Source of the DNA: an uncultured Rhizobiaceae bacterium | GTDB taxonomy: Bacteria > Pseudomonadota > Alphaproteobacteria > Rhizobiales > Rhizobiaceae | Direction of reading: 5' to 3' | NCBI GenBank assembly: GCA_951813045.1 | Contig: CATOTF010000002.1 | Location: 496,001-560,000 of the forward strand | Length of the DNA stretch: 64,000 bases | In this document: one piece after another, positions 1 through 64,000 of the stretch | Layout: each line of letters starts with the position of its first letter | Numbering within the stretch: the stretch's first letter is position 1 | Position numbers and translations under genes: made by a program | Notes under the pieces: generated by a model | The model's database searches: none | Told to the model about the DNA's origin: nothing | What the model saw: only the letters and a program-made list of their open reading frames with translations

Positions 1-2
1 CA

Positions 3-344
3 TTGCATGCACAAGAGTTGAACCCAAATCATTCCGATTGGTATTATGCGGCATCAGGTATCGCATTTTTACTTTCCGATAAGCCGGTGAGAGCAATGTC
101 ACATCTGCGATTATGGTCAGAGGCAAATCCTGATTGGTACTTGCCTTTGATGTTTCTGGCTGCTGCCCGGGCAAATGCGGGGGATCCAGAAACTGCAAAG
201 GCCACGTTACAACGGAGTTTTCAACAACGGCACTTTGAGATATTCACCCCGGCTGTTGCGCACGGGTGGCCAATGCGCAAACCTCAAGAAAATTTATTCC
301 TGAACGGTCTTCGCTTGGCAGGAATGCGCGATAAATTTGAGTAG
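3..344 (+). CDS. C-terminal fragment of a TPR-repeat protein (5' end outside window)
   Basis: The reading frame is open at the left edge and ends at TAG 342-344, so only about 113 C-terminal residues are visible. They look like a helical TPR tail: alternating Ala/Leu/Trp-rich helices with the spacing of two repeats, then a closing segment with NGLRLAGM. The same pattern (a repeat region ending in a 'GLRxAG' helix) is common at the C-terminus of alphaproteobacterial adenylate-cyclase-like or winged-helix TPR regulators, but the catalytic or DNA-binding part is not in the window, so that assignment is inference. The first in-frame TTG near position 3 is probably internal, not a start. An IS1182-type element begins about 217 bp downstream. 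Confidence 0.5.
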   Translation: MHAQELNPNHSDWYYAASGIAFLLSDKPVRAMSHLRLWSEANPDWYLPLMFLAAARANAGDPETAKATLQRSFQQRHFEIFTPAVAHGWPMRKPQENLFLNGLRLAGMRDKFE

Positions 345-560
345 TAAGGTATATGGAAGGACATTAGGGGTACGATTCTTGCTATACTTGCAAAGATAAA
401 TCACTTGTCGCAATTTCACTAAAAACTAGAGCTGAGAATATAAAGAAAGTTCGCGTTGTTGGCGTTGGCCGAAATCACCCAAGGTCCGCGGTGGGCTAGA
501 TCGTACGAACGTAGGTGTACGAAAATGTTCTGCGAGCGACAAGGCCAAAAACGGTGGAAC

Positions 561-581
561 GGGCTGATTTTGATGAAAAAG
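561..581 (+). repeat. Left terminal inverted repeat of the IS1182-type element
   Basis: Matches the reverse complement of 2070-2090 at 19 of 21 positions. Confidence 0.8.
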
Positions 582-644
582 TCGGCCTTAAAGTAATCAC
601 CATTGGCTGATTCAGTTTATCCATTGATTTGGGAGATTGATGCG

Positions 645-2018
645 ATGCTGGGACCACGCCAGGAATTTCAATCGGCTTTGTTTTACGAGTTCAATCTCGA
701 AGACCACGTGCCTGATGATCATCTATTGCGGTCAATTGACCGGTTTGTTGATCTTGGCGATATGCGGTCGCACCTGCGCCCATTTTACAGCGACATTGGC
801 CGCCCTTCGGTTGATCCTGAACTGATGATCCGCATGTTGCTGGTCGGATACATCATGGGCATCCGATCTGAGCGACGGTTGTGCGATGAGGTCCATGTGA
901 ATCTTGCCTACAGATGGTTCTGCCGTCTTGATCTAGGCGACCCCGTGCCTGATCAATCGACCTTTTCCAAGAACCGCCATGGCCGGTTTCGAGAGAGCGA
1001 TCTGTTCTGGCAATTGTTTGAGAGCGTTGTTACTCGTTGCATTGCTGAAGGTTTAGTTGGTGGAGAGGTGTTTGCGACTGATGCCAGCATTATTCGGGCA
1101 GATGCCAACAAGCAGAAATCGACACCAAAGGAGGAATGGGACGCATCATCACTCGATCCAGCAACTGTGCCTCGGGCTGTGAAGGAATATCTAGAGGTGC
1201 TGGATGACGCAGCATTCGGTGCCGCCAGTGAGGTCGAACCTAAGTTCACTTCACGTTCTGACCCTGCTTCCCAATGGACCGGTGCGCTCAAGGGCCCAGC
1301 TTTCTTCGCTTACTCAGACAATTACCTGATCGACACAGATCACGCGATTATCGTGGATGTGGAAGCCAGCCGTTCAATTAGACAGGCCGAGGTTGGTTCT
1401 ACACGCACCATGATCGTACGAACGCGGGAAACGTTTGACCTCTACCCCGAGATACTGGTCGCCGACACAGCTTATGGTTCCGCAGAAAACCTCAACTGGT
1501 TGGTCAACAAAGAAGGTATCCTGCCGCATATTCCAATCATCGATAAGTCGCGACGCAAGGACGGCACTTTTGAGAAAAGCGAGTTTGTCTACGACCACGA
1601 AAAGGACGCTTATATTTGTCCGATCGGATTACCGCTGCGTCCAACCCAACGGGCTTACCGGAATCGAAAATCTCCTGTAGCGGCGGACAATACGATCCGT
1701 TACCGCGCCAGCAAATATGATTGCCAGGAATGCCTGCTGAAGAAATATTGCTGCCCCAACCAACCCGTCCGCAATGTCGGCCGCCACATTTATGAAGGTG
1801 CTCGTGATTTGGCCCGCGAGCTCTCGCTGACCGACGCTTATGTCGATTCACAACGACGGCGAAAAAAGGTCGAAATGCTGTTTGCCCACCTCAAACGCAT
1901 CATGAAACTCGACCGACTGCGCCTGCGGGGACCAAACGGAGCCAAAGATGAATTCCTTCTCGCAGCAACAGCACAAAACCTCAGAAAACTAGCCAAGTTG
2001 ATCCCGCAACCGGTGTGA
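645..2018 (+). CDS. IS1182-family transposase
   Basis: DDE-type transposase of about 457 residues, catalysing cut or copy of the surrounding element. The N-terminal DUF772-like region begins MLGPRQEFQSALFYEF and includes DHLLRSIDRFVD. The catalytic core shows FATDASIIRADANKQ (first Asp) and VADTAYGSAEN (second Asp). A Cys-rich stretch follows (CPIG, CQECLLKKYCC), then RRKKVEMLFAHLKR with the final Glu. The ATG at 645 is preferred to the upstream TTG at 603 because GGGAG lies nine bases before it and family members start with a comparable ML-x-RQ. No frameshift or internal stop is seen, so the element may be active. Confidence 0.9.
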   Translation: MLGPRQEFQSALFYEFNLEDHVPDDHLLRSIDRFVDLGDMRSHLRPFYSDIGRPSVDPELMIRMLLVGYIMGIRSERRLCDEVHVNLAYRWFCRLDLGDPVPDQSTFSKNRHGRFRESDLFWQLFESVVTRCIAEGLVGGEVFATDASIIRADANKQKSTPKEEWDASSLDPATVPRAVKEYLEVLDDAAFGAASEVEPKFTSRSDPASQWTGALKGPAFFAYSDNYLIDTDHAIIVDVEASRSIRQAEVGSTRTMIVRTRETFDLYPEILVADTAYGSAENLNWLVNKEGILPHIPIIDKSRRKDGTFEKSEFVYDHEKDAYICPIGLPLRPTQRAYRNRKSPVAADNTIRYRASKYDCQECLLKKYCCPNQPVRNVGRHIYEGARDLARELSLTDAYVDSQRRRKKVEMLFAHLKRIMKLDRLRLRGPNGAKDEFLLAATAQNLRKLAKLIPQPV

Positions 2019-2069
2019 AACCGGATCGGGAGACGCTCGATCAAACTCCAAAGCCGACTAAAACAAAGC

Positions 2070-2090
2070 CTTTTTCATCAAAATCGGCTC
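2070..2090 (-). repeat. Right terminal inverted repeat of the IS1182-type element
   Basis: Read on the minus strand from 2090 it matches the left end at 561-581 with two mismatches. Confidence 0.8.
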
Positions 2091-2248
2091 TCAACTGCCG
2101 TTGGTTATTACTTATTTCCGGAGTTGTGGAAAGATACCAGCAAGGGCCCATCAAGGCTTCCAAGAAGCATCTGTTTGCTTTTCTCAATCGAATTTCTGCA
2201 AGCGAATAGACCTCAACGCTGGGTTTTCCATCTATTCGGGACCAGCCA

Positions 2249-2986
2249 CTACTCTACCTTGAATTCCTTGAGTTTTTGCTGTGCTTTTCGGGTCACGACA
2301 ACTGTCACAACCAGTGTTGCTAACAGCCCAAGCCCGAGCACAGCATAACGGGCCATGCTGGCGTCTTGCGCACCACCGGCTGCTGCCTCGCCTCCAAGGC
2401 TGCTCACCCAGATGTAAAGCAAAGTTCCGGGCATAATGCCGAAGAATGTCGCAATCTGCGCTGGCCAGAAGCCAACCGGCGTAATGCCCAAAAGCCAGTT
2501 CTGCGCAGAAAAGGGCAAGGCTGGCGACAGCCGAAGCAACAGGACGACCCGCCAGCCTTCATCGCGAATAGCTTCGTTGACTGCGCTGAATTTCGGGTAT
2601 TCGGCAATCTTTGCCTGAACCTTGTCATGGAACACATAGCGCGCGGCAAGAAACGACAGGGCGGAGCCGAGAATGGCGCCGGCAATCACCAGCGGAAATC
2701 CCCAAAGCCCAAACGCCACTCCTGCGCCAATTGTGAGAATGGAGCCGGGAATCAGCAGAAATGCCGTCACCGCGTAAACGATGATAAAGATGGCCCAACC
2801 TGCGGGGCCATAGCCTTGCACCCATTCCTGAAAACTGGTGAGCCATTCGCTTATCGGTAGCAGGGAATAGGCAAGGATCAGCGCCGCGATTACGCCACCT
2901 ATGACCAGCCATTTCGTCAACCCATTACCTTTTGAGGCATGAGACGAATCTTGGGTGTCGACGTTTGTTTGTGAAACATCATTCAT
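2249..2986 (-). CDS. TVP38/TMEM64 (DedA-like) family membrane protein
   Basis: Integral inner-membrane protein of 245 residues. A polar N-terminus of about 25 residues is followed by a first helix (residues 26-44), a second (61-80) and a third hydrophobic region. The family core has the motif LIPGSILTIGAGVAFG and the re-entrant segment RLSPALPFSAQNWLLGIT, the landmark of SNARE-associated/TVP38 proteins. A last helix (about 216-233) ends in a Lys-rich tail. Family members are thought to act as lipid scramblases or transporters; the substrate here cannot be told from sequence. The gene stands alone, about 140 bp from the beta-oxidation operon stop, with an imperfect hairpin between. Confidence 0.85.
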   Translation of the reverse strand: MNDVSQTNVDTQDSSHASKGNGLTKWLVIGGVIAALILAYSLLPISEWLTSFQEWVQGYGPAGWAIFIIVYAVTAFLLIPGSILTIGAGVAFGLWGFPLVIAGAILGSALSFLAARYVFHDKVQAKIAEYPKFSAVNEAIRDEGWRVVLLLRLSPALPFSAQNWLLGITPVGFWPAQIATFFGIMPGTLLYIWVSSLGGEAAAGGAQDASMARYAVLGLGLLATLVVTVVVTRKAQQKLKEFKVE

Positions 2987-3081
2987 AGCAGTAATGCCTA
3001 TAGCGTTGGTTTGTCGGGTCCGGAACTTACGGGGAACTTATAATGCGCTCATAATGTATAATGATCTGTCACATCTACCCC

Positions 3082-3121
3082 GGCTAACGCTCATGTGAAC
3101 AAGAGTTAGCCAGGCACTTTT
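3082..3121 (-). terminator. Imperfect hairpin after the beta-oxidation operon
   Basis: GGCTAAC at 3082-3088 pairs with GTTAGCC at 3115-3121, with a further CTC/GAG inside. It sits 5 bp from the SDR stop codon. No long T tract follows on the minus strand, so it may be a weak or Rho-assisted terminator, or an mRNA-end stabiliser. Confidence 0.4.
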
Positions 3122-3126
3122 AGACT

Positions 3127-3897
3127 TTATGTGATTGTTGCACCGCCGTCGATGACGATTTGCTGTCCGTTGACATATGCGCCTGCAGCCGACGCCAGAA
3201 ATACTGCCGCCCCCGCTATCTCGTCCGGTTCACCAATGCGCCCCATGGGGGTGCGGGAAAGGGCAGGTTTCAGGTTTTCCGGGTTTTCCCAAAGCGCCCG
3301 TGCAAAATCGGTTTTTATGAGACCCGGCGCGATACAATTGATGCGGACATTATGGCGGCCATATTCAACTGCCAGATTGCGGGCCAGTTGAAAATCAGCC
3401 GCTTTCGAGACGCAATAGGCACCGATAACGGGTGAGCCTTTCAGCCCGCCAATTGAAGAGATGATGATCACCGCGCCATCCTTGCGTTCAATCATCTGCG
3501 GCGACACCATGCCGATCAGCCAATTGTTGGCAATGACATTATTTGTCATGATTTTCTGGAATTGCTCATCGCCGATATTCGCCATCGGCCCGTAATAGGG
3601 ATTTGATGCTGCGTTGCAGACGAGAATATCGATGTTGCCGAACAGTTTGTCGGTTTCATCAACGAGATGTTGAAGCTCACCTTTCGATGAAATACTCGCG
3701 GCAATTGCAATTGCGGTGCCGTCGCCGTGTTTGGCGTTGATCGCGTCGGCGACTTCGCGACAGGCGGGCAGTTTGCGTGATGAAATTACAACGCGCGCGC
3801 CATGATCCGCCATCTGTTCAGCAATCGCACGGCCAATGCCGCGCGACGAGCCGGTGATGATGGCAGTCTTGCCGCTCAGGTCAAAAAGATTACTCAC
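3127..3897 (-). CDS. SDR family oxidoreductase
   Basis: Classical short-chain dehydrogenase of 256 residues using NAD(P)H. The cofactor motif is TGSSRGIGRAIA (residues 15-26) and the structural motif is CNAAS. The catalytic Ser lies in IIISSIGG and Tyr/Lys in YCVSKAA. The C-terminal VNGQQIVIDGG is typical. It begins with GTG whose GTGA overlaps the stop of the upstream hydratase/dehydrogenase gene, so it is the last gene of the four-gene operon running from 7975. Its position suggests oxidation or reduction of a hydroxyacyl or alcohol intermediate in the same acyl-CoA pathway. The exact substrate is not determined. Confidence 0.88.
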   Translation of the reverse strand: MSNLFDLSGKTAIITGSSRGIGRAIAEQMADHGARVVISSRKLPACREVADAINAKHGDGTAIAIAASISSKGELQHLVDETDKLFGNIDILVCNAASNPYYGPMANIGDEQFQKIMTNNVIANNWLIGMVSPQMIERKDGAVIIISSIGGLKGSPVIGAYCVSKAADFQLARNLAVEYGRHNVRINCIAPGLIKTDFARALWENPENLKPALSRTPMGRIGEPDEIAGAAVFLASAAGAYVNGQQIVIDGGATIT

Positions 3898-5990
3898 GAA
3901 TTATCCTTGTCCCAATCACCAAAACTCCTGCTGTCTTCCGCCAAAGACATCAGCAGGTCGGAGGGGTTCCAATGGGCACCGCCGGCACCATCGCCATATT
4001 CGCTCAGTTTTTCGGCGATTTTTTTCAGGCCCACGTTATCTGCATAATGCATCGGCCCGCCACGCCAGCGCGGATAACCGTATCCATGGTTGTAGACCAC
4101 ATCAATGTCGCTTGCCCGGCTTGCTACACCTTCTGCCAGCGCATGTGCCCCTTCGTTGGCCAGCGCATACATGGTGCGTTCTACGATCTCTTCGTCCGAG
4201 ATTGTGCGCGTGTTGATGCCGAACTCGGCACGAACCTCCTCGACGATACGCGTGGCTTCGGGGTTTTCGGATCGCGCGCGTGTTGCCTTGTCGTAGATAT
4301 AGAAACCGGAACCGGATTTCTGCCCCAGATGGCCCGCTTCGACCAGCCTGTCGGCTGCAAGATAAACACGGGCTTCGTGTTCGTCGAGATTTTGGTCCTT
4401 GCGGGATTTATAGCCGATATCGAGCCCCGCCAGGTCGCTGACGGCGATGGGGCCCATGGCCCAGCCGAAGTTGGTGAGCGCGTTATCGATCTGTTCGGGG
4501 CTCGCCCCTTCCAGCACCATTAAGTTGGCCTGCCTGAAATAGGGGGTCAGCATGCGGTTGCCAATGAACCCATGACCCACACCGGCAATCACCGGCATTT
4601 TGCGAGTCTTTTTAGCGACTGCGAGCGCGGAGAGCAAAACATCGTCAGCCGTTTTGTCGGCGCGAACAATTTCCAGCAAAGGCATGATGTTGGCGGGTGA
4701 GAAATAATGCATGCCCAGAACATCTTCGGGGCGTGACGTCTCCGCGGCAATGGCGTTTACATCGAGATAAGAAGTGTTGGACGCCAATATTGCACCTTTT
4801 TTGGCGACCTTATCAAGCTTGCGAAATACGTCGCGCTTGACCTCCATGGTTTCAAATACGGCTTCTACGATGAGGTCGCAGTCTGCCAGATCCTTATAAT
4901 CTGTCGTGCGCGTCAGCCGTGCCATGCGCTCCGCGACACCTTCGGCGGTGATGCGGCCGGATTTGATGCCCCGTGACCAATTGCTTTCCATGGTTGCAAA
5001 ACCACGGTCGAGCGCTTCATCGGTCATTTCCAGCATGGTGACCGGAAAACCGGCTTCCGCATAGGTCATGGCGATGCCACCGCCCATGGTGCCTGCGCCC
5101 AGCACGCCGATTTTCTTGATCTCGCGCGGGGAGCCGGTAACATCTTTGGGGGGCTTGGCGGCTTGCCGCTCAGCAAAAAAGATGTGGCGTAAAGCTTTGG
5201 ATTGGTCTGAGGCGACCAGTTCCATGAACGTAGCCCGCTCCAGCGCGATGCCGTCTTCAAAGGGTACGTTATAGGCAGCCTTGGCAACCTGCGCTGCCTG
5301 CAGCGGTGCTGCAGCGCCTTTTGCCATTTTGGTGATTGCACCAAACGCCGTTTCAAAAATTGCCTCAACTTCCGGTGTTGTAACCAATTCGACTTTCGAC
5401 AGGCGACGGTCCTCAAACGGTTTGCCCGCCACCTCGGTTGCAAGGGCAATAGCGGCTTCAACGGTATCATCGGAGACCTGATCGACGAGCCCGATCTCCT
5501 GCGCCTTTGTGCCGGAAATCGGTCGCCCTGAACTCACCATATTCACGGCCTCGGTCGGATTGAGCAGCAGACGTGGCAGACGTTGCGTCCCGCCCGCACC
5601 GGGAAGAATACCAAGGTTAACCTCCGGCAGGCCCAATTTGGCTTTTGGGTTTGCAACGCGATAATGGCAACCCAAAGCTGTTTCCAAACCACCGCCCAGC
5701 GTATTGCCCTCCACCGCCGCGACGACGGGAATCGAGCTTGCCTCAATCGTAGCGCATACACTGCCCAGCATCGGCTCAATTGGAGGCTTGCCGAACTCAC
5801 GAATGTCGGCACCGGCAATAAATGTCCCGCCATAACCGGCAAGCACGGCGGCTTTCGCCATGGACTGGGCAACGGCCAGTTCTTCAACAATGCCGCTGCG
5901 CACATGGTGCGACAGGGCGTTGACCGGAGGGTTATTGATCCAGATTACGGCAATGTCGCCGCGCATCTCGGTGGTAACTGATTTCGTCAT
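3894..5990 (-). CDS. Fused enoyl-CoA hydratase / 3-hydroxyacyl-CoA dehydrogenase
   Basis: Multifunctional beta-oxidation protein of 698 residues, in the FadB/FadJ group: it hydrates trans-2-enoyl-CoA, then oxidises the 3-hydroxyacyl-CoA with NAD. The N-terminal crotonase domain (about 1-190) has the oxyanion-hole segment GGGLETALGCHYRVA and both acidic positions in GLPEVNLGILPGAGGTQRLP. A Rossmann domain follows (GVLGAGTMGGGIA, about residue 300), with catalytic HYFSPANIMPLLEIV, then two C-terminal 3HCDH domains. I chose the ATG at 5990 over one 13 codons upstream because AAAGGG lies just before it and it follows the stop of the preceding crotonase gene by one base. It may serve fatty acids or the lower phenylacetate pathway. 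Confidence 0.92.
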   Translation of the reverse strand: MTKSVTTEMRGDIAVIWINNPPVNALSHHVRSGIVEELAVAQSMAKAAVLAGYGGTFIAGADIREFGKPPIEPMLGSVCATIEASSIPVVAAVEGNTLGGGLETALGCHYRVANPKAKLGLPEVNLGILPGAGGTQRLPRLLLNPTEAVNMVSSGRPISGTKAQEIGLVDQVSDDTVEAAIALATEVAGKPFEDRRLSKVELVTTPEVEAIFETAFGAITKMAKGAAAPLQAAQVAKAAYNVPFEDGIALERATFMELVASDQSKALRHIFFAERQAAKPPKDVTGSPREIKKIGVLGAGTMGGGIAMTYAEAGFPVTMLEMTDEALDRGFATMESNWSRGIKSGRITAEGVAERMARLTRTTDYKDLADCDLIVEAVFETMEVKRDVFRKLDKVAKKGAILASNTSYLDVNAIAAETSRPEDVLGMHYFSPANIMPLLEIVRADKTADDVLLSALAVAKKTRKMPVIAGVGHGFIGNRMLTPYFRQANLMVLEGASPEQIDNALTNFGWAMGPIAVSDLAGLDIGYKSRKDQNLDEHEARVYLAADRLVEAGHLGQKSGSGFYIYDKATRARSENPEATRIVEEVRAEFGINTRTISDEEIVERTMYALANEGAHALAEGVASRASDIDVVYNHGYGYPRWRGGPMHYADNVGLKKIAEKLSEYGDGAGGAHWNPSDLLMSLAEDSRSFGDWDKDNS

Positions 5991-5991
5991 A

Positions 5992-6786
5992 TTAACGCCC
6001 TTTAAAATTGGGTTTGCGTTTTTCAACAAATGCTTTGGCCGCTTCGATATGATCGTCTGTTCTGAATGACAACATCATGTGCAACGCTTCCTGATCCAGC
6101 GCCTGGGCAAGTGTGCCCTGTTCAGCGAGGTTCATATTTTTTTTCATGTATCCAAGGGCAACCGACGGCCCATTGGCCAGCCTGTCGGCAAGTTCATCAA
6201 CGGATTGGTTGAATTCTTCGTCGCTATAGGCGTGATTGACCACACCCATGGCTTCCGCCTCGCGCCCATCAATAATTTTGGCGGTATAATAAAGCTCGCG
6301 CGCTTTTGCGGTCCCGACAATCTTCGAAAGAAACCACGATCCGCCAAAATCCCCCGACCCGCCGACATTGGCGAATGCGGTCGTCATTTTGGCAGCTTCC
6401 TTGGCAATCCGCAGGTCGCAGGCCATGGCGAGGGAAAAACCTGCACCGGCGCAGGCGCCATTGATGGCTGCGATTGCTGGTTTTGGCATCTCATGGAGTA
6501 GACGCGCAGATTCCATAATGCGTCGCACAAATGCGGCATCTTCTTCCACCGTGTTTGAGAAACCGTTTTTGGCCCGATCCACCATGCTTTTGACATCACC
6601 ACCGGCGCAAAAGGCGGGGTCAGCACCCGTGAGCACAACACATCCCACATCCGGGTCGTTTTGCGCGTCGTGTAACAGATCAACCAGACCAAGCCACATG
6701 TCCCGCGACATGGCATTGCGCGCGTCGGGGCGATTGAGAGTAATCGTCGTGACGCGCGATGCCGTCTTTACAAGAAGTTCGCTCAT
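5992..6786 (-). CDS. Enoyl-CoA hydratase/isomerase family protein (PaaG-like active site)
   Basis: Crotonase-fold protein of 264 residues. CAGGDVKSM and GACAGAGFSLAMACD form the oxyanion hole. Instead of the Gly-Leu-Pro-Glu typical of hydratases, the region reads GGSGDFGGSWFLSKIVG. Its Asp-x-Gly-Gly-x-Trp resembles the catalytic Asp region of PaaG, an isomerase of phenylacetate degradation. Which reaction it carries out is therefore open: 2-enoyl-CoA isomerisation rather than simple hydration is plausible. The ATG at 6786 follows the thiolase stop by 10 bp; upstream in-frame starts would overlap the thiolase gene. Second gene of the operon. Confidence 0.85.
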   Translation of the reverse strand: MSELLVKTASRVTTITLNRPDARNAMSRDMWLGLVDLLHDAQNDPDVGCVVLTGADPAFCAGGDVKSMVDRAKNGFSNTVEEDAAFVRRIMESARLLHEMPKPAIAAINGACAGAGFSLAMACDLRIAKEAAKMTTAFANVGGSGDFGGSWFLSKIVGTAKARELYYTAKIIDGREAEAMGVVNHAYSDEEFNQSVDELADRLANGPSVALGYMKKNMNLAEQGTLAQALDQEALHMMLSFRTDDHIEAAKAFVEKRKPNFKGR

Positions 6787-6796
6787 GGGGCTTTTA

Positions 6797-7975
6797 TCAA
6801 TAGACCTCAAACAGGCCAGCAGCGCCCTGACCACCACCAACGCACATGGTGCAGACAACGTATTTTGCACCCCGGCGTTTGCCCTCGATCAAAGCGTGAC
6901 CGACCATGCGTGCGCCGCTCATGCCATAAGGGTGGCCAATGGAAATGGCGCCGCCGTTCACATTGAGAATTTCGTCAGGAATGCCCAATTCATCGCGGCA
7001 ATGCATGACCTGAACGGCAAAAGCCTCGTTTAGTTCCCAAAGGTCGATATCTTCCATTTTCAAGCCGTTACGTTCCAGCAGTTTTGGAACGGCGTATACG
7101 GGCCCAATGCCCATCTCATCTGGTTCCAGCCCTGCAACGGCGACGCCGCGATAAGCACCAAGCGGGTTGAGCCCCCGTTTTTCGGCGTCCTTGGCTTCCA
7201 TCACAACGGCTGCTGATGCGCCATCGGAGAGTTGGGACGCATTACCCGCCGTAATGGTTTTATCCGGACCAAGCACCGGATTAAGACCGTTCAAACCATC
7301 AAGGGTCGTTGAAGGTCGGTTACCCTCGTCTTTATCCAGTGAAACATCATGTTCGGATTTTTCTTTCGTTTCCTTGTTCACCATCACCATTGTGGAGGGC
7401 AGGGGAACGATCTCATCGTCGAATTTTCCGGCCTCTTGCGCCGCTGCCGTGCGCATTTGCGATTGCAGCCCGTATTCGTCCATTTTTTCCCGTGATATGC
7501 CATAGCGGTCGGCGACAACTTCGGCGGTTTCCAGCATCGACATGTAGACGTGGGGGTGCATGGCAACGAGGGATTTATCGGCCCCAACCCGCATTTCTGG
7601 TGTTTGTACCATGGAGATGCTTTCAACACCGCCGCCAACACATACGGGCATGTGATCGTCGATCACCTGTTTAGCGGCTGTGGCGATGGCCATCATGCCC
7701 GAGGCGCATTGGCGGTCCAGCGACATGCCGGCAACGGAAACGGGCAGGCCGGCACGCAATGCTGCCTGACGACCGATATTGCCCCCCTGCACGCCCTGTT
7801 GCATCGCCGCTCCCATGATGACGTCATCAACTTCCGCCGGATCAATCCGCGCGCGGGCAACAGCATGTTCAATGGCGTGACCCGCAAGCGTGGGGGACGG
7901 GGTGTTGTTAAACGAACCGCGATAGGCCTTGCCAATCGGGGTGCGCGCCGTGGAGACAATGACAGCTTCGCGCAT
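6797..7975 (-). CDS. Acetyl-CoA C-acyltransferase (thiolase)
   Basis: Thiolase of 392 residues, close to the usual length, cleaving 3-ketoacyl-CoA to acetyl-CoA and a shortened acyl-CoA. The nucleophilic Cys lies in [12 protein letters not shown] (about residue 89). The His motif is [17 protein letters not shown] and the second Cys lies in [16 protein letters not shown] replaces the more frequent HPLG/HPFG. It is the first gene of the operon thiolase-crotonase-hydratase/dehydrogenase-SDR. A perfect 9+2+9 palindrome lies 34-53 bp upstream of its start, suggesting control by a TetR-type acyl-CoA-responsive repressor that is not encoded in the window. Confidence 0.92.
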
Positions 7976-8008
7976 GGGAAATTCCTCTATAATGTGAAAG
8001 TCGACATA

Positions 8009-8028
8009 AACATACCGACCGGTATGTT
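8009..8028. promoter_or_regulatory. TetR-type operator palindrome
   Basis: AACATACCG-AC-CGGTATGTT is a perfect 9-bp inverted repeat around a 2-bp centre. It lies in the 137-bp divergent region between the thiolase operon (minus) and the SCP2 gene (plus). Its size, symmetry and ACCG/CGGT core resemble sites bound by TetR-family regulators of acyl-CoA metabolism. It could control both directions. Confidence 0.65.
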
Positions 8029-8112
8029 GACTATGGCGCGTGTTCTGTGACAGGGCAAGACATCGATAATCGACAATTCACACCATCATGTGAAAGTTGC
8101 GAGGAAACAGAT

Positions 8113-8415
8113 ATGACCCTTGAAGAAATTACTGCAGAAATGACCACCAAGGTTGCTGAAAAAGGTGGAATCGATGGCCGCACCGTCAAATTCGATTTTG
8201 GCGACGATGGAAAACTCACAATTGATGGGACCAGCGACCCGGCCAGTGTCAGCAATGATGATGGTGATGCGGATTGCACGGTGATTGTTGATAAAGACCT
8301 GTTTGAATCAATCGCGTCTGGCGAAGAAAACGCGCAAATGGCATTCATGTCCGGCAAGCTTAAAGTTGAAGGTGACATGGGTATTGCCATGCAACTTGGC
8401 TCCATCCTCGGTTAA
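8113..8415 (+). CDS. SCP2 sterol-binding domain protein
   Basis: Small cytoplasmic protein of 100 residues made of a single SCP2 fold, which binds lipid or acyl-CoA in a hydrophobic tunnel. The family pattern is seen: VKFDFGDDGKLTIDGT, then DADCTVIVDKDLFESIASGEENAQMAFMSGKLKVEGDMGIAMQLGSIL. The ATG at 8113 is chosen because GAGGAAA stands seven bases upstream; an earlier in-frame start at 8047 lacks such a site. Divergent from the thiolase operon and sharing its palindromic operator, it probably carries acyl-CoA or lipid intermediates for that pathway (inference). Confidence 0.85.
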   Translation: MTLEEITAEMTTKVAEKGGIDGRTVKFDFGDDGKLTIDGTSDPASVSNDDGDADCTVIVDKDLFESIASGEENAQMAFMSGKLKVEGDMGIAMQLGSILG

Positions 8416-8490
8416 CCCCAGGTTTCCCGGAACATCTTTAACGACAATTGCGCTCTCTTGAGAAGCGGACTTGAGCAGCGGAAGCACCCC

Positions 8491-9639
8491 ATGAGCGTTA
8501 CCAAAGATCAGATTAATGCCGCACTTTCCGGCGTGAGAATGCCTTCGGGTGAGGGTGATATTGTATCACTTGATATGGTATCCGAGCCGTTTATTACGCA
8601 GGGCGAAGCAGGGGCAAAGGTGATGTTCTCCCTGACCGTGCCCGCTGACCGTGCGCAGGAGTTGGAACCCCTTCGGGACCGGGCTCAAAACGCGGTGCTG
8701 GAAGTTGACGGTGTCGTTTCCGCCATGGTGGCGATGACCGCAGAGCGCAAACCGGGACAGGCCCCCGTTGGGCGCGCGTCTAGACCCACTCCCCCACCAT
8801 CCCGGCCCGCTCAACCCGGACCACCACAACCACCGGAAAAACCCGGTGTGGAGGGTGTGAAACACATCATCGCGGTTGCTTCAGGTAAAGGCGGTGTAGG
8901 AAAATCAACAACAGCCATCAACCTTGCGCTTGGACTGCAAAATCAGGGCTTGAAGGTTGGCGTGATGGATGCCGATATCTATGGCCCGTCCCTGCCACGT
9001 CTTGTGGGTTTGAGTAACGATAAACCGGAGGCTGACGGCCGCATATTGAAGCCGATGGATGCCTATGGCCTTAAAGTCATGTCAATCGGGTTCCTTGTGG
9101 AAGAAGATACGCCGATGATCTGGCGTGGGCCAATGGTTATATCTGCCCTGACCCAATTGCTGCGAGAAGTGAACTGGGCACCGCTTGATGTGCTGGTCGT
9201 TGATATGCCACCGGGTACCGGCGATGCGCAATTGACCATGGCTCAGCAGGTTCCCCTGTCCGGGGCAGTGATTGTGTCAACGCCCCAGGATCTCTCGCTG
9301 ATTGACGCCCGTAAAGGGTTGAACATGTTTAAAAAAGTCAGCGTTCCAATTTTAGGTATTGTTGAAAATATGAGCACGTTCATTTGCCCCAAATGCGGCG
9401 AACGGTCTGATATATTTGGTCACGGCGGTGCGAAACAGGAAGCTGAGAAAGTCGGTGTTCCGTTCCTCGGTGCTGTGCCGCTTCACATGGATATTCGGGC
9501 AAAGTCTGATGCGGGTACACCTGTTGTTGCTGACAATCCCGATGGGCCGCACGCGGAGGTTTATAACGCGATAGCCAAGCAGGTCGCTGCCGCACTTTCG
9601 ATAGACCAACCCGCCGCGCCAAAGATTGTGTTTGAATAA
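8491..9639 (+). CDS. apbC: Mrp/ApbC family iron-sulfur carrier ATPase
   Basis: Cytosolic P-loop NTPase of 382 residues that carries and inserts Fe-S clusters into apoproteins. An N-terminal MIP18/DUF59 domain (about 1-85) is joined by a Pro-rich linker (about 92-118) to the Mrp ATPase domain. Walker A is GKGGVGKST (132-140); MDADIYGPSLPRL and VVDMPPGTGDAQLT follow. The cluster-binding pair is CPKCG. The ATG at 8491 gives a normal domain start with GGAAG upstream. The stop overlaps the next ATG (TAATG), so it is translationally coupled to the ornithine-cyclodeaminase-like gene. Confidence 0.92.
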   Translation: MSVTKDQINAALSGVRMPSGEGDIVSLDMVSEPFITQGEAGAKVMFSLTVPADRAQELEPLRDRAQNAVLEVDGVVSAMVAMTAERKPGQAPVGRASRPTPPPSRPAQPGPPQPPEKPGVEGVKHIIAVASGKGGVGKSTTAINLALGLQNQGLKVGVMDADIYGPSLPRLVGLSNDKPEADGRILKPMDAYGLKVMSIGFLVEEDTPMIWRGPMVISALTQLLREVNWAPLDVLVVDMPPGTGDAQLTMAQQVPLSGAVIVSTPQDLSLIDARKGLNMFKKVSVPILGIVENMSTFICPKCGERSDIFGHGGAKQEAEKVGVPFLGAVPLHMDIRAKSDAGTPVVADNPDGPHAEVYNAIAKQVAAALSIDQPAAPKIVFE

Positions 9640-10598
9640 TGCCAGCAGGGGCAAATGACGTGGTCAATCTCACGGCTGATGACATCAAAGCTGTGGCGAA
9701 TTGGCCGCTTGTGATTGAGGCGATACGGGAAGGGCACCGCCTGCCGAAAGCCGAGGTGGGGGATACTTTCGTCCACGCCGGCCCCAACACAATGCTGGTG
9801 CGTAGCGCTTATATCGATGGGCTGGCAGCTGGCGTGAAAGCCGCGACAGTCGTGCCGGAGAATCCGAAACGCGCTTCACCGCTCCCCAGTATCCACGCGC
9901 AGATCATGCTTTTTGATTCCGCAACCGGGCAACTTTCTGCACTGGTAAACGGCACGGAAGTCACGGCGTGGAAAACCGCTGGTGACAGCGCCTTGGGGTG
10001 CGACCTGCTGGCCCGCAAAGACGTGAAATCAATGTTGATGGTGGGTACAGGCGCGATGGCCGAACCATTGATACGCGCGCACCTCAGTGTCCGCCCAATG
10101 CTTGAAAGCATAACCATCTGGAACCGCACGAAAGAGCGTGCACTCGCGCTGATTGAACGGCTCAACGACCTCCCACAAACCGTCTCATTTGCCGACGACC
10201 TCGACGGGGCAATTCCAAATGCCGAACTGATCTGTTGTGCCACGATGACCAATGACCCGGTTCTCAAGGGTGAACTCGTGTCGCCGGGAACCCACGTTGA
10301 TCTCGTCGGAGCCTATAAAGCTGACATGCGGGAGGCGGACGATGCCCTGCACTACAAAGCAACATGGTTTGTCGACAGTTATGACACGACGCTGGACCAC
10401 ATAGGCGAGCTGAGAATTCCGTTGCAGACGGGAATCATCCAGCGAAGCGCAGTAAAAGGCGATCATCACGCCCTTGTCGCAGGCACTGCCGGGCGGACAT
10501 CAGATGATGAAATCACCGTCTTTAAAAACGGCGGCGGTGCCCACCTCGATATCATGGTCAGTGCTGCTCTGGTTGAGGCTTTTCAAAACAGGGTTTGA
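9639..10598 (+). CDS. Ornithine cyclodeaminase / mu-crystallin family protein
   Basis: NAD(P)-dependent enzyme of 319 residues. The family Lys is in AAGVKAATVVPEN, followed by VTAWKTAGDSALG and the Rossmann motif LMVGTGAMAEPLIRAH. A catalytic-type Asp lies in HVDLVGAYKADMREADD. Members include ornithine cyclodeaminase, alanine dehydrogenase and ketimine/imine reductases, so the substrate is uncertain. It starts on an ATG overlapping the apbC stop and ends tail-to-tail with the HisD paralogue, with no gap. The neighbouring HisD-like dehydrogenase suggests an amino-acid or amino-alcohol catabolic role (inference). Confidence 0.82.
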   Translation: MPAGANDVVNLTADDIKAVANWPLVIEAIREGHRLPKAEVGDTFVHAGPNTMLVRSAYIDGLAAGVKAATVVPENPKRASPLPSIHAQIMLFDSATGQLSALVNGTEVTAWKTAGDSALGCDLLARKDVKSMLMVGTGAMAEPLIRAHLSVRPMLESITIWNRTKERALALIERLNDLPQTVSFADDLDGAIPNAELICCATMTNDPVLKGELVSPGTHVDLVGAYKADMREADDALHYKATWFVDSYDTTLDHIGELRIPLQTGIIQRSAVKGDHHALVAGTAGRTSDDEITVFKNGGGAHLDIMVSAALVEAFQNRV

Positions 10599-11924
10599 TC
10601 ATTCATTTCCAAACGCCTTCCTGCGTAATTCCCCTACAGCATTTGCGTGGGCATCAAACCCCTCATAGGTCGCAAACGTTGATGTCTTGGCTGCCATCTC
10701 CTGATACCCTTCGCGCGTGAGTTCTCCAATGGATGAGGCTTTGAGAAAGTTCATCACCCCGAGCGGTGAACGGGTTTTGGCAGCACCAGACGTTGGCAAC
10801 ACGCAGTTCGGCCCCATCATATAATTGGCAATTGAACCAGGCGTGTCTTGACCGAGCAGAATCTCGGACGCGTTGCGAATGTGGGGCAGGTGTTCGCGTG
10901 GGGACGTTGATAGGATCTGCAAATGCTCCGGCGCGTAATCATTGATGAAATCATAGGCCTGTTGGGATGTGTTACACAACACGATGCCACCGCTGGCAGA
11001 ACCCAGAACTGTGGCCGAATAACCAACTCTCTCCTCGCTCATCTCTTGCCAATAATCTGGAATTTTCGCCCGCGCCTGCTCAGCAAGAGCGGCAGAAGTG
11101 GTGACAAGGAACACTGAAGAATCATCCCCGTGCTCAGCCTCAATCAACGTGTCGAGGGCGGCAATATCAGGATTTGCTGTCTCATCTGCGAAGACAATTG
11201 ATTCCGTTGGTCCCGCAGGCATGCCCGGATCAATGCGGTTTGATAAAACAACCTTAGCAGCAGCCAGCCACGGGCTACCGGGGCCTTCGATCTTTACACA
11301 TTTGGGAATGGTTTCCGTACCATAAGCCGCGGCGGCAACCGCCTGCGCCCCTCCGGCTTTATAGACCTTGCGAACACCGGCAATATCGGCAGCAACCAAA
11401 GTAGCCGGGTCAATCCTGCCGTCCGGTCCAGCAGGGGTAAGCACGATGATTTCGGGCACTCCCGCTACGACTGCTGGTATCAGGCTCATCAAGGTGACCG
11501 AGGGAAACGAGCCCTTGCCCCGAGGCGAATAACAAGCCACAGAATCAACCGGCGTAAACCGTTCGCCCACATGGGCACCGGGGCGAATCTCCGTCATCCA
11601 CATCAATTCCGGCATCTGCTGTTCATGGAACCGACGGATGTTATCGGCGGAATAACGCAGCACCCCAATGAATTCCTCGTCAAGTTCTGCATAAGCCGCA
11701 TCAAAGTCAGCATCGGTCGCAGCTAAAGTGGACGGGTTGAATTCGGCGTCATCGAACTGTTTGGCAAATCGAACAAGGGCCTCATCCCCGTCGCTCTTCA
11801 CAGCTTCAATTATCGGCAGAACCTTTTCAACAAAAGGCGCAAGATTATCCTCAGCCCGTCTCATCAGTTCTTCACGTTCGTCTGCTGTAATGCTTGAAAG
11901 GTCGTGAAGCGCTATTTGGGACAT
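10599..11924 (-). CDS. Histidinol dehydrogenase paralogue (altered zinc site)
   Basis: HisD-fold NAD-dependent dehydrogenase of 441 residues. The catalytic pair is kept (APEHL, Glu333-His334), as are the His265 and His426 ligand positions. Compared with E. coli HisD from memory, the Gln zinc ligand is Glu262 (LIEAEHG) and the Asp ligand is Asn367 (TPGSIANYMMGPNCVLPT). The nearby conserved His is Cys374. No other his gene is near. It therefore probably belongs to a HisD-like subfamily acting on another amino- or sulfo-alcohol, not to histidine synthesis. An approximate 60-bp repeat lies just upstream. Confidence is high for the fold and moderate that it is not biosynthetic HisD. Confidence 0.82.
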   Translation of the reverse strand: MSQIALHDLSSITADEREELMRRAEDNLAPFVEKVLPIIEAVKSDGDEALVRFAKQFDDAEFNPSTLAATDADFDAAYAELDEEFIGVLRYSADNIRRFHEQQMPELMWMTEIRPGAHVGERFTPVDSVACYSPRGKGSFPSVTLMSLIPAVVAGVPEIIVLTPAGPDGRIDPATLVAADIAGVRKVYKAGGAQAVAAAAYGTETIPKCVKIEGPGSPWLAAAKVVLSNRIDPGMPAGPTESIVFADETANPDIAALDTLIEAEHGDDSSVFLVTTSAALAEQARAKIPDYWQEMSEERVGYSATVLGSASGGIVLCNTSQQAYDFINDYAPEHLQILSTSPREHLPHIRNASEILLGQDTPGSIANYMMGPNCVLPTSGAAKTRSPLGVMNFLKASSIGELTREGYQEMAAKTSTFATYEGFDAHANAVGELRRKAFGNE

Positions 11925-11946
11925 AATCTATCTATCAAATTGGATA

Positions 11947-12006
11947 TTTGAAAACCCTATCGCATTGCCACACAGCAAAATCCAGAATGATTAGCTGATT
12001 ATCCTG
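11947..12006 (+). repeat. Copy A of a diverged 60-bp direct repeat
   Basis: It matches 20940-20999 at 50 of 60 positions, including the shared block GCTGATTATCCTG at its end. The two copies face the same way and bracket the RpiR/RidA/ABC/M81 module. Confidence 0.65.
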
Positions 12007-12025
12007 TTGCTTGAAGGTAGGTTGA

Positions 12026-12043
12026 CTTGAGACCAGCCTCAAG
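12026..12043 (-). terminator. Short hairpin downstream of rpiR-type gene
   Basis: CTTGAG and CTCAAG pair across a 6-nt loop, about 27 bp past the rpiR-type stop. The stem is only 6 bp and there is no strong T run, so this is a weak call. Confidence 0.3.
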
Positions 12044-12069
12044 ACTTTGTTTACTGCGTGTTGCGAAGT

Positions 12070-12936
12070 TCAATCACCGATCGGCTTCGGGCCGTCGTCC
12101 TCAGACAGTGGCAACAGCGTAGTCCGAATCCGGCGAAGATTTTCTTTCACTACATCAGGACGAGTCTGCGCAACTCCCATTGCGAGAACATCGATAATTG
12201 CCATGTAGGCGAGACGCGATGCGGTAGGTTTAAAGATGTCCTGATCTTCTGGCACATCGATACCCATTGAGTGCTGACATAGCTTCGTGATCGGTGAATT
12301 CGTTTTTGTAAGACAGATTGTTGTGGCACCGTATTGTTGGGCGGCATTGACGCTGTCTAACAACTCATTGGGGGATCCGCTGGCGGAGATTGCAAACAGT
12401 ACATCTCCCTTTTTGAGGGTGGAGGCCAGCATTCGTTGAAAGTAACCGTCGCTATGGGCTTCTGAGGGGATACCCAACCGGAAAAATCTGTTAGCTCCTT
12501 CCTGTGCAATGTTAGCTGATCCACCACCAACACCGAAAAATACAATCCGATTCGCCTTGGACAATTCTAAAACGGCAGCCTCTATGTCCGATTGCTCCAA
12601 TTGGCTTCGCACAAGCTTGAGCGTATCGATAAGAGCGGAAAACACCTTGGTGACCAGTTGATCATGTGGTGGTTCGCCTGCAGTATCGCTATCCAGATAT
12701 TGAAGGCTGACTGCCACACTTTGTGCCAGTGTAATTTTGAAATCCTTAAAGCCTTCGCACCCGACTTTTTGGCAGAGCCGGTTTACAGTTGCGACAGAAA
12801 CGCCTGCACCCTCAGCTATCTCGCTCAGCCTCATGTGAGACACCCGTGCAAGATTGTTCAAGACAAAGTCCGCCGCGCGCTGCTCACCCTTGGCGAACGA
12901 ACCATCAGGTTTCTTGAGTTGTGAGATAATGTCGAT
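12070..12936 (-). CDS. RpiR family transcriptional regulator (HTH + SIS), likely ATC start
   Basis: Repressor-type regulator: an N-terminal RpiR helix-turn-helix (LSEIAEGAGVSVATVNRLCQKVGC) and a C-terminal SIS sugar-phosphate-binding domain (FFGVGGGSANIAQEGANRF, then FAISASGSPNELLDSVNAA). The only standard start gives a protein from TTG at 12861 that lacks the first helix. The frame stays open upstream and encodes family-like residues (KGEQRAADFVLNN) back to ATC at 12936. That codon has GGAGA eight bases before it and a TGA two codons upstream. I therefore place the start at this ATC (288 residues); a mutated ATG is the alternative. It follows ridA in the same operon and probably binds the palindromes at 13379-13463. 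Confidence 0.8.
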   Translation of the reverse strand: MDIISQLKKPDGSFAKGEQRAADFVLNNLARVSHMRLSEIAEGAGVSVATVNRLCQKVGCEGFKDFKITLAQSVAVSLQYLDSDTAGEPPHDQLVTKVFSALIDTLKLVRSQLEQSDIEAAVLELSKANRIVFFGVGGGSANIAQEGANRFFRLGIPSEAHSDGYFQRMLASTLKKGDVLFAISASGSPNELLDSVNAAQQYGATTICLTKTNSPITKLCQHSMGIDVPEDQDIFKPTASRLAYMAIIDVLAMGVAQTRPDVVKENLRRIRTTLLPLSEDDGPKPIGD

Positions 12937-12964
12937 GGTTCAGGTCTCCGGTATACCGTGTGAG

Positions 12965-13357
12965 CTACTGCTTTTTATAGGCAATGACATCCATTTCCAC
13001 TTTTGCATCCACCATAAGTTCGGAGCGAACAGTGGACCGGGCAGGTGGATTGTCTTGAAAATAACGCTGGAAGACACCGTTGAAGCTGGTGAAGTCTCTA
13101 GGATCATCCAGCCAAACATTAACCTTTACGACATGTTCTAACCCACAATCTGCCAAATTTAATGCAGCAATAATGTTCCCCATTACTTTCTCAGTTTGTG
13201 CAACAATGCCACCGTCGATGATTTCCCCCGCCTCTGCAGGTACCTGTCCGGAGACGTAAATGAAGTCTCCAGCCCGCACAGCTTTAGAGAACGGCCTGCT
13301 CGTTCCCCCCGCTGCGTCATCTGCTGCGCCAAATCTTATTATTCCTTCGGTTTTCAT
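12965..13357 (-). CDS. RidA family deaminase (enamine/imine hydrolase)
   Basis: Rid/YjgF protein of 130 residues that hydrolyses reactive 2-aminoacrylate-type imines to keto acids. Family signatures seen: FIYVSGQVPAEAG, VVKVNVWL near the middle and PARSTVRSELMVDAKVEMDVIAY at the end, with the substrate-binding Arg in PARS. The ATG at 13357 has GGAGAG upstream; an earlier TTG overlaps that site. It is first in an operon with the RpiR-type regulator and divergent from the ABC transporter genes, so it likely detoxifies intermediates made from the imported compound. Confidence 0.88.
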   Translation of the reverse strand: MKTEGIIRFGAADDAAGGTSRPFSKAVRAGDFIYVSGQVPAEAGEIIDGGIVAQTEKVMGNIIAALNLADCGLEHVVKVNVWLDDPRDFTSFNGVFQRYFQDNPPARSTVRSELMVDAKVEMDVIAYKKQ

Positions 13358-13378
13358 CGAGCTCTCCAAAATGCGTAA

Positions 13379-13404
13379 TTATTTTACGTTTATACGTAAA
13401 ATAA
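13379..13404. promoter_or_regulatory. Operator palindrome 1 (RpiR-type)
   Basis: TTATTTTACGT and ACGTAAAATAA form a perfect 11-bp inverted repeat around TTAT. It lies 22 bp upstream of the ridA start, in the divergent ridA/ABC-transporter promoter. It shares the ACGTAA half-site with palindrome 2. Confidence 0.65.
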
Positions 13405-13442
13405 GAGGCAAAGGGAAATTTTAATTGACCGAACTCGGTAAT

Positions 13443-13463
13443 AAACGTAAGTTTCTTACGTTT
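13443..13463. promoter_or_regulatory. Operator palindrome 2 (RpiR-type)
   Basis: AAACGTAAG and CTTACGTTT form a perfect 9-bp inverted repeat around TTT, followed by another TTTTACG half-site. It lies 48 bp before the substrate-binding-protein start. Confidence 0.65.
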
Positions 13464-13510
13464 TACGATACCATGCACCGTCACACCATTATTCCCGGGA
13501 GGAAATCACG

Positions 13511-15052
13511 ATGAACTTTCACACATCATGGAAGTCAACTCTTATCGCCAGTGCCACGGCACTTTGCCTGTCCACGAGTGTTTTTGCCGAAACGCTACGC
13601 TACGCAACTGTGGGGGAACCCCCGAGCCTTGACCAACAGGTAATCACATCAGACCTGGCGACAACTATCGCCCATCACATGTTTGAAGGACTGTACACTT
13701 TTGATGCCTCTAACTCACCTGTAGGTCTGCTTGCCTCAGGCGAGCGCGTTGAGGATGGCGGAAAAACTATCGTTATTTCACTTCGCGAAGGTGTCAAGTT
13801 TCACAATGGTGAAGATATGACATCCAAGGACGTGCTGGCATCGTTGAAGCGCTGGGGTGAATTTGGATCCCGCGGTAGCCTGATCTTTTCAAACGTCGAA
13901 AGCGTGGACGCCACAGGCGAATATGAAATTACCATCAAGATGAAAGAACCATTCGGTCCCTGGAAGAATTTGATGGCTTTTATCAATGGCGGCCCTGCTA
14001 TTTATCCAGCCTCAGTATTGGAGGACGCGACAAAAGAGCCACTATCTCCTGACAAATATATCGGTACCGGCCCTTATAAGTTCTCCGAATGGAAACCAAA
14101 CCGCCACGTTGAGCTTAAGCGTTTCGATGATTATAAATCTGCTGATGGTGCGGCTGACGGATACGCGGGAAAGCGGGAAGCCACGATAGATACCCTTCGC
14201 TTCATACCAGTACCAGACGTTGGTACGCGAGTAAGTGGCCTGAAAGCAGGTGACTACGACTATGCAGAAAGCATACCAGGCGACCTTTTCGACGATCTTG
14301 ATGCGGATGCGAATGTGACGACAATTCTAAACGGTGGCCCGATCTTTTGGTTGGTGTTTATGAATTCCAAAGAAGGACCGTTGAAAGAAAACTTTGCCCT
14401 CCGAAGAGCGATGCAGGCGGCAATCAACAAAACTCCGGCACTTCAGGTCGCCATTGGGCCAGACAAACTTTGGCGTGCCAACGGATCTTTCCTACCGGAA
14501 GGCAATGTCTGGCACACGAAATCAGGAACAGATAATTTCTCGAAGGGGGATGCGGCAGGTGCCAAGAAGTTGGCGGAAGAGGCTGGTTATAAAGGTGACC
14601 CAATCAAGGTGATGGTCTCTACCAACTATGCTTTCCATTATGACACTGCCGTTGTCTACACAAAACAATTGGCGAAGGCCGGGTTCAATATTGACCTCCA
14701 AGTTTATGATTGGGCTACGTTGATCAAGAAACGCGCGCAGCCCGATCAATGGGATTTGTTCTTCACCCACCATGGTTTCGTTCCAGATCCAATTCTGATC
14801 TCGGTTATGAACGACAATTACCCGGGCTGGTGGGCAACACCGGAAAAGGCTGCACTAAAAGCCAAGTTCACAGCTTCTTCCGATCCCAAAGAACGTAAGG
14901 CGATCTGGAATGATATTCAGGCACTAATTTACGATCAGGTCCCGACAATGAAAACCGGTGACGTCTATACCTACAACATAGCGTCACCGAAGCTAAAAGG
15001 GTTGTCCTCTTCAACTCTGATATGGCCGCATTTCTGGAACGTCAGCAAGTAA
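13511..15052 (+). CDS. ABC transporter periplasmic substrate-binding protein (peptide/opine type, SBP_bac_5)
   Basis: Secreted binding protein of 513 residues. A signal peptide with hydrophobic core ends near SVFA/ETLRYA (about residue 26). The SBP_bac_5 pattern follows: GEPPSLDQQVITSD, then MFEGLYTFDA, VKFHNGEDMTSKDVLASLKRW and GTGPYKFSEWKPNRHVELKRFDDY. GGGAGGAAATC provides a strong ribosome site. The family binds di/oligopeptides, opines, nickel or related amides. It is first gene of the operon with two permeases, two ATPases and an M81 peptidase; the RpiR-type operators lie upstream. Confidence 0.92.
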   Translation: MNFHTSWKSTLIASATALCLSTSVFAETLRYATVGEPPSLDQQVITSDLATTIAHHMFEGLYTFDASNSPVGLLASGERVEDGGKTIVISLREGVKFHNGEDMTSKDVLASLKRWGEFGSRGSLIFSNVESVDATGEYEITIKMKEPFGPWKNLMAFINGGPAIYPASVLEDATKEPLSPDKYIGTGPYKFSEWKPNRHVELKRFDDYKSADGAADGYAGKREATIDTLRFIPVPDVGTRVSGLKAGDYDYAESIPGDLFDDLDADANVTTILNGGPIFWLVFMNSKEGPLKENFALRRAMQAAINKTPALQVAIGPDKLWRANGSFLPEGNVWHTKSGTDNFSKGDAAGAKKLAEEAGYKGDPIKVMVSTNYAFHYDTAVVYTKQLAKAGFNIDLQVYDWATLIKKRAQPDQWDLFFTHHGFVPDPILISVMNDNYPGWWATPEKAALKAKFTASSDPKERKAIWNDIQALIYDQVPTMKTGDVYTYNIASPKLKGLSSSTLIWPHFWNVSK

Positions 15053-15073
15053 TCTCCTGCAGCTGGTAAACAC

Positions 15074-15101
15074 CTCCCGCCGGTTCAAAATCTGGCGGGA
15101 G
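15074..15101 (+). terminator. Intercistronic stem-loop after the binding-protein gene
   Basis: CTCCCGCC (15074-15081) pairs with GGCGGGAG (15094-15101); two more inner pairs give a 10-bp stem and an 8-nt loop. No T tract follows, so rather than ending transcription it may stabilise the binding-protein mRNA or reduce read-through into the permeases. Confidence 0.55.
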
Positions 15102-15143
15102 AGTTCCTGAATACTCAACTATTTCTCCAATACTGGATGTCGC

Positions 15144-16091
15144 GTGCTCGCTTTCACGATAAAGAGAATTTTGGCTACCGTTCCGACGTTGATTGCGGCG
15201 TCGATGCTGATTTTCCTTTTCATCCATCTCATTCCCGGAGACCCAGCCGCGATATTACTCGGCGATACAGCTACTCCGGAAGAGATTGCGGTTCTGACGA
15301 AACAAATGGGCCTGGATCAGCCGGTCTATGTTCAATATCTGAAATGGCTGACCAATCTGCTGCAGGGTGACCTCGGTACCTCGATCTTCTTTCAGGTGCC
15401 GGTACTTTCGGTTATCGCAGATGGTGCGGAAACAAGCGGGTTTCTCGCTCTTATGACGATGATTTGGATTATCGTGCTCGGTATTCCAATCGGTGCAATT
15501 GCCGCTACCAAACACGGTACGTGGATAGATCAAATTACGTCTGGTGCGGCAATGTTTGCGGCGTCTGTGCCGACCTTCTGGCTCGGCCTTTATCTTATTT
15601 TGATCTTTGCGGTTGGCCTCGGCTGGTTGCCAAGTTCTGGTTACCCTTCTATTTTCGAAGAAGGCGGTCTGGCGAACTTGCGCTATCTACTACTTCCCAG
15701 CCTCACACTAGCGGCGCCCAACGCAGCACTAATCATCCGTCTTGTGCGCGCTTCCATGCTCGACGTCCAGCGTGAGGATTACGTTCGAACTGCCCGGTCA
15801 AAGGGCCTGCATCCAGTACGAGTTGCTTATAAGCATGTGTTTCGCAACGCGTTGATTGCAGTAGCTGCGGCTTTTGGATTTACATTTGCAGCGCTCGTCT
15901 CGGAGGCTGTCGTCACGGAAACGGTGTTCTCGCTCCCGGGTATCGGGCGCACTGTCGTGCAGTCGATTTTACGACGCGACTATCCGGTCATCCAAGGCGT
16001 CATTTTGGTGATCGTTGTACTCTATATGGTGGTGAATTTACTGGTTGACCTTGCCTACTCTTGGCTCGACCCAAGGGTGTCTTTGAAGTGA
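15144..16091 (+). CDS. ABC transporter permease (DppB-like)
   Basis: Inner-membrane permease of 315 residues with six predicted helices. N-terminal FTIKRILATVPTLIAASMLIFLFIHLIPGDPA is the OppB/DppB signature. The EAA loop that contacts the ATPase is DYVRTARSKGLHPVRVAYKHVFRNA. The GTG at 15144 is used; it gives the normal short N-terminus for this family. It pairs with the DppC-like permease 13 bp downstream. Confidence 0.92.
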   Translation: MLAFTIKRILATVPTLIAASMLIFLFIHLIPGDPAAILLGDTATPEEIAVLTKQMGLDQPVYVQYLKWLTNLLQGDLGTSIFFQVPVLSVIADGAETSGFLALMTMIWIIVLGIPIGAIAATKHGTWIDQITSGAAMFAASVPTFWLGLYLILIFAVGLGWLPSSGYPSIFEEGGLANLRYLLLPSLTLAAPNAALIIRLVRASMLDVQREDYVRTARSKGLHPVRVAYKHVFRNALIAVAAAFGFTFAALVSEAVVTETVFSLPGIGRTVVQSILRRDYPVIQGVILVIVVLYMVVNLLVDLAYSWLDPRVSLK

Positions 16092-16104
16092 GGATGGTAT
16101 CGAT

Positions 16105-16995
16105 ATGATGGTTCGTGAGACGCCCATTTTGGAAACTGAAAAAACCAGGTTTCTTTCTAATCTGCTTCTACCATTCCGTGGCCGCATTCTGGCATCGATT
16201 GGCTTGGCTTGGTTGGTATTAATGGCATTCTTTGCGATTTTCGCACCATGGATTACACCTTATGATCCGCTCGCCATCGAACCTGTAGCACGATTGACTG
16301 AACCTGGTGCAACTCATTTCTTCGGTACAGACCACTTTGGCAGAGACACGTTTTCACGCTGTATTTATGGCGCACGCATGGCGCTGTTGATAGGACTTGG
16401 CACAGTGTTTGTTTCTCTGACCGTTGGTGGGTTTATTGGTATGGTCAGTGCCTATTTCACTCGTATTGGTTCTGTTTTAATGCGGGTGGTTGATGTCTTG
16501 ATGGCTTTTCCCGCATTGTTACTGGCACTGGTGCTCATGACTTTGTTTGAGCGTAGTGTCATAAATACGATCATCGTAATTGGTATTGTTTACACGACAA
16601 CAACCGCCCGCATCCTTTACGGCATGGTGCTCAAATTGAAGAATGAAGTGTTTGTCGATGCCGCGATTTGTTCCGGCGTCGGACACACAAGTATTCTTTT
16701 GCGGCACATCTTGCCAAATCTTATTTCACCACTTTTAGTTCAAGCGAGCTTTATATTTGCATTTGCACAATTGCAGGCTGCGGCGCTCGATTTCCTCGGC
16801 CTTGGTCTGCCGCCTGAAATTCCAAGCTGGGGCAATATGCTGTCGGAATCACGCATTTACGTGACCCGCGCATCTTGGCTACTGATCTATCCGGGCCTAC
16901 TAATCATTCTTTCTGTATTTTCAATGAACCTGGTTGGAGACGCTGCGCGCGACAGTCTCGACCCACGGTTTAAAGACGATATTGCGGGGGTATAG
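16105..16995 (+). CDS. ABC transporter permease (DppC-like)
   Basis: Second permease, 296 residues. The N-terminal helix is followed by the family periplasmic segment PWITPYDPLAIEP and HFFGTDHFGRDTFSRCIYGAR. The EAA loop is FVDAAICSGVGHTSILLRHILPNLISPLLV and the C-terminus has NLVGDAARDSLDPR. GAGG precedes the start. The next gene begins 2 bp after its stop. Confidence 0.92.
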   Translation: MMVRETPILETEKTRFLSNLLLPFRGRILASIGLAWLVLMAFFAIFAPWITPYDPLAIEPVARLTEPGATHFFGTDHFGRDTFSRCIYGARMALLIGLGTVFVSLTVGGFIGMVSAYFTRIGSVLMRVVDVLMAFPALLLALVLMTLFERSVINTIIVIGIVYTTTTARILYGMVLKLKNEVFVDAAICSGVGHTSILLRHILPNLISPLLVQASFIFAFAQLQAAALDFLGLGLPPEIPSWGNMLSESRIYVTRASWLLIYPGLLIILSVFSMNLVGDAARDSLDPRFKDDIAGV

Positions 16996-16997
16996 GA

Positions 16998-17957
16998 ATG
17001 CCTCTGATGGATGTACAAAACCTTTCTATTTCAGTTGGTAACAATCCGATTGTTCGAAACGTTTCGTTTTCTATCGAGGCAGGAAAAACGTTGGGAATCG
17101 TCGGGGAGTCCGGTTGCGGAAAGAGCCTTACATCGCTAGCAATCATGGGCTTATTGGAGGGAACTCAAGTCCGTTTGACATCAGGTCGCGTCATATTCGA
17201 AGGAACTGACATACTCAAAGTCTCTGTTTCGGAACGCCGTGCATTGTTGGGGAGTCGAATGGCGATGATCTTCCAAGAGCCCATGACAAGTCTGAATCCT
17301 GTTTATCGGATTGGTGATCAGATCGTCGAAATGATCTTGCAACATGAGCCGGTTGGACGAACTGCCGCAATGCAACGAGCCGCAGATTTGTTGAGACGGG
17401 TGCGAATTCCTGATCCGGAGAGCAGGCTTAAATCATTTCCACACCAGCTTTCCGGCGGTATGCGCCAACGTGTTATGATCGCAATCGCACTTGCGAGCAA
17501 TCCGGTTTTGCTAATCGCGGATGAACCGACGACGGCGCTCGATGTCACTGTGCAGGCTCAAATTCTGGATTTACTCGAGGAGTTAAAAACCGAAAGCGGT
17601 ATGGGTGTCATTCTCATTTCCCATGATCTGGGCGTAATCGCACAAACATGCCACTCGGTCGCGGTTATGTATCGCGGCCAGATCGTCGAAGCATGCTCGA
17701 CAGTTGAACTCTTCGCGAACCCATTGCACCCCTATACAGGTGGACTCATAGTCTCGATCCCGGATGCTTATTCTAATGTCGATGAGTTGAATGCCATTCC
17801 CGGGCGTGTCCCGACCATCGATGAACGCATTTCCGGTTGCGCATTCCACCCGCGATGTCATTGCGCGAAGGACAATTGTTCAACGCAGGCACCGCAGACT
17901 ATTCAACGGGCTGACCATCTGTATCAGTGCCATTATCCGCTAGAGGCGAGCTCATGA
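16998..17957 (+). CDS. ABC transporter ATP-binding protein (DppD-like)
   Basis: ATPase of 319 residues. Walker A GESGCGKS, Q-loop MIFQEPMTSLNP, signature LSGGMRQRVMIA and Walker B LLIADEPTTALD are all present. The C-terminal oligopeptide-transporter extension has SGCAFHPRCHCAKDNC, with the four-Cys pattern known in this family. Its stop overlaps the next start (ATGA), implying coupled translation of the two ATPases. Confidence 0.93.
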   Translation: MPLMDVQNLSISVGNNPIVRNVSFSIEAGKTLGIVGESGCGKSLTSLAIMGLLEGTQVRLTSGRVIFEGTDILKVSVSERRALLGSRMAMIFQEPMTSLNPVYRIGDQIVEMILQHEPVGRTAAMQRAADLLRRVRIPDPESRLKSFPHQLSGGMRQRVMIAIALASNPVLLIADEPTTALDVTVQAQILDLLEELKTESGMGVILISHDLGVIAQTCHSVAVMYRGQIVEACSTVELFANPLHPYTGGLIVSIPDAYSNVDELNAIPGRVPTIDERISGCAFHPRCHCAKDNCSTQAPQTIQRADHLYQCHYPLEASS

Positions 17958-18946
17958 CATTGCTCGCAGTTGATGATTTGAAAACCTGGTTCACAATTGA
18001 AAAATCATGGAAACCGGGCGCCGCTGATAAAGTATTAAAGGCGGTCGACGGTATCAGTTTCGCAATCGAAGAAGGCGAAGTGTTGAGTGTTGTGGGCGAG
18101 TCCGGATGCGGAAAATCAACCGTAGGTCGAACACTTACAAAACTGGAAGCCGCGACAGGCGGTACAGCAAGCCTATCGGGCAAAGAATTTCTGTCCATGA
18201 GCAATGCTGAATTTAGGCCGCTACGTCAGCAGATTCAGATGATCTTTCAAGACCCCTTCGCTTCCCTGAACCCGCGTATGACGATTGAACAGACCGTTTC
18301 CGAACCTCTCAAAATCCACGGGTTAGCACAGTCGAACGCCGAGATACGGCCGCTCATTGCTGATATGCTGTCCAAAGTTGGACTGGACCCCAGGGTCATG
18401 AAACGGTTTCCCCACGAATTCAGTGGCGGTCAACGTCAACGTATCGCAATAGCCCGTGTGATGATTCTGTCACCAAGCCTCATTATTGCAGACGAACCCG
18501 TTTCAGCCCTGGACGTTTCAATTCAGGCGCAAGTTCTCAATCTGTTGAAAAAATTACAGAGCGAAAGCGGCGTGGCTATGCTGTTTATTTCTCATGATCT
18601 AGGCGTGGTGCGCCTTATCAGTGACCGTGTTGCGGTCATGTACCTTGGCCGCATTGTAGAAATTGGCCCAAAAGCGAATATATTTAACAATCCGTCGCAC
18701 CCTTATACTCAACTGCTGCTGGATTCTATTCCGCAAATTGATCCCGCAAAACGCGCACCCAAAGTTGCGACACTTGGCGAGCCAGCCAGCGCCGCCAATC
18801 CACCTTCGGGATGCGCATTCCACCCCCGATGTCCGTATGCCAGTAAACTTTGCAGCCAGGCGGCTCCAGAATTGCAAGTTCTCGAGTCCAAGCATCAAGT
18901 AGCTTGTCATCATGTGGGACAATTTGAAAGACAGGTCGCAGCATGA
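17954..18946 (+). CDS. ABC transporter ATP-binding protein (DppF-like)
   Basis: Partner ATPase, 330 residues. Walker A GESGCGKSTVGRT, Q-loop MIFQDPFASLNPRMTI, signature FSGGQRQRIAIARV and Walker B LIIADEPVSALDVSIQ are seen. The C-terminal Cys cluster is SGCAFHPRCPYASKLC. The ATG at 17954 overlaps the upstream stop and follows GAGGCGAG, so it is preferred to a start 27 bp earlier. The stop overlaps the M81 peptidase start (ATGA). Confidence 0.93.
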   Translation: MTLLAVDDLKTWFTIEKSWKPGAADKVLKAVDGISFAIEEGEVLSVVGESGCGKSTVGRTLTKLEAATGGTASLSGKEFLSMSNAEFRPLRQQIQMIFQDPFASLNPRMTIEQTVSEPLKIHGLAQSNAEIRPLIADMLSKVGLDPRVMKRFPHEFSGGQRQRIAIARVMILSPSLIIADEPVSALDVSIQAQVLNLLKKLQSESGVAMLFISHDLGVVRLISDRVAVMYLGRIVEIGPKANIFNNPSHPYTQLLLDSIPQIDPAKRAPKVATLGEPASAANPPSGCAFHPRCPYASKLCSQAAPELQVLESKHQVACHHVGQFERQVAA

Positions 18947-20433
18947 GTAATTTAAAACGCGTATTCCTTGCCTCGCTTGCAACCGAAACAAATACATTCT
19001 CTCCACTACGAACAGATATTCGCGATTTCAAAGAGAGTTTCTACGCGCCACCTGGGGAACATCCTGACACTCCAACTTTATGCAGTGCGGTTTTTCCGGT
19101 CTCACGAAGCAAGGCGGATACGTTCGGTTGGGTGTTGATCGAAGGCACCGCAAGTTGGGCAGAACCCGGTGGGTTGTTGAACGGTGAAACCTGGCATTTT
19201 TTGCGAAACCAATTGCTCGACGAACTCAAGGAGGCGATGCCGCTTGATATCGTCATACTTGGCCTTCACGGTGCTATGGTGGCGCAAAATTGCCTCGACT
19301 GCGAAGGCGAATTGTTGGAGATGGTCCGAGGAATTGTTGGACCGGATGTCATCATTGGTGCGACGCTTGACCCGCACAGCCATCTCTCACAAAAACGTAC
19401 CGATAATTGTAATATTCTGGTTGCTTTCAAAGAGTTTCCCCATACTGACTTCGTAGTTGCAGCGGAAAGCCTTTGTGACTTAGCGGCGCTGGTAGCGGAG
19501 GGTAAGATACAGCCAGTCTATTCCATATTTGACTGCAAGATGATTGAAGTGTTGCCGACCAGCCGCGAACCCATGCGCGGCTTTGTCGATCGGATGGTTG
19601 CTTTGGAAGGGGGCGGGTCAGTTCTTTCCATCTCTACCATCCACGGTTTCATGGCAGGCGATGTTCCTGACCTTGGTACGAAAGTGTTGGTCATCACGGA
19701 TGGTGATAAAGCCGGGGGTGACGTATTGGCCCAACGTCTTGGAATGGAGCTCTTTGGTTATAGGGGCACTACACGCCCTGACTTTGTTGAAGCTGAGGTC
19801 GGGCTCAACACGGCTGTGAATGCACTCGCTCATCCTGTTGTCGTTGCCGATGTGTGGGACAATCCCGGCGGGGGCGTTGCAGGCGACAGCACATTGTTGT
19901 TGCGACGAATCATTGACAGGAAAATGACAAACGTGGCCTTTGCAACGATTTGGGATCCAGTTGCCGTGCGCACATGTTTTTCTGCAGGTATTGGCGCGAG
20001 AATCAGACTTCGCTTTGGCGGCAAGATGTCAGACCTGGCGGGTGCACCGATCGATGCTGATGTCGTAATTCGAAAACTGGTGAGCGATGCCACCCAAAGC
20101 TTTGGATCCAGCGTCGTTCCATTGGGTGACAGTGTGTGGATAGAACTTGATGGGATACATATGGTGTTAAACACCGTGCGTTCTCAGGTATTTAACCCGG
20201 ACCTGTTTTCAAATATGGGTATTGATCCTCAAGCCATGGATTCTCTGTTCATAAAGTCTACCAACCATTTCTACGATGCCTTTGCACCCATCGCGGCTGA
20301 TATCGTGTATGTCGCCGTCAATGGGCCTTATCCAAACAATCCAAGAACAAACGACTACAAACATTTGAAACGGGATATCTGGCCGCGCATTGACGATCCT
20401 CATGCGCCAACCGCATTGGACAAAGCATCGTGA
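18943..20433 (+). CDS. M81 family metallopeptidase (MlrC-like)
   Basis: Protein of 496 residues in the MlrC (microcystin-degradation) family, zinc-dependent amide or peptide hydrolases. Family motifs: LASLATETNTFSP at the N-terminus, ILGLHGAMVAQNCLDCEGELL, the metal-site segment TLDPHSHLS, FKEFPHTD, then VVADVWDNPGGGVAGDS. C-terminal VNGPYPNNPRTNDYKHLKRDIWP closes the domain. No signal peptide is seen, so it is probably cytoplasmic. Translational coupling to the ATPase shows it acts on the imported substrate; the natural substrate is likely a small cyclic or modified peptide or amide rather than microcystin (inference). Confidence 0.88.
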   Translation: MSNLKRVFLASLATETNTFSPLRTDIRDFKESFYAPPGEHPDTPTLCSAVFPVSRSKADTFGWVLIEGTASWAEPGGLLNGETWHFLRNQLLDELKEAMPLDIVILGLHGAMVAQNCLDCEGELLEMVRGIVGPDVIIGATLDPHSHLSQKRTDNCNILVAFKEFPHTDFVVAAESLCDLAALVAEGKIQPVYSIFDCKMIEVLPTSREPMRGFVDRMVALEGGGSVLSISTIHGFMAGDVPDLGTKVLVITDGDKAGGDVLAQRLGMELFGYRGTTRPDFVEAEVGLNTAVNALAHPVVVADVWDNPGGGVAGDSTLLLRRIIDRKMTNVAFATIWDPVAVRTCFSAGIGARIRLRFGGKMSDLAGAPIDADVVIRKLVSDATQSFGSSVVPLGDSVWIELDGIHMVLNTVRSQVFNPDLFSNMGIDPQAMDSLFIKSTNHFYDAFAPIAADIVYVAVNGPYPNNPRTNDYKHLKRDIWPRIDDPHAPTALDKAS

Positions 20434-20568
20434 TATCCGAATCTGTACGCGAGCGCGGTTTCGGTGGGTGATGCATTTGGGCGCGCAAACATCTCAGGCT
20501 ATCAGGCTCATGACGATGTGCGTGGTGTAATCCTCAAATCATGCACCTGAAATGATTGCGCCCTCGCG

Positions 20569-20775
20569 GTGATGTCCACAGAAGTTAGCAAACCAACGCC
20601 GGAGCGTGTCATCGTCTCCGCTCTTACAGAAGAATACGAGGCACTGGTAACCCGTGATGGTAAACCAACCCCACTCAATATAAGCGATCACGGGCAGATT
20701 ATTCCAAATCTTAGTTGTGTAGCGTCAAACTTGGTCGACACCATCACGCTGCTTCTAAAAGACGAAAGGCTTTAA
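20569..20775 (+). pseudogene. Remnant of a DSD1/D-threonine aldolase-like gene (C-terminal part)
   Basis: A 68-codon open frame whose two halves resemble separate parts of the C-terminal domain of DSD1-like PLP enzymes. VSKPTPERVIV resembles the strand before the domain, and SALTEEYEALV, then IIPNLSCVASNLVDTI, resembles the zinc site (usually Pro-Asn-His-x-Cys; here His is Leu). The linking residues and the whole barrel domain are missing, so it looks like a deletion relic. Such enzymes occur near RidA/peptide-ABC clusters, which fits the location. The identification is from motif memory only. Confidence 0.4.
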
Positions 20776-20939
20776 ACTAAACCTAATGAGGTTAACGGCT
20801 GCGTCATCTCACTTGAATTGGCGTCTTTTTCAAGGGTCTAAAGGTTCATCGTTGGAGCCTATCGCAAACGGGATAGTGGCCTCATTTACACCCACTCCAC
20901 AGCGCAATCTCTGTTATGATCCATTGGTTGACGTGAATT

Positions 20940-20999
20940 TTTGAAAACTCTATGGTATTGCGATGGAGTAAAATCCAGAACGATTGGCTGATTATCCTG
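20940..20999 (+). repeat. Copy B of a diverged 60-bp direct repeat
   Basis: Ten differences from copy A at 11947-12006 and the same orientation. It lies 39 bp before the IS1595-type transposon target duplication. Confidence 0.65.
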
Positions 21000-21037
21000 C
21001 GCATTGGAAATATTTTGCGGTGATACGGATATTGGTG

Positions 21038-21045
21038 AAACTTTA
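21038..21045 (+). repeat. Target-site duplication, left copy
   Basis: AAACTTTA, repeated exactly at 24426-24433 outside the other end. Confidence 0.85.
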
Positions 21046-21069
21046 GGGACCTATATACGTGTGTGACCC
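21046..21069 (+). repeat. Left terminal inverted repeat of the IS1595-type transposon
   Basis: 24 bp, 22 of them matching the complement of 24402-24425. The 240-residue gene stops only 3 bp inside it. Confidence 0.88.
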
Positions 21070-21072
21070 AAG

Positions 21073-21795
21073 TCAGAATGCGGCATTAGGTGGTTCGGCT
21101 ATCTGACTCCACTGTTGTGCGATTGTTTCGCAAGCAGCTTCGGCATTCTGAAACCGACTTGTGGAATCGGTCGGGCCAAAATGAGATACGCCGCTCCAAG
21201 CATCGATTGTCAGGCAGATTTTTGGTTCCGGTTCTTGCTCGGCATCGTTGTTGGTTGCTCTCAAATAACCAAGCATTATGGCGGATTGCCACAGCCCGGT
21301 TTCCTCTGGTAGCGGCTTGTTTTTCGAATAACGGACGGACGCGCCGCCGACGCGGACTTTGTTGGTCTTTGTGACACGTAAGGTTCGAAACGAAACGTCT
21401 GGTTTGAGCAGAACACCACCTATGGAGATTTTTGCAGTTGGCCCAACATCCAGGATATCTGCTTTTGGTAGTTTGATGCCTTCGTGCTTCTTGACGAAGC
21501 GCATGATGTAGTCGGCGTTGGAGTCCAATTCGTCTCGTCTGAAGTCATCGTCGGCCATCATCGCATAGAGCTTGTCGGCGGTTGAAACCAAGTCCTCTAT
21601 GTCGCCGCCTTGCCGATAATACTTCGAAATTGCCAGCCGAGCTTCCTTGTGCTGCATCAGTCGTGCAAGCGCAGGATAGCGACAATTTTTGACGATCCTA
21701 CGCCTTGCACGGTCGGTGCCAGCCATATAGTCAGCCAAATATCGGAATGTGATTTCCGGTTTTTTAACGTTGCGATGCGTCTTCTTTGGCTGCAT
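21073..21795 (-). CDS. Transposon passenger protein, unknown function (240 aa)
   Basis: I do not recognise this family. The protein is soluble with a basic N-terminus (MQPKKTHRNVKKPEITFRYL), a helical region to about residue 110 and a probable beta-rich part (VGGASVRYSKNKPLPEETGLWQSAIMLGYLRA, then KICLTIDAWSGVSHFG). The second half, with an acidic ICLTIDAWSG strand after a Trp-Gln helix, could be a nuclease-like or regulatory fold, but that is speculation. GGAAAT precedes the ATG. It is divergent from the 75-residue gene with only 25 bp between starts, and its stop almost touches the left transposon end. Confidence 0.75.
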   Translation of the reverse strand: MQPKKTHRNVKKPEITFRYLADYMAGTDRARRRIVKNCRYPALARLMQHKEARLAISKYYRQGGDIEDLVSTADKLYAMMADDDFRRDELDSNADYIMRFVKKHEGIKLPKADILDVGPTAKISIGGVLLKPDVSFRTLRVTKTNKVRVGGASVRYSKNKPLPEETGLWQSAIMLGYLRATNNDAEQEPEPKICLTIDAWSGVSHFGPTDSTSRFQNAEAACETIAQQWSQIAEPPNAAF

Positions 21796-21820
21796 GATTC
21801 GATTTCCATGGGAGCGAACA

Positions 21821-22048
21821 ATGGACGAATACTACTTCACGGTGCCTGTAGATGAAAGTAAGACACTGTGTCTTGCGCCGTTGACCAGCAGACGTATTAA
21901 GAATGCAGATATAGAACCGGTAGATACAGGCGGTCATTTCCTCTATGAACAGGAGGGTACTGGCGAAAATGCTTCGATACGGATTTTGGCGCATGTCGCG
22001 TCAGAGGAAAGCCTTTTTCAACTGCGCGATATGTTCAAAATGGTTTAA
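21821..22048 (+). CDS. Small transposon passenger protein, unknown function (75 aa)
   Basis: Small acidic protein starting MDEYYFTVPVDESKTLCLAP. The ATG at 21821 has GGAG six bases upstream; a start 72 bp earlier would run into the divergent gene. No membrane segment or known motif is seen. It overlaps the DUF3223 gene tail-to-tail by 4 bp (TTAA) and starts 25 bp from the divergent 240-residue gene. This packing is typical of compact mobile cargo. It could be an antitoxin-like or regulatory partner, but nothing in the sequence proves it. Confidence 0.7.
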   Translation: MDEYYFTVPVDESKTLCLAPLTSRRIKNADIEPVDTGGHFLYEQEGTGENASIRILAHVASEESLFQLRDMFKMV

Positions 22049-22356
22049 TCGTAAGGCTTTGGCTCCAAGCAATGCTTGAAAGAGAAATTGTCACGACTAC
22101 CATCCGTCCTGACAAGCCAGAAACAACGACCGGGGTAATCCGTTGGAGCCCCTACTTCAAAATGGGCAATCCCAACGCCAACTTTTTCGATTTTGTCGTC
22201 GTGCCGTTCCAGTACAGCTAACAAATCTGGCGTGTCTTGATCCGATATGGTGGCACCTATCGAATATCGATGTAGCATCTGTTGAAAGAATTTCATGGCA
22301 TCCCCCGCCTTATCGAAAGTGCGTGTCCTAAGAACTATCTGACGCGCTTTGGCCAC
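22045..22356 (-). CDS. DUF3223 (DeCL-like) domain protein, transposon passenger
   Basis: Protein of 103 residues covering one DUF3223 domain. The pattern matches: FDKAGDAMKFFQQMLHRYSIG, then DLLAVLERHDDKIEKVGVGIAHFEV, and the signature GRCFWLVRTDGSRDNFSFKHCL, i.e. Arg-Cys-Phe...Arg-x-Asp-Gly...Phe-Ser-Phe-x-x-Cys. The same domain is found in plant DCL rRNA-processing proteins and in the C-terminal tail of the plant Pol IV/V largest subunits; its bacterial role is unknown. It starts 22 bp after the P63C/BstA-like gene, so the order transposase, P63C-like, DUF3223 forms one operon. Confidence 0.8.
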   Translation of the reverse strand: MAKARQIVLRTRTFDKAGDAMKFFQQMLHRYSIGATISDQDTPDLLAVLERHDDKIEKVGVGIAHFEVGAPTDYPGRCFWLVRTDGSRDNFSFKHCLEPKPYD

Positions 22357-22378
22357 AACGCTACTCCTTCCACTTTGT

Positions 22379-23428
22379 CTAAGGGCTAATCAATTTCTGC
22401 TCGACAGCATCAATGGCAAGTTGCGCCACAGAGGGCGGTAAGTCGCCTTTATTCACCTTGCCATCTAGGTATTTTGCAAATTTGCCGTCCTCTATGTAAA
22501 TATCTTGAAGCCACTGCCTGTAATCACCTAATGCAGACAATGGGTAGCACCATGCCTCTTGTGGATTGGAGTTGGCTTGTGGGTGTGACGCCGGATACCT
22601 ATGTGGATATTTCATTCTCGCGCCGTGCTTGGCTGCAAGATTGTTGTCATCCCAATACCGCCCCCAATGCTGGCCGATTGAAATATCTACAACGGTCTTT
22701 TCGCCAATTTCAGCCCCTGCCTGTATCATCTCGTAGATGATAGTGTGCGCTTCATTGAATACCGAAAAGTAGCCACGTGGAGCAGACTGGTGATTAAGTT
22801 CAATTCGCTCATGCCACTTAGCGAAAACGTCTTTGTAGCGGCCTGTGAGATCGTAACCTAGCTGACTATAAATCATCTCGCGCAGTTTGGAGCCTGCGAG
22901 AAGGCGGAAGTTATCTCTGGCTTGAGGTTGGCAATTAGCGCCAGCGTCGAAGGCGTAATACTCAAGAACCGCCAAACAAATTTCGGCAGGATAGCAGTAA
23001 TGCACCACACCCTTGTACATGATTTCGAAGTGAGCCGTTTTGGCGGTGAATCCGGCCTTTGCCAAAACCCCTTTGATAGATTCTATGCGCGGTTTTGGCT
23101 GCTCATCATTCCATTGGGCGCTAATTGTACCGATATGAGCGTTTTGAACCCCGCATAACGCAGCCAAACCACGTTGATTGAGGTAGGGCGTCCCATCTGA
23201 CAGGACCCCCATCCCGATGCCGCCTATATCGCGCTCGACTTCAATCCCAAAATCTAACTCGCCTTGTGGGGTGATTTCCTTTGAGCCTGATTTTTGGCTT
23301 AAACTACTGATTCTACTGGCGTTAGAGGTGATTTCCTTGGGGTCTGTCTGTGCGAATTTATTCATCGCCTCATCAAAACTCATATCTAGTTTGAGGGGTG
23401 GCTCGTACTTTTTCGACCTATCATTCAT
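22379..23428 (-). CDS. Phage-type P63C/BstA-like protein, transposon passenger
   Basis: Protein of 349 residues. A polar disordered N-terminus (1-60) leads to a phage-antirepressor-like region: GMGVLSDGTPYLNQRGLAALCG (about 72-94), then VVHYCYPAEICLAVLEYY and FRLLAGSKLREMIYSQLGYD. The C-terminal half has KWHERIELNHQSAPRGYFSVFNEA, VVDISIGQHWGRYW and YPHRYPASHPQANSNPQEAWCYPLSAL. This layout resembles phage P63C-domain proteins, and I suspect a link to BstA-type abortive-infection proteins, but I cannot confirm either without a profile search. Its ATG overlaps the transposase stop (ATGA), so the two are made together. Confidence 0.7.
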   Translation of the reverse strand: MNDRSKKYEPPLKLDMSFDEAMNKFAQTDPKEITSNASRISSLSQKSGSKEITPQGELDFGIEVERDIGGIGMGVLSDGTPYLNQRGLAALCGVQNAHIGTISAQWNDEQPKPRIESIKGVLAKAGFTAKTAHFEIMYKGVVHYCYPAEICLAVLEYYAFDAGANCQPQARDNFRLLAGSKLREMIYSQLGYDLTGRYKDVFAKWHERIELNHQSAPRGYFSVFNEAHTIIYEMIQAGAEIGEKTVVDISIGQHWGRYWDDNNLAAKHGARMKYPHRYPASHPQANSNPQEAWCYPLSALGDYRQWLQDIYIEDGKFAKYLDGKVNKGDLPPSVAQLAIDAVEQKLISP

Positions 23429-24345
23429 GCGATCAATTCCTTGTATGTGAGCCGACCAGAGATGCTTTCCAGTAGCAGATTGACACGCTGACCTTCGCCA
23501 GATTCGCGGCGATTATAACGCCATGTCATTTCACTTAGGTAGCGATGAAGGTGTTTGCTCGAAACCCAATGGTGAATGCCGTAAATCTGGCGCTTGATAT
23601 GTGACCATGCCCCCTCAATTGAGTTGGTGTGGTAATAGTTTCCAGTGTGAGCGTACTCGCCAGCAGAGTGGTTCACAGTTTGATGGTGAAAATGCTTCGA
23701 CAGTCCTTTGTAACCCGCATATTCGTCAGTGATAACAGTCGACCAAGGTTCTACATGAGCCTTCACCACCTTGGCGACACCACGCAACGTGGGGATATGG
23801 AAGGCACGGAACTCGCCTGTGCGCTCCAATGCGCCCCAAACAACATCCTTGCCTACTGGACCGCGACCAGCTTTCAAACGCTTGTTGGCGTGCTTGTTCT
23901 TTTCTTTGCCGCCCATAAACGTCTCATCGACCTCTACAGGCGATTTCAGCTTGCGATTGAATGAAGGTGTGCGGGAAGCGTGGCGCAAGCGGTGGAGCAT
24001 GAACCAAGCCGTTTTCTGAGTGACTTTGATATCCTTGGCGAGTGTCGTGCTAGCAACGCCCTTTTTGTGAGAAGTGATAAGCCAGATTGCCATGAACCAT
24101 TTGCGAAGCGGGATTTTGCTTTCTGCAAAGATAGTGCCTACCTTGATTGAAAAGCGCTTCCGGCAATCGCTGCATTTGTGGTTCTTACGGTCTTTGAAGT
24201 GCATAACGCGGGTTGAACCACAATGTGGGCAATGAGCGGTCTCATTGTCGTTGCCCCAACGGATAGCTCGTAGGTGGTCAATCGCAGACTGCTCGTCTGG
24301 AAAGGCTTCCATCATCTCAAAGAGGCTATCAAACTGCATTTTCAT
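23425..24345 (-). CDS. ISXO2-like transposase (IS1595 family)
   Basis: DDE transposase of 306 residues. An N-terminal zinc ribbon CPHCGSTRVMHFKDRKNHKC...C (about 39-60) is followed by SIKVGTIFAESKIPLRKWFMAIWL. The catalytic domain has VEVDETFMGGKEKNKH (first Asp), VITDEYAGYKGLSKHFHH (second Asp) and HTNSIEGAWSHIKRQIYGIHHWVSSKHLHRYLSE (Asn/Glu region). The ATG is next to a hairpin that holds its ribosome site in the loop. It is intact and coupled to the passenger gene downstream. Confidence 0.93.
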   Translation of the reverse strand: MKMQFDSLFEMMEAFPDEQSAIDHLRAIRWGNDNETAHCPHCGSTRVMHFKDRKNHKCSDCRKRFSIKVGTIFAESKIPLRKWFMAIWLITSHKKGVASTTLAKDIKVTQKTAWFMLHRLRHASRTPSFNRKLKSPVEVDETFMGGKEKNKHANKRLKAGRGPVGKDVVWGALERTGEFRAFHIPTLRGVAKVVKAHVEPWSTVITDEYAGYKGLSKHFHHQTVNHSAGEYAHTGNYYHTNSIEGAWSHIKRQIYGIHHWVSSKHLHRYLSEMTWRYNRRESGEGQRVNLLLESISGRLTYKELIA

Positions 24346-24369
24346 CGGTACGGCTCCTGTCCTGTACCG
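24346..24369 (-). promoter_or_regulatory. Hairpin enclosing the transposase ribosome-binding site
   Basis: On the minus strand, CGGTAC and GTACCG pair around a 12-nt loop containing GGAG, and the stem ends directly at the transposase ATG. It could limit transposase translation, or act as a DNA operator. Confidence 0.5.
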
Positions 24370-24401
24370 ATAATTTAGGTGTTTACGGGACCCTTGTCAA
24401 T

Positions 24402-24425
24402 GGGTTACACACGTATATAAGTCCC
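24402..24425 (-). repeat. Right terminal inverted repeat of the IS1595-type transposon
   Basis: 24 bp complementary to 21046-21069 with two mismatches, followed by the target duplication at 24426-24433. Confidence 0.88.
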
Positions 24426-24433
24426 AAACTTTA
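24426..24433 (+). repeat. Target-site duplication, right copy
   Basis: AAACTTTA, identical to 21038-21045. Confidence 0.85.
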
Positions 24434-24831
24434 CACCTAAATTCGATGGATCAGAAGCCAAGCTAATTGAGGATATCGTTCAAATGACGATTGGTGGCAA
24501 ACAACCGTCATATCACCGGTTCTAATCGAAACGCTGCCCAAGTTGAGGTATTCAACTGATAGCTCCGGGAATGGTAATGCCGTTAATCGACGAAACCATC
24601 GGGGTCTTACTTATGAGAAAGAGCTCGATGCCGACTTTGAAACTGAAAGCTGTTTCAGTTTCTAAAAAACACCGCACACCTATGACGAAATTGATCTACC
24701 TGTTTGTTCTCTAGCGGTATCATCCCTCGATATTGAAACTATATTCCGGTGTAGCGTTACAGTAGTGCCGAGCTTTTTGACGATTTGGCGTGTTGCGTTG
24801 GTGCTGCTGGTGGGCACTTAAAACAAAAAAA
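24434..24831 (+). other. Non-coding stretch right of the transposon
   Basis: About 400 bp with no intact gene. Short open stretches broken by stops suggest decayed coding sequence continuous with the region left of the transposon, but no family is recognisable. It contains a perfect 10-bp-arm palindrome at 24639-24662. Confidence 0.5.
24639..24662. repeat. Perfect inverted repeat, 10-bp arms
   Basis: GAAACTGAAA and TTTCAGTTTC around a 4-nt centre. No gene is adjacent; purpose unknown. Confidence 0.5.
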
Positions 24832-24853
24832 GGCCCGCGATTGTTTGCGGGCC
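24825..24853 (-). terminator. Rho-independent terminator of the BA14K gene
   Basis: Reading the minus strand, GCGGGCC... in full GGCCCGC (24832-24838) pairs with GCGGGCC (24847-24853) across 8 nt, and seven A on the plus strand (24825-24831) give a T tract. It lies 26 bp past the stop of the BA14K gene. Confidence 0.88.
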
Positions 24854-24878
24854 CTTATTAAATCTACTTCCACTGTAT

Positions 24879-25364
24879 TTAATTATACGGTGATAAACAC
24901 CGTCTGCGGCGACCGTTGAAAGGTTGATAGGTGTCACTTCTCACGCTGTACGACCTGTAGCGGTCAAGACACCAGTCGATATGTGCATTTTCGCGGCGAA
25001 TACCGCGACGTTCCCGGCGTTTCGCCCGTTCGTTAGCGATGATTGCGGTACCGATAATGCCCACGGCAACACCGGCTGCAATGCCTCGGTTGCGCCTGCT
25101 GCGCCGACTACGACGCCTGTTTCTAACCCGGCCTCTGGCTCGGTTATTTCGTCTTACGCCGCGTCGGACAACGCCACGGTTTCGGCGTATCCTGCGGTTT
25201 TGAACTTCGATGACATTTGCATCACTGTCTTGGGCGGTGTCGGTCAACACGCGTTCCAGTATTGGCGCTTGGCGTACCGCTTGCGCATTTGCAGCGCTGG
25301 AGGCCAATATAGCGGTTACAATACCAAACAATGCAGCCACCGAGATGAGTAACATTTTTTTCAT
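24879..25364 (-). CDS. BA14K family secreted protein
   Basis: Protein of 161 residues. A signal peptide (MKKMLLISVAALFGIVTAILASSAANAQA) ends near residue 28. An extremely Arg-rich stretch (about 57-95) leads to a small-residue hydrophobic segment (GIAAGVAVGIIGTAIIA) and the BA14K motif DWCLDRYRSYSVRSDTYQPFNGRRRRCLSPYN with its two Cys. The family is largely confined to Hyphomicrobiales; the Brucella member is an immunogenic, lectin-like surface protein needed for normal envelope properties. The hydrophobic segment may anchor it. It has its own strong terminator and stands alone. Confidence 0.88.
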   Translation of the reverse strand: MKKMLLISVAALFGIVTAILASSAANAQAVRQAPILERVLTDTAQDSDANVIEVQNRRIRRNRGVVRRGVRRNNRARGRVRNRRRSRRSRRNRGIAAGVAVGIIGTAIIANERAKRRERRGIRRENAHIDWCLDRYRSYSVRSDTYQPFNGRRRRCLSPYN

Positions 25365-25585
25365 CTAGATATTTCCTTATTTTCCTGGTTTCGGACAAGG
25401 ATAAATTCCCGAACCACACATTTATTGGTGTTCTACAGTAAATCAATCGAATTATGCAGACTTGATTAAGATCAACCTTCCAGTTTGATTACGCGCCGTC
25501 AAGTCTGTGCGGTAGAACTGCGCCACCTTGCGTCCTTATGCGTCCGCAGGTTAGCACTGGTTGAAAACCAACAGAGCCCACTCAC

Positions 25586-27178
25586 ATGCGCAATCTCGAA
25601 CTCCCCGGTCGTTCTCCAGTCCACGGTAAAAATGGCATGGCCGCGACGTCCCACGCCCTTGCAACGCAGGTTGCCATTGAGGTGTTGAAAGCCGGTGGCA
25701 ACGCCATGGACGGTGCAATTGCAGCCTGCGCGGTTCAATGCATCGTGGAGCCGGGTTCCACCGGGATTGGTGGGGATTGTTTTGCGCTTTATGCGCCTAA
25801 GGGCGGCGAGAAAATCCATGCTTTCAATGGTTCCGGTAAAGCGCCCGCAGGTGCAACTCTCGAAAAATTGACTGAATTGGGGGTCACGGAACTGACACGG
25901 ACCTCCCCCCATTCCGTCATTGTGCCCGGGGCAGTAGATGCGTGGTGCCAGTTGAATGCGGACCATGGCCGTATGAGCATGGCGGAGCTTATGGCACCTG
26001 CTGTGGAATTCGCCCGAAACGGCTTTCCAATCTCTTCACGGGTTAATTCTGACTGGACTAAAAACCTCGATCACATCAACTCGAATGAAAACCTGCAAGC
26101 CATTTACCTGCCTAATGGCGAAGTGCCAGCTATCGGAACGCTGCATTATCTGCCCGCATTGGCCAATTCTCTTGAAGCCATTGGACGTGACGGCCGCTCC
26201 GCCTTTTATGAAGGGGAATTGGCGCAGGAGATGGTTGATACGCTCCAGGGTTTTGGCGGATTGCACACCATGCAGGACTTTGCCGATGTAAAAGGCGATT
26301 ACGTCACCCCGATTTCGATAGATTACCGTGGACACACAATTGTCGAATGCCCGCCACAGGGGCAGGGGGTGATTGCGCTGCTTTTGATGAACATGATGGA
26401 ACAGGCTGAAATTGCAGAAGATCTGTTGTCGGTCGAGCGCATTCATCTGGAACTGGAAGCCTGCCGTCGCGGTTATGCCTCCCGTGGGTTATATCTCGGT
26501 GATCCGACCCAGGCTAATGTGTCGGTCGATGATTTACTGTCCAAGGAATATGCGCAGCAATTATATAATGATATCAGTGCGTCAAATTCCAAACACCCGG
26601 TAGACGCGTTGAAACTGCCGGAGCATCGGGACACAGTTTATATTTCCGTTGTCGATAAAGATCGCAATGCGGCGTCCTTTATCAACACTTTGTTCTGGGG
26701 CTGGGGCGGCGGTATCACCACCAAAAACGGTGGCATCGTGCTGACCAATCGCGGGGAAGGTTTTGTGCTCGAAAAAGGCCACCCGAACTGCATTGCCCCG
26801 GGCAAACGTCCGTTGCACACAATTATTCCGGGCATGATCCAGAAAGACGGCAAAACGGTCACAAGTTTTGGCGTTATGGGTGGCGAATATCAGGCCATGG
26901 GCCATCTCCAGTTCCTGACCCGCTATCTCGATTATGGTCTGGATATTCAAGAGGCGCAGGACGCGCCGCGCTGGATGGTCGACCCATTTACCGGTGAAGT
27001 TGAGATCGAAGGCGCAGTGCCGGATGCGACGGTTGAGAAACTCTGTGCTATGGGCCACACAATCGAGCGCGCCGCCAGTCCCATCGGCGGTTCGCAGGCC
27101 ATCACGATAGACTGGGAAACCGGCGTATTGACGGGCGGCAGCGACCCGCGCAAAGACGGTTGCGCGATTGGGTATTAA
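25586..27178 (+). CDS. ggt: Gamma-glutamyltransferase family protein
   Basis: Ntn-hydrolase of 530 residues that self-cleaves to two subunits. The N-terminal part has AIAACAVQCIVEPGSTGIGGDCFALY. The cleavage and catalytic Thr is Thr350 in HRDTVYISVVDKDRNA, matching the TTHYSVVD-type site. The small subunit has SFINTLFWGWGGGI, FVLEKGHPNCIAPGKRPLHTIIPGM and GVMGGEYQAMGHLQFLTRYLDYG. No signal peptide is seen, so a cytoplasmic acylase-type role (gamma-glutamyl or cephalosporin-like amides) is as likely as glutathione breakdown. A Rhizobiales-type palindrome follows the stop. Confidence 0.88.
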   Translation: MRNLELPGRSPVHGKNGMAATSHALATQVAIEVLKAGGNAMDGAIAACAVQCIVEPGSTGIGGDCFALYAPKGGEKIHAFNGSGKAPAGATLEKLTELGVTELTRTSPHSVIVPGAVDAWCQLNADHGRMSMAELMAPAVEFARNGFPISSRVNSDWTKNLDHINSNENLQAIYLPNGEVPAIGTLHYLPALANSLEAIGRDGRSAFYEGELAQEMVDTLQGFGGLHTMQDFADVKGDYVTPISIDYRGHTIVECPPQGQGVIALLLMNMMEQAEIAEDLLSVERIHLELEACRRGYASRGLYLGDPTQANVSVDDLLSKEYAQQLYNDISASNSKHPVDALKLPEHRDTVYISVVDKDRNAASFINTLFWGWGGGITTKNGGIVLTNRGEGFVLEKGHPNCIAPGKRPLHTIIPGMIQKDGKTVTSFGVMGGEYQAMGHLQFLTRYLDYGLDIQEAQDAPRWMVDPFTGEVEIEGAVPDATVEKLCAMGHTIERAASPIGGSQAITIDWETGVLTGGSDPRKDGCAIGY

Positions 27179-27188
27179 GAGCCGTTCC

Positions 27189-27212
27189 CGTTCAAGTGGA
27201 ATCACTTGAACG
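27189..27212. repeat. Palindromic intergenic element (possible terminator for both sides)
   Basis: CGTTCAAGTG and CACTTGAACG form a perfect 10-bp stem with loop GAAT, nested inside GTTCC (27184-27188) and GGAAC (27216-27220). A second small palindrome AGAGC-ATC-GCTCT follows at 27266-27278. The combination resembles short mosaic repeats scattered in Rhizobiales genomes. It lies between convergent ggt and the aldo/keto reductase, so it may also terminate both. Confidence 0.6.
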
Positions 27213-27284
27213 AAAGGAACTGCGTCAAAATAAATAGCTGGAGCGCGGTGGTGTTTCCGCGAAACAGAGCATCGCTCTAAGCTA

Positions 27285-28271
27285 CTATCGGGCGCGGGAA
27301 GGGCCTTCGTCTTCCCGCTCGATCAGGGTTTCAATCTCCTCCATCACCGATGCGGGTAGGGGGCCGAATTCCGCTGCAGCCGCATTCTCGCGAATTTGCT
27401 CAACCGTTCTGGCGCCGGGTATCGGAATGTTGTTTGGGGATTTAGCAAGTAACCAACACAGTGAGCCTTGTGCTAACGTGCGCCCCCCTGTTTGCAACAA
27501 TTCCCGCAATGCATTCACATTGGTAAGGTATTTCTCCGGTACTTTCCCATCGTGGAAATAAAACCGCCAATCATGGTTCAATGATCGAACATCGTTGTCC
27601 GGTATCACCGACGTTTCATCGAATTTCCCGGTAAGAACGCCCATTGCAAGCGGAGAGCGGATGAGTGCCGCAAGATCGTGCTTTTGGACCATATTTTGCA
27701 TGCGCGGCGTGTCCATAACGACATTCATGGCATGTTCAACGGCAACGAATCCGTCCATCGATGCTGTCGCGTCCACACTTTCTGAAAAGTCAGTGCTCCA
27801 GCCATAGGCGCGAAGTTTACCCGCGGTGCGCGCCTTTTCCATTTGCTCAAACAAGGGGCTTGCCGTTTCGACAGATAAATCGTTTAGGTGCAGGACCAAC
27901 ACGACAATGTGGTCTCGTTGTAATCTGCGCAAACTCGCCTCAATGGCTGGAAGCACCTGATCCGGCGAAGTTTCATTGTCGAGAACCTGTTTGCTTTTCT
28001 CATCAAAGCCCATGCCCATTTTGCTGACAATTATCAGGCCATCACGGTTTCCAAAGGCCTTGCCGATAAGCCGTTCCGAATGTCCGGCACCGTAAACTGC
28101 TGCCGTGTCGAACAGCTCAACACCCGAGTCAACCGCCGCGTGAAGTGTTCTGATCGATTCTGCATCATCTGAATTGGTATAGCCGTACGGCTCATCGCCA
28201 TTGAAAAATGGTCCACCGATTGCCCAGCACCCCATGCCGGTTGTTGCAATTTCTTTTCCCAGTAATTTCAT
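27285..28271 (-). CDS. Aldo/keto reductase
   Basis: NADPH-dependent carbonyl reductase of 328 residues, (beta/alpha)8 fold. The catalytic Asp/Tyr lie in LFDTAAVYGAGHSERLIG, Lys in IIVSKMGMG and His in VLVLHLNDL. SPLAMGVLTGKF and IPIPGARTVEQIRENAAAAEF form the cofactor site. A LysR-type regulator is divergently transcribed 86 bp away and probably controls it. Substrate unknown. Confidence 0.88.
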   Translation of the reverse strand: MKLLGKEIATTGMGCWAIGGPFFNGDEPYGYTNSDDAESIRTLHAAVDSGVELFDTAAVYGAGHSERLIGKAFGNRDGLIIVSKMGMGFDEKSKQVLDNETSPDQVLPAIEASLRRLQRDHIVVLVLHLNDLSVETASPLFEQMEKARTAGKLRAYGWSTDFSESVDATASMDGFVAVEHAMNVVMDTPRMQNMVQKHDLAALIRSPLAMGVLTGKFDETSVIPDNDVRSLNHDWRFYFHDGKVPEKYLTNVNALRELLQTGGRTLAQGSLCWLLAKSPNNIPIPGARTVEQIRENAAAAEFGPLPASVMEEIETLIEREDEGPSRAR

Positions 28272-28348
28272 GGTTTCGCTCCATTTTGAATGATTGTGCC
28301 TGCTTGATGGAGTGTTTGCAGTGGTGTTTCCATGAATCAGATTGTAGG

Positions 28349-28367
28349 TTTCATTTCATGAATGAAA
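28349..28367. promoter_or_regulatory. Palindrome over the LysR-gene start
   Basis: TTTCATT and AATGAAA surround a 5-nt centre and overlap the ATG at 28358. It could be an autoregulatory site for the LysR-type protein or for control of the divergent reductase. Confidence 0.4.
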
Positions 28368-29188
28368 CGAACTTTGATTGGGATGACTTAAAGCTGTTCC
28401 TCGCCGTAGCGCGGGGAGGTGGGTTAGCGCAGGCATCGAGATATACCGGTAAAAGCCCGCCGACCTTGGGACGCAGGATGCAACATCTTGAAATGGTCAC
28501 GAGTTCCGAGTTGTTTCGCCGTCTTCCCCGTGGATACGAACTAACAGAGCAGGGGCGGGCGCTTTTCGAAAAAGTCGTAGCGCTGGAGCAGCAAATTGTG
28601 CCGCTCGACAGGTCAAATGATCAGAATCACAAGGTTCTCGTCAAAATATCCGCTGGTAGCTGGATGACCCACGCCCTTTGCCAAAAGGCCGGTGAAATTC
28701 TAGGCAATAATTCTGCGGCTCAATTGAGGTTCATCTCTGCAGAACATGTTTTGGATATCTCGCGCCGGGAAACGGTGATTGGTATTCGCAACAGCAGGCC
28801 GGAACAACTGGGACTTGCATGTAAAAAAGTAGGCCGGGTGAAATTTGCCGGATATGCCGCCGATAAGTCTGTCAAACAATGGGCCCACGTGTTGGGAAAT
28901 ACGCCTTCTTCAATCTGGTTGGCCCAAAACGCACTAGACTGCGTTTTGATTGAGGTCACAGCGCCAAGAAATGCTCTCGACCTGGCCTATTGTGGTGTGG
29001 CGCGTGCGTTGCTACCAACTTTCATTGGCGACCGTCAGGTGCGGTTGACGCGGGTAACGGCTTGTATTGATGATTTAAGCCACGATCAATGGCTCGTCAC
29101 CCATCAAGAAGAGCGGTTTGTGCCGCAGGTCCGGCAGACAATCGACCGCATATATGACGTGGTCGCAAAACTCCATAAGCCGAATTGA
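28358..29188 (+). CDS. LysR family transcriptional regulator
   Basis: DNA-binding regulator of 276 residues. The N-terminal winged helix-turn-helix is FDWDDLKLFLAVARGGGLAQASRYTGKSPPTLGRRMQHLE, followed by FRRLPRGYELTEQGRALFEKVVALEQQ. The effector domain is shorter and more diverged than usual. The ATG at 28358 gives the standard N-terminus; an earlier start at 28208 would run through the divergent reductase gene. Likely regulator of the adjacent aldo/keto reductase. Confidence 0.83.
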   Translation: MNETNFDWDDLKLFLAVARGGGLAQASRYTGKSPPTLGRRMQHLEMVTSSELFRRLPRGYELTEQGRALFEKVVALEQQIVPLDRSNDQNHKVLVKISAGSWMTHALCQKAGEILGNNSAAQLRFISAEHVLDISRRETVIGIRNSRPEQLGLACKKVGRVKFAGYAADKSVKQWAHVLGNTPSSIWLAQNALDCVLIEVTAPRNALDLAYCGVARALLPTFIGDRQVRLTRVTACIDDLSHDQWLVTHQEERFVPQVRQTIDRIYDVVAKLHKPN

Positions 29189-29209
29189 ACGTTGCCTCAT
29201 GATTGCTGA

Positions 29210-30706
29210 TTACGCCAGTTCAGTCTGCATCCATTTGTCGAGTGCAGCGATCTGATCTTTGGTCATAACAATGCCGAGTTTGGTGCGTCGCCAGACGATA
29301 TCATCCGCGCAGGTCGCCCACTCATTGGTTATGAGATACCGTACCTCACATTCGGTGAGACCTGCGCCGAAATTCTCTCCCAATTGCTCATAATTTTCCG
29401 CCTGACCAAGCACCATAGCAACATGAGTACCGTATGCACGGCACAGGCGGTAGGTGTCATCGCACTTTAAAAAAGGATACCGAGCGCCTGTTGCTTTTGT
29501 CAGGTCATCAAAACCCTGTGTTGGAAAATTCCCACCGGGCAAGGGTGCGGATGCAGTCCATGGGGAACCTTTGGCTCCAAGGTGGTTTGCGATCTCTTCG
29601 AGCATTTTTTCAGCCAGGACCCGATAAGTGGTTATTTTACCGCCGAAAATATTGATAAGTGGTGCGCCGTCTTCATTGTCCCTTTTGAATACATAATCCC
29701 GCGTTGCTTCCTGTGCGGCATCGGCACCGTCGTCATAAAGCGGGCGAACACCACTGTAGGTCCACACAATGTCTTCCTTGCGGACAGGTTTTTCAAAATA
29801 CTCCGAGGCCGCATTGCAGAGGTAATTGGTTTCTTCGACCGATATTTCCGCATCACGCGGATCACCTTCATAATCTTTATCGGTAGTGCCAATGAGAGTT
29901 GTATCTTCCGTATAGGGGATGGCGAAAATAATTCGTTCGTCAGCATTTTGGAAAATATAACAATTATCGTGGTCATATAACTTGGGCACGACGATATGAC
30001 TGCCCTGAACCATGCGCACGTTTTTCGCGTCATTGCGCCCAAACGCGTTACCCAGTACCTTGTCCACCCACGGCCCTGCGGCGTTGATAACCATATCGGT
30101 AGTATATTCTGTGGTTTCCCCAGACTGGCGGTTACGGGTTTGAACACGCCAGATGTCGCCTTCACGACGTGCGGAAATACATTCCGTTTGAACCGCGACA
30201 TCCGCTCCTTTTTCTCTGGCGTCCATAGCATTTAGGACAGTGAGGCGGGCGTCATCAACCTGGCAGTCAGAGTATTGAAAACCCTTTTTAAACATTGCTT
30301 TAAGCGGTTTTCCAAACTCTCCCGTGGCAAGGTTCACGGTTTTTGTTGGGGGCAGAAGTTTTCGGCCTCCGATATAGTCGTAGAGAAACAGGCCAAGGCG
30401 CAGCAACCAGGCCGGGCGCAGGTCTTTATGGTGCGGCAGGATAAAACGCATGGGGCGTATATTATGGGGTGCGGCGGCCCACAAAACTTCCCTTTCGCTC
30501 AAGGCCTTGCGCACCAGCATGAACTCATAATGTTCCAGATACCGTAGACCGCCATGGATCAATTTTGAGGACCAGCTCGACGTCCCGCTGGCCAGGTCAT
30601 TCATTTCACACAATGCAACGGAATACCCGCGTCCCGCCGCATCACGGGCAATGCCAACCCCGTTGATGCCACCACCAATAATGAAAACCTCGACATGTTT
30701 TGACAT
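29210..30706 (-). CDS. glpD: Glycerol-3-phosphate dehydrogenase (FAD, aerobic)
   Basis: Membrane-associated flavoenzyme of 498 residues oxidising sn-glycerol 3-phosphate to dihydroxyacetone phosphate with electrons to ubiquinone. The FAD motif is VFIIGGGINGVGIARDAAGRGYSV at the N-terminus, then DLASGTSSWSSKLIHGGLRYLEHYEFMLV. TYSGVRPLYDDG, FGGKITTYRVLAEK and the C-terminal DAO_C domain are typical. The ATG at 30706 is chosen over one 51 bp upstream because GGAA stands before it and it fits the family start. No glpF or glpK is nearby. Confidence 0.93.
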   Translation of the reverse strand: MSKHVEVFIIGGGINGVGIARDAAGRGYSVALCEMNDLASGTSSWSSKLIHGGLRYLEHYEFMLVRKALSEREVLWAAAPHNIRPMRFILPHHKDLRPAWLLRLGLFLYDYIGGRKLLPPTKTVNLATGEFGKPLKAMFKKGFQYSDCQVDDARLTVLNAMDAREKGADVAVQTECISARREGDIWRVQTRNRQSGETTEYTTDMVINAAGPWVDKVLGNAFGRNDAKNVRMVQGSHIVVPKLYDHDNCYIFQNADERIIFAIPYTEDTTLIGTTDKDYEGDPRDAEISVEETNYLCNAASEYFEKPVRKEDIVWTYSGVRPLYDDGADAAQEATRDYVFKRDNEDGAPLINIFGGKITTYRVLAEKMLEEIANHLGAKGSPWTASAPLPGGNFPTQGFDDLTKATGARYPFLKCDDTYRLCRAYGTHVAMVLGQAENYEQLGENFGAGLTECEVRYLITNEWATCADDIVWRRTKLGIVMTKDQIAALDKWMQTELA

Positions 30707-30912
30707 GCATATTCCGCGTTGCGGCCTTTGAATGAGCGTAGATTTGACCCATATCACCTAGTCTCGATGATCGCGAGACCCCAATCGATTTAAACAAAGT
30801 TTGATGGGGTCAAGTATCAACATCTATTGAGATATCTAATAACTACTCTACGGTTGCATGTGATCCGCTAAATGGAATAGATTAAAGCTCATCATTCTGG
30901 GAGGAAACGAAG

Positions 30913-32136
30913 ATGAAATTAAAAACCCTATCACTCGCCGCAGGCGCTCTTTTTGCTTCAACCGCAATTGCCGCTGCCGCAGACTGTGCAACAATTGAAG
31001 TCGGTGCGGCTATCTCGCTGACTGGTAAATACGCCACCAACGGTGTGCACACCCAAAACGGCTATGAATTTGCAATGAAGAAAATTGCAGATAATGGCGG
31101 CATTAAAATGGGTGACAAATGCTATAATTTTAACGTCACTTATTATGATGATGAATCAAAAGGTGACCGCGCTGCCACATTGGCGGAACGCCTGATCAAT
31201 CAGGATAAAGTCCAGTTTATGCTTGGGCCATATTCTTCGGGTATGACCAAGGCGATTGCGCCGGTCACGGAAAAATACCAGATCCCGATGATTGAAGCGG
31301 AAGGCGCATCGCGCTCACTCTTCAACAAAGGCTATAAATATCTCTTCGCTGTCCTGTCCACGTCAGAGCAGTATCTCGCATCCGCCGTTACATTGGCTGG
31401 TGAAAAAGCCGTCGAAGCGGGCGGAAAAGCCAGCGACGTGAAAGTCGCGGTTGCGGTTGAGAACGATCCGTTCTCACTTGATATCCGTGCCGGTGTTCTT
31501 GAGGACGCTAAAAAGCTTGGCATGAAAGTCGTAATCGACGAAAAACTGCCGCGTGACCTGTCTGACATGACAGCGATCCTGACCAAAGTGAAGCTGATCA
31601 AGCCTGATCTTTTGATCGTGTCCGGTCACTCAAAAGGTGCAGCAACCGCTGTTCGTCAAATTGGTGAGCAGAAAATCTCAACACCGATGATCGCCATGAC
31701 ACACTGTGAAGCAGCAGATGTGACAGGTAACTTTGGAGCGGCTGCAAATGACATTCTTTGTTCAACCCAGTGGGCTGAAACACTGACGTATGAAGATCCA
31801 ATCTTTGGAACAGCGGCGAACTACGAAACAGAGTTCAAAGCCGCTTATCCGGAATATGCAGAAAAGAAAGTGCCTTATCAAACCGCACAGGCGTCAGCCG
31901 CGATTTACGTCTATAAAGACGCTTTTGAGCGTGCCGGTTCTTTGGACAAGGAAAAAGTTCGTGACGCGATTGCCGCCACTGACCTGAAAACTTTCTATGG
32001 TAGCATTAAGTTCTCTGAGGCGGGAAACAACGTCGCCAAGCCGATGGTGTTGCGCCAGATTCAGGATGGGAAATATAAGGTGGTCGCACCTTCCGCTTTC
32101 GCTTCTGATAAAGTCAATCATCCGCGCACAAACTAA
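30913..32136 (+). CDS. livK: Branched-chain amino acid type ABC transporter substrate-binding protein
   Basis: Periplasmic type I binding protein of 407 residues. A signal peptide ends near AIAAAADC (about residue 22). The LivK-like fold is shown by IEVGAAISLTGKYATNGVHTQNGYEFAMKKI, YYDDESKGDRAATLAERLI and FMLGPYSSGMTKAIAPVTEK. GGGAGGAAACG gives strong initiation. A terminator after the stop separates it from the transporter genes, consistent with high expression of the binding protein. The ligand may be an amino acid or related compound; it cannot be told from sequence. Confidence 0.9.
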   Translation: MKLKTLSLAAGALFASTAIAAAADCATIEVGAAISLTGKYATNGVHTQNGYEFAMKKIADNGGIKMGDKCYNFNVTYYDDESKGDRAATLAERLINQDKVQFMLGPYSSGMTKAIAPVTEKYQIPMIEAEGASRSLFNKGYKYLFAVLSTSEQYLASAVTLAGEKAVEAGGKASDVKVAVAVENDPFSLDIRAGVLEDAKKLGMKVVIDEKLPRDLSDMTAILTKVKLIKPDLLIVSGHSKGAATAVRQIGEQKISTPMIAMTHCEAADVTGNFGAAANDILCSTQWAETLTYEDPIFGTAANYETEFKAAYPEYAEKKVPYQTAQASAAIYVYKDAFERAGSLDKEKVRDAIAATDLKTFYGSIKFSEAGNNVAKPMVLRQIQDGKYKVVAPSAFASDKVNHPRTN

Positions 32137-32150
32137 GCGGTGGATTAAAG

Positions 32151-32186
32151 GCCGGGCCAAGTGCCCGGCTTTTTTATTTTTTTATT
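32151..32186 (+). terminator. Rho-independent terminator after livK
   Basis: GCCGGGC (32151-32157) pairs with GCCCGGC (32163-32169) across a 5-nt loop and is followed by a long T-rich tract. Partial read-through would set the ratio of binding protein to transporter. Confidence 0.9.
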
Positions 32187-32289
32187 TTCAAAAAAACTGA
32201 GCACCGTTTCAATAAAACGGGCTTTGATGTTTGTATTCTAGCGCCAAGCTTCGCATAAGACGGAGCGGGCAAAGGGGAGTGGCTGATCC

Positions 32290-33225
32290 ATGGATCAGAT
32301 AATGGGTAACATTGATCTGCTGATTCAATTTCCAATTGTGAATCTCAAGATCATTCTCGACGGTGTCATGATTGGTGCCCTGTTTGCGCTCGCAGCCTAT
32401 GGACTCGCGCTGGTCTGGGGCGTGATGAACGTCAAAAACCTGGCGCAGGGTGATTTTGTTATTGGCGGTGGATATGTCTCCTGGTGGTCATATCACAACG
32501 TTCCATACTTTCATCCCTTGCTGGGCGTACCCGTTGCCTTTATCGTCATGTGGGCCTTGGGTTGGTTGACTTATAAGCTTGTTATTTCGCGCGTGATCGA
32601 ACGTGACCTGTTTACTTCGCTATTGGCAACATTCGGCCTTGCCATCATGTATGCGCAGCTAATGAACCTGATGTTTGGTTCCGATACCCAGAGCCTTGTG
32701 TTGGACGTGACCGGCCTTGGATTGGAAAACAATTATTACTTCGCCGATGGATTGATCGATCTGCCCGCCGCCAAAGTGATTGGCGTTGTCTTGGCGGCAA
32801 TATTGGCAACGGGGGTCATCCTCTTCATGAAACGCAGCCGCATGGGGCAGGCTATCCGTGCCACCGCGCAGGACGCCCGTGCCGCCCGTGTGTTGGGTAT
32901 TGATACGGAAAAAGTCTACGCTTTCACCTTCTCGCTTAATTCCGCCATCTGCGGTGCAGCCGGTGCCATCATCGTGATGGTCTGGGTTATCCAACCGTTC
33001 TACGGGATCACCTATTCAATACGCGCGTTTGTCATTGTGACGGCCGCCGGACTGGGCAATCTGCCTGGTGTTATCGCCGCCGGCCTCGGTATTGGCGCCG
33101 CGGAACAATACGGCAGTCATATATTTGGTATCGGGTATCAGCAGGCTATCGCCGTCATCTTGTTGCTGATGGTTTTGATTTACAGACTGGTTCAACAACG
33201 GCGTAACCGCCAAGTGATGCAATAA
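32290..33225 (+). CDS. livH: Branched-chain amino acid ABC transporter permease
   Basis: Inner-membrane permease of 311 residues. ILDGVMIGALFALAAYGLALVWGVMNVKNLAQGDFVIGGGYVSW and LFMKRSRMGQAIRATAQDARAARVLGID (the ATPase-contact loop) are LivH hallmarks. GGGGAG precedes the ATG by about 10 bases. It starts an operon with livM, livG and livF. Confidence 0.92.
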   Translation: MDQIMGNIDLLIQFPIVNLKIILDGVMIGALFALAAYGLALVWGVMNVKNLAQGDFVIGGGYVSWWSYHNVPYFHPLLGVPVAFIVMWALGWLTYKLVISRVIERDLFTSLLATFGLAIMYAQLMNLMFGSDTQSLVLDVTGLGLENNYYFADGLIDLPAAKVIGVVLAAILATGVILFMKRSRMGQAIRATAQDARAARVLGIDTEKVYAFTFSLNSAICGAAGAIIVMVWVIQPFYGITYSIRAFVIVTAAGLGNLPGVIAAGLGIGAAEQYGSHIFGIGYQQAIAVILLLMVLIYRLVQQRRNRQVMQ

Positions 33226-33238
33226 GGGAGGCCGTGAC

Positions 33239-34276
33239 ATGAAAATTCAGAAAATAGCATTTTACGGTGTTCTTCTTGCAATTACAGTTGCAGCACCATT
33301 CCTGTTTCCCAGCTTCAGCACGCAGCTTGCGACGTTGTGGCTGTTTATCATTGTCTCCATGACTTGGGATATGACCGGTGGCCAAATGGGCTACAACTCG
33401 CTGGGTAATATCTTCTTTTACGGCACCGGCATGTATGTGGCGGCGGTAATTGCCATTGGGCTGGTCTATGATGTGGGGGAATATACCGGCGCTTCCGGCG
33501 GCGGCCGTTATGACTTTACCAATGAGCAATATATCCTTGGTTTCGTTTTGGGCTCCCTTGGGGCCGGTATCTTCTGCGCCATTTCGGCTGTCATATTGGG
33601 CTATGTCCTGTTCGGTCTGCGTGGCCCATATTTTGCAATTGGCACATTGGGAACAGCGATAGCTGCCGGTGAGCTCGTCTCCAACTGGGATTGGGTCGGC
33701 GGTGGTCAGGGAATAACTTTGCCCGTCTACAGTGGTGATTTTGACCAGACAAAACTGTTCATCTATTTCGCCTTTGCGATCACCGGCGTTATCCTCTTCA
33801 TCTTTCTGAAATGGCTTTACACAACGCGCTTTGGCGCTGCGATAAACGCCATTCGCGACGACGAGGAAAAGGCGGAGGCCATGGGTATCCACACCATGCG
33901 CTATAAACTTGTTACCTGGGCCATGTCCGCATTTTTTATCGGCGTCGTCGGCGGCATTTCGGCATTTCAGTTGATTTCGTTTGAACCGCTGGAGACCGCC
34001 TATCAGACCATCAACCTCGGTATCTTCATGGTGGTGTGCGTGTTGCTCGGCGGCAAAGGCACCCTTTGGGGGCCGATCATCGGGGCGATCATGTTCCAGA
34101 TTTTCAAAGAGGTAACCTGGAACTATTTCCTCGGCTGGCAATGGGTCGCCCTCGGCGCACTCATCGTTGTGACGGTGGTTTATTTCCAGGACGGCTTAAT
34201 GGGCTGGTTGCGGACACAAAAGCCGGAATGGTTCGGCGTTGTTGTCGACGATAAGGACGGGGAGGCAGTGCGATGA
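33239..34276 (+). CDS. livM: Branched-chain amino acid ABC transporter permease
   Basis: Second permease, 345 residues. DMTGGQMGYNSLGNIFFYGTGMYVAA is the LivM N-terminal signature and TTRFGAAINAIRDDEEKAEAMGIHTMRYKL the ATPase-contact loop. GGKGTLWGPIIGAI follows near the C-terminus. A polar loop (YTGASGGGRYDFTNEQY, about 82-98) looks inserted. Its stop overlaps the livG start (ATGA). Confidence 0.92.
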   Translation: MKIQKIAFYGVLLAITVAAPFLFPSFSTQLATLWLFIIVSMTWDMTGGQMGYNSLGNIFFYGTGMYVAAVIAIGLVYDVGEYTGASGGGRYDFTNEQYILGFVLGSLGAGIFCAISAVILGYVLFGLRGPYFAIGTLGTAIAAGELVSNWDWVGGGQGITLPVYSGDFDQTKLFIYFAFAITGVILFIFLKWLYTTRFGAAINAIRDDEEKAEAMGIHTMRYKLVTWAMSAFFIGVVGGISAFQLISFEPLETAYQTINLGIFMVVCVLLGGKGTLWGPIIGAIMFQIFKEVTWNYFLGWQWVALGALIVVTVVYFQDGLMGWLRTQKPEWFGVVVDDKDGEAVR

Positions 34277-35013
34277 GCATTATTGAAGTCTCCAACGTTT
34301 CCAAAAGCTACGGCGGTGTGAAGGCGAACTCCGATGTATCGATCAAGGTCGAGCAAGGGGGAATCACCGGCCTGATCGGGCCAAATGGCTCCGGCAAAAC
34401 AACCCTGTTCAATTCGATCGTCGGGTATCACCCCATCGATTCCGGTTCAATCAAATACGAGGGGAGCGAAATTTCCCACTTGCAGGTGCAGGAAATTGCT
34501 CGTCTTGGGCTTCTCCGTACATTCCAGCAAACCCGTATCTACGGTGAGATGAACTGCGTTGAAAACATGCTGATCTCATTGCCACACCGCAAGATGAGTC
34601 TGCTGGAAACGTTGAGAAAGAACACCGTCGAAGATAAGGAAAAAGCTGAGCGCCTGCTGGAGTTTGTTGGCCTTTATGAAAAGCGCAATCTGCGGTCCGG
34701 ATCGCTTTCATTTGGTCAGCAAAAGCTGCTGGAATTCGCGATGGCGCTGATGAACGAACCGACGGTTCTGCTGCTGGATGAGCCGACCGCGGGCATCAAC
34801 CCGACGTTGATCAATGGTCTGATCGACCGGTTGATACGGGCCAATTCCGAATTCGGCATCACCCTGTTTATTATCGAGCATAATATGCGGGTGATCATGA
34901 ATATGGCAGACACGATCTATTGCCTCGCGCATGGTGAACTTCTGGCGAGCGGCTCGTCGGAAGAAATTCAAAATGACCAGAACGTTATTGACGCCTATCT
35001 GGGAGCGCACTAA
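34273..35013 (+). CDS. livG: Branched-chain amino acid ABC transporter ATP-binding protein
   Basis: ATPase of 246 residues. Walker A GPNGSGKTTLFNSI, LGLLRTFQQTRIYGEM, signature LSFGQQKLLEFA and Walker B VLLLDEPTAGINP are present, with the H-loop in FIIEHNMRVIMNMAD. The signature reads Ser-Phe-Gly-Gln rather than Ser-Gly-Gly-Gln, as in many LivG proteins. Stop and next start overlap (TAATG). Confidence 0.92.
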   Translation: MSIIEVSNVSKSYGGVKANSDVSIKVEQGGITGLIGPNGSGKTTLFNSIVGYHPIDSGSIKYEGSEISHLQVQEIARLGLLRTFQQTRIYGEMNCVENMLISLPHRKMSLLETLRKNTVEDKEKAERLLEFVGLYEKRNLRSGSLSFGQQKLLEFAMALMNEPTVLLLDEPTAGINPTLINGLIDRLIRANSEFGITLFIIEHNMRVIMNMADTIYCLAHGELLASGSSEEIQNDQNVIDAYLGAH

Positions 35014-36392
35014 TGGCTAAAAAACCTGAAAACATCAAATTGCGCGCCGCAGTGAACTCCATGCCCGCGGGCAAAAAACTCACCCCCAAAATGCTTGCGG
35101 CCCAAAAGGCCGAAGCCGAGCGCAATGCCGGGAAAAAACCGTCAGCATCGAAAAGCAAACCCGCACCGACAAAACAGGCAACTCCGACGAAAAAAGCCGC
35201 AGCCGCAAAAAAGGCACCTGCTTCCAAAACGCAAGTTTCCAAGGATAAACCAGCGACGAAGTCAAAAGCTGCTACGAAGAAAGCAGCGGCACCGACAACT
35301 AAAAAAACAACGACAACTGTAGGAAAAAGCAAACCCAAGGGCAAAGCGCAGGCTTCAAAGGCACAAGCACCAAAGGTGTCTTCAACCAAAGCCTCTACGG
35401 TCAAGACACTTCCTGCCGGTAAGTCGGCAGATAAAGAACCGATCTCAAAACCTTCTGAACCGAAGAAATCTGTTGCAACTGAAAAAACGGCCGCATTGAA
35501 AGCAGATACCAAACCGGCTTCCGAGGGTGACAAGAAAAAAGCCATCAGCGGTTATGGCGCTGGCGGTGTGGAAACGGTTATTTCCGTTGAGGAAGTAACG
35601 CGCCAGGTCGCCGCGATTGCGGAAGATATATCGCTTGAGAAACTCGATGCGCTGGTCGATGGCGACCCTTATGTAACCATCGAAAATCTCCACGCCGGTT
35701 ATGGCAAAATGGAGATTTTGCATGACGTTAATCTGCGTGTCGGACGTAAACAATCGCTCTGCCTGATCGGCCCTAATGGAGCGGGTAAATCGACCATCCT
35801 GCATTCGATCTTTGGTTTTAATAATGTATTTTCCGGTGCGATAAAAATCGGCGATGGTCCGAACAAAACCGACGTCACAAAGCTTTCCCCCAATGAGAAA
35901 CTGAGCGAAGCGGGCATCGCTTACATCCTTCAGGATAAGTCGGTCTTCCCCGGCATGACCGTTGAGGAAAACCTCTGGATGGGCGGGTTTTTGAAAGATG
36001 AACCTGTGCAGGCCAAACAGGCCGCCGAGATGATATTCGACAAATATCCACGCCTCGCCGCACGTCGCAAGCATCAGGCGAAAGTCCTGTCCGGTGGCGA
36101 ACGAAGGTTGCTGGAAATCTCCCGCGCGCTGGTGATGAACCCGGAAGTCTTACTGGTTGATGAGCCCTCCATCGGGCTCGAACCGCGTTTCATCGATATG
36201 GTTTTCGAAATCCTCCATGGCTTGCAACATGACGATGGAAAAACCATTATCATGGTGGAGCAGAACGCCAAAAAAGGTCTGGAATTTGCCGACATCGGAT
36301 ATGTGCTGGTGAGCGGAGAAGTCGCGATTGCCGGTAAAGGGGACGATCTACTGGCGAACCCAAAAGTCGGACAATTGTTCCTCGGCGGTTAG
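35013..36392 (+). CDS. livF: LivF-type ATP-binding protein with Lys-rich N-terminal extension
   Basis: 459 residues, where a normal LivF has about 235. The ATPase begins near residue 219 (DPYVTIENLHAGYGKMEIL). Walker A is GPNGAGKST (253-261), with signature LSGGERRLLEIS, Walker B VLLVDEPSIGLEPRF and H-loop IIMVEQNAKKGLEF. Residues 1-180 are low-complexity: 44 Lys among 180, rich in Ala, Pro, Thr and Ser, like the tail of a histone H1 or AlgP-type protein. Residues 180-218 are a more ordered, partly acidic linker. The single frame is continuous and its ATG overlaps the livG stop, so the extension is really part of the gene. Its role (membrane surface, nucleic acid or polyphosphate binding) is unknown. 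Confidence 0.9.
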   Translation: MAKKPENIKLRAAVNSMPAGKKLTPKMLAAQKAEAERNAGKKPSASKSKPAPTKQATPTKKAAAAKKAPASKTQVSKDKPATKSKAATKKAAAPTTKKTTTTVGKSKPKGKAQASKAQAPKVSSTKASTVKTLPAGKSADKEPISKPSEPKKSVATEKTAALKADTKPASEGDKKKAISGYGAGGVETVISVEEVTRQVAAIAEDISLEKLDALVDGDPYVTIENLHAGYGKMEILHDVNLRVGRKQSLCLIGPNGAGKSTILHSIFGFNNVFSGAIKIGDGPNKTDVTKLSPNEKLSEAGIAYILQDKSVFPGMTVEENLWMGGFLKDEPVQAKQAAEMIFDKYPRLAARRKHQAKVLSGGERRLLEISRALVMNPEVLLVDEPSIGLEPRFIDMVFEILHGLQHDDGKTIIMVEQNAKKGLEFADIGYVLVSGEVAIAGKGDDLLANPKVGQLFLGG

Positions 36393-36409
36393 TGCAACGA
36401 AACCCCCGA

Positions 36410-37639
36410 TTACGATCTAACCGTTGCTTCAACGGTGGCCTGTTTGGTCAAAAGCCAGATTAACAACCCGCCGGTCAGCGTGAACAATATGCCCACGCCA
36501 AGCATGAACTGGTAACCGCCCAACGCCCACAACCAGGCGCCAAGCGTGGGGGACAGGGCCACGCCAAATATGGCGATGGCGGCAACAGCGCCGGACGTTG
36601 CCCCGAACCCCTGTTGCCCCAAAACTTCGCGCACGAGCGTTGGGCGTGTAATGCTGACGAGACCCCATGTGGCCCCGTGCAGTGATGTGGCCAGATAGAT
36701 AAACATCAGGTTCACGCCGGACACCCATAGGATGCAGGTGGAAAGCGCAAGACCACACAGGCAGATGAAGGCGCTCATTCTGGTCGAGACGTGTTTTTCA
36801 TTCGTCATCAACAGCAGACGGCCAACCACCTGCATCGGGCCAACCAACATGGCGGCAATCACCGCAAATTGAGTGGATATGCCCCTTTCATTCAGCATGG
36901 GGAGCATGTGGGAGATGATCATCGTGTGGTTCATACTGCCCAGTGTGAAGGCCCCTGTGATTAGCCAGAATGAGCGTTTGTGGGCTTTTGATGTTGCCTG
37001 TGATGCTGCGGACTTTATCTTCTCAACGGGCATTACTTTCTGCAGTTCTGAAATGGCAAAAAACGTAGACGGCACCGCCAGCACCAGGGTTGCAAAGCCG
37101 AAAAATATAAATGTGACGCGCCAGTCGAACTGGGCGGATAGCCAGGTGGCGACCGGGAAAGAGATCGTACCCGCAAACCCGGCAATCAACGTGATATGGG
37201 TGATGGCACGCCGGGCGTTTAGCCCATGATGGCGCGTGACAATCGAAAAACAAGGTTCGTATAATATCGACGCCATGCAGGCGCCGATCAGGGCCCAACA
37301 CAGATAAAACTGCCACAAATACGAGACCTGCGAACAAGCCAGCAACAGCATACCGGCGGAGACACCACCAATGGCCATCAGCACCCGACCTTGGCCTGCA
37401 TCAATGACTCGTCCGGCAGGGCGGGCGCATAGCGCTGATACAAGAATCGATCCGGTCATGGCTGCCGAAAGCTGGGTTTTCGTCCATGACGTATTCTGTT
37501 CCAGATCCAATATCAAAGCGGGCAGCAGATAAAATGTCGATGCCCAAAAGACGGTCTGCCCGATTGCCAGCAGCAGCGTTGTTCGCTGTATGCCACTTTT
37601 CGACGGTTGGGTTAGCTCATCTAATTGCGAATTTGACAT
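36410..37639 (-). CDS. MFS transporter
   Basis: Major-facilitator membrane protein of 409 residues with about 12 predicted helices. The cytoplasmic loop 2-3 motif is degenerate (ARPAGRVIDAGQGR), and the loop between halves is basic and polar (VEKIKSAASQATSKAHKRSF). It is convergent with livF, with only 17 bp between. Divergent from the sugar kinase by about 115 bp. Substrate unknown; a monocarboxylate or sugar-like efflux or uptake is possible. Confidence 0.82.
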   Translation of the reverse strand: MSNSQLDELTQPSKSGIQRTTLLLAIGQTVFWASTFYLLPALILDLEQNTSWTKTQLSAAMTGSILVSALCARPAGRVIDAGQGRVLMAIGGVSAGMLLLACSQVSYLWQFYLCWALIGACMASILYEPCFSIVTRHHGLNARRAITHITLIAGFAGTISFPVATWLSAQFDWRVTFIFFGFATLVLAVPSTFFAISELQKVMPVEKIKSAASQATSKAHKRSFWLITGAFTLGSMNHTMIISHMLPMLNERGISTQFAVIAAMLVGPMQVVGRLLLMTNEKHVSTRMSAFICLCGLALSTCILWVSGVNLMFIYLATSLHGATWGLVSITRPTLVREVLGQQGFGATSGAVAAIAIFGVALSPTLGAWLWALGGYQFMLGVGILFTLTGGLLIWLLTKQATVEATVRS

Positions 37640-37754
37640 TGCGCCAACTTGCGCCTGACGGGCGGGCGATACAAGTTGAAAAATATGTGTCTGGCGCTGT
37701 TCTTTAATTGAGCAAAATGCAAAGATCGAACTTCAATCATCAGCGGGTTTTTCC

Positions 37755-39203
37755 ATGTATCTCGGGCTCGATCTCGGCACTTCCGGTGTTAAAGCGCTTA
37801 TCATTGACGGCGCGCAATCCAGCGTTGCCTCGGCCAATGCGGCCATCGAGGTTTCACGGCCCCATTCCGGCTGGTCGGAACAGGACCCTCTTGATTGGCT
37901 GGGTGCCTGTGAAGCCGCGTTGGGTGAGTTAAAACGCACCCACCCCAAAGAGCTTGCCGCCGTTAAAGGCATCGGTTTTTCCGGCCAGATGCACGGCGCT
38001 ACCCTGCTGGACGCATCCGACAATATCCTGCGTCCCTGCATGTTGTGGAACGATACGCGCAGCCACGAAGAAGCGGCAATTTTGGACGCCGACCCGAGGT
38101 TCCGTACCCTATCCGGCAATATTGTGTTTCCCGGTTTCACCGCCCCCAAAATTGCCTGGGTGAAAAACAACGAACCGGCAATATTCGATCAAATCGCGAA
38201 AATCCTTTTGCCAAAAGATTACCTCCGTTTCTGGTTGACTGGCGAATACGTCTCCGAAATGTCTGATGCGGCGGGTACAAGCTGGCTGGATGTGGGAAAG
38301 CGGGAATGGTCCGATGAACTGCTGGAAGCGACCCACCTCGACCGGTCGCAGATGCCGTCGCTGGTGGAAGGGTCACAAGTTTCGGGCCAATTGCGTAGTG
38401 AACTTGCCCTACGCTGGGGCATGGGCAATGTTGCGGTGGCGGGCGGGGCCGGTGACAATGCCGCTTCCGCCATCGGTCTTGGAACGGTTGAGGCCGGTTC
38501 CGCATTCGTCTCGCTCGGCACATCGGGCGTTTTATTTGCATCGAATGATGCCTATTTGCCCAACCCGGAAAGTGCGGTTCATACTTTTTGCCACGCCGTC
38601 CCCGACACTTGGCATCAAATGGGCGTATTTCTATCCGCGACGGATTCGCTCAACTGGTGGTCCAACGTGTGTGGGGAAAGCGCCGCAAATCTGACGGGCG
38701 AATTGGGAGACAATGTTGTTGCACCATCCGGCCTGACGTTTCTGCCTTACCTTTCCGGCGAACGGACACCCCACAATGATGCATCCATTCGTGGCGCGTT
38801 CGTTGGGCTTGACCATGCCCATGACCGAAAGGCGATGACGAGAGCCGTTCTTGAAGGCGTTGCATTTGCCTTACGCGATTCACTTCAAGCGCTTGCAGCA
38901 GCGGGCACAAGCCTAGAACGGGTCATGGCCGTCGGCGGGGGCACACGTTCTCCCTATTGGCTAAAAATCGTCTCCAATGCATTGGGTATTCCCCTCGACC
39001 TGCCTAAGGATGGTGATTTCGGCGCAGCTTTTGGTGCTGCACGCCTCGGCCTGTTGGCGACTGAGAATGAAGACCCCGTTTCAATATGCACAAAGCCTGA
39101 AATTGCCAGTTCGTTTGAACCGTCGCAGCATTTAGGGGCCGCATATGAAGACGCCTATCAACTCTACCAGGCGCTTTACCCCACTTTGACTTCCACAGCT
39201 TAA
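37755..39203 (+). CDS. xylB: Xylulokinase (FGGY family)
   Basis: Sugar kinase of 482 residues transferring phosphate from ATP to D-xylulose or a similar ketose. The N-terminal phosphate motif is YLGLDLGTSGVKALIID, the substrate segment GFSGQMHGATLLD and CMLWNDTRSHEEA. The FGGY C-terminal domain has VSLGTSGVLFAS, FLPYLSGERTPHNDASIRGAFVGL and MAVGGGTRSPYW. The QMHGATLLD segment is typical of XylB. No xylose isomerase or sugar transporter is adjacent, so the in vivo sugar is inferred only from family. Confidence 0.87.
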   Translation: MYLGLDLGTSGVKALIIDGAQSSVASANAAIEVSRPHSGWSEQDPLDWLGACEAALGELKRTHPKELAAVKGIGFSGQMHGATLLDASDNILRPCMLWNDTRSHEEAAILDADPRFRTLSGNIVFPGFTAPKIAWVKNNEPAIFDQIAKILLPKDYLRFWLTGEYVSEMSDAAGTSWLDVGKREWSDELLEATHLDRSQMPSLVEGSQVSGQLRSELALRWGMGNVAVAGGAGDNAASAIGLGTVEAGSAFVSLGTSGVLFASNDAYLPNPESAVHTFCHAVPDTWHQMGVFLSATDSLNWWSNVCGESAANLTGELGDNVVAPSGLTFLPYLSGERTPHNDASIRGAFVGLDHAHDRKAMTRAVLEGVAFALRDSLQALAAAGTSLERVMAVGGGTRSPYWLKIVSNALGIPLDLPKDGDFGAAFGAARLGLLATENEDPVSICTKPEIASSFEPSQHLGAAYEDAYQLYQALYPTLTSTA

Positions 39204-39267
39204 CTGACTTGTAGCTGCCGCCAAATTTATCCAGAAATAGACAATCCAAAACGAAGAATGACATCCC

Positions 39268-40461
39268 ATGACCGATCTTAATCACACAAAATCTCAATTC
39301 CATTTGCCAGAAGGGCTGATCTATCTCGATGGTAATTCACTGGGCCCGCTGCCTAAAACGGCTTCCAAACGCGTTGCTGATACGGTTGAAAACGAATGGG
39401 GCGAGATGCTCATTCGAGGCTGGAATACAGCCGGATGGATGGCGCAACCGAGAAAAACCGGAGACCGTATCGCGCGATTGATTGGCGCGGAACCAAGCAC
39501 TGTTGTCATGGGCGATACTTTATCGATCAAAGTCTATCAGGCGCTGGCTTCCGCAATCGATATGCGCCCTGATCGGAAGGTCATATTATCTGACAATGGC
39601 AATTTTCCAACTGATCTCTACATGGCCGACGGATTGTTGAAATCACTCAAGCAGGGACACGAATTACGCATTGTGGAACCAGAACAGGTGGCCGCATCGA
39701 TTGATGACACCGTCGCCGTTGTGATGTTGACGCAGGTTGATTACCGCACCGGGCGCATGCACGACATGGCGGCGTTGACCCGCAAAGCCCACGATGTGGG
39801 CGCGCTTGTCATCTGGGATCTGGCCCATTCAGCCGGTGTCCTACCGGTCAACCTTACCGGTTGTAAAGCCGATTTAGCAGTGGGGTGCACCTATAAATAT
39901 CTCAACGGCGGGCCGGGCGCTCCCGCTTTCATCTATGTACGGCCCGATCATGCTGATACGGCACGTCCGGCGCTTGCTGGGTGGTTGGGACATGATGCAC
40001 CGTTCGATTTTGATATGGATTACCGGGAGGGTGCGGGCATCGACCGGTTCAGGGTTGGCACCCCTTCCGTGTTGCAAATGGCAGCGCTGGATGCGGCGCT
40101 CGATGTCTGGGAAAATGTCGATATGCAGAACATTCGCGCAAAATCAATTGAGTTGACGGAGCTCTTTATAAGCGAAGTTGAAGCAAATTGTCCGCAGCTT
40201 GGATTGGCCAGCCCGCGCGACCCGCAAGAGCGTGGGTCGCAGGTTTCATTCACCTTTGAAAACGGTTATCCGGCCATGCAAGCCATTATCGCCCGCGGAG
40301 TGATCGGGGATTTCCGCGCTCCCGATATCATGCGGTTTGGGTTTACACCGCTCTACATAGATGAAGACGACGTGCGCAAAGCTGCAAAAATTATCGGTGA
40401 TGTGATGCGCGACGAAGCCTGGGACAGACCAGAGTTTCACCAAAGGTCAGCGGTAACGTAA
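39268..40461 (+). CDS. kynU: Kynureninase
   Basis: PLP-dependent hydrolase of 397 residues that splits kynurenine to anthranilate and alanine. The N-terminus IYLDGNSLGPLPKTASKRV and the PLP Lys210 in VGCTYKYLNGGPGAPAFIYV are KynU signatures. IWDLAHSAGVLPVNL carries the PLP-binding Asp and GTPSVLQMAALDAALDVW follows. No kynA or kynB is in the window. It ends with a small hairpin (40463-40490). Confidence 0.92.
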   Translation: MTDLNHTKSQFHLPEGLIYLDGNSLGPLPKTASKRVADTVENEWGEMLIRGWNTAGWMAQPRKTGDRIARLIGAEPSTVVMGDTLSIKVYQALASAIDMRPDRKVILSDNGNFPTDLYMADGLLKSLKQGHELRIVEPEQVAASIDDTVAVVMLTQVDYRTGRMHDMAALTRKAHDVGALVIWDLAHSAGVLPVNLTGCKADLAVGCTYKYLNGGPGAPAFIYVRPDHADTARPALAGWLGHDAPFDFDMDYREGAGIDRFRVGTPSVLQMAALDAALDVWENVDMQNIRAKSIELTELFISEVEANCPQLGLASPRDPQERGSQVSFTFENGYPAMQAIIARGVIGDFRAPDIMRFGFTPLYIDEDDVRKAAKIIGDVMRDEAWDRPEFHQRSAVT

Positions 40462-40462
40462 C

Positions 40463-40490
40463 CAATCAACAATTGCGTCCATGTTGATTG
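40463..40490 (+). terminator. Hairpin after kynU
   Basis: CAATCAACA and TGTTGATTG pair perfectly over 9 bp with a 10-nt loop, 1 bp after the kynU stop. No T tract follows. Confidence 0.45.
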
Positions 40491-40574
40491 CTGTCTAAGG
40501 AAACAGGCGGCGATAATGACACGGTTCTGTGAATTTTTTCGACCATTACGTTGAACACTGTTTGAGGAAATCCC

Positions 40575-41549
40575 TTGTCAAAATTTCTGATCGCTACGCG
40601 AAAAAGCAAGATGGCGCTGGCTCAAACGGAGCTGGTTTCAAACCTGTTGCGCGATGCTGTTCCCGGCCTGGATATCGGTATTGCGGAAAACAACCCGCGC
40701 GGTGACCGGGACCAAATCAGCCGTTTGGACCGCCATGGCGGCAAAGGGGGCGCATTTGTTGCCGAGATCAGGGCCGATGTCGTTTCCGGGCGCAGCCAAT
40801 GCGCCATGCATTCTTTGAAAGACATGCCGGGGAATGAAGAAACACCCGGCCTTGTCATCGGGGCCTATCTGAAACGGGACGAACCGACTGATACGCTTGT
40901 GTTACGCCCTGATATAACCATGGCAGATTTACGTAAGGATGCTGGCTCTGGTTTTAAGCTCGGTACGAACTCCGTGCGTCGCGCTGCATTCCTGCGCGAC
41001 ATTTTATCTAAAGCGGACATCATTCATTTTCGAGGCGCAGCTGACACGCGTATTCACAAGCTGGATAATGGTATTCCTCAAAAGCTGGTGGACGGAACAG
41101 AAGTTGGTCCCGCTGACGGCATATTGCTGGCCACCTCCGGCATGGCGCGAGTCGGTGTTTTAGACCGTGCTTCCTACACTTTCCCGGTTGAAGAAATGCT
41201 TCCGGCGGTCGGGCAGGGCATAGTTGCAGTCGAATGTGCGTCCAACGATTGGCAAACGTTGGATTATCTGTCGCGCATTGATGACGCGAATGCACGTGCC
41301 TGCGCGGAAGCGGAGCGCGAAGTGCTTTGGGTGCTGGACGGCCATTGTAATTCGCCTATCGCCGCCCATGCTTCAATCGACGGGGATGTGATGAAGATTA
41401 GCGCCGCAGTTTTGAGTATCGAAGGCAATACAATCATTCGTCACGAGGCTGACGGTCCCGCCGAGTTTCCCCGCGAACTTGGGCGTAACGTAGGATTGGC
41501 GATGATCGCAAAAGGGGCACAGGCGATCATTGATGAATCGAGGGTTTAG
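40575..41549 (+). CDS. Hydroxymethylbilane synthase-like protein (divergent HemC)
   Basis: Porphobilinogen-deaminase-fold protein of 324 residues. Key residues are kept: Arg/Ser in ATRKSKMALAQ, Lys/Asp in HSLKDMPG (catalytic Asp), paired Arg in GTNSVRRAAFLR, RGAADTRIHKLDNG and the cofactor Cys in DGHCNSPIAAHA. Sequence around these is unusual: NNPRGDRDQISRLDRHGGKGGAF replaces the common ...TRGD...GGKGLF. It may be a second, specialised HemC or the sole one. The gene stands outside any haem cluster, between kynU and the paa genes. Confidence 0.8.
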   Translation: MSKFLIATRKSKMALAQTELVSNLLRDAVPGLDIGIAENNPRGDRDQISRLDRHGGKGGAFVAEIRADVVSGRSQCAMHSLKDMPGNEETPGLVIGAYLKRDEPTDTLVLRPDITMADLRKDAGSGFKLGTNSVRRAAFLRDILSKADIIHFRGAADTRIHKLDNGIPQKLVDGTEVGPADGILLATSGMARVGVLDRASYTFPVEEMLPAVGQGIVAVECASNDWQTLDYLSRIDDANARACAEAEREVLWVLDGHCNSPIAAHASIDGDVMKISAAVLSIEGNTIIRHEADGPAEFPRELGRNVGLAMIAKGAQAIIDESRV

Positions 41550-41552
41550 TCG

Positions 41553-42623
41553 TCAACTCGCGTCAAAATCCAGCGTTAGTGTTTCGCCTTTTGGCCGGGT
41601 CTGGCAGGCCAGTGTAAATCCGGCTTCTAGTTCCCATTTTTGCAGCGAATAATTGGCGTCCATACCCGCTTCGCCTTCGATTATCTTGCAGCGGCATGTG
41701 CAGCACATGCCGCCCGCGCATGAGAATGGTAGATCGAGGCCGTTGCGTTGCGCCGCGCTCAAGACGGTTTCCGCAGTAGCGTCGACATTTATAGTACGCG
41801 AACTACCGTCGGCAATAATGGTGACTTCACTACCGCCTTCGATTGCGACGATGGCCTCAGCAAGCGGTGCTTTTGGTGGTTTGTCTGTATAAAACAGTTC
41901 GAAGTGAACAGTGTTTTCCGCCATGCCTGCGCCCTGTAACGCTGCATTACATTCTTCGATCATTTCATGGGGGCCACACAGATAGGCTGCGTCATGGTCC
42001 TTGGGGTTGATTACCCCCCGGTCGATCAATTGGGTCAGCATCGCGCCGTCCAATCGCCCGTTGAGGAACTCCATATCGGTACGTTCGCGGCTCAACACAT
42101 GGATGAGTTGAAACCTGTCGGGATAGCGATCCTTTAACCCGTCAACTTCACTGCGAAACATGATGGTGCCAGTCGAGCGGTTTCCGTAAATCAATGTAAT
42201 GGAACTGTCTTCTTCATCTTCCAGCACGCAAGTGGCGATGGAAAGACTAGGCGTTATGCCTGACCCGGAAGCTAATAATAGATAAGAATGGGTGCCACCA
42301 ATCGGCGCCGTAAAACGACCCTGAGGCGGCATGACATCAATTCTGTCACCTGGCTCTGCAACCTGCAACGGCACAGATAGTGTGCCATCAACGACCTTTT
42401 TTACGCCGACGCTGAGTGTATTTTGTGAAAGGGGCGAGCAAATTGAATAGGAGCGACGAATTTCCTCCCCATCTATCATTTTTCGAAGGGTCAGATATTG
42501 ACCTGGAATGAAGGAGAATTCTTCTTTGAGGTCTTCGGGGATTTCAAATTGAAGCGAAACGGAATCCGGTGTCAGTCGCGTTACGCTCTTGATTGTCAGG
42601 GTGTGAAATTGGGGGACACTCAT
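41553..42623 (-). CDS. paaE: Phenylacetyl-CoA epoxidase reductase subunit PaaE
   Basis: Iron-sulfur flavoprotein of 356 residues passing electrons from NADPH to PaaA. The FAD site is RRSYSICSPL, the nucleotide site LLLASGSGITPSLSIA and LCGPHEMIEECNAAL. The C-terminal plant-type 2Fe-2S ferredoxin has Cys in CAGGMCCTCRC and a fourth in FTLACQTRP. It is last in paaABCDE, 3 bp after paaD. Confidence 0.95.
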   Translation of the reverse strand: MSVPQFHTLTIKSVTRLTPDSVSLQFEIPEDLKEEFSFIPGQYLTLRKMIDGEEIRRSYSICSPLSQNTLSVGVKKVVDGTLSVPLQVAEPGDRIDVMPPQGRFTAPIGGTHSYLLLASGSGITPSLSIATCVLEDEEDSSITLIYGNRSTGTIMFRSEVDGLKDRYPDRFQLIHVLSRERTDMEFLNGRLDGAMLTQLIDRGVINPKDHDAAYLCGPHEMIEECNAALQGAGMAENTVHFELFYTDKPPKAPLAEAIVAIEGGSEVTIIADGSSRTINVDATAETVLSAAQRNGLDLPFSCAGGMCCTCRCKIIEGEAGMDANYSLQKWELEAGFTLACQTRPKGETLTLDFDAS

Positions 42624-42626
42624 GGG

Positions 42627-43130
42627 TCAGATGCACTTAAAGTAATCGAAAGGTTCTTTGCAGTCAGCGCATTGATATTGCGCTTTACAGGCGGTCGAAC
42701 CGAACTCGGAAATTTTACTGGTGTTTTGTGAGGCGCAACGGGGGCATGCGACCACTATCTCACCAAATAACGCCATTTTTGAACTGCTGGTCTTGCCCGG
42801 CGGTGCAATGCCATAGGCGCGCAGTTTTTCACGGCCCGCAGGCGTTATCCAATCCGTGGTCCATGCCGGGCTGATGACCCGTTCAATACGGGCTTCAAAC
42901 CCTGCGTCCAGAAGGGCAGTTTCGACCGCAAGTTCAATGGCCAGAACGGCAGGGCACCCGGAATACGTCGGCGTGACCTTCGCCACCGCAACACCATCGA
43001 TAATGTCGACACTTCGCAGAATGCCGAGATCAGCGACGGTGACGCAGGGCACTTCCGGGTCGAGCACCGCGCTTGCCACGCTGAGTGCACGGGCCTGTTC
43101 GAAGTCATGGGCTGCAAGCGCACTCACCAT
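42627..43130 (-). CDS. paaD: Phenylacetyl-CoA epoxidase assembly protein PaaD
   Basis: Protein of 167 residues with an N-terminal MIP18/DUF59 domain (LDPEVPCVTVADLGILRSVDI, TPTYSGCPAVLAIE) and a C-terminal zinc ribbon (CPRCASQNTSKIS, then CKAQYQCADCKEPFDYFKC). PaaD is needed for maturation of the PaaE Fe-S cluster or the oxygenase. The ATG at 43130 overlaps the end of paaC; longer starts lie inside paaC. Confidence 0.92.
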   Translation of the reverse strand: MVSALAAHDFEQARALSVASAVLDPEVPCVTVADLGILRSVDIIDGVAVAKVTPTYSGCPAVLAIELAVETALLDAGFEARIERVISPAWTTDWITPAGREKLRAYGIAPPGKTSSSKMALFGEIVVACPRCASQNTSKISEFGSTACKAQYQCADCKEPFDYFKCI

Positions 43131-43882
43131 TTTTGCCCCGGATAAGCCCGCTGCATAAATTGTAGCTCGCTCAATAGGTGTCCAAAGTCTTCCGTGTGAC
43201 GACCGTCGCGTCCACCTTCCTGCGGAAACGCGATCTCGGGAATTTCCAAAAATGCGTCTTTGAATATGGTCGAGATCGTCATTGACCATGCGCTTTTCAA
43301 AGTGGCCAAGTCAGGAAGCAAGCCAGCATCAATACATGCCTGGTGTGCTGGCGTTATCGTAAACAGCTCCTCTGTATAAGGGTGAAGTGCCGTCACCGCT
43401 TTGCGCATTCGTTCTGCGCTTTCCTTGGTTCCGTCTCCAAGACGGATCACCCATTCTCCGCAGTGGCGGATATGATAGGCAATCTCTTTTTCCGCCTTTT
43501 GAGCGTAGCCGCAGATCGTTTTATCAGCGCTGGACTGGGCGGCTTCCCAATAGGGGTGCATGAAGGCTGCGAAATAAAGCTCACGCAATATTGTGTGGGC
43601 GAAATCACCATTGGGGCGTTCCACCATCAGGCAGTTTTTATATTCACGGTCGCTACGCAAAAAGGCGAGATCGTCTTCGCTGCGTCCGCTGCCTTCCAAT
43701 ATGCAGGCGTATGAATAGAGATTTCGGGCCTGTCCGATCAGATCGAGCGCCATATTGGGCATAGACAGGTCTTCTTCGAGCATCGGGGCGTGGCCGCACC
43801 ATTGCGAAAGGCGATGCCCCAAAATCAGGTGATCATCGGCGAGAGCAATAAGCGTGTTGGCAAAATCGGCGTTTGTTGCCAT
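43124..43882 (-). CDS. paaC: Phenylacetyl-CoA epoxidase structural subunit PaaC
   Basis: Inactive ferritin-like partner of PaaA, 252 residues. LADDHLILGHRLSQWCGHAPMLEEDLSMPNMALDLIGQAR and YHIRHCGEWVIRLGDGTKESAERM are family signatures. TGATG at the paaB end sets the ATG at 43882. PaaA and PaaC form the catalytic core of the complex. Confidence 0.94.
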   Translation of the reverse strand: MATNADFANTLIALADDHLILGHRLSQWCGHAPMLEEDLSMPNMALDLIGQARNLYSYACILEGSGRSEDDLAFLRSDREYKNCLMVERPNGDFAHTILRELYFAAFMHPYWEAAQSSADKTICGYAQKAEKEIAYHIRHCGEWVIRLGDGTKESAERMRKAVTALHPYTEELFTITPAHQACIDAGLLPDLATLKSAWSMTISTIFKDAFLEIPEIAFPQEGGRDGRHTEDFGHLLSELQFMQRAYPGQKW

Positions 43883-44181
43883 CACATATGCCCAATATCA
43901 TCGGGGATGTCGTAAAAACTCGGGTGGCGATAGATTTTTTCGCCCGCCGGATCGAAATTTTCCGATGCTTCATCCGGGTCCGATGCAACAATTTGGTCAG
44001 ACCGAACAACCCAGATGGAATTGCCCTCTTCGCGACGGGTATAAACGTCCCGAGCGGCCCGTAGCGCCAGGTCTTCGTCGGCTGCGTGGAGGGATCCCAC
44101 GTGTTTGTGGTTCAACCCGTTGCGGGGGCGGATGAAGACTTCCCAAAGTGGTGTCAGGGAAGGAGCGTGTGATGTGGTCAT
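43882..44181 (-). CDS. paaB: Phenylacetyl-CoA epoxidase subunit PaaB
   Basis: Small subunit of 99 residues. WEVFIRPRNGLNHKHVGSLHAADEDLALRAARDVYTRR is the family motif. It bridges PaaAC dimers. Start directly abuts the paaA stop and the stop overlaps paaC. Confidence 0.94.
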   Translation of the reverse strand: MTTSHAPSLTPLWEVFIRPRNGLNHKHVGSLHAADEDLALRAARDVYTRREEGNSIWVVRSDQIVASDPDEASENFDPAGEKIYRHPSFYDIPDDIGHM

Positions 44182-45188
44182 TATTCAGCAGCCACCTTTG
44201 AAGCTTCCGCCCGGTCGCGACGTTTTTGTGCATGGGCAAGGGCCGCTTCGCGCACCCACGCCCCGTCGTCCCAGGCTTTCTTGCGGGCGGCGAGGCGGTC
44301 GACATTCATCGGGCCACCGCCTTTGACAACGCGCCAGAATTCGTCCCAGTCGATGGAACCAAAATCATATCCGCCTTCGCCGTCATTCTTATCGGCGTTC
44401 CACTTCAATTCGGGATCCGGCATGGTCAGCCCGATGCGTTCCGCCTGTGGAACAGTTGCATCGACAAATTTTTGTCGAAGCTCATCATTGGTGAAACGTT
44501 TGATCTTCCATTTCATGGATTGGTCGCTGTTGGTGCTGTCAGAATCGTGGGGGCCGAACATCATGAGAGAAGGCCACCACCAGCGGTTTAATGCATCCTG
44601 CGCCATTTCTCTTTGTTCCGGCGAACCCTCCGCAAGTGTCATCATCAACTCGTAGCCCTGGCGCTGATGGAAGCTTTCTTCCTTGCACACCCGCACCATG
44701 GCGCGGGCATAGGGGCCAAAGGAACAGCGGCAAAGCGGCACCTGATTCATGATCGCCGCCCCGTCGACCAGCCAGCCAATCGCGCCGATATCAGCCCATG
44801 TGGGGGTGGGGTAGTTAAAGATCGAAGAATATTTCGCCTTGCCGGAAAGCAGTTCCTCGGTCATCTGCTCGCGTGAAACCCCCAGTGTTTCCGCAGCCGC
44901 ATAGAGATAAAGCCCGTGGCCGCCCTCATCCTGAACCTTCGCTAACAGAGCAGCCTTGCGGCGTAACGTTGGTGCCCGTGTAATCCAGTTACCCTCCGGT
45001 AACATGCCAACAATCTCCGAATGGGCGTGTTGGCCGATCTGCCTGATCAGCGTTTTGCGATAGGCAGACGGCATGGGGTCATTCGGCTCGATCTTTTCTT
45101 CACGATCAATCCGCGCCTGGAACTCTTCGAGAAATTCAGGTGTTTCTTCAACGTTGTCTTCTGCACCAATCAGGCCTTGAGAATACAT
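44181..45188 (-). CDS. paaA: Phenylacetyl-CoA epoxidase catalytic subunit PaaA
   Basis: Di-iron oxygenase of 335 residues that makes the ring 1,2-epoxide of phenylacetyl-CoA. Metal-ligand helices are seen: [36 protein letters not shown] and [16 protein letters not shown]. Ends in a Lys/Ala-rich tail. GGAG lies 7-8 bases before the ATG, and the PaaX-type operator lies just upstream at 45219-45264. First gene of paaABCDE. Confidence 0.95.
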
Positions 45189-45218
45189 TCGATGATCTCC
45201 TTCAATCTTGATAATGAT

Positions 45219-45264
45219 ATTACGTTACAAAATATATCAAATCAAGGTTTTTTTGTAACGTAAT
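45219..45264. promoter_or_regulatory. PaaX-type operator upstream of paaA
   Basis: ATTACGTTACAAAA (45219-45232) and TTTTGTAACGTAAT (45251-45264) are perfect 14-bp complements with an 18-bp spacer. The element fills the 79-bp gap between paaX and paaA, so it likely controls paaABCDE. Confidence 0.8.
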
Positions 45265-45267
45265 CTC

Positions 45268-46071
45268 TTACTGGAACCTGTGGTTCAGTTCTGCTTTTGA
45301 GGTCGGTAAAGCACCTTTCGGGCCCACCGCATGTGTGTCGAGCCAGTTTTCCGATTGTGCCAGCACTTCATGAAACAGTGTTGCGACCAATTGATGGCAT
45401 TCCTGTTCCGGCCAGCCATCGGGCTTTACGGCGTCGGGAACAGGGTCAAACTGGAGCACGAGGCGCCGCCATTCGTGAATAAGGAGACATCGCAATACAA
45501 GGCTATCAAGTCCGCTAAGGCCCTGCACATTCAGCGGTGAAAAATCTTCGATTAAATGTTCCAAGCCCTCACGATGTTCCAACACGTCGAACCGGTCACG
45601 GAACCAGGAGGGGACCGTGTGGGGCGTGGCTTCGGCGATAAAAGGTTCGTCATCATAGATATGTTTGATGCGTTTTTGGGTACCGCGCACAAATTTTAAT
45701 TTCGTTGGGTTTGATTTTTCCAGAACCAGCCAGTTTTTACCGGAATCTGCATCAGCGGTGCGATGATAGGGGGTATAAATGCGCCCTGCAGCGGCTTCAA
45801 ACGGGGCTTTTCCGGTTGGCGAAATACGGTAAAAACTTGCACGGCCAATCTTTTCCCGTTCCACCCAACTATCCCTTGTCAGCCTTGAAAACGCTGTGCG
45901 CACGGTCCCGGCTTCAACACCCATTGCGAACAATACATCCTGCACGGTTTTTGCGGAGATCGCACCGCCACGATTGATGACGGCATCGCCAAAAAACGTG
46001 ATGATAATGGACCAGACACGCAATCGCCGTCGCGCGTTTAACCGATCAACAAGTGACTGAATTTCTCCCAT
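45268..46071 (-). CDS. paaX: Phenylacetate-responsive repressor PaaX
   Basis: Regulator of 267 residues in the PaaX family; phenylacetyl-CoA releases it from DNA. The winged helix is VWSIIITFFGDAVINRGGAISAKTVQDVLFAMGVEAGTVRTAFSRLTRDSWVEREKIGRASFYRIS, followed by a middle Cas2-like domain and a C-terminal helical domain (LRCLLIHEWRRLVLQFDPVPD). The ATG at 46071 has CGGAG seven bases ahead. It follows paaZ by 21 bp, so paaZ-paaX form an operon; its operators lie at 45219-45264 and probably near paaK. Confidence 0.92.
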   Translation of the reverse strand: MGEIQSLVDRLNARRRLRVWSIIITFFGDAVINRGGAISAKTVQDVLFAMGVEAGTVRTAFSRLTRDSWVEREKIGRASFYRISPTGKAPFEAAAGRIYTPYHRTADADSGKNWLVLEKSNPTKLKFVRGTQKRIKHIYDDEPFIAEATPHTVPSWFRDRFDVLEHREGLEHLIEDFSPLNVQGLSGLDSLVLRCLLIHEWRRLVLQFDPVPDAVKPDGWPEQECHQLVATLFHEVLAQSENWLDTHAVGPKGALPTSKAELNHRFQ

Positions 46072-46092
46072 CACACAACTCCGTTGTGCCGG

Positions 46093-48135
46093 TTAATATT
46101 CATTCATCGTGTGCAACGTATACGTTGCGACCGGTTCTTGATTCTGATTGTGGAGTGCCACATACCAACGGACTTCGCCATAAGTATCCGTGCGCTTGGT
46201 TTTGCGCTTCACGGTCAACGTAACAGTGATGCTGTCACCCGGGCTGACCGGTTTTTGGAAAGCCAAGTCAGTCAACCCCGTATTGGCCAGAACCGGTCCG
46301 GGATCAGGTTGCACAAATAATCCGGCAGCGAAGGACAACAGAAGATAACCGTGGGCGACACGGCCGGGAAAGAAAGGGTTTGCCTTTGCTGCTTCCTCAT
46401 CCAAATGGGCATAAAATGTATCGCCGGTGAAATGGGCAAAGTGTTCAATGTCTTCCATTGTGATGGTACGGCTATCCGTCTTAAGCGTCTGCCCTAGCTT
46501 CAATTCTCCAAATTTCTGGGTGAACGGATGAGCCTCGGATTCACTGGTTTTAGAATCTGGTATCCAAGTGTCTGCAACTGCCGCAATCATATCCGGTGAG
46601 CCTTGTATCGCGGTTCGCTGCATATAATGCATTACGCCACGAATGCCGCCGAGTTCTTCTCCACCACCGGCACGGCCAGGCCCGCCGTGCACCATTTGCG
46701 GCATGGGTGACCCATGGCCGGTGCTTTCTTTCCGCGATGTACGGTCGTTGACATAAATGCGTCCGTGCCAAGCTGCGGAGCCGATGGCGATTTTACGCGC
46801 CACATCCGGATCATGAGTAATAATGGATGCAACGAGACTACCACCGCCGCGATTAAGCAGATCGCTGGCGTGCTCCAGATCACGATAAGGCATGATGGTG
46901 GCACTTGGGCCAAAAGCCTCCAACTCGTGCACGTGTTTGGCGCTGTCCGGTTCTGCACAATGGAACAGGGTAGGGGCGATAAAGGATCCTGCGATGGCAT
47001 CTGCACCGTCAACCTCCATCTGCCCGGCCGCGAGGACGGCAGGCGCTTCAAGCGCCAGTTGCTCGTTCACGGCGACGACGGTTTCCCGCTGTTTCCTCGA
47101 TGCAAGTGGGCCCATCTGCGTGGTTTCCAGCGAAGGGTCCCCAATCCGAACTTTCTGAAGTTTTCCGTGGATTGCCTCAATCGCCGTTTCGACGATATTT
47201 TCCGGGACTAGAATACGGCGGATTGCAGTGCATTTCTGCCCGGCTTTCGTTGTCATCTCCCGGATCACTTCTTCTACCATAATGCTGAATTCCGGCGTGC
47301 CTAACACAGCGTCCGGCCCAAGGATGGATGCGTTGAGACTGTCCTGTTCGGCGATGAAAGGGATTGAATTTGAAAGAATATTGGTATTCGATCTTAAGTT
47401 TAACGCGGTGTGGGCAGAACCGGTGAAACTCACAACATCCTGCGGCGTGAGGCGATGGAGCAGGTCACCTACAGCACCCGCGATAAGCTGGAACGAGCCG
47501 GTTGGAAAACACCCGCTCTCAATCATCATGCGAAAACAGGCTTCTGTGATATAGCTTGTGTCTGTCGCCGGTTTCACGATGGCAGGAACCCCGGCAAGTA
47601 AACTGGACGCCAGTTTTTCTAACATGCCCCAGACCGGAAAGTTAAACGCGTTTATGTGGACGCCGACACCAAGTTTTGGCGTGCAGATATGCTGACCGAC
47701 AAAACTGCCTGTGCGGGATAGAACCTCGACATCTCCGTCGACAAAGGTCGTTGCATCGGGCAGTTCACGACGAGCCTTGGATGCATAGGCAAATAATGTA
47801 CCGATACCCCCGTCGATATCGATCCACGAATCGGCCTTTGTGGAGCCTGCCATAAAAGAGAGCGTATAAAGCTCTTCCTTGCGCTCGCCCAGATAATGCG
47901 CCATCGCCTTCAGCGCCTTTGCCCTTTCGTGAAATGTCATGGCCCGCAACGCCGGGCCGCCTACCTGCCGTCCGTGATCGAGCATCGATTGGAAGTCGGT
48001 GCCTTCACGACCGGCAAAAGCAATCGGTTGTCCGGTTACGGCGCTGAAAATGGGACGAGCCATAAAGTCGTTATTATTGTCGGACCCCAGCCATTCCCCC
48101 GCAACATAGCTGTGCACATTGATTAGATTGTCCAT
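46093..48135 (-). CDS. paaZ: Ring-opening enzyme PaaZ (oxepin-CoA hydrolase / aldehyde dehydrogenase)
   Basis: Bifunctional protein of 680 residues. The aldehyde dehydrogenase half (about 1-520) has the cofactor region [18 protein letters not shown], Glu in [13 protein letters not shown] and Cys in [17 protein letters not shown]. The C-terminal MaoC-type hydratase (about 540-680) has [40 protein letters not shown] with its Asp/His dyad. It hydrolyses the oxepin ring and oxidises the aldehyde. ATG at 48135 follows GAGGAAGG. Confidence 0.95.
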
Positions 48136-48156
48136 TGTATGTCCTTCCTCGTGCGA

Positions 48157-48193
48157 GCAGGTGACGTTTGAATTGAATATTGACGTCACCTGC
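48157..48193. promoter_or_regulatory. Inverted repeat in the paaZ/paaK divergent promoter
   Basis: GCAGGTGACGT (48157-48167) and ACGTCACCTGC (48183-48193) are perfect 11-bp complements with a 15-bp spacer. It lies in the 5' leader or promoter of paaZ. It differs from the PaaX-type core, so another regulator or an RNA hairpin is possible. Confidence 0.6.
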
Positions 48194-48197
48194 CACC

Positions 48198-48245
48198 CGT
48201 GTAAGCGTTACACGCAATCGCAAAAATTGAAATACTTGTAACGTA
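48198..48245. promoter_or_regulatory. Second dyad and PaaX-like half-site upstream of paaK
   Basis: CGTGTAA-GCG-TTACACG forms a 7-bp inverted repeat at 48198-48214. TTGTAACGTA at 48236-48245, directly before the paaK ATG, repeats the half-site of the paaA operator. Confidence 0.6.
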
Positions 48246-48247
48246 TC

Positions 48248-49555
48248 ATGTTGGATTTAACCCCAGACCGTTCTTCCCTTGAGCCCATTGAAATCGCTTC
48301 CCGCGATGAAATAACCGCATTGCAATTGCAACGTTTGAAATGGTCCCTGAACCATGCGTACTCCAATGTGCCTTATTATAAGGCTAGTTTTGACGCGGCT
48401 GGCGCTCATCCCGATGACATAAAAAGCTTATCTGATCTGGCGAAATTTCCCTTCACCGTAAAACAAGACCTGCGGGATAATTATCCTTTTGGCATGTTCG
48501 CTGTGCCGCGCGAGCAGGTTGCCCGTATCCATGCGTCTTCCGGCACAACCGGTAAGCCAACCGTTGTTGGCTATACGCAAAAAGATGTTGATACATGGGC
48601 GACTGTCGTCGCCCGTTCCATGCGCGCATCGGGCACGAAACCGGGCGACATGGTGCATGTGGCCTACGGTTACGGCTTGTTCACAGGCGGGCTTGGCGCC
48701 CATTATGGGGCGGAAAAACTGGGTTGCACCGTTGTTCCGGTATCAGGTGGTATGACCGCACGGCAGATTACTCTGATCAATGATTTCAAGCCAACCACCA
48801 TTATGGTGACGCCATCATACGCGCTTTCCCTGTTGGATGCTTGTCGTGAACAGGGTATCGACCCGCGTGAAACCTCGCTTCAGGTCGGTATCTTCGGAGC
48901 CGAGCCCTGGACGAATGCCATGCGCGAAGAAATCGAACAAGCGTTCGATATGCATGCGGTTGATATTTACGGTCTGTCGGAAGTTATGGGACCCGGCGTT
49001 GCCAACGAATGCGTCGAAACGAAAGACGGGCCGACGATCTGGGAAGATCATTTTTATCCGGAGATCATCAATCCGGAAACGGGTGAGCCCGTATCGGATG
49101 GAGAAATCGGTGAACTTGTCTTTACCTCGCTGACCAAGGAAGCTTTTCCGATTATTCGATACCGCACCCGTGACCTCTCAAGGTTGCTGCCCGGCACCGC
49201 CCGTTCAATGCGGCGTATGGAAAAAATCACCGGTCGTTCCGACGATATGATCATCCTACGCGGGGTGAATGTATTCCCGACGCAGATTGAGGAACAGCTG
49301 ATGAAGGTGGAAGCGCTTGCACCTCATTTTCAAATCGAGCTCACAAAAGGTAACCGCATGGACGAAATGACTGTTCATGTTGAAGCTGCCGGTGATTTAT
49401 CTGATGACGCGCAGGTTGGCGCGGCGCATGATCTGGCGAAACGCATCAAAGACGTGGTGGGCGTTACCGCTCAAATTAACGTGCGTGGGGCGGGAGAGGT
49501 TGCCCGCAGTGAAGGCAAAGCGGTAAGAGTGGTAGATAATCGACCAAAAACCTAG
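48248..49555 (+). CDS. paaK: Phenylacetate-CoA ligase
   Basis: AMP-forming ligase of 435 residues that activates phenylacetate to its CoA thioester, the first pathway step. P-loop HASSGTTGKPTVVGYT, IYGLSEVMGPGVANECVE, the YRTRDLSRLLPGTA hinge region and ITGRSDDMIILRGVNVFPTQIEEQ are clear. Divergent from paaZ; a PaaX-like half-site touches its start. Followed 12 bp later by selO. Confidence 0.95.
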   Translation: MLDLTPDRSSLEPIEIASRDEITALQLQRLKWSLNHAYSNVPYYKASFDAAGAHPDDIKSLSDLAKFPFTVKQDLRDNYPFGMFAVPREQVARIHASSGTTGKPTVVGYTQKDVDTWATVVARSMRASGTKPGDMVHVAYGYGLFTGGLGAHYGAEKLGCTVVPVSGGMTARQITLINDFKPTTIMVTPSYALSLLDACREQGIDPRETSLQVGIFGAEPWTNAMREEIEQAFDMHAVDIYGLSEVMGPGVANECVETKDGPTIWEDHFYPEIINPETGEPVSDGEIGELVFTSLTKEAFPIIRYRTRDLSRLLPGTARSMRRMEKITGRSDDMIILRGVNVFPTQIEEQLMKVEALAPHFQIELTKGNRMDEMTVHVEAAGDLSDDAQVGAAHDLAKRIKDVVGVTAQINVRGAGEVARSEGKAVRVVDNRPKT

Positions 49556-49567
49556 AGGTCTTCCGTT

Positions 49568-51025
49568 TTGGAACCCGCCGTCGCATTTGATAATTCTTAC
49601 GCCAGACTGCCGGACCGGTTTTATGCAAAGCTCAAGCCTAAACCGGTAAAAGAGCCTGCGCTGATCGCGTTGAATGATCCGTTGGCGGTCGAACTTGGTA
49701 TTGATCCGGCCTCTCTAAACTCACCGGAAAGCATCGCCGCTCTGGCCGGGAACGCGGTATTGGAGGGTTCCGACCCCCTTGCCATGGCCTATGCAGGGCA
49801 TCAGTTTGGGGGCTGGTCGCCACAACTTGGCGATGGTCGTGCGTTGCTTCTGGGAGAGGTGATCGATAAAAACGGCACCCGCCGCGATATCCAACTTAAA
49901 GGTTCCGGCCCTACGCCATTTTCGCGCATGGGAGATGGCCGTGCCTGGCTCGGTCCTGTTCTGCGCGAGTATATCGTCAGCGAAGCCATGGCGGCACTTG
50001 GTGTGCCGACAACAAGAGCGCTGGCAGCGGTGGCCACGGGTGAACAGGTCGCCCGAGAGCAGGTTTTACCTGGCGCGATTCTAACCCGAGTATCCACCAG
50101 CCATTTAAGGGTGGGAACATTCCAGTATTTCGCCGCCCGTCAGGATGTTGACGGGCTTCGGCAGTTGGCCGATTACGCAATTGACCGTTTGTATCCATTG
50201 ATAAAAGTGGGTGACGATCCGTATGGCACATTTCTGGAGCGGGTAATTCAAGCGCAAGCCGCTCTTGTTTCCCAGTGGATGGGATTAGGCTTCATCCACG
50301 GGGTGATGAATACGGATAATGTTTCAATTGCAGGGGAAACAATTGACTATGGTCCCTGCGCATTTATGGACGGTTTTCATCCTCAACGGGTGTTCAGTTC
50401 AATCGATGAAGGCGCACGTTACGCCTATTCAAACCAGCCGCGCATTGCCCATTGGAATCTGGTGCAATTTGCGCAAGCCTTATTGCCGCTATTGGACGAA
50501 GACGGTGAAAAGGCTGTCGAAAAAGCCCAGACAGCAATCGATATATTCCCAAACCTTTTTCAGAAAAATTATCTGCGCATATTCAATGCCAAACTCGGCC
50601 TGTCTTTAATTGAAGAGGGCGATGAAGAACGTATCGAACAACTTCTAAAAATGATGACGAAAAAACAAGCGGATTTTACCCAGACATTTCGTTATCTGGC
50701 CAATGAAGATCATCCCGCACTCGCATCGATTCTCGAAGAGGAAAAAATTCAAAACTGGTTAGAGGAACTGGAAATTCGCCGAGGTCGTGATGCTTCAACA
50801 CTTGTTGAACATGGCGCACTCATGCGCAATTCCAACCCTGCGTATATTCCACGAAATCATCGTATTGAACAGGCAATTCGTGCCGCTCTGGAAGGTGATT
50901 TTGCACCGTTTGAACGGTTGAACGAGGTGCTGTCTAATCCTTATGAAGAACAGGCTGGGGCGGAGGATTTGGCACAACCGCCCGAACCGAAGGAAATTGT
51001 TCAAGCCACATTTTGCGGAACCTGA
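49568..51025 (+). CDS. selO: Protein adenylyltransferase SelO (YdiU family)
   Basis: Pseudokinase-fold enzyme of 485 residues that transfers AMP to protein hydroxyls. AYAGHQFGGWSPQLGDGRALLLGEV, RDIQLKGSGPTPFSRMGDGRAWL and the metal-site GFIHGVMNTDNVSIAGETIDYGPCAFMD are diagnostic. The protein ends FCGT; this penultimate-region Cys occupies the place of selenocysteine in animal SelO. The start is TTG at 49568 with GAGG about ten bases upstream; no upstream ATG exists. TGATG overlap with allA. Confidence 0.92.
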   Translation: MEPAVAFDNSYARLPDRFYAKLKPKPVKEPALIALNDPLAVELGIDPASLNSPESIAALAGNAVLEGSDPLAMAYAGHQFGGWSPQLGDGRALLLGEVIDKNGTRRDIQLKGSGPTPFSRMGDGRAWLGPVLREYIVSEAMAALGVPTTRALAAVATGEQVAREQVLPGAILTRVSTSHLRVGTFQYFAARQDVDGLRQLADYAIDRLYPLIKVGDDPYGTFLERVIQAQAALVSQWMGLGFIHGVMNTDNVSIAGETIDYGPCAFMDGFHPQRVFSSIDEGARYAYSNQPRIAHWNLVQFAQALLPLLDEDGEKAVEKAQTAIDIFPNLFQKNYLRIFNAKLGLSLIEEGDEERIEQLLKMMTKKQADFTQTFRYLANEDHPALASILEEEKIQNWLEELEIRRGRDASTLVEHGALMRNSNPAYIPRNHRIEQAIRAALEGDFAPFERLNEVLSNPYEEQAGAEDLAQPPEPKEIVQATFCGT

Positions 51026-51519
51026 TGACCCGAACATTGATTGCCCAGCCATTGACGAAACAGGCGTTTGCTCCATTTGGCGATGTTATCGAAAAAGCTG
51101 GTGCGGAAAAAATTGCAATTAACCGCGGGAATTGTATTCGTCACCATGCGCTCTCTGTCGCGGATGTGAAGGGGGAGGGTTCGCAGGTTGGTATCAACAT
51201 CTTTGCCGGCAAACCCTACGCGCTGCCCCATACGCTTGATATGGTTGAGCGACATCCACTCGGCAGCCAATCTTTCCATCCGCTTGGAGATGACCCTTGG
51301 CTGGTAATCGTCTGCAGCGATGATGATGGGAAGCCGGTTGATCCAATTGTGTTCATGGCTGGTTCAGATCAGGGCGTCAATCTCAATCCAAATACTTGGC
51401 ACGGCGTGTTGACGCCACTTTATAATCAGACTGATTTTCTGGTGGTGGACCGTATCGGTGAGGGCAACAATCTTGAGGAATATTTCTTCGAAAAAGCCTA
51501 CTCCGTAGAACTTTCCTAG
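51025..51519 (+). CDS. allA: Ureidoglycolate lyase
   Basis: Cupin-like enzyme of 164 residues that cleaves ureidoglycolate to glyoxylate and urea in purine breakdown. FAPFGDVIEKAG, INRGNCIRHHAL, the GINIFAGKP strand, MVERHPLGSQSFHPLG and NTWHGVLTPL are family marks. ATG at 51025 overlaps the selO stop. No other allantoin gene is present nearby. Confidence 0.9.
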   Translation: MTRTLIAQPLTKQAFAPFGDVIEKAGAEKIAINRGNCIRHHALSVADVKGEGSQVGINIFAGKPYALPHTLDMVERHPLGSQSFHPLGDDPWLVIVCSDDDGKPVDPIVFMAGSDQGVNLNPNTWHGVLTPLYNQTDFLVVDRIGEGNNLEEYFFEKAYSVELS

Positions 51520-51640
51520 CGCCAAGAGGGTTTTTTCAAAGAAAAGCTCGATCCTTCGCCCGCAAGCGGTTGCGTCACCCGACCAAGAGGGTAGTTTGCA
51601 CGTTGGCCCTTATAAAATTACCCAACAGAAAGACTTGAAT

Positions 51641-52900
51641 ATGCTTGATAGCCAACCCGGACTTATGGATCAGGTTAGAGAACGATTTGCGCAAGTCGAT
51701 ACTTGCCCGGAGCAGGGCCCCCGCATCTTCTTTGAGAACGCTGGTGGTGCACTGACGTTGAAGTCCGTTGTTGAAGTCTCGAAAAAGTATGCAGAAATAC
51801 CTGATAATCAGGGCCGGGATAATGTTGCTTCTCGAGCGTTGGTCGATGCAATCAACAAATCCAAACAGGACGCCAAATTGTTCCTAAACGCCAGTTCAGG
51901 CCAGGTTTTTGTTGGCGAAAGCGGAACAGAACTCCTGTTCCGCCTGATCAGCAACGCCGTAATTGAAACGCCCGAGAGTGGGAATGTTCTTGGTACTACA
52001 CTTGAGCATCCCGCTTCCCGAAGCGCAGCTCAGCGTTGGGCGAAAATTGCCAGCAAGGAATATGTGAGCGTCCCCCATAATGATGAAACCGGCTCTGTAA
52101 CTGCGCAAGATTACGCGGCGCTGGTCACGCCGGATACACGTGTCGCAACAATCATTCACACCTCACCGGTGACAGGTATGGGCGTCGATGTGAAAGCGAT
52201 ATCGGAAACTATCCGCACCGTTGCCCCGGACTGCTATATCATTGTTGATGGTATTCAACATGCAGCCCATGGGGGGCTGGATATTGATGCGTATAATATC
52301 GATGGTTACGCAATCTCGCCTTACAAAGTATTTTCTCGCCACGGCTATGGCATGGCGTGGATATCAGACCGCTTGTCTGCTCTGCCCCACGACAGTCTGA
52401 TTGACGGACCGGAAGGGAATTGGGAACTTGGTACCCGCGACACGGGCGCTTACGCAACCTTTTCCGAAGTTGTTGATTATATCGATTGGATAGGTGGTCA
52501 GTTTACAGATTCTACGGACCGTCGTGAACGTATCGAAGCGGCAGGGGTGGCCATTCATGCACAGGAAAAAGCCCTGACAGATGCCATGCTTCATGGCACC
52601 GGAAACCTCAAAGGCTTGGCCGATATGGAAGAGGTTTCCATTATCGGTGGGATAGACAATCCCCTCCGCGAGGGGCTTGTTGCCATGAATATTGACGGTG
52701 TGGACGCTGGTGCTCTTGTGTCTGAATTGAATGAGCGCGGTATCCGCGTGCATATTCGTAAAGCAGACCACTATTCTGGTAATGTTCTAAACCCGCTAGG
52801 GATGCCATCTTGCGTGCGGGTTTCCATGTGCCACTATAACACCGTTGGTGAAGTCGCCCGTTTTCTCGAAGCGGTTCGCGATATTATCGCCAACAGATAG
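51641..52900 (+). CDS. Class V aminotransferase / cysteine desulfurase-like protein
   Basis: PLP enzyme of about 419 residues. The fold is shown by RIFFENAGGALTLKSVV, LGTTLEHPASRSAAQRWA, CYIIVDGIQHAAHGGLDIDAY (PLP-binding Asp) and the PLP Lys in AISPYKVFSRHGYGMAW. No Cys-loop of IscS/SufS type is seen, so it is not a clear cysteine desulfurase. The ATG at 51641 gives a normal N-terminus; a TTG 45 bp earlier is possible. It lies after allA, separated by about 120 bp. Substrate unknown. Confidence 0.8.
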   Translation: MLDSQPGLMDQVRERFAQVDTCPEQGPRIFFENAGGALTLKSVVEVSKKYAEIPDNQGRDNVASRALVDAINKSKQDAKLFLNASSGQVFVGESGTELLFRLISNAVIETPESGNVLGTTLEHPASRSAAQRWAKIASKEYVSVPHNDETGSVTAQDYAALVTPDTRVATIIHTSPVTGMGVDVKAISETIRTVAPDCYIIVDGIQHAAHGGLDIDAYNIDGYAISPYKVFSRHGYGMAWISDRLSALPHDSLIDGPEGNWELGTRDTGAYATFSEVVDYIDWIGGQFTDSTDRRERIEAAGVAIHAQEKALTDAMLHGTGNLKGLADMEEVSIIGGIDNPLREGLVAMNIDGVDAGALVSELNERGIRVHIRKADHYSGNVLNPLGMPSCVRVSMCHYNTVGEVARFLEAVRDIIANR

Positions 52901-52954
52901 GACGCACGGGTAAATCGGCGAGCCCGGTCTGCTATTTTAGGCAGCCCAGTTTGT

Positions 52955-54364
52955 TCAGAGACCCCACGGACCGTTATGCGCGCCCGGCTTGTCGACACGT
53001 TCAAACGTGTGGGCGCCGAAAAAGTCGCGCTGCCCTTGCAGCATGTTTGCGGTGCCACGTTTCGTTCGTATTGTATCGAAATAGGCGATGGCAGTCGACA
53101 ATGCGGGTGCTGCATGCCCTGCCATCAGCGCCGTTGCCGAAACCTTGCGCAAGCTGTCATGGCCGTTTTTCATCTTGTCGGCAAAGTATGGCGCAAACAT
53201 CAGATTCACGCCCGGATGTTGGGTCAAGGCGTCTGACATGTCGTTCAGCATGGAAGATCGAATAATGCAGCCTTCACGCCAGACTTTCGCAATTTCTGCC
53301 ATCGGCAAGCCCCAGTCGTATTCTTCGCTGGCGGCAGATAGCATGGCAAAGCCTTGCGCATAACAAGCGACCTTGCCAGTCAACAGCGCTTCTTCCATAA
53401 GGTCGTTCGTCAGCGAATCGCTGTCAATTGCTTGCGGACTAGCACCAAAGATTTCTTCACCAGACGTTCTCTCATCCAACGTGGATGATAAGTTTCTTGC
53501 AGCGACGGCTGCATCGATTACCGTTACTGGGCTACCCAGTTTGAGAGCTTCGATGGCTGTCCAGCGTCCGGTTCCTTTTTGGCCAGCCCTGTCGAGAATG
53601 ATATCGAGCACAGGCTTGCCCGTTTCTCCGTCGATAGCGGCAGCAACTTCGCCGGAAATATCGATGAGATATGATTGGAGCGGCCCTTTGTTCCATTGTT
53701 TAAAGACATTTGAGATTTCACTAGCGGAGAGATTTAGCCCGTCACGCATTAAGCCGTAGACCTCAGCAATCATCTGCATGTCTGCATATTCAATACCGTT
53801 ATGAACCATTTTGACAAAATGCCCCGCGCCACCGGCACCCATCCACGTTGCACACGGGTGCCCTTCATATTTTGCTGATATCGCTTCCAACATCGGAGCG
53901 ACGCGGTCCCAAGCCGTTTTTGCGCCACTGCCCATAATGGACGGCCCGTGACGTGCGCCTTCTTCACCGCCGGATACACCAATGCCGAGAAACATTTCAC
54001 CGGCTTTGTCAGCGGCTTCCGCGCGGCGGTTAGTGTCTTCGAAGTGGGCATTGCCCGCGTCAATTATGAGATCGTCCTTATCGAGTAGCGGGCGTAACGC
54101 CTCCATTTGTTGGTCGACGACTGGACCTGCAGGGACCATCAAAATGATGCTGCGCGGGCTTTCAATCGAGTCAACAAATGCTTCAAGAGTTTCGCAAGGA
54201 ACAACGCTTGACGCCAACTCGCCAGATTCACCGTGAAACTCTCTGGTTCGCGCCACCGTCCGGTTAAACACAGATATGGGATAGCCTTTTTCAGCAATAT
54301 TAAGCGCGAGGTTCGACCCCATGGTTCCAAGGCCTATTAATCCGACGGTTGGTTTCTTACTCAT
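52955..54364 (-). CDS. gnd: 6-phosphogluconate dehydrogenase, decarboxylating
   Basis: NADP enzyme of 469 residues forming ribulose 5-phosphate in the pentose phosphate pathway. The N-terminal Rossmann motif GLIGLGTMGSNLALNIAEKGY, VFNRT, GVSGGEEGARHGPSIMGSG and the catalytic Lys/His region HFVKMVHNGIEYADMQMIAE are conserved. C-terminal QGQRDFFGAHTFERVDKPG closes the family. Length is normal. Stands alone with 240 bp of unassigned sequence upstream. Confidence 0.95.
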   Translation of the reverse strand: MSKKPTVGLIGLGTMGSNLALNIAEKGYPISVFNRTVARTREFHGESGELASSVVPCETLEAFVDSIESPRSIILMVPAGPVVDQQMEALRPLLDKDDLIIDAGNAHFEDTNRRAEAADKAGEMFLGIGVSGGEEGARHGPSIMGSGAKTAWDRVAPMLEAISAKYEGHPCATWMGAGGAGHFVKMVHNGIEYADMQMIAEVYGLMRDGLNLSASEISNVFKQWNKGPLQSYLIDISGEVAAAIDGETGKPVLDIILDRAGQKGTGRWTAIEALKLGSPVTVIDAAVAARNLSSTLDERTSGEEIFGASPQAIDSDSLTNDLMEEALLTGKVACYAQGFAMLSAASEEYDWGLPMAEIAKVWREGCIIRSSMLNDMSDALTQHPGVNLMFAPYFADKMKNGHDSLRKVSATALMAGHAAPALSTAIAYFDTIRTKRGTANMLQGQRDFFGAHTFERVDKPGAHNGPWGL

Positions 54365-54607
54365 TTAGAATATCTCTCACTTGCTGTTTATTCCATCCTA
54401 TCGGCTTTTTAAGGGGGCGTCATGGTGAGGAGGATCACATATTTGGCTGATCATAATCTACACACAGATGTTTACCTGCTTACGGCGTGAACGGCGGTGC
54501 TGTATAATTGAGGTGGTAGACCTTAAGGCTTGAGTCCCCGTACGCTCATCTATACCCAGTCTATTGATGGTGAAACCCCCTACAAGTTCAGAAATGAAAC
54601 GTGAGAC

Positions 54608-55792
54608 ATGACAGAACCTGTGTTAAATAAAGAACAGGCTGTGTTCTTCAATACATGCAGACAAGCGTTGAATGACGAGACCTTTAAACGTGTCGTGTTT
54701 ACCGGCCCGGGCAAAGGGAACGACAAGGTGCAGGTCCGTTTCGATCTGGTTTTGGGCGAGACGAAAAAACTTGTTGTGTTGAGTACAAACCGAAATCAGG
54801 ACAAACGATCACTGGACTTCGATGTTGACGTTTTGCTGAAACTGATGTCCAGCGACGATGTTGTGCCGTTTCGAGCTGCGGTTCTGTCAACGGAAACATT
54901 CGATTTTCATTATGCAGAAAACCGGAAAGGTCATGCACGTACCTACCGCGCAAAACCGAGCATGAAGGGTGTTGAGAATAACCATAACCGCCAGAAGAAT
55001 TATGTGCTTGACCCGACGCGTCCGTATCTCCGTGGACTGGGCGTCACGTCGCAAAAAGGCGTAGTTATCAAGAAACACTACGGAAAGTTCAGGCAAATTG
55101 CGAACTTTATTGAAATAATCGATCGGGATATCGGTGAATTTGTATCGTCGACAGATCGACCTATCACGATGACAGATTTAGGATGCGGCAAGGGTTATCT
55201 CACATTTGCCGCCTACGATTATATCCGCGAACGTGCCAAACATCAGCCGCAAGCGACCGGTATCGACATCAAGGCTAATGTGATCGACTTGTGCAATTCC
55301 ATTTCCAGCGGTGTGGGGTTCTCCGGGCTTAGATTTATCAATGGGCGAATTCAAAAAGATAAGCCCATCGAAGTCGATATACTCATAGCTCTCCATGCAT
55401 GCGATACGGCAACGGACGATGCTCTTGCCCATGGTGTACGTTCGCATATGAAGTATTTCTTTTGCGCGCCGTGCTGCCAGGCGGAGATTGCCGTGCAGCT
55501 GACCGAAGGTGCGTCGGTTTTTCAATCTATCAATAATTTTCCGTTGATGCGGCGGCGGCAGGCTGACGTGATTACCGATGTGTGCCGGGCATTATTGCTC
55601 ACCGCGCTGGGGTACAGGGTAAAATTTCTGGAATTCACGGCACTTGAGCATACCTCAAAGAACGTGATGCTTGCAGGGTATCTTGATGAGAGTGTCGATC
55701 GCAGAAAAGCGCACACGGATTATCTCCAGTTGAAGCGGGAATGCGGATTCAAACGCCATTCACTCGAAAATAATCTCAGCGACCTTCTTTAA
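54608..55792 (+). CDS. SAM-dependent methyltransferase (Methyltransf_32-like)
   Basis: Protein of 394 residues. An N-terminal domain (1-170) of unknown role precedes a Rossmann methyltransferase. Motif I is TMTDLGCGKGYLTFAAYDYI (about 190-210), the acidic loop TGIDIKANVIDLCNSI, and DILIALHACDTATDDALAHGV with CAPCCQAEI, which is the pattern of the GSTCD/Methyltransf_32 group. The family is suspected to methylate RNA or protein; the substrate here is unknown. The start has TGAGAC upstream. Confidence 0.82.
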   Translation: MTEPVLNKEQAVFFNTCRQALNDETFKRVVFTGPGKGNDKVQVRFDLVLGETKKLVVLSTNRNQDKRSLDFDVDVLLKLMSSDDVVPFRAAVLSTETFDFHYAENRKGHARTYRAKPSMKGVENNHNRQKNYVLDPTRPYLRGLGVTSQKGVVIKKHYGKFRQIANFIEIIDRDIGEFVSSTDRPITMTDLGCGKGYLTFAAYDYIRERAKHQPQATGIDIKANVIDLCNSISSGVGFSGLRFINGRIQKDKPIEVDILIALHACDTATDDALAHGVRSHMKYFFCAPCCQAEIAVQLTEGASVFQSINNFPLMRRRQADVITDVCRALLLTALGYRVKFLEFTALEHTSKNVMLAGYLDESVDRRKAHTDYLQLKRECGFKRHSLENNLSDLL

Positions 55793-55853
55793 CGGCCACA
55801 ACCGCCGAACGATTTGATGACGTTAAGTAATCGTCAATAGGTTGATCGTACAT

Positions 55854-57491
55854 ATGATTCGCAACTTATTGGTGTATATCATGAATGCTACTGCAATTGA
55901 CAATTCAAAACAGGCGAAGCTGCGGAGTAATCTTTCCGTTGCACAATCGCAAAACCCGGTAGTTCCGGCAATTAAAAACGGGTCGACTGCCTCCGCGCAT
56001 ACTGAAACCGAAATCATGCACCGTATCTTTGATACAATGGAGCAGGGTATTTTGGTGTGGTCGTCGGAAGGCCTTTGTGAATTTTACAATAAGCGGGTCT
56101 TCGATGTTATGGAACTGGCGGAAACACAGATCTACATCGGTCGAAGCCGCGCCGACTTCCTGACCGATGCTGTCATTCGAGAGGAAATGTCAGGAGAGGC
56201 GCGCGATAAAGTACAGGCAAAATTCGAACGCGCGTTACCATTTTCGTTTGATCGTGTGTTGCCGTCAAACCGGGTGGTGGCAACAAACGCCCGACCATTG
56301 GCTGAGGGGGGCTTCGTTGTAACGTTTACCGATGTTACAGAACCGCGGCGCCAACAAACTGAACTGGGTCAGGCTAAACAATTAGCAGAATCTGCAGAGG
56401 TGAAAGCGCGCGACGCCCTAGAGGTTGAGAAGACCCGCAAACGCGAGAATCGGCTCCTTTCCGAATTGGGGGAATGGCTGCAAAGCTGTAAATCGCTGGA
56501 TGAATTGTTTGAGATCATAAGCCGGTTTATGGCGAAACTGTTTCCCGGAACTATCGGGGAACTATATGTCTACAGCAATTCACGAGATGTGCTCGACGGC
56601 GCCTGTAACTGGAACAGTAAAACAATTCAGGATCATATACAGCCGGATGATTGCTGGTCTCTGCGGCGCGGACGCATGTATAAATATGGAGCTGGATTGG
56701 TTGATTTCGCGTGCACCCATGTGGTTCCTGAAGACACACCTGGAAGTTCCTGCAAACAAAGTTACCTGTGCATCCCGATTATTGCGCATGGCGACACAGT
56801 AGGCTTGCTGCACATCCGATTTGAAGACGAGGCCGATCAAGTCGGCCCTAAACCGGTTCATGACGCCCTTCAAAGCTTTGCACTGCGTTGCTCAGAGCAG
56901 ATCAGCCTCGCGATTGCGAATGTGAAACTTCGGGACGAATTGCGCGAGCAATCCACCAAAGATCCGCTCACCGGTCTCTTTAACCGCCGATATTTTCTTG
57001 ATGCATGTCGCCGGTCATTCAACATGGCTGCTGCTAATGATCAGACGGTTGGGTTGATCTTTTTCGACGCGGATAATTTCAAGACGTTCAACGACCACCA
57101 CGGCCACGATGCGGGTGATATTGTTCTACGATCGATCGCGGATGCAATGCATAAACAGTTTAGTGGCGATGAAATTCCCTGCCGGTTCGGCGGTGAAGAA
57201 TTCACAGTTCTGGTGCCCGGTAAGTCAAAACAAGAAACGGCAGATCTGGCTGAACAATTGAGAATGCGTATTGAGCAACTGGTTGTACGTTATCGGGAAT
57301 CTGAACTACCGAAGGTGACGATATCTGTGGGAGTAGCCGCATTTCCGGAGGCCGGACGGCAGGTGCTTGATGTAATTAACTCAGCTGATGATGCAGTTTA
57401 TCGCGCAAAGGCACTGGGAAAAAACCGGGTATGTGTTGATAACCAACCAGATCCTATCCCCCAAATTCTACAAAATGAAAATGATCAATAA
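55854..57491 (+). CDS. Diguanylate cyclase with PAS and GAF sensor domains
   Basis: Signalling protein of about 545 residues making c-di-GMP. A PAS domain (about 45-165; MEQGILVWSSEGLCEFYNKRVFDVMEL) is followed by a coiled coil (about 170-195), a GAF domain (about 205-365; SYLCIPIIAHGDTVGLLHIRFE) and a GGDEF domain with LTGLFNRRYFLDAC and the active site RFGGEEF. The inhibitory RxxD site five residues before it is replaced (SGDE), so feedback inhibition is probably absent. No EAL domain. The start is uncertain: ATG at 55854 or at 55881, neither with a clear ribosome site. Confidence 0.85.
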   Translation: MIRNLLVYIMNATAIDNSKQAKLRSNLSVAQSQNPVVPAIKNGSTASAHTETEIMHRIFDTMEQGILVWSSEGLCEFYNKRVFDVMELAETQIYIGRSRADFLTDAVIREEMSGEARDKVQAKFERALPFSFDRVLPSNRVVATNARPLAEGGFVVTFTDVTEPRRQQTELGQAKQLAESAEVKARDALEVEKTRKRENRLLSELGEWLQSCKSLDELFEIISRFMAKLFPGTIGELYVYSNSRDVLDGACNWNSKTIQDHIQPDDCWSLRRGRMYKYGAGLVDFACTHVVPEDTPGSSCKQSYLCIPIIAHGDTVGLLHIRFEDEADQVGPKPVHDALQSFALRCSEQISLAIANVKLRDELREQSTKDPLTGLFNRRYFLDACRRSFNMAAANDQTVGLIFFDADNFKTFNDHHGHDAGDIVLRSIADAMHKQFSGDEIPCRFGGEEFTVLVPGKSKQETADLAEQLRMRIEQLVVRYRESELPKVTISVGVAAFPEAGRQVLDVINSADDAVYRAKALGKNRVCVDNQPDPIPQILQNENDQ

Positions 57492-57560
57492 GCCGTAATG
57501 GGCACTGCAAGCACTGCTTACATTCCCCTGCTTACGGATATAAGAAAACCTGACAGTACC

Positions 57561-57899
57561 ATGACCATAAAGATGCTTGAAACACGCCGTATATCTTTCC
57601 CGGTTCGATTTACGATTATTCTATTTTCGTTGCTGACTGCCGGAGTTTCAACAGCGCAACAGCGATCTGTTGAACGGGGTAATTCATTTGAACCTCTTCA
57701 GGCCGTAAATATCGGAGATCTGGACAAGTGGAATTATCAATCAACGGAAAAGGTTGATCTGATCACTACTGGAAGTGCTGAAGAAAACAAAACCAAGCGA
57801 ACCTGGTTGAAAATGCAAAAAACTCAACAGGAGTGTGGTCAGTGTGTGTTGAGACAACCTTTCCCGGGCGACATCACTTCCGGTCAATCTGAAAACTAA
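57561..57899 (+). CDS. Small secreted protein of unknown function
   Basis: Predicted protein of 112 residues. A basic start (MTIKMLETRRISFPVRF) and hydrophobic core (TIILFSLLTAGVSTA) suggest a signal peptide cleaved before QQRSVERG. The mature part is polar and has one CGQC motif (QECGQCVLRQPF) near the C-terminus, which may form a disulfide or bind metal. No family recognised. An ATG 63 bp earlier would remove the signal-peptide pattern. It follows the diguanylate cyclase by 69 bp and converges with the FAD-dehydrogenase gene. Confidence 0.6.
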   Translation: MTIKMLETRRISFPVRFTIILFSLLTAGVSTAQQRSVERGNSFEPLQAVNIGDLDKWNYQSTEKVDLITTGSAEENKTKRTWLKMQKTQQECGQCVLRQPFPGDITSGQSEN

Positions 57900-57900
57900 T

Positions 57901-59553
57901 TCATGCGATAGACGCGGATCGACCAGCATTCCGTCCTGAAAATATACATCCACCGAGAAACGTGCCTTCCAGCGCATTATACCCATGGTAACCGCCGCCA
58001 CCAAAGCCCGCTGCCTCCCCGGCGGCGAACAGTCCGGGAATCACATCACCATTGGCGTTCAGGCATTGCGAATCCAGGTTTGTTTGCAGTCCCCCCAGTG
58101 TTTTACGCGTTAAAATATGCAGCTTTACCGCGATGAGTGGTCCATTTTCCGGGTCAAGAATTTTGTGTGGTTTTGCAGTTCTGATCAGCCTGTCGCCGCG
58201 ATAGTTACGCGCAGCATGAATAGCCATGATCTGCGGGTCTTTTGTGAATGGGTTATCGATTTGAAGGTCTCTGGCGATAATTTGTGCTTTTAGTTTTTCA
58301 ACCTTTACGAGCTCTGCCCCGGTAAGCCGGTTCATGCCCATCACCAACTCTTCGACTGTGTTGGCGACAATAAAATCTTCACCTTTTTCTTTGAATGCCT
58401 CAACGGCGGCAGTTGCGCCTTTGCCCAGTCGACTGCGTAATACTTCAATCCATTTTTTTGAAGTGAAATCAGGGTTCTGCTCGGAGCCTGATAAGGCAAA
58501 CTCCTTCTCAATGATCTTTTGCGTAAGCACAAACCAGGAGTAGTCGTAGCCGGTGTCCAAAATGGTTTTGAGCGAAGTCGTGGTATCAAAGCCTGGAAAA
58601 TTGGGTGCACCAAATCGATTACCCTCCGCATCAAACCAAAGGGAAGAGGGGCCCGGTAAAATGCGAATACCGTGGGAGGGCCAGATCGGGTTCCAGTTAC
58701 GTACGCCTTCGGTATAGTGCCACATCCGGTCTTCGTTTATGAGATTTGCACCTGCATATTGCGCAACGCCGATCATCTTTCCATCGACATGGAACGGGAC
58801 ACCTGAAATCATCGATTTGGGTGGTTCACCGAGCCGACTTCGAGGCCAGTTCTTGCGAACAAGATCAAGATTGCCACCTATTCCACCGGAAGTAACGAAT
58901 ACGTTTGGCGCTTTAAATTCAAAATTGCCAGCCACATCGCGGTTGGTTTTTTGGCCCCGCTCCCTATTATCTTGTTTCAAAATATCACCCGATACGCCGA
59001 TAACTGCACCAGCTTGGGTGATGAGATTGGAAACCCGATGTCGAAATCGGAAAGAAATGTAACCATTAGAGATGTGTTCGCGGACGCGCCGTTCAAAATG
59101 CTCCATAACACCTGGACCGGTACCCCAGGTGATGTGAAACCGGGGAACAGAATTGCCATGTCCATTAGCGGAGGAGCCGCCGCGTTCTGCCCATCCAACA
59201 ACAGGAAACCAGCGTAATCCCATATTGTACAACCATGGACGCATCTCACCCGTTGCAAATTCGAGATATGCTTCTGCCCACTTTCGTGGCCAATGGTCTT
59301 CTGGGCGATCAAATTGGGCAGATCCCATCCAATCCAAATTGGCGAGTTCGAATGAATCCTTAATTTTCATTCGCCGCTGTTCCGGAGTATCGATCATTAG
59401 CAGGCCACCAAGTGACCAGAAGGCCTGACCTCCGAGGAAGTTTTCTGGTTCCTGGTCGAGAACAATTACTTTCTTTCCCCGGTCTCCCAGTTCCGCAGCA
59501 GCAACCAGACCGGCGAGGCCACCGCCTACAATAATGACATCAGCATCATCCAC
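57901..59553 (-). CDS. FAD-binding dehydrogenase (KstD-like)
   Basis: Flavoprotein of about 550 residues. The FAD motif is DVIIVGGGLAGLVAAAELGDRGKKVIVLDQE. FLGGQAFWSLGGLL and the C-terminal GEAAGFGGGGYHGYNALEGTFLGGCIFSGRNAG match the 3-ketosteroid-dehydrogenase/fumarate-reductase flavoprotein superfamily. GTG at 59553 lies 5 bp after the upstream symporter stop with AAAGG in front, so it is preferred to an ATG at 59589 that overlaps the symporter gene. The neighbour symporter of bile-acid/sodium type hints at steroid or organic-anion substrates, but this is inference. Confidence 0.83.
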   Translation of the reverse strand: MDDADVIIVGGGLAGLVAAAELGDRGKKVIVLDQEPENFLGGQAFWSLGGLLMIDTPEQRRMKIKDSFELANLDWMGSAQFDRPEDHWPRKWAEAYLEFATGEMRPWLYNMGLRWFPVVGWAERGGSSANGHGNSVPRFHITWGTGPGVMEHFERRVREHISNGYISFRFRHRVSNLITQAGAVIGVSGDILKQDNRERGQKTNRDVAGNFEFKAPNVFVTSGGIGGNLDLVRKNWPRSRLGEPPKSMISGVPFHVDGKMIGVAQYAGANLINEDRMWHYTEGVRNWNPIWPSHGIRILPGPSSLWFDAEGNRFGAPNFPGFDTTTSLKTILDTGYDYSWFVLTQKIIEKEFALSGSEQNPDFTSKKWIEVLRSRLGKGATAAVEAFKEKGEDFIVANTVEELVMGMNRLTGAELVKVEKLKAQIIARDLQIDNPFTKDPQIMAIHAARNYRGDRLIRTAKPHKILDPENGPLIAVKLHILTRKTLGGLQTNLDSQCLNANGDVIPGLFAAGEAAGFGGGGYHGYNALEGTFLGGCIFSGRNAGRSASIA

Positions 59554-59558
59554 GTTTC

Positions 59559-60428
59559 TCAGCCTTTGGAAGTCACGCCCCGCATCCATAGCACGATTGG
59601 GACGGTAACAATGTACATTGTAATGCCGTAAACTGCAGAGGGCAGGGAATACGGGCTGAAACCGGAAGCCTGCGCAGCAACTATTGTTCCCAGTGCAATA
59701 CCAACAGTGCTGTTTTGTATGCCTGTTTCAATTGCTGCGGTTTTCAACTCCTCGAGGTTGAGACCGGCTAACTTTGCGATAATTGCGCCAAGCGTGACCA
59801 GCACGATGTTGAGCAAGATGACCGAAGGTCCAAGCACGGGCAGATTGTCCACAAACGTTTTCCAGTTCCCAGCAAGTGCTGCAACAACGATAATCACAAA
59901 CAGCGCGGCTGCGATTTTGGAGACTGTCGGTTCAGCGCGAATTGCCCGCTCACGGGAAAAATGTCGCACCAAAATTCCAATTGTTACAGGTAGAGCCGTT
60001 ATTAAAAACATGATTATCGCTAATCGGGTCACTGAGACTGGTGGAGTTTCGGCACCCGTAAAATGAGAAATAGACCACACAACCAGTAGTGGAACACTGA
60101 TCATGCTGAAAAGGCTTACAACCGCAGTCAATGATACCGAAAGCGCAACATCACCCTTCGCCAATTTGGTCATAATGTTGGTTGTCACGCCGCCTGGACA
60201 AAGTGATAAAATCATCAGCCCAACGGCGAGTTCAGCCGGAAGTCCCAATAGAACAGCGATTAGATAAGCGGTTACGGGAACCAGAAGCAACTGGTTCCCC
60301 GCACCTATCATAAAGGCAAACGGGCGTTTCAAAACACGGGTGAAGTCTCCCACAGTCAATCCAAGCCCAAGCGAGAACATGATGAATGCAAGTGCTAGTG
60401 GGAGCACCACATTGATTAGAAAATCCAT
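59559..60428 (-). CDS. Bile acid:sodium symporter family protein
   Basis: Integral membrane protein of 289 residues with about nine helices, BASS family. FIMFSLGLGLTVGDFTRVLKRPFAFMIG, VGLMILSLCPGGVTTNIMTKLAKGDVALSVSLTAV and ETGIQNSTVGIALGTIV are the family signatures (crossed unwound helices at SLCPGG and QNSTV). It imports organic anions with sodium. Same operon as the FAD dehydrogenase. Divergent from the P450. Confidence 0.9.
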   Translation of the reverse strand: MDFLINVVLPLALAFIMFSLGLGLTVGDFTRVLKRPFAFMIGAGNQLLLVPVTAYLIAVLLGLPAELAVGLMILSLCPGGVTTNIMTKLAKGDVALSVSLTAVVSLFSMISVPLLVVWSISHFTGAETPPVSVTRLAIIMFLITALPVTIGILVRHFSRERAIRAEPTVSKIAAALFVIIVVAALAGNWKTFVDNLPVLGPSVILLNIVLVTLGAIIAKLAGLNLEELKTAAIETGIQNSTVGIALGTIVAAQASGFSPYSLPSAVYGITMYIVTVPIVLWMRGVTSKG

Positions 60429-60603
60429 TTTTTATTTCCCCTAACCCTAACCGTTCAACTAGCTTAAAGCACACAAACAGCTTTCCCAAGACGCGTTTTT
60501 AAAACCAACAGCTTATAGATTGATCGATTGACTTTTACGTCAAAATTGGCACTTTCCAGAAAGTGCGCTCAGTGCTGCGTTAAGAGATGCATCCGGGAAA
60601 TTT

Positions 60604-63600
60604 ATGTCAAACGAATCCACGATAGAGCAGATACCGAGTCCTGACGGGATGCCCATTATTGGCAATATGCTAACGGTTGATTCAGAACGCCCACTTCAGG
60701 GTTTGATGGAAATCACCCGTAAAATTGGACCAATTTTCCAACTTGATATGATGGGGACGCCAATCGTCATTGCATCCGGCGTCGATCTGGTTACCGAGCT
60801 ATGTGATGAAGAGCGATTTGATAAGGCAGTTCGAGGTTCCCTGAGGAGGGTCCGTGCGATCGGTGGTGATGGTCTTTTTACCGGAGATACGTCCGAACCC
60901 AATTGGTCAAAAGCTCACAATATTCTGCTACCAACCTTTTCACGCCAGGCGATGAACAATTATATGCCGATGATGCTGGATGTCGCCAGTCAGCTGGTGA
61001 CAAAATGGGAGCGCCTCAATGCAGATGACGACATAAATGTCGTTCATGACATGACCGCGCTGGCATTGGATACAATTGGTATTTGCGGTTTTGATTATCG
61101 ATTTAATTCATTCTATCGCCAAGATTACCACCCCTTCATCAATGCCCTGACACGCACACTTGAAACATGCATGCTACAACGTGGATTACCCTTTGAATCC
61201 GTTACTTTAAAAGGGCGTCTTGATCAGATGAAGGAAGATGTCAGCTTTATGAACAAGCTTGTGGATGACATCATTCGAAAACGCCGCAAAGGTGGTACCA
61301 GTGAGCGCGGGGGCGAAGGGCACAACGACTTACTCAACTATATGCTGGCGGGGGTTGATAAAGTAACAGGTGAAAGCCTGTCAGATGAAAACATCCGCTA
61401 TCAGATCAATACATTCTTGATTGCCGGTCATGAAACAACGTCCGGCCTGCTGTCTTTTGTGCTCTATTTCCTGCTGAACAATCCGAAAGTGCTGGAGAAA
61501 GCGTACAGGGAAGTCGATGAGGTTCTTGGGCGAGATGTATCGGTTGAACCAACGATTAAGAAGATCAATCAACTGGGCTATATTCAACAGATTTTGTTTG
61601 AATCTTTGCGCCTTTGGCCAACGGCACCTGCGCTTGGATTGAACCCTTACCAAGATGAAGTAATAGGCGGGAAATACGAACTTAAAAAGCGCACTTTTGT
61701 CACTGTACTGACGCTTATGTTGCACCGCGATAAATCGGTCTGGGGAGAAAGTCCCGATGTGTTCAATCCAGATCACTTTCATAAGGATGCGATCGCCGGA
61801 CGCCCGATAAACGCTTATAAACCGTTTGGTAATGGTCAGCGCGCTTGCATTGGCCGGCAGTTCGCCATCCAAGAAGCAACGCTGGTCATCGCAATGATTC
61901 TCCAGCGTTTCGAACTCATAGATCACCAAAACTATGAGCTTAAGATCAGGGAATCCATGTCCATTAAACCCGATGGGTTTCGCATGAAAGTGCGTATGCG
62001 TCCGCAGGTCCTGCGCAGCAAACTGATCCCTGGAGGAATGACGAGCGAGGAAACCCGCTTGGACAGCCTGGCTGAAGTTGCCCAATTACCCGGCCACGGA
62101 ACACCCGCATTGATTCTTTATGGATCGAACCTTGGCGGAACCGAAGAGTTTGCTCGAAGTCTGGCACGCTCTGCCGATCTCAATGGCTTTGAAACGAAAT
62201 TGGCAACTTTGGACGAATATGCTGGAAAACTCCCGCGTGACGGGGTCGTGTTACTGGCAAGTTCATCCTACAACGGAACGCCCCCGGATAACGCAGAGAA
62301 GTTTGTTTCCTGGCTGAAAACCGCGCGGACCGATGAAGCTGAAGGTGTAAACTACGCCATCTTTGGGTGCGGCAATAGTGATTGGGCAGCTACATTTCAG
62401 TCAATCCCAAAGGCGATAGATGATGGTCTACAACGAATGGGGGCAAAGCGGATTGGTGCTCTTGGTGCGGGTGACGCCCGGGATGATATTGATGACCAGT
62501 TCCAAAACTGGGTGGACGAGCTTTGGCCACAGGTGGCCGAAGAACTGAAGTTAGATGTAGATCTATTGCAAACACAGTCGTCAGCACCGTTGTATGAAGT
62601 TGACGTGCTGTCTCAACAATTGCCCGACAACTTTGCACAGGAAACTGGGGCGAGGCCGGCTGTAGTTTTGATGAACAGCGAGCTGCAAAATAGATCTGAA
62701 GAGCATGCATCAAAACGCTCCACCCGTCATATCGAGTTCTCACTACCCGATGGGATGACCTATCGACCCGGTGATCATTTAAGCGTTGTACCAAAGAATT
62801 CTAATGAACTGGTTGCACGGGTGTTAGATAGGTTTGCAATTGAGAAGAATGCCCTGATTCAGATTTCGACGAATTCCACCGAGCACAGTCAATTGCCCAT
62901 TGATGTGCCGGTTAACGTATCGCAGATACTTTCGGATTATGTAGAGCTGCAATCTGTTGCTACGCGCAAAAACGTGGAAATGCTGACGCGACATACCCAG
63001 TGTCCAAAATCCCTACCAAGTATAAACAACTTGTTCCGGGACGATTATCACAAAGAGGTTTTGTGGAAGCGTCGGTCAATTCTGGACATTCTGGAAATGT
63101 ATCCAGCTTGCGAATTACCATTGGGTGTTTTCCTTGAAATGTCACCGTCTATGACTCCAAGGTATTATTCAATTTCGTCAAGTCCTGCAGTTGAACGGGG
63201 ACAATGTTCCATCACCGTCGCCGTTGTAGATGCGGTCGCACATTCCGGTGAGGGGCAATTTAAAGGGGTTTGTTCCACATATCTTGCCAATAAAAAAGAA
63301 GGCGAGAATGTCGCTGTAAGTGTTCGAAGCGTTGGTGAGGAGTTTCGTCTTCCCAATGACAACGCCCGTCCAATAATCATGGTGGGAGCAGGCAGCGGGG
63401 TTGCGCCGTTCCGGGGTTTTTTACAAGAAAGGGCGCTACAGAAACGCTCTGGAAAATCGTTGGGGGAGGCGATGTTGTTTTTTGGGTGCCGACACCCACA
63501 ACATGATTTCATCTATCAAAGCGAGTTGGAAGAATACGTCAACTCAGGCGACCTCGACCTTCACGTCGCATTCTCCCGAAATACGGAAAAGAAGATTTAC

Positions 63601-63828
63601 GTCCAGGATCTTATCAAAACACAGGGTAACAAAGTTTGGGAACTGCTTCAGAAGGATGCTAAAATCTACGTGTGCGGAGACGGTAGTCGCATGGAACCAT
63701 CGGTGCGCAAAGCATTGACGCACCTTCACGGGGAGAAGACTGGCTGGAATGAGGAGCAATCATCGACGTGGATGGATGAATTAGCGGCAAACCACAGTTA
63801 TGTGCTGGATGTCTGGGTCGCAAATTAG
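60604..63828 (+). CDS. Self-sufficient cytochrome P450 / NADPH-P450 reductase (CYP102 type)
   Basis: Fatty-acid hydroxylase fusion of 1074 residues, like P450 BM3. The heme domain (about 1-465) has the active-site FTGDTSEPNWSKAHNILLPTFS region with the substrate-controlling Phe, I-helix AGHETTS, ESLRLWP and the heme Cys415 in FGNGQRACIGRQF. The FMN domain begins near residue 495 (ALILYGSNLGGTEEFARSLA). The FAD domain has RYYSISSSP and the NADPH domain IIMVGAGSGVAPFRGFLQER and FFGCRHPQHDFIYQSELEEY. All parts are intact and cytosolic. Divergent from the symporter/FAD dehydrogenase operon. Confidence 0.94.
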   Translation: MSNESTIEQIPSPDGMPIIGNMLTVDSERPLQGLMEITRKIGPIFQLDMMGTPIVIASGVDLVTELCDEERFDKAVRGSLRRVRAIGGDGLFTGDTSEPNWSKAHNILLPTFSRQAMNNYMPMMLDVASQLVTKWERLNADDDINVVHDMTALALDTIGICGFDYRFNSFYRQDYHPFINALTRTLETCMLQRGLPFESVTLKGRLDQMKEDVSFMNKLVDDIIRKRRKGGTSERGGEGHNDLLNYMLAGVDKVTGESLSDENIRYQINTFLIAGHETTSGLLSFVLYFLLNNPKVLEKAYREVDEVLGRDVSVEPTIKKINQLGYIQQILFESLRLWPTAPALGLNPYQDEVIGGKYELKKRTFVTVLTLMLHRDKSVWGESPDVFNPDHFHKDAIAGRPINAYKPFGNGQRACIGRQFAIQEATLVIAMILQRFELIDHQNYELKIRESMSIKPDGFRMKVRMRPQVLRSKLIPGGMTSEETRLDSLAEVAQLPGHGTPALILYGSNLGGTEEFARSLARSADLNGFETKLATLDEYAGKLPRDGVVLLASSSYNGTPPDNAEKFVSWLKTARTDEAEGVNYAIFGCGNSDWAATFQSIPKAIDDGLQRMGAKRIGALGAGDARDDIDDQFQNWVDELWPQVAEELKLDVDLLQTQSSAPLYEVDVLSQQLPDNFAQETGARPAVVLMNSELQNRSEEHASKRSTRHIEFSLPDGMTYRPGDHLSVVPKNSNELVARVLDRFAIEKNALIQISTNSTEHSQLPIDVPVNVSQILSDYVELQSVATRKNVEMLTRHTQCPKSLPSINNLFRDDYHKEVLWKRRSILDILEMYPACELPLGVFLEMSPSMTPRYYSISSSPAVERGQCSITVAVVDAVAHSGEGQFKGVCSTYLANKKEGENVAVSVRSVGEEFRLPNDNARPIIMVGAGSGVAPFRGFLQERALQKRSGKSLGEAMLFFGCRHPQHDFIYQSELEEYVNSGDLDLHVAFSRNTEKKIYVQDLIKTQGNKVWELLQKDAKIYVCGDGSRMEPSVRKALTHLHGEKTGWNEEQSSTWMDELAANHSYVLDVWVAN

Positions 63829-63865
63829 CGACGTCTTTGAGATCGCACCTGCGCGCGTGTTTGTT

Positions 63866-64000
63866 TTAAGTCCAGGCTTTCGTCATTTGCTCACGTGCTG
63901 CAGTCGTGTTTTCGTTGACAACTTCACGGACCTTATCGGCTGTCTCTTTTGCCCGTTCGAAATTTTCACTGGTGCTTTCACGAACAAAGTCCGCCTGGAT
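63866..64000 (-). CDS. Phasin family protein (C-terminal part; continues beyond window)
   Basis: The minus-strand frame is open from the window edge to TAA at 63866-63868, giving the last 44 residues. They are one amphipathic helix rich in Ala, Glu, Thr and Lys: QADFVRESTSENFERAKETA, then DKVREVVNENTTAAREQ. This is the style of phasins, which coat polyhydroxybutyrate granules. The N-terminal part lies outside the window. Confidence 0.6.
   Translation of the reverse strand: MQADFVRESTSENFERAKETADKVREVVNENTTAAREQMTKAWT

Follow-up and report, generated by a model that had tools for sequence, protein, structure and literature searches.

Why would a bacterial insertion element carry a phage-type gene that starts within the stop codon of its transposase, and do the other genes in the element belong to the same system? 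The window, that is the whole 64,000-nucleotide stretch of Rhizobiaceae DNA analyzed here, contains such an element at positions 21046–24425, an IS1595-family transposon with its ends, duplication and transposase all present. Members of this family have a transposase with a zinc ribbon, show an 8-bp duplication and in some cases carry passenger genes. The inverted ends (GGGACCTATATACGTGTGTGACCCA at 21046–21070 on the plus strand, distal to the transposase, and the reverse complement of GGGACTTATATACGTGTGTAACCCA at 24401–24425 on the minus strand, on its side) are 25 bp long with 2 mismatches; a first-pass annotation, made from the letters alone, had the mismatches right and the length one base short, at 24 bp. 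The perfect 8-bp duplication that it placed outside both ends is indeed there, as AAACTTTA at 21038–21045 and 24426–24433, so that inverted repeats and duplication are those of the IS1595 family. A search allowing up to 3 mismatches found exactly one pair of such ends in the element's own genome, showing that the element is single-copy. The 306-aa transposase (23425–24345, minus strand), already recognized as intact and ISXO2-like, matches DDE_Tnp_IS1595 (PF12762, 4e-37), the IS1595 zinc ribbon (PF12760, 5e-12) and NF033547 (5e-59), as expected for an ISXO2-like DDE enzyme of this family. As the annotation had also noted, its stop codon contains the start of the next ORF, in a 4-bp ATGA overlap.

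The coupled ORF encodes a 349-aa protein (22379–23428, minus strand), in which an N-terminal IS1595 module is fused to BstA. Residues 53–344 (22397–23272, minus strand) match the PADLOC BstA profile over positions 4–289 of 292 (5.6e-117, 388 bits), the protein matches PHROG 6287 (2e-84), and it is 38% identical to BstA of phage BTP1 in an alignment that runs through the conserved blocks of the family, which amounts to a full-length sequence relationship. The gene had been described as P63C/BstA-like; PADLOC and PHROG support the BstA half of this description, whereas Pfam, P63C included, gave no match at E up to 0.1, and P63C is thus ruled out. Pfam is equally silent on a KilA-N-like N-terminal domain in the window protein, the published call of that domain having come from remote-homology tools (PMC8585504, in excerpt). 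A sequence search of solved structures gave 0 matches for BstA, and BstA alone as a query of genome contigs gave no lead. The predicted model of the fused protein has a mean pLDDT of 85, with one N-terminal helix at residues 18–26 and values below 50 at residues 30–40. The window BstA lies in an IS1595 element, away from the prophage location that is typical of its family; this location does not define the family, since 79% of 72 published homologues are prophage-associated and 21% prophage-independent (PMC8585504, in excerpt). In the tree, it is nested in a 13-row clade that contains no other IS-borne row (support 100/98). By its sequence, the BstA part is an abortive-infection protein of phage type, complete in length, that falls within the prophage BstAs.

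The BstA-aba system of phage BTP1 was described by Owen et al. 2021 (PMC8585504), and in the excerpted text of that paper BstA activity was tested in Salmonella, and aba is a 63-bp DNA self-immunity element with CCCGCC repeats 56 bp apart, which are needed for an immunity that is DNA-based; in the same excerpt, one aba copy in the chromosome did not confer immunity when tested in trans, and cognate immunity was tested for three bstA loci. In the window, repeat scans found a 12-bp direct repeat, AAGGAAATCACC, at 23327–23338 and 23270–23281 (repeat family D4, spanning 23270–23338 on the minus strand), with copies 57 bp apart from start to start that lie within the coding sequence and encode the linker, which the structural model predicts with low confidence. 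Homology of the window ORF to phage bstA starts at this repeat, and the module is joined in frame directly upstream. The locus thus resembles BTP1 in its protein, which belongs to the same family over nearly its whole length, and in its repeats 56–57 bp apart at the phage-type start. Unlike BTP1, where bstA sits in a prophage behind the CI repressor, the window gene is on a transposon, where it follows an IS1595 module in one fused ORF and is coupled to the transposase; its putative aba-like element lies wholly inside the coding sequence, and AAGGAAATCACC takes the place of CCCGCC. The window repeat therefore matches the anatomy of BTP1 aba, self-immunity being predicted, and bstA with its putative exemption tag looks like an acquisition by the transposon from a virus.

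To place the coupled ORF among its relatives, we used close loci, defined by a transposase identity of at least 50% and comprising 42 distinct loci from the best-scoring sample (the samples being the best-scoring 80 of at least 518, of 516 and of 254 confirmed loci). A perfect 8-bp duplication flanks the best-scoring ends in 22 of these 42, the window counted, in a scoring where matching duplications raised the score. The next ORF starts at −4 from the transposase stop in 38 loci, at −8 in one and at −11 in one, as read by a script that favors −4 and −1 starts where several are possible. After removal of L111 and L078, which are cut by contig ends, and of L162, a partial transposase match, the ORF at the transposase stop opens with the same module of about 30 residues in 39/39 usable elements, window included, with one residue besides the methionine invariant and three above 90%. 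In the window, this module comprises residues 1–30 (23339–23428, minus strand), contains the single predicted helix and shares homology with the coupled ORF that stands alone in sister elements. In other elements it stands by itself or precedes Bro-N, RhuM, P63C or a methyltransferase in a fusion. Across 385 alphaproteobacterial genomes, a module HMM gave 2 confident matches, each next to a transposase of this kind, which rules out a general bacterial motif; 3 weak matches had no transposase in the flank examined. Taken together, these alignments show a conserved module at the transposase stop with an exchangeable part behind it, swapped repeatedly between elements.

In support of this exchange, the eight passenger classes, set from blastp, Pfam and, for some rows, by eye, jointly require 16 changes on the transposase tree against a shuffled mean of 17.4. 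The exchange is not wholly free: the stand-alone state clusters, with 8 changes against 13.2, and so does the Bro-N/DinD-like class, with 4 against 5.8, values as low being reached in 3/500 shuffles in each case. Passenger class is thus not wholly independent of the transposase tree. The wider set of 87 coupled ORFs contains 26 P63C, 9 Bro-N, 9 RhuM and 6 KilA-N proteins, together with DNA methyltransferases, which are common in it. Conversely, 2 of 10 P63C places in alphaproteobacteria adjoin an IS1595 element within flanks of about 1.5 kb, so that P63C is mostly found elsewhere in that sample. Iyer and colleagues reportedly described in 2002 how phages and DNA viruses shuffle KilA-N, Bro-N, P63C and similar domains. 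Several of the same domains recur here, either following the module or within the coupled ORFs of less closely related elements; the vehicle differs, being a bacterial insertion element that owns the common N-terminal part. Known IS1595 passenger transposons likewise differ from these elements, in which the N-module forms a slot at the transposase stop where phage-type domains are exchanged. Among the titles and abstract openings listed in searches of the open-access literature, none mentions BstA on an IS1595 element, the N-module or a general aba spacing rule; an account of the family from 2009 may already mention coupled small ORFs.

One module placed beside the transposase and before unrelated domains could also be explained if the slot proteins regulate the transposon rather than defend the host, the module binding the transposase and the swapped KilA-N, Bro-N, P63C, BstA or methyltransferase parts tuning movement, for example by tying transposition to replication. 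The many elements with the module alone (22 of the 38 ORFs at −4 are shorter than 100 aa) and the frequency of DNA methyltransferases in the wider set fit such a role. We nevertheless consider it unlikely, if the most serious of the alternatives, given that BstA is a tested phage-defense protein (PMC8585504, in excerpt), that repeated exchange of the C-terminal part would be odd for a dedicated regulator, and that three IS-borne bstA genes (in the window, L124 and L192, the last seen as L282) keep an aba-like repeat, which a pure regulator would not need. The IS-borne BstA-like genes of L117, L185 and L188 have no repeat, indicating that aba is not needed for carriage. The L192 element, with ends and duplication, sits among terminase, resolvase and primase-helicase genes; bstA, carried by an IS1595 element and with an aba-like repeat of its own, thus also occurs inside a phage genome.

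The spacing seen in the window and BTP1 extends to other bstA loci. We fixed it from these two and scanned the others afterwards, dropping 16 of 80 viral loci that had no anchor motif and then near-duplicates in the region, which left 62 of 74 rows. Repeats of 6 bp or more with a spacing of 56/57 bp were found in 44 of these 62 distinct loci (42/60 without the window and BTP1), related loci among them not being independent, and were absent from 18; other spacing pairs in bstA loci gave a mean of 3.0 and a maximum of 8, and two control stretches showed no 56/57 peak. In BTP1 itself, an unrestricted scan returned another repeat as the longest, at 46 bp, and the published 63-bp element emerges when 56/57 is required. 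Among the 44 repeat-bearing loci, the first copy lies before an in-frame stop in 7, and the spacing is 56 in 13 and 57 in 31; as 57 is a multiple of three, part of the signal could come from a peptide repeat. This in-frame spacing, and the fact that the repeat, where present, surrounds the phage-type start, would also suit an operator for BstA or some expression feature at the 5′ end of bstA, which outside BTP1 need not be an immunity element. We judge this improbable: the BTP1 repeats are required for DNA-based immunity (PMC8585504, in excerpt), the repeat sequence varies from clade to clade, as would be needed for cognate immunity, and the window has kept its repeat although coding sequence surrounds it and the transposase gene precedes it, a setting that would leave an operator with nothing to do. 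Neutral capture, by chance recombination after the transposase stop with the module as a mere translation leader and the cargo bound to decay, has still less to recommend it: L014, L083 and L086, whose transposases group on very short branches, do have different coupled ORFs, and an IS-borne BstA-like gene of only 149 aa is identical in L185 and L188, but the module has a low pN/pS (pN 0.10–0.17 vs. pS 0.51–0.87 in 7 close pairs), the window BstA is intact and full-length, and the slot of the wider set holds a narrow range of families.

The remaining cargo has other affinities. The DUF3223/DCL-family protein (103 aa, 22045–22356, minus strand; PF11523, 2.7e-21), correctly located in the first-pass annotation 22 bp after the coupled ORF, also matches the PADLOC HamC model (2.2e-35). 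Type II Hachiman is defined by HamC together with HamA and HamB (PMC8565338, in excerpt); unlike in that system, HamA and HamB are absent among the five element proteins, where only HamC-type models match, ruling out Hachiman for the element. DUF3223/DCL genes occur on many plasmids (32 of 72,556 records), and a search of viral contigs for DUF3223 gave no lead. As a regular BstA partner DUF3223 is excluded, with PF11523 found in 0 of 80 viral BstA records, a model silent in the controls too, and a single BstA neighbor outside the window, a weak fragment at a contig end (L309). The two far-end genes are divergent, as had been proposed, with 25 bp between the starts of orf75 (75 aa, 21821–22048, plus strand) and orf240 (240 aa, 21073–21795, minus strand). 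Neither matched in family searches; orf240 has relatives of 46–48% identity in viral contigs, a homologue of orf75 lies beside orf240 relatives, and the divergent pair recurs in prophage-type contigs, on one plasmid and in one other IS1595 element. Across the collected loci, tblastn of the window DUF3223 and orf240 matched no other locus; that of orf75 gave a weak match in L089, which also holds a distant orf240 relative (21%) that gave no lead in plasmids.

The four cargo genes had been suggested to form an interference, immunity or element-maintenance system, with the question of whether they always travel together. They do not: L055 and L056, from the same genus and with the same ends, carry different cargo, which rules out one four-gene system, the very result named beforehand as refuting it. 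What stands of the suggestion is that the cargo is phage-type and transposase-coupled, and that immunity is indicated for BstA by homology. Each part has its own history, BstA from prophages, orf75/orf240 as a phage-type pair and DUF3223 across plasmids, and the latter three genes ride along as additional phage- or plasmid-type cargo.

We therefore favor, with a probability of roughly 60%, a complete IS1595 passenger transposon with a fixed slot, in which the slot holds a phage-type bstA, a predicted defense gene, with its putative cognate aba-like exemption tag. In this transposon, translation of the transposase would lead to BstA being made from the coupled ORF, and BstA would stop the replication of incoming phage DNA, as phage BstA does, while DNA bearing the element's aba-like repeat would be exempt. 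The host would gain phage defense, and a phage or plasmid hit by the transposon would replicate unhindered, such that the element would spare its own vehicles. In the predicted model, the N-module takes the form of a short helix attached by a flexible linker; its role is probably to dock each passenger onto the transposase or the transposition machinery, or else to control how much passenger there is or where it goes. A broader proposal, which we put forward only tentatively, is that this IS1595 class plugs in interchangeable phage-derived DNA-acting proteins via a co-translated docking module, that BstA versions carry their own self/non-self mark, exempting any recipient replicon, phages included, and that aba consists family-wide of two clade-specific repeats 56–57 bp apart. 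Applied around the bstA start, the repeat rule would yield a candidate aba in 44 of 62 bstA loci in one step, and such IS1595 elements are a possible source of the BstA genes found outside prophages. If this is true, a simple insertion element gathers and shuffles phage-defense and DNA-modifying genes via one conserved slot, and the window would hold an immunity borne by a transposon, with a DNA passport that travels along with it.

The IS1595-family element called at 21046–24425 of the window is genuine: it is a complete transposon, and its family is known. Its inverted ends span 25 bp with two mismatches, one base pair longer than the 24 bp in the first-pass annotation, the flanking 8-bp duplication is perfect, and profile searches assign the transposase to IS1595. 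The gene order described earlier also stands: the start of a 349-aa ORF sits within the transposase stop codon, a DUF3223 gene begins 22 bp after this ORF, and the divergently arranged genes orf75 (+) and orf240 (-) complete the element. No description of this internal design was found in the literature searched. The host genome holds just one pair of these ends, and it has two other, distant IS1595 transposases (41% and 28% identity, the latter with a stop).

The coupled gene had been called P63C/BstA-like. The BstA model indeed matches residues 53–344, nearly its full length (5.6e-117; PHROG 6287 also matches), but residues 1–30 do not belong to BstA and instead match a stand-alone 60–63 aa ORF that occupies the corresponding position in sister elements, namely L055 and L056 (same genus) and L057 (same order). 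In the predicted structure (mean pLDDT 85, 59-row alignment) the BstA part is confident, and the first 60 residues form a single helix at 18–26 (FDEAMNKFA) plus a low-confidence linker. The proposal that the four cargo genes travel as one unit was not borne out, given that L055, bounded by the same ends and by an 8-bp duplication of its own, carries 168-aa and 145-aa genes where the window has DUF3223, orf75 and orf240. In L056 the ends are present, and no matching duplication flanks them.

To describe the position at the transposase stop across relatives, we took loci encoding related transposases, the top 80 of at least 518 in genomes and the top 80 of 516 in viral contigs, plus 7 further loci. 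In 38 of 42 distinct loci with transposase identity ≥50% (close loci), an ORF starts at exactly -4, against a background in those loci of 190 of 906 long open frames, transposases included, with an ORF of ≥35 aa at -4. In 123 more distant loci the coupled ORF lies at -4 in 45 and at -8 in 31, frequently with a module-like opening, IIEPID..FD.V, whose likeness was judged by eye alone. All 39 coupled ORFs of usable close loci, the window's included, share an N-terminal module (MTxxxKxEPPxxLDMxFxEALxRFxxTDPxE) that is under purifying selection; this alignment omits two loci ending at a contig edge and one with a partial transposase match. Several distant transposases in viral contigs (L206, L216, L223, L228, L230, L231 and others) are followed at -4 by a Lys/Arg-rich ORF of 41–55 aa with the motif ELD.IAD.VL.Y.PK.K, perhaps the counterpart of the module in those elements.

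What follows the module varies, and examples are Bro-N (L075, L058 and, just below the cut-off, L145), RhuM (L079, L155, L157), P63C (L118) and a D12 methyltransferase (L159). Among 87 coupled ORFs drawn from the whole set of loci (≥100 aa, start -33 to +60 from the stop, ends not lost at a contig edge), Pfam identifies P63C in 26, N6/N4 methylase in 10, RhuM and Bro-N in 9 each, D12 methylase and KilA-N in 6 each and C5 methylase in 4; 15 match the PADLOC candidate family PDC-S05. Module distances correlate weakly but beyond chance with transposase distances (Mantel r 0.22, equalled or exceeded in 1 of 2000 permutations), and the part after the module tracks the transposase much less. Jointly, eight passenger classes require 16 changes on the transposase tree, whose bootstrap had not settled; shuffling gave a mean of 17.4, and 26 of 200 shuffles came out as low. 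The stand-alone state and the Bro-N/DinD-like class do cluster, with 3 of 500 shuffles as low for each; three other classes show no clustering on this tree. Three Methylocystis loci (L014, L083, L086) have transposases on very short branches and different ORFs immediately downstream of the stop, as though the passenger were exchanged at this junction.

Cargo of other close elements includes SocA/Panacea antitoxins (L057, L118), methyltransferases (L094, L155) and an ImmA/IrrE-type peptidase (L075). A passenger family of 268–416 aa recurs in L074, L082, L086, L095 and L122; a Pfam scan of two members (L074, L122) gave no match. Relatives of orf240 occur on five viral contigs (46–48%), on a Rhizobium gallicum plasmid, annotated there in two pieces, and within the IS1595 element of L089 (21%). 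A small divergent gene adjoins the relative in L334, L336, L337, L338, L234 and L089; it is similar to orf75 at E 4e-5 or better in L334, L336, L234 and L089 and was likened to it by position and by eye in L337 and L338, and L335 ends at a contig edge. The pair is recurrent on viral contigs (L336:3737–5607, L334, L337, L338) and may serve in defence or as a toxin-antitoxin system. Its neighbour in L336 appears by eye to encode a TIR-domain protein. DUF3223 is carried by many plasmids, and a DUF3223-like fragment (L309:3956–4120; 38% over 55 aa, truncated at the contig end) lies soon after a phage BstA gene.

Of 385 genomes from the class, five have a BstA model match, and an IS1595 transposase adjoins the match in three: the host genome, G026 and G189, the latter two matching by the C-terminal part only. 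G026 holds four copies of another IS1595 transposase with equal score and spacing (one is L060, G026:C1:442500–450500); after each comes a gene whose start looks KilA-N-like by eye and whose C-terminal part is BstA-like. On the phage side, among the best 80 of 254 BstA loci from viral contigs, an IS1595 transposase lies in the flank (≤3 kb) of one, L282, which is on the contig of L192. The nearest of these 80 to the window protein (L254–L266, 60–72%) lack the module by eye, and in most of them homology begins near residue 31. In a 78-row tree, the window BstA is nested in a 13-row clade (support 100/98) of which it is the only IS-borne member, and the supported branches place the four IS-borne rows of the tree in four separate positions, L117 being a long branch. 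Around the bstA genes of L192 and L117 the element is complete, with its ends and an 8-bp duplication; ends looked for around those of L124, L185 and L188 were not found. IS1595 elements have thus most likely acquired bstA from phages on more than one occasion; in the case of L192 and L124 the transfer may have run in either direction.

In phage BTP1, the self-immunity element aba is 63 bp long and includes the bstA start codon; its terminal CCCGCC repeats are required, and the authors of that study conclude that aba acts as DNA and is cognate (PMC8585504). Those repeats are 56 bp apart, start to start. The window carries a 12-bp repeat, AAGGAAATCACC, with copies 57 bp apart from 23338 and 23281 on the minus strand, in the stretch that codes for the fusion's flexible linker; its first copy marks the onset of DNA similarity with 11 near phage bstA genes. 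When the 5′ regions of 68 distinct bstA loci were scanned at all spacings from 30 to 100 and the longest repeat of each was taken, 25 of 30 repeats of ≥8 bp fell at 56 or 57. After stricter removal of near-copies, 44 of 62 loci had a repeat of ≥6 bp at 56/57 (42 of 60 omitting the window and BTP1, the source of the spacing), whereas other neighboring spacing pairs averaged 3.0 such loci and reached at most 8; two control stretches inside bstA genes gave no 56/57 peak. In 13 of the 44 the spacing is 56 bp, which could not arise from a peptide repeated in a single frame, and in seven the first copy precedes an in-frame stop. The repeat sequence varies from clade to clade, and in L266 both copies are altered alike.

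Of six IS-borne BstA-like genes, those of the window, L124 and L192 (the last seen as L282) have kept the repeat. An IIEPID-type opening stands in frame ahead of the first copy in L124 and L192. No 56/57 repeat was detected in L117, L185 or L188, the last two sharing one identical short ORF. The defence gene of the window element seems to have kept its exemption tag, both functions being predicted from homology and anatomy. The L192 element (4893–7049), flanked by duplicated GTACGTAA, comprises a transposase, BstA with the IIEPID-type opening and an aba-like repeat. Around it lie genes for a terminase large subunit (2e-93), an HNH endonuclease, a Holliday junction resolvase, a DNA methyltransferase and a primase-helicase-like protein. 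In what amounts to a natural experiment, an IS1595 element has thus carried bstA together with its repeat into a phage genome.
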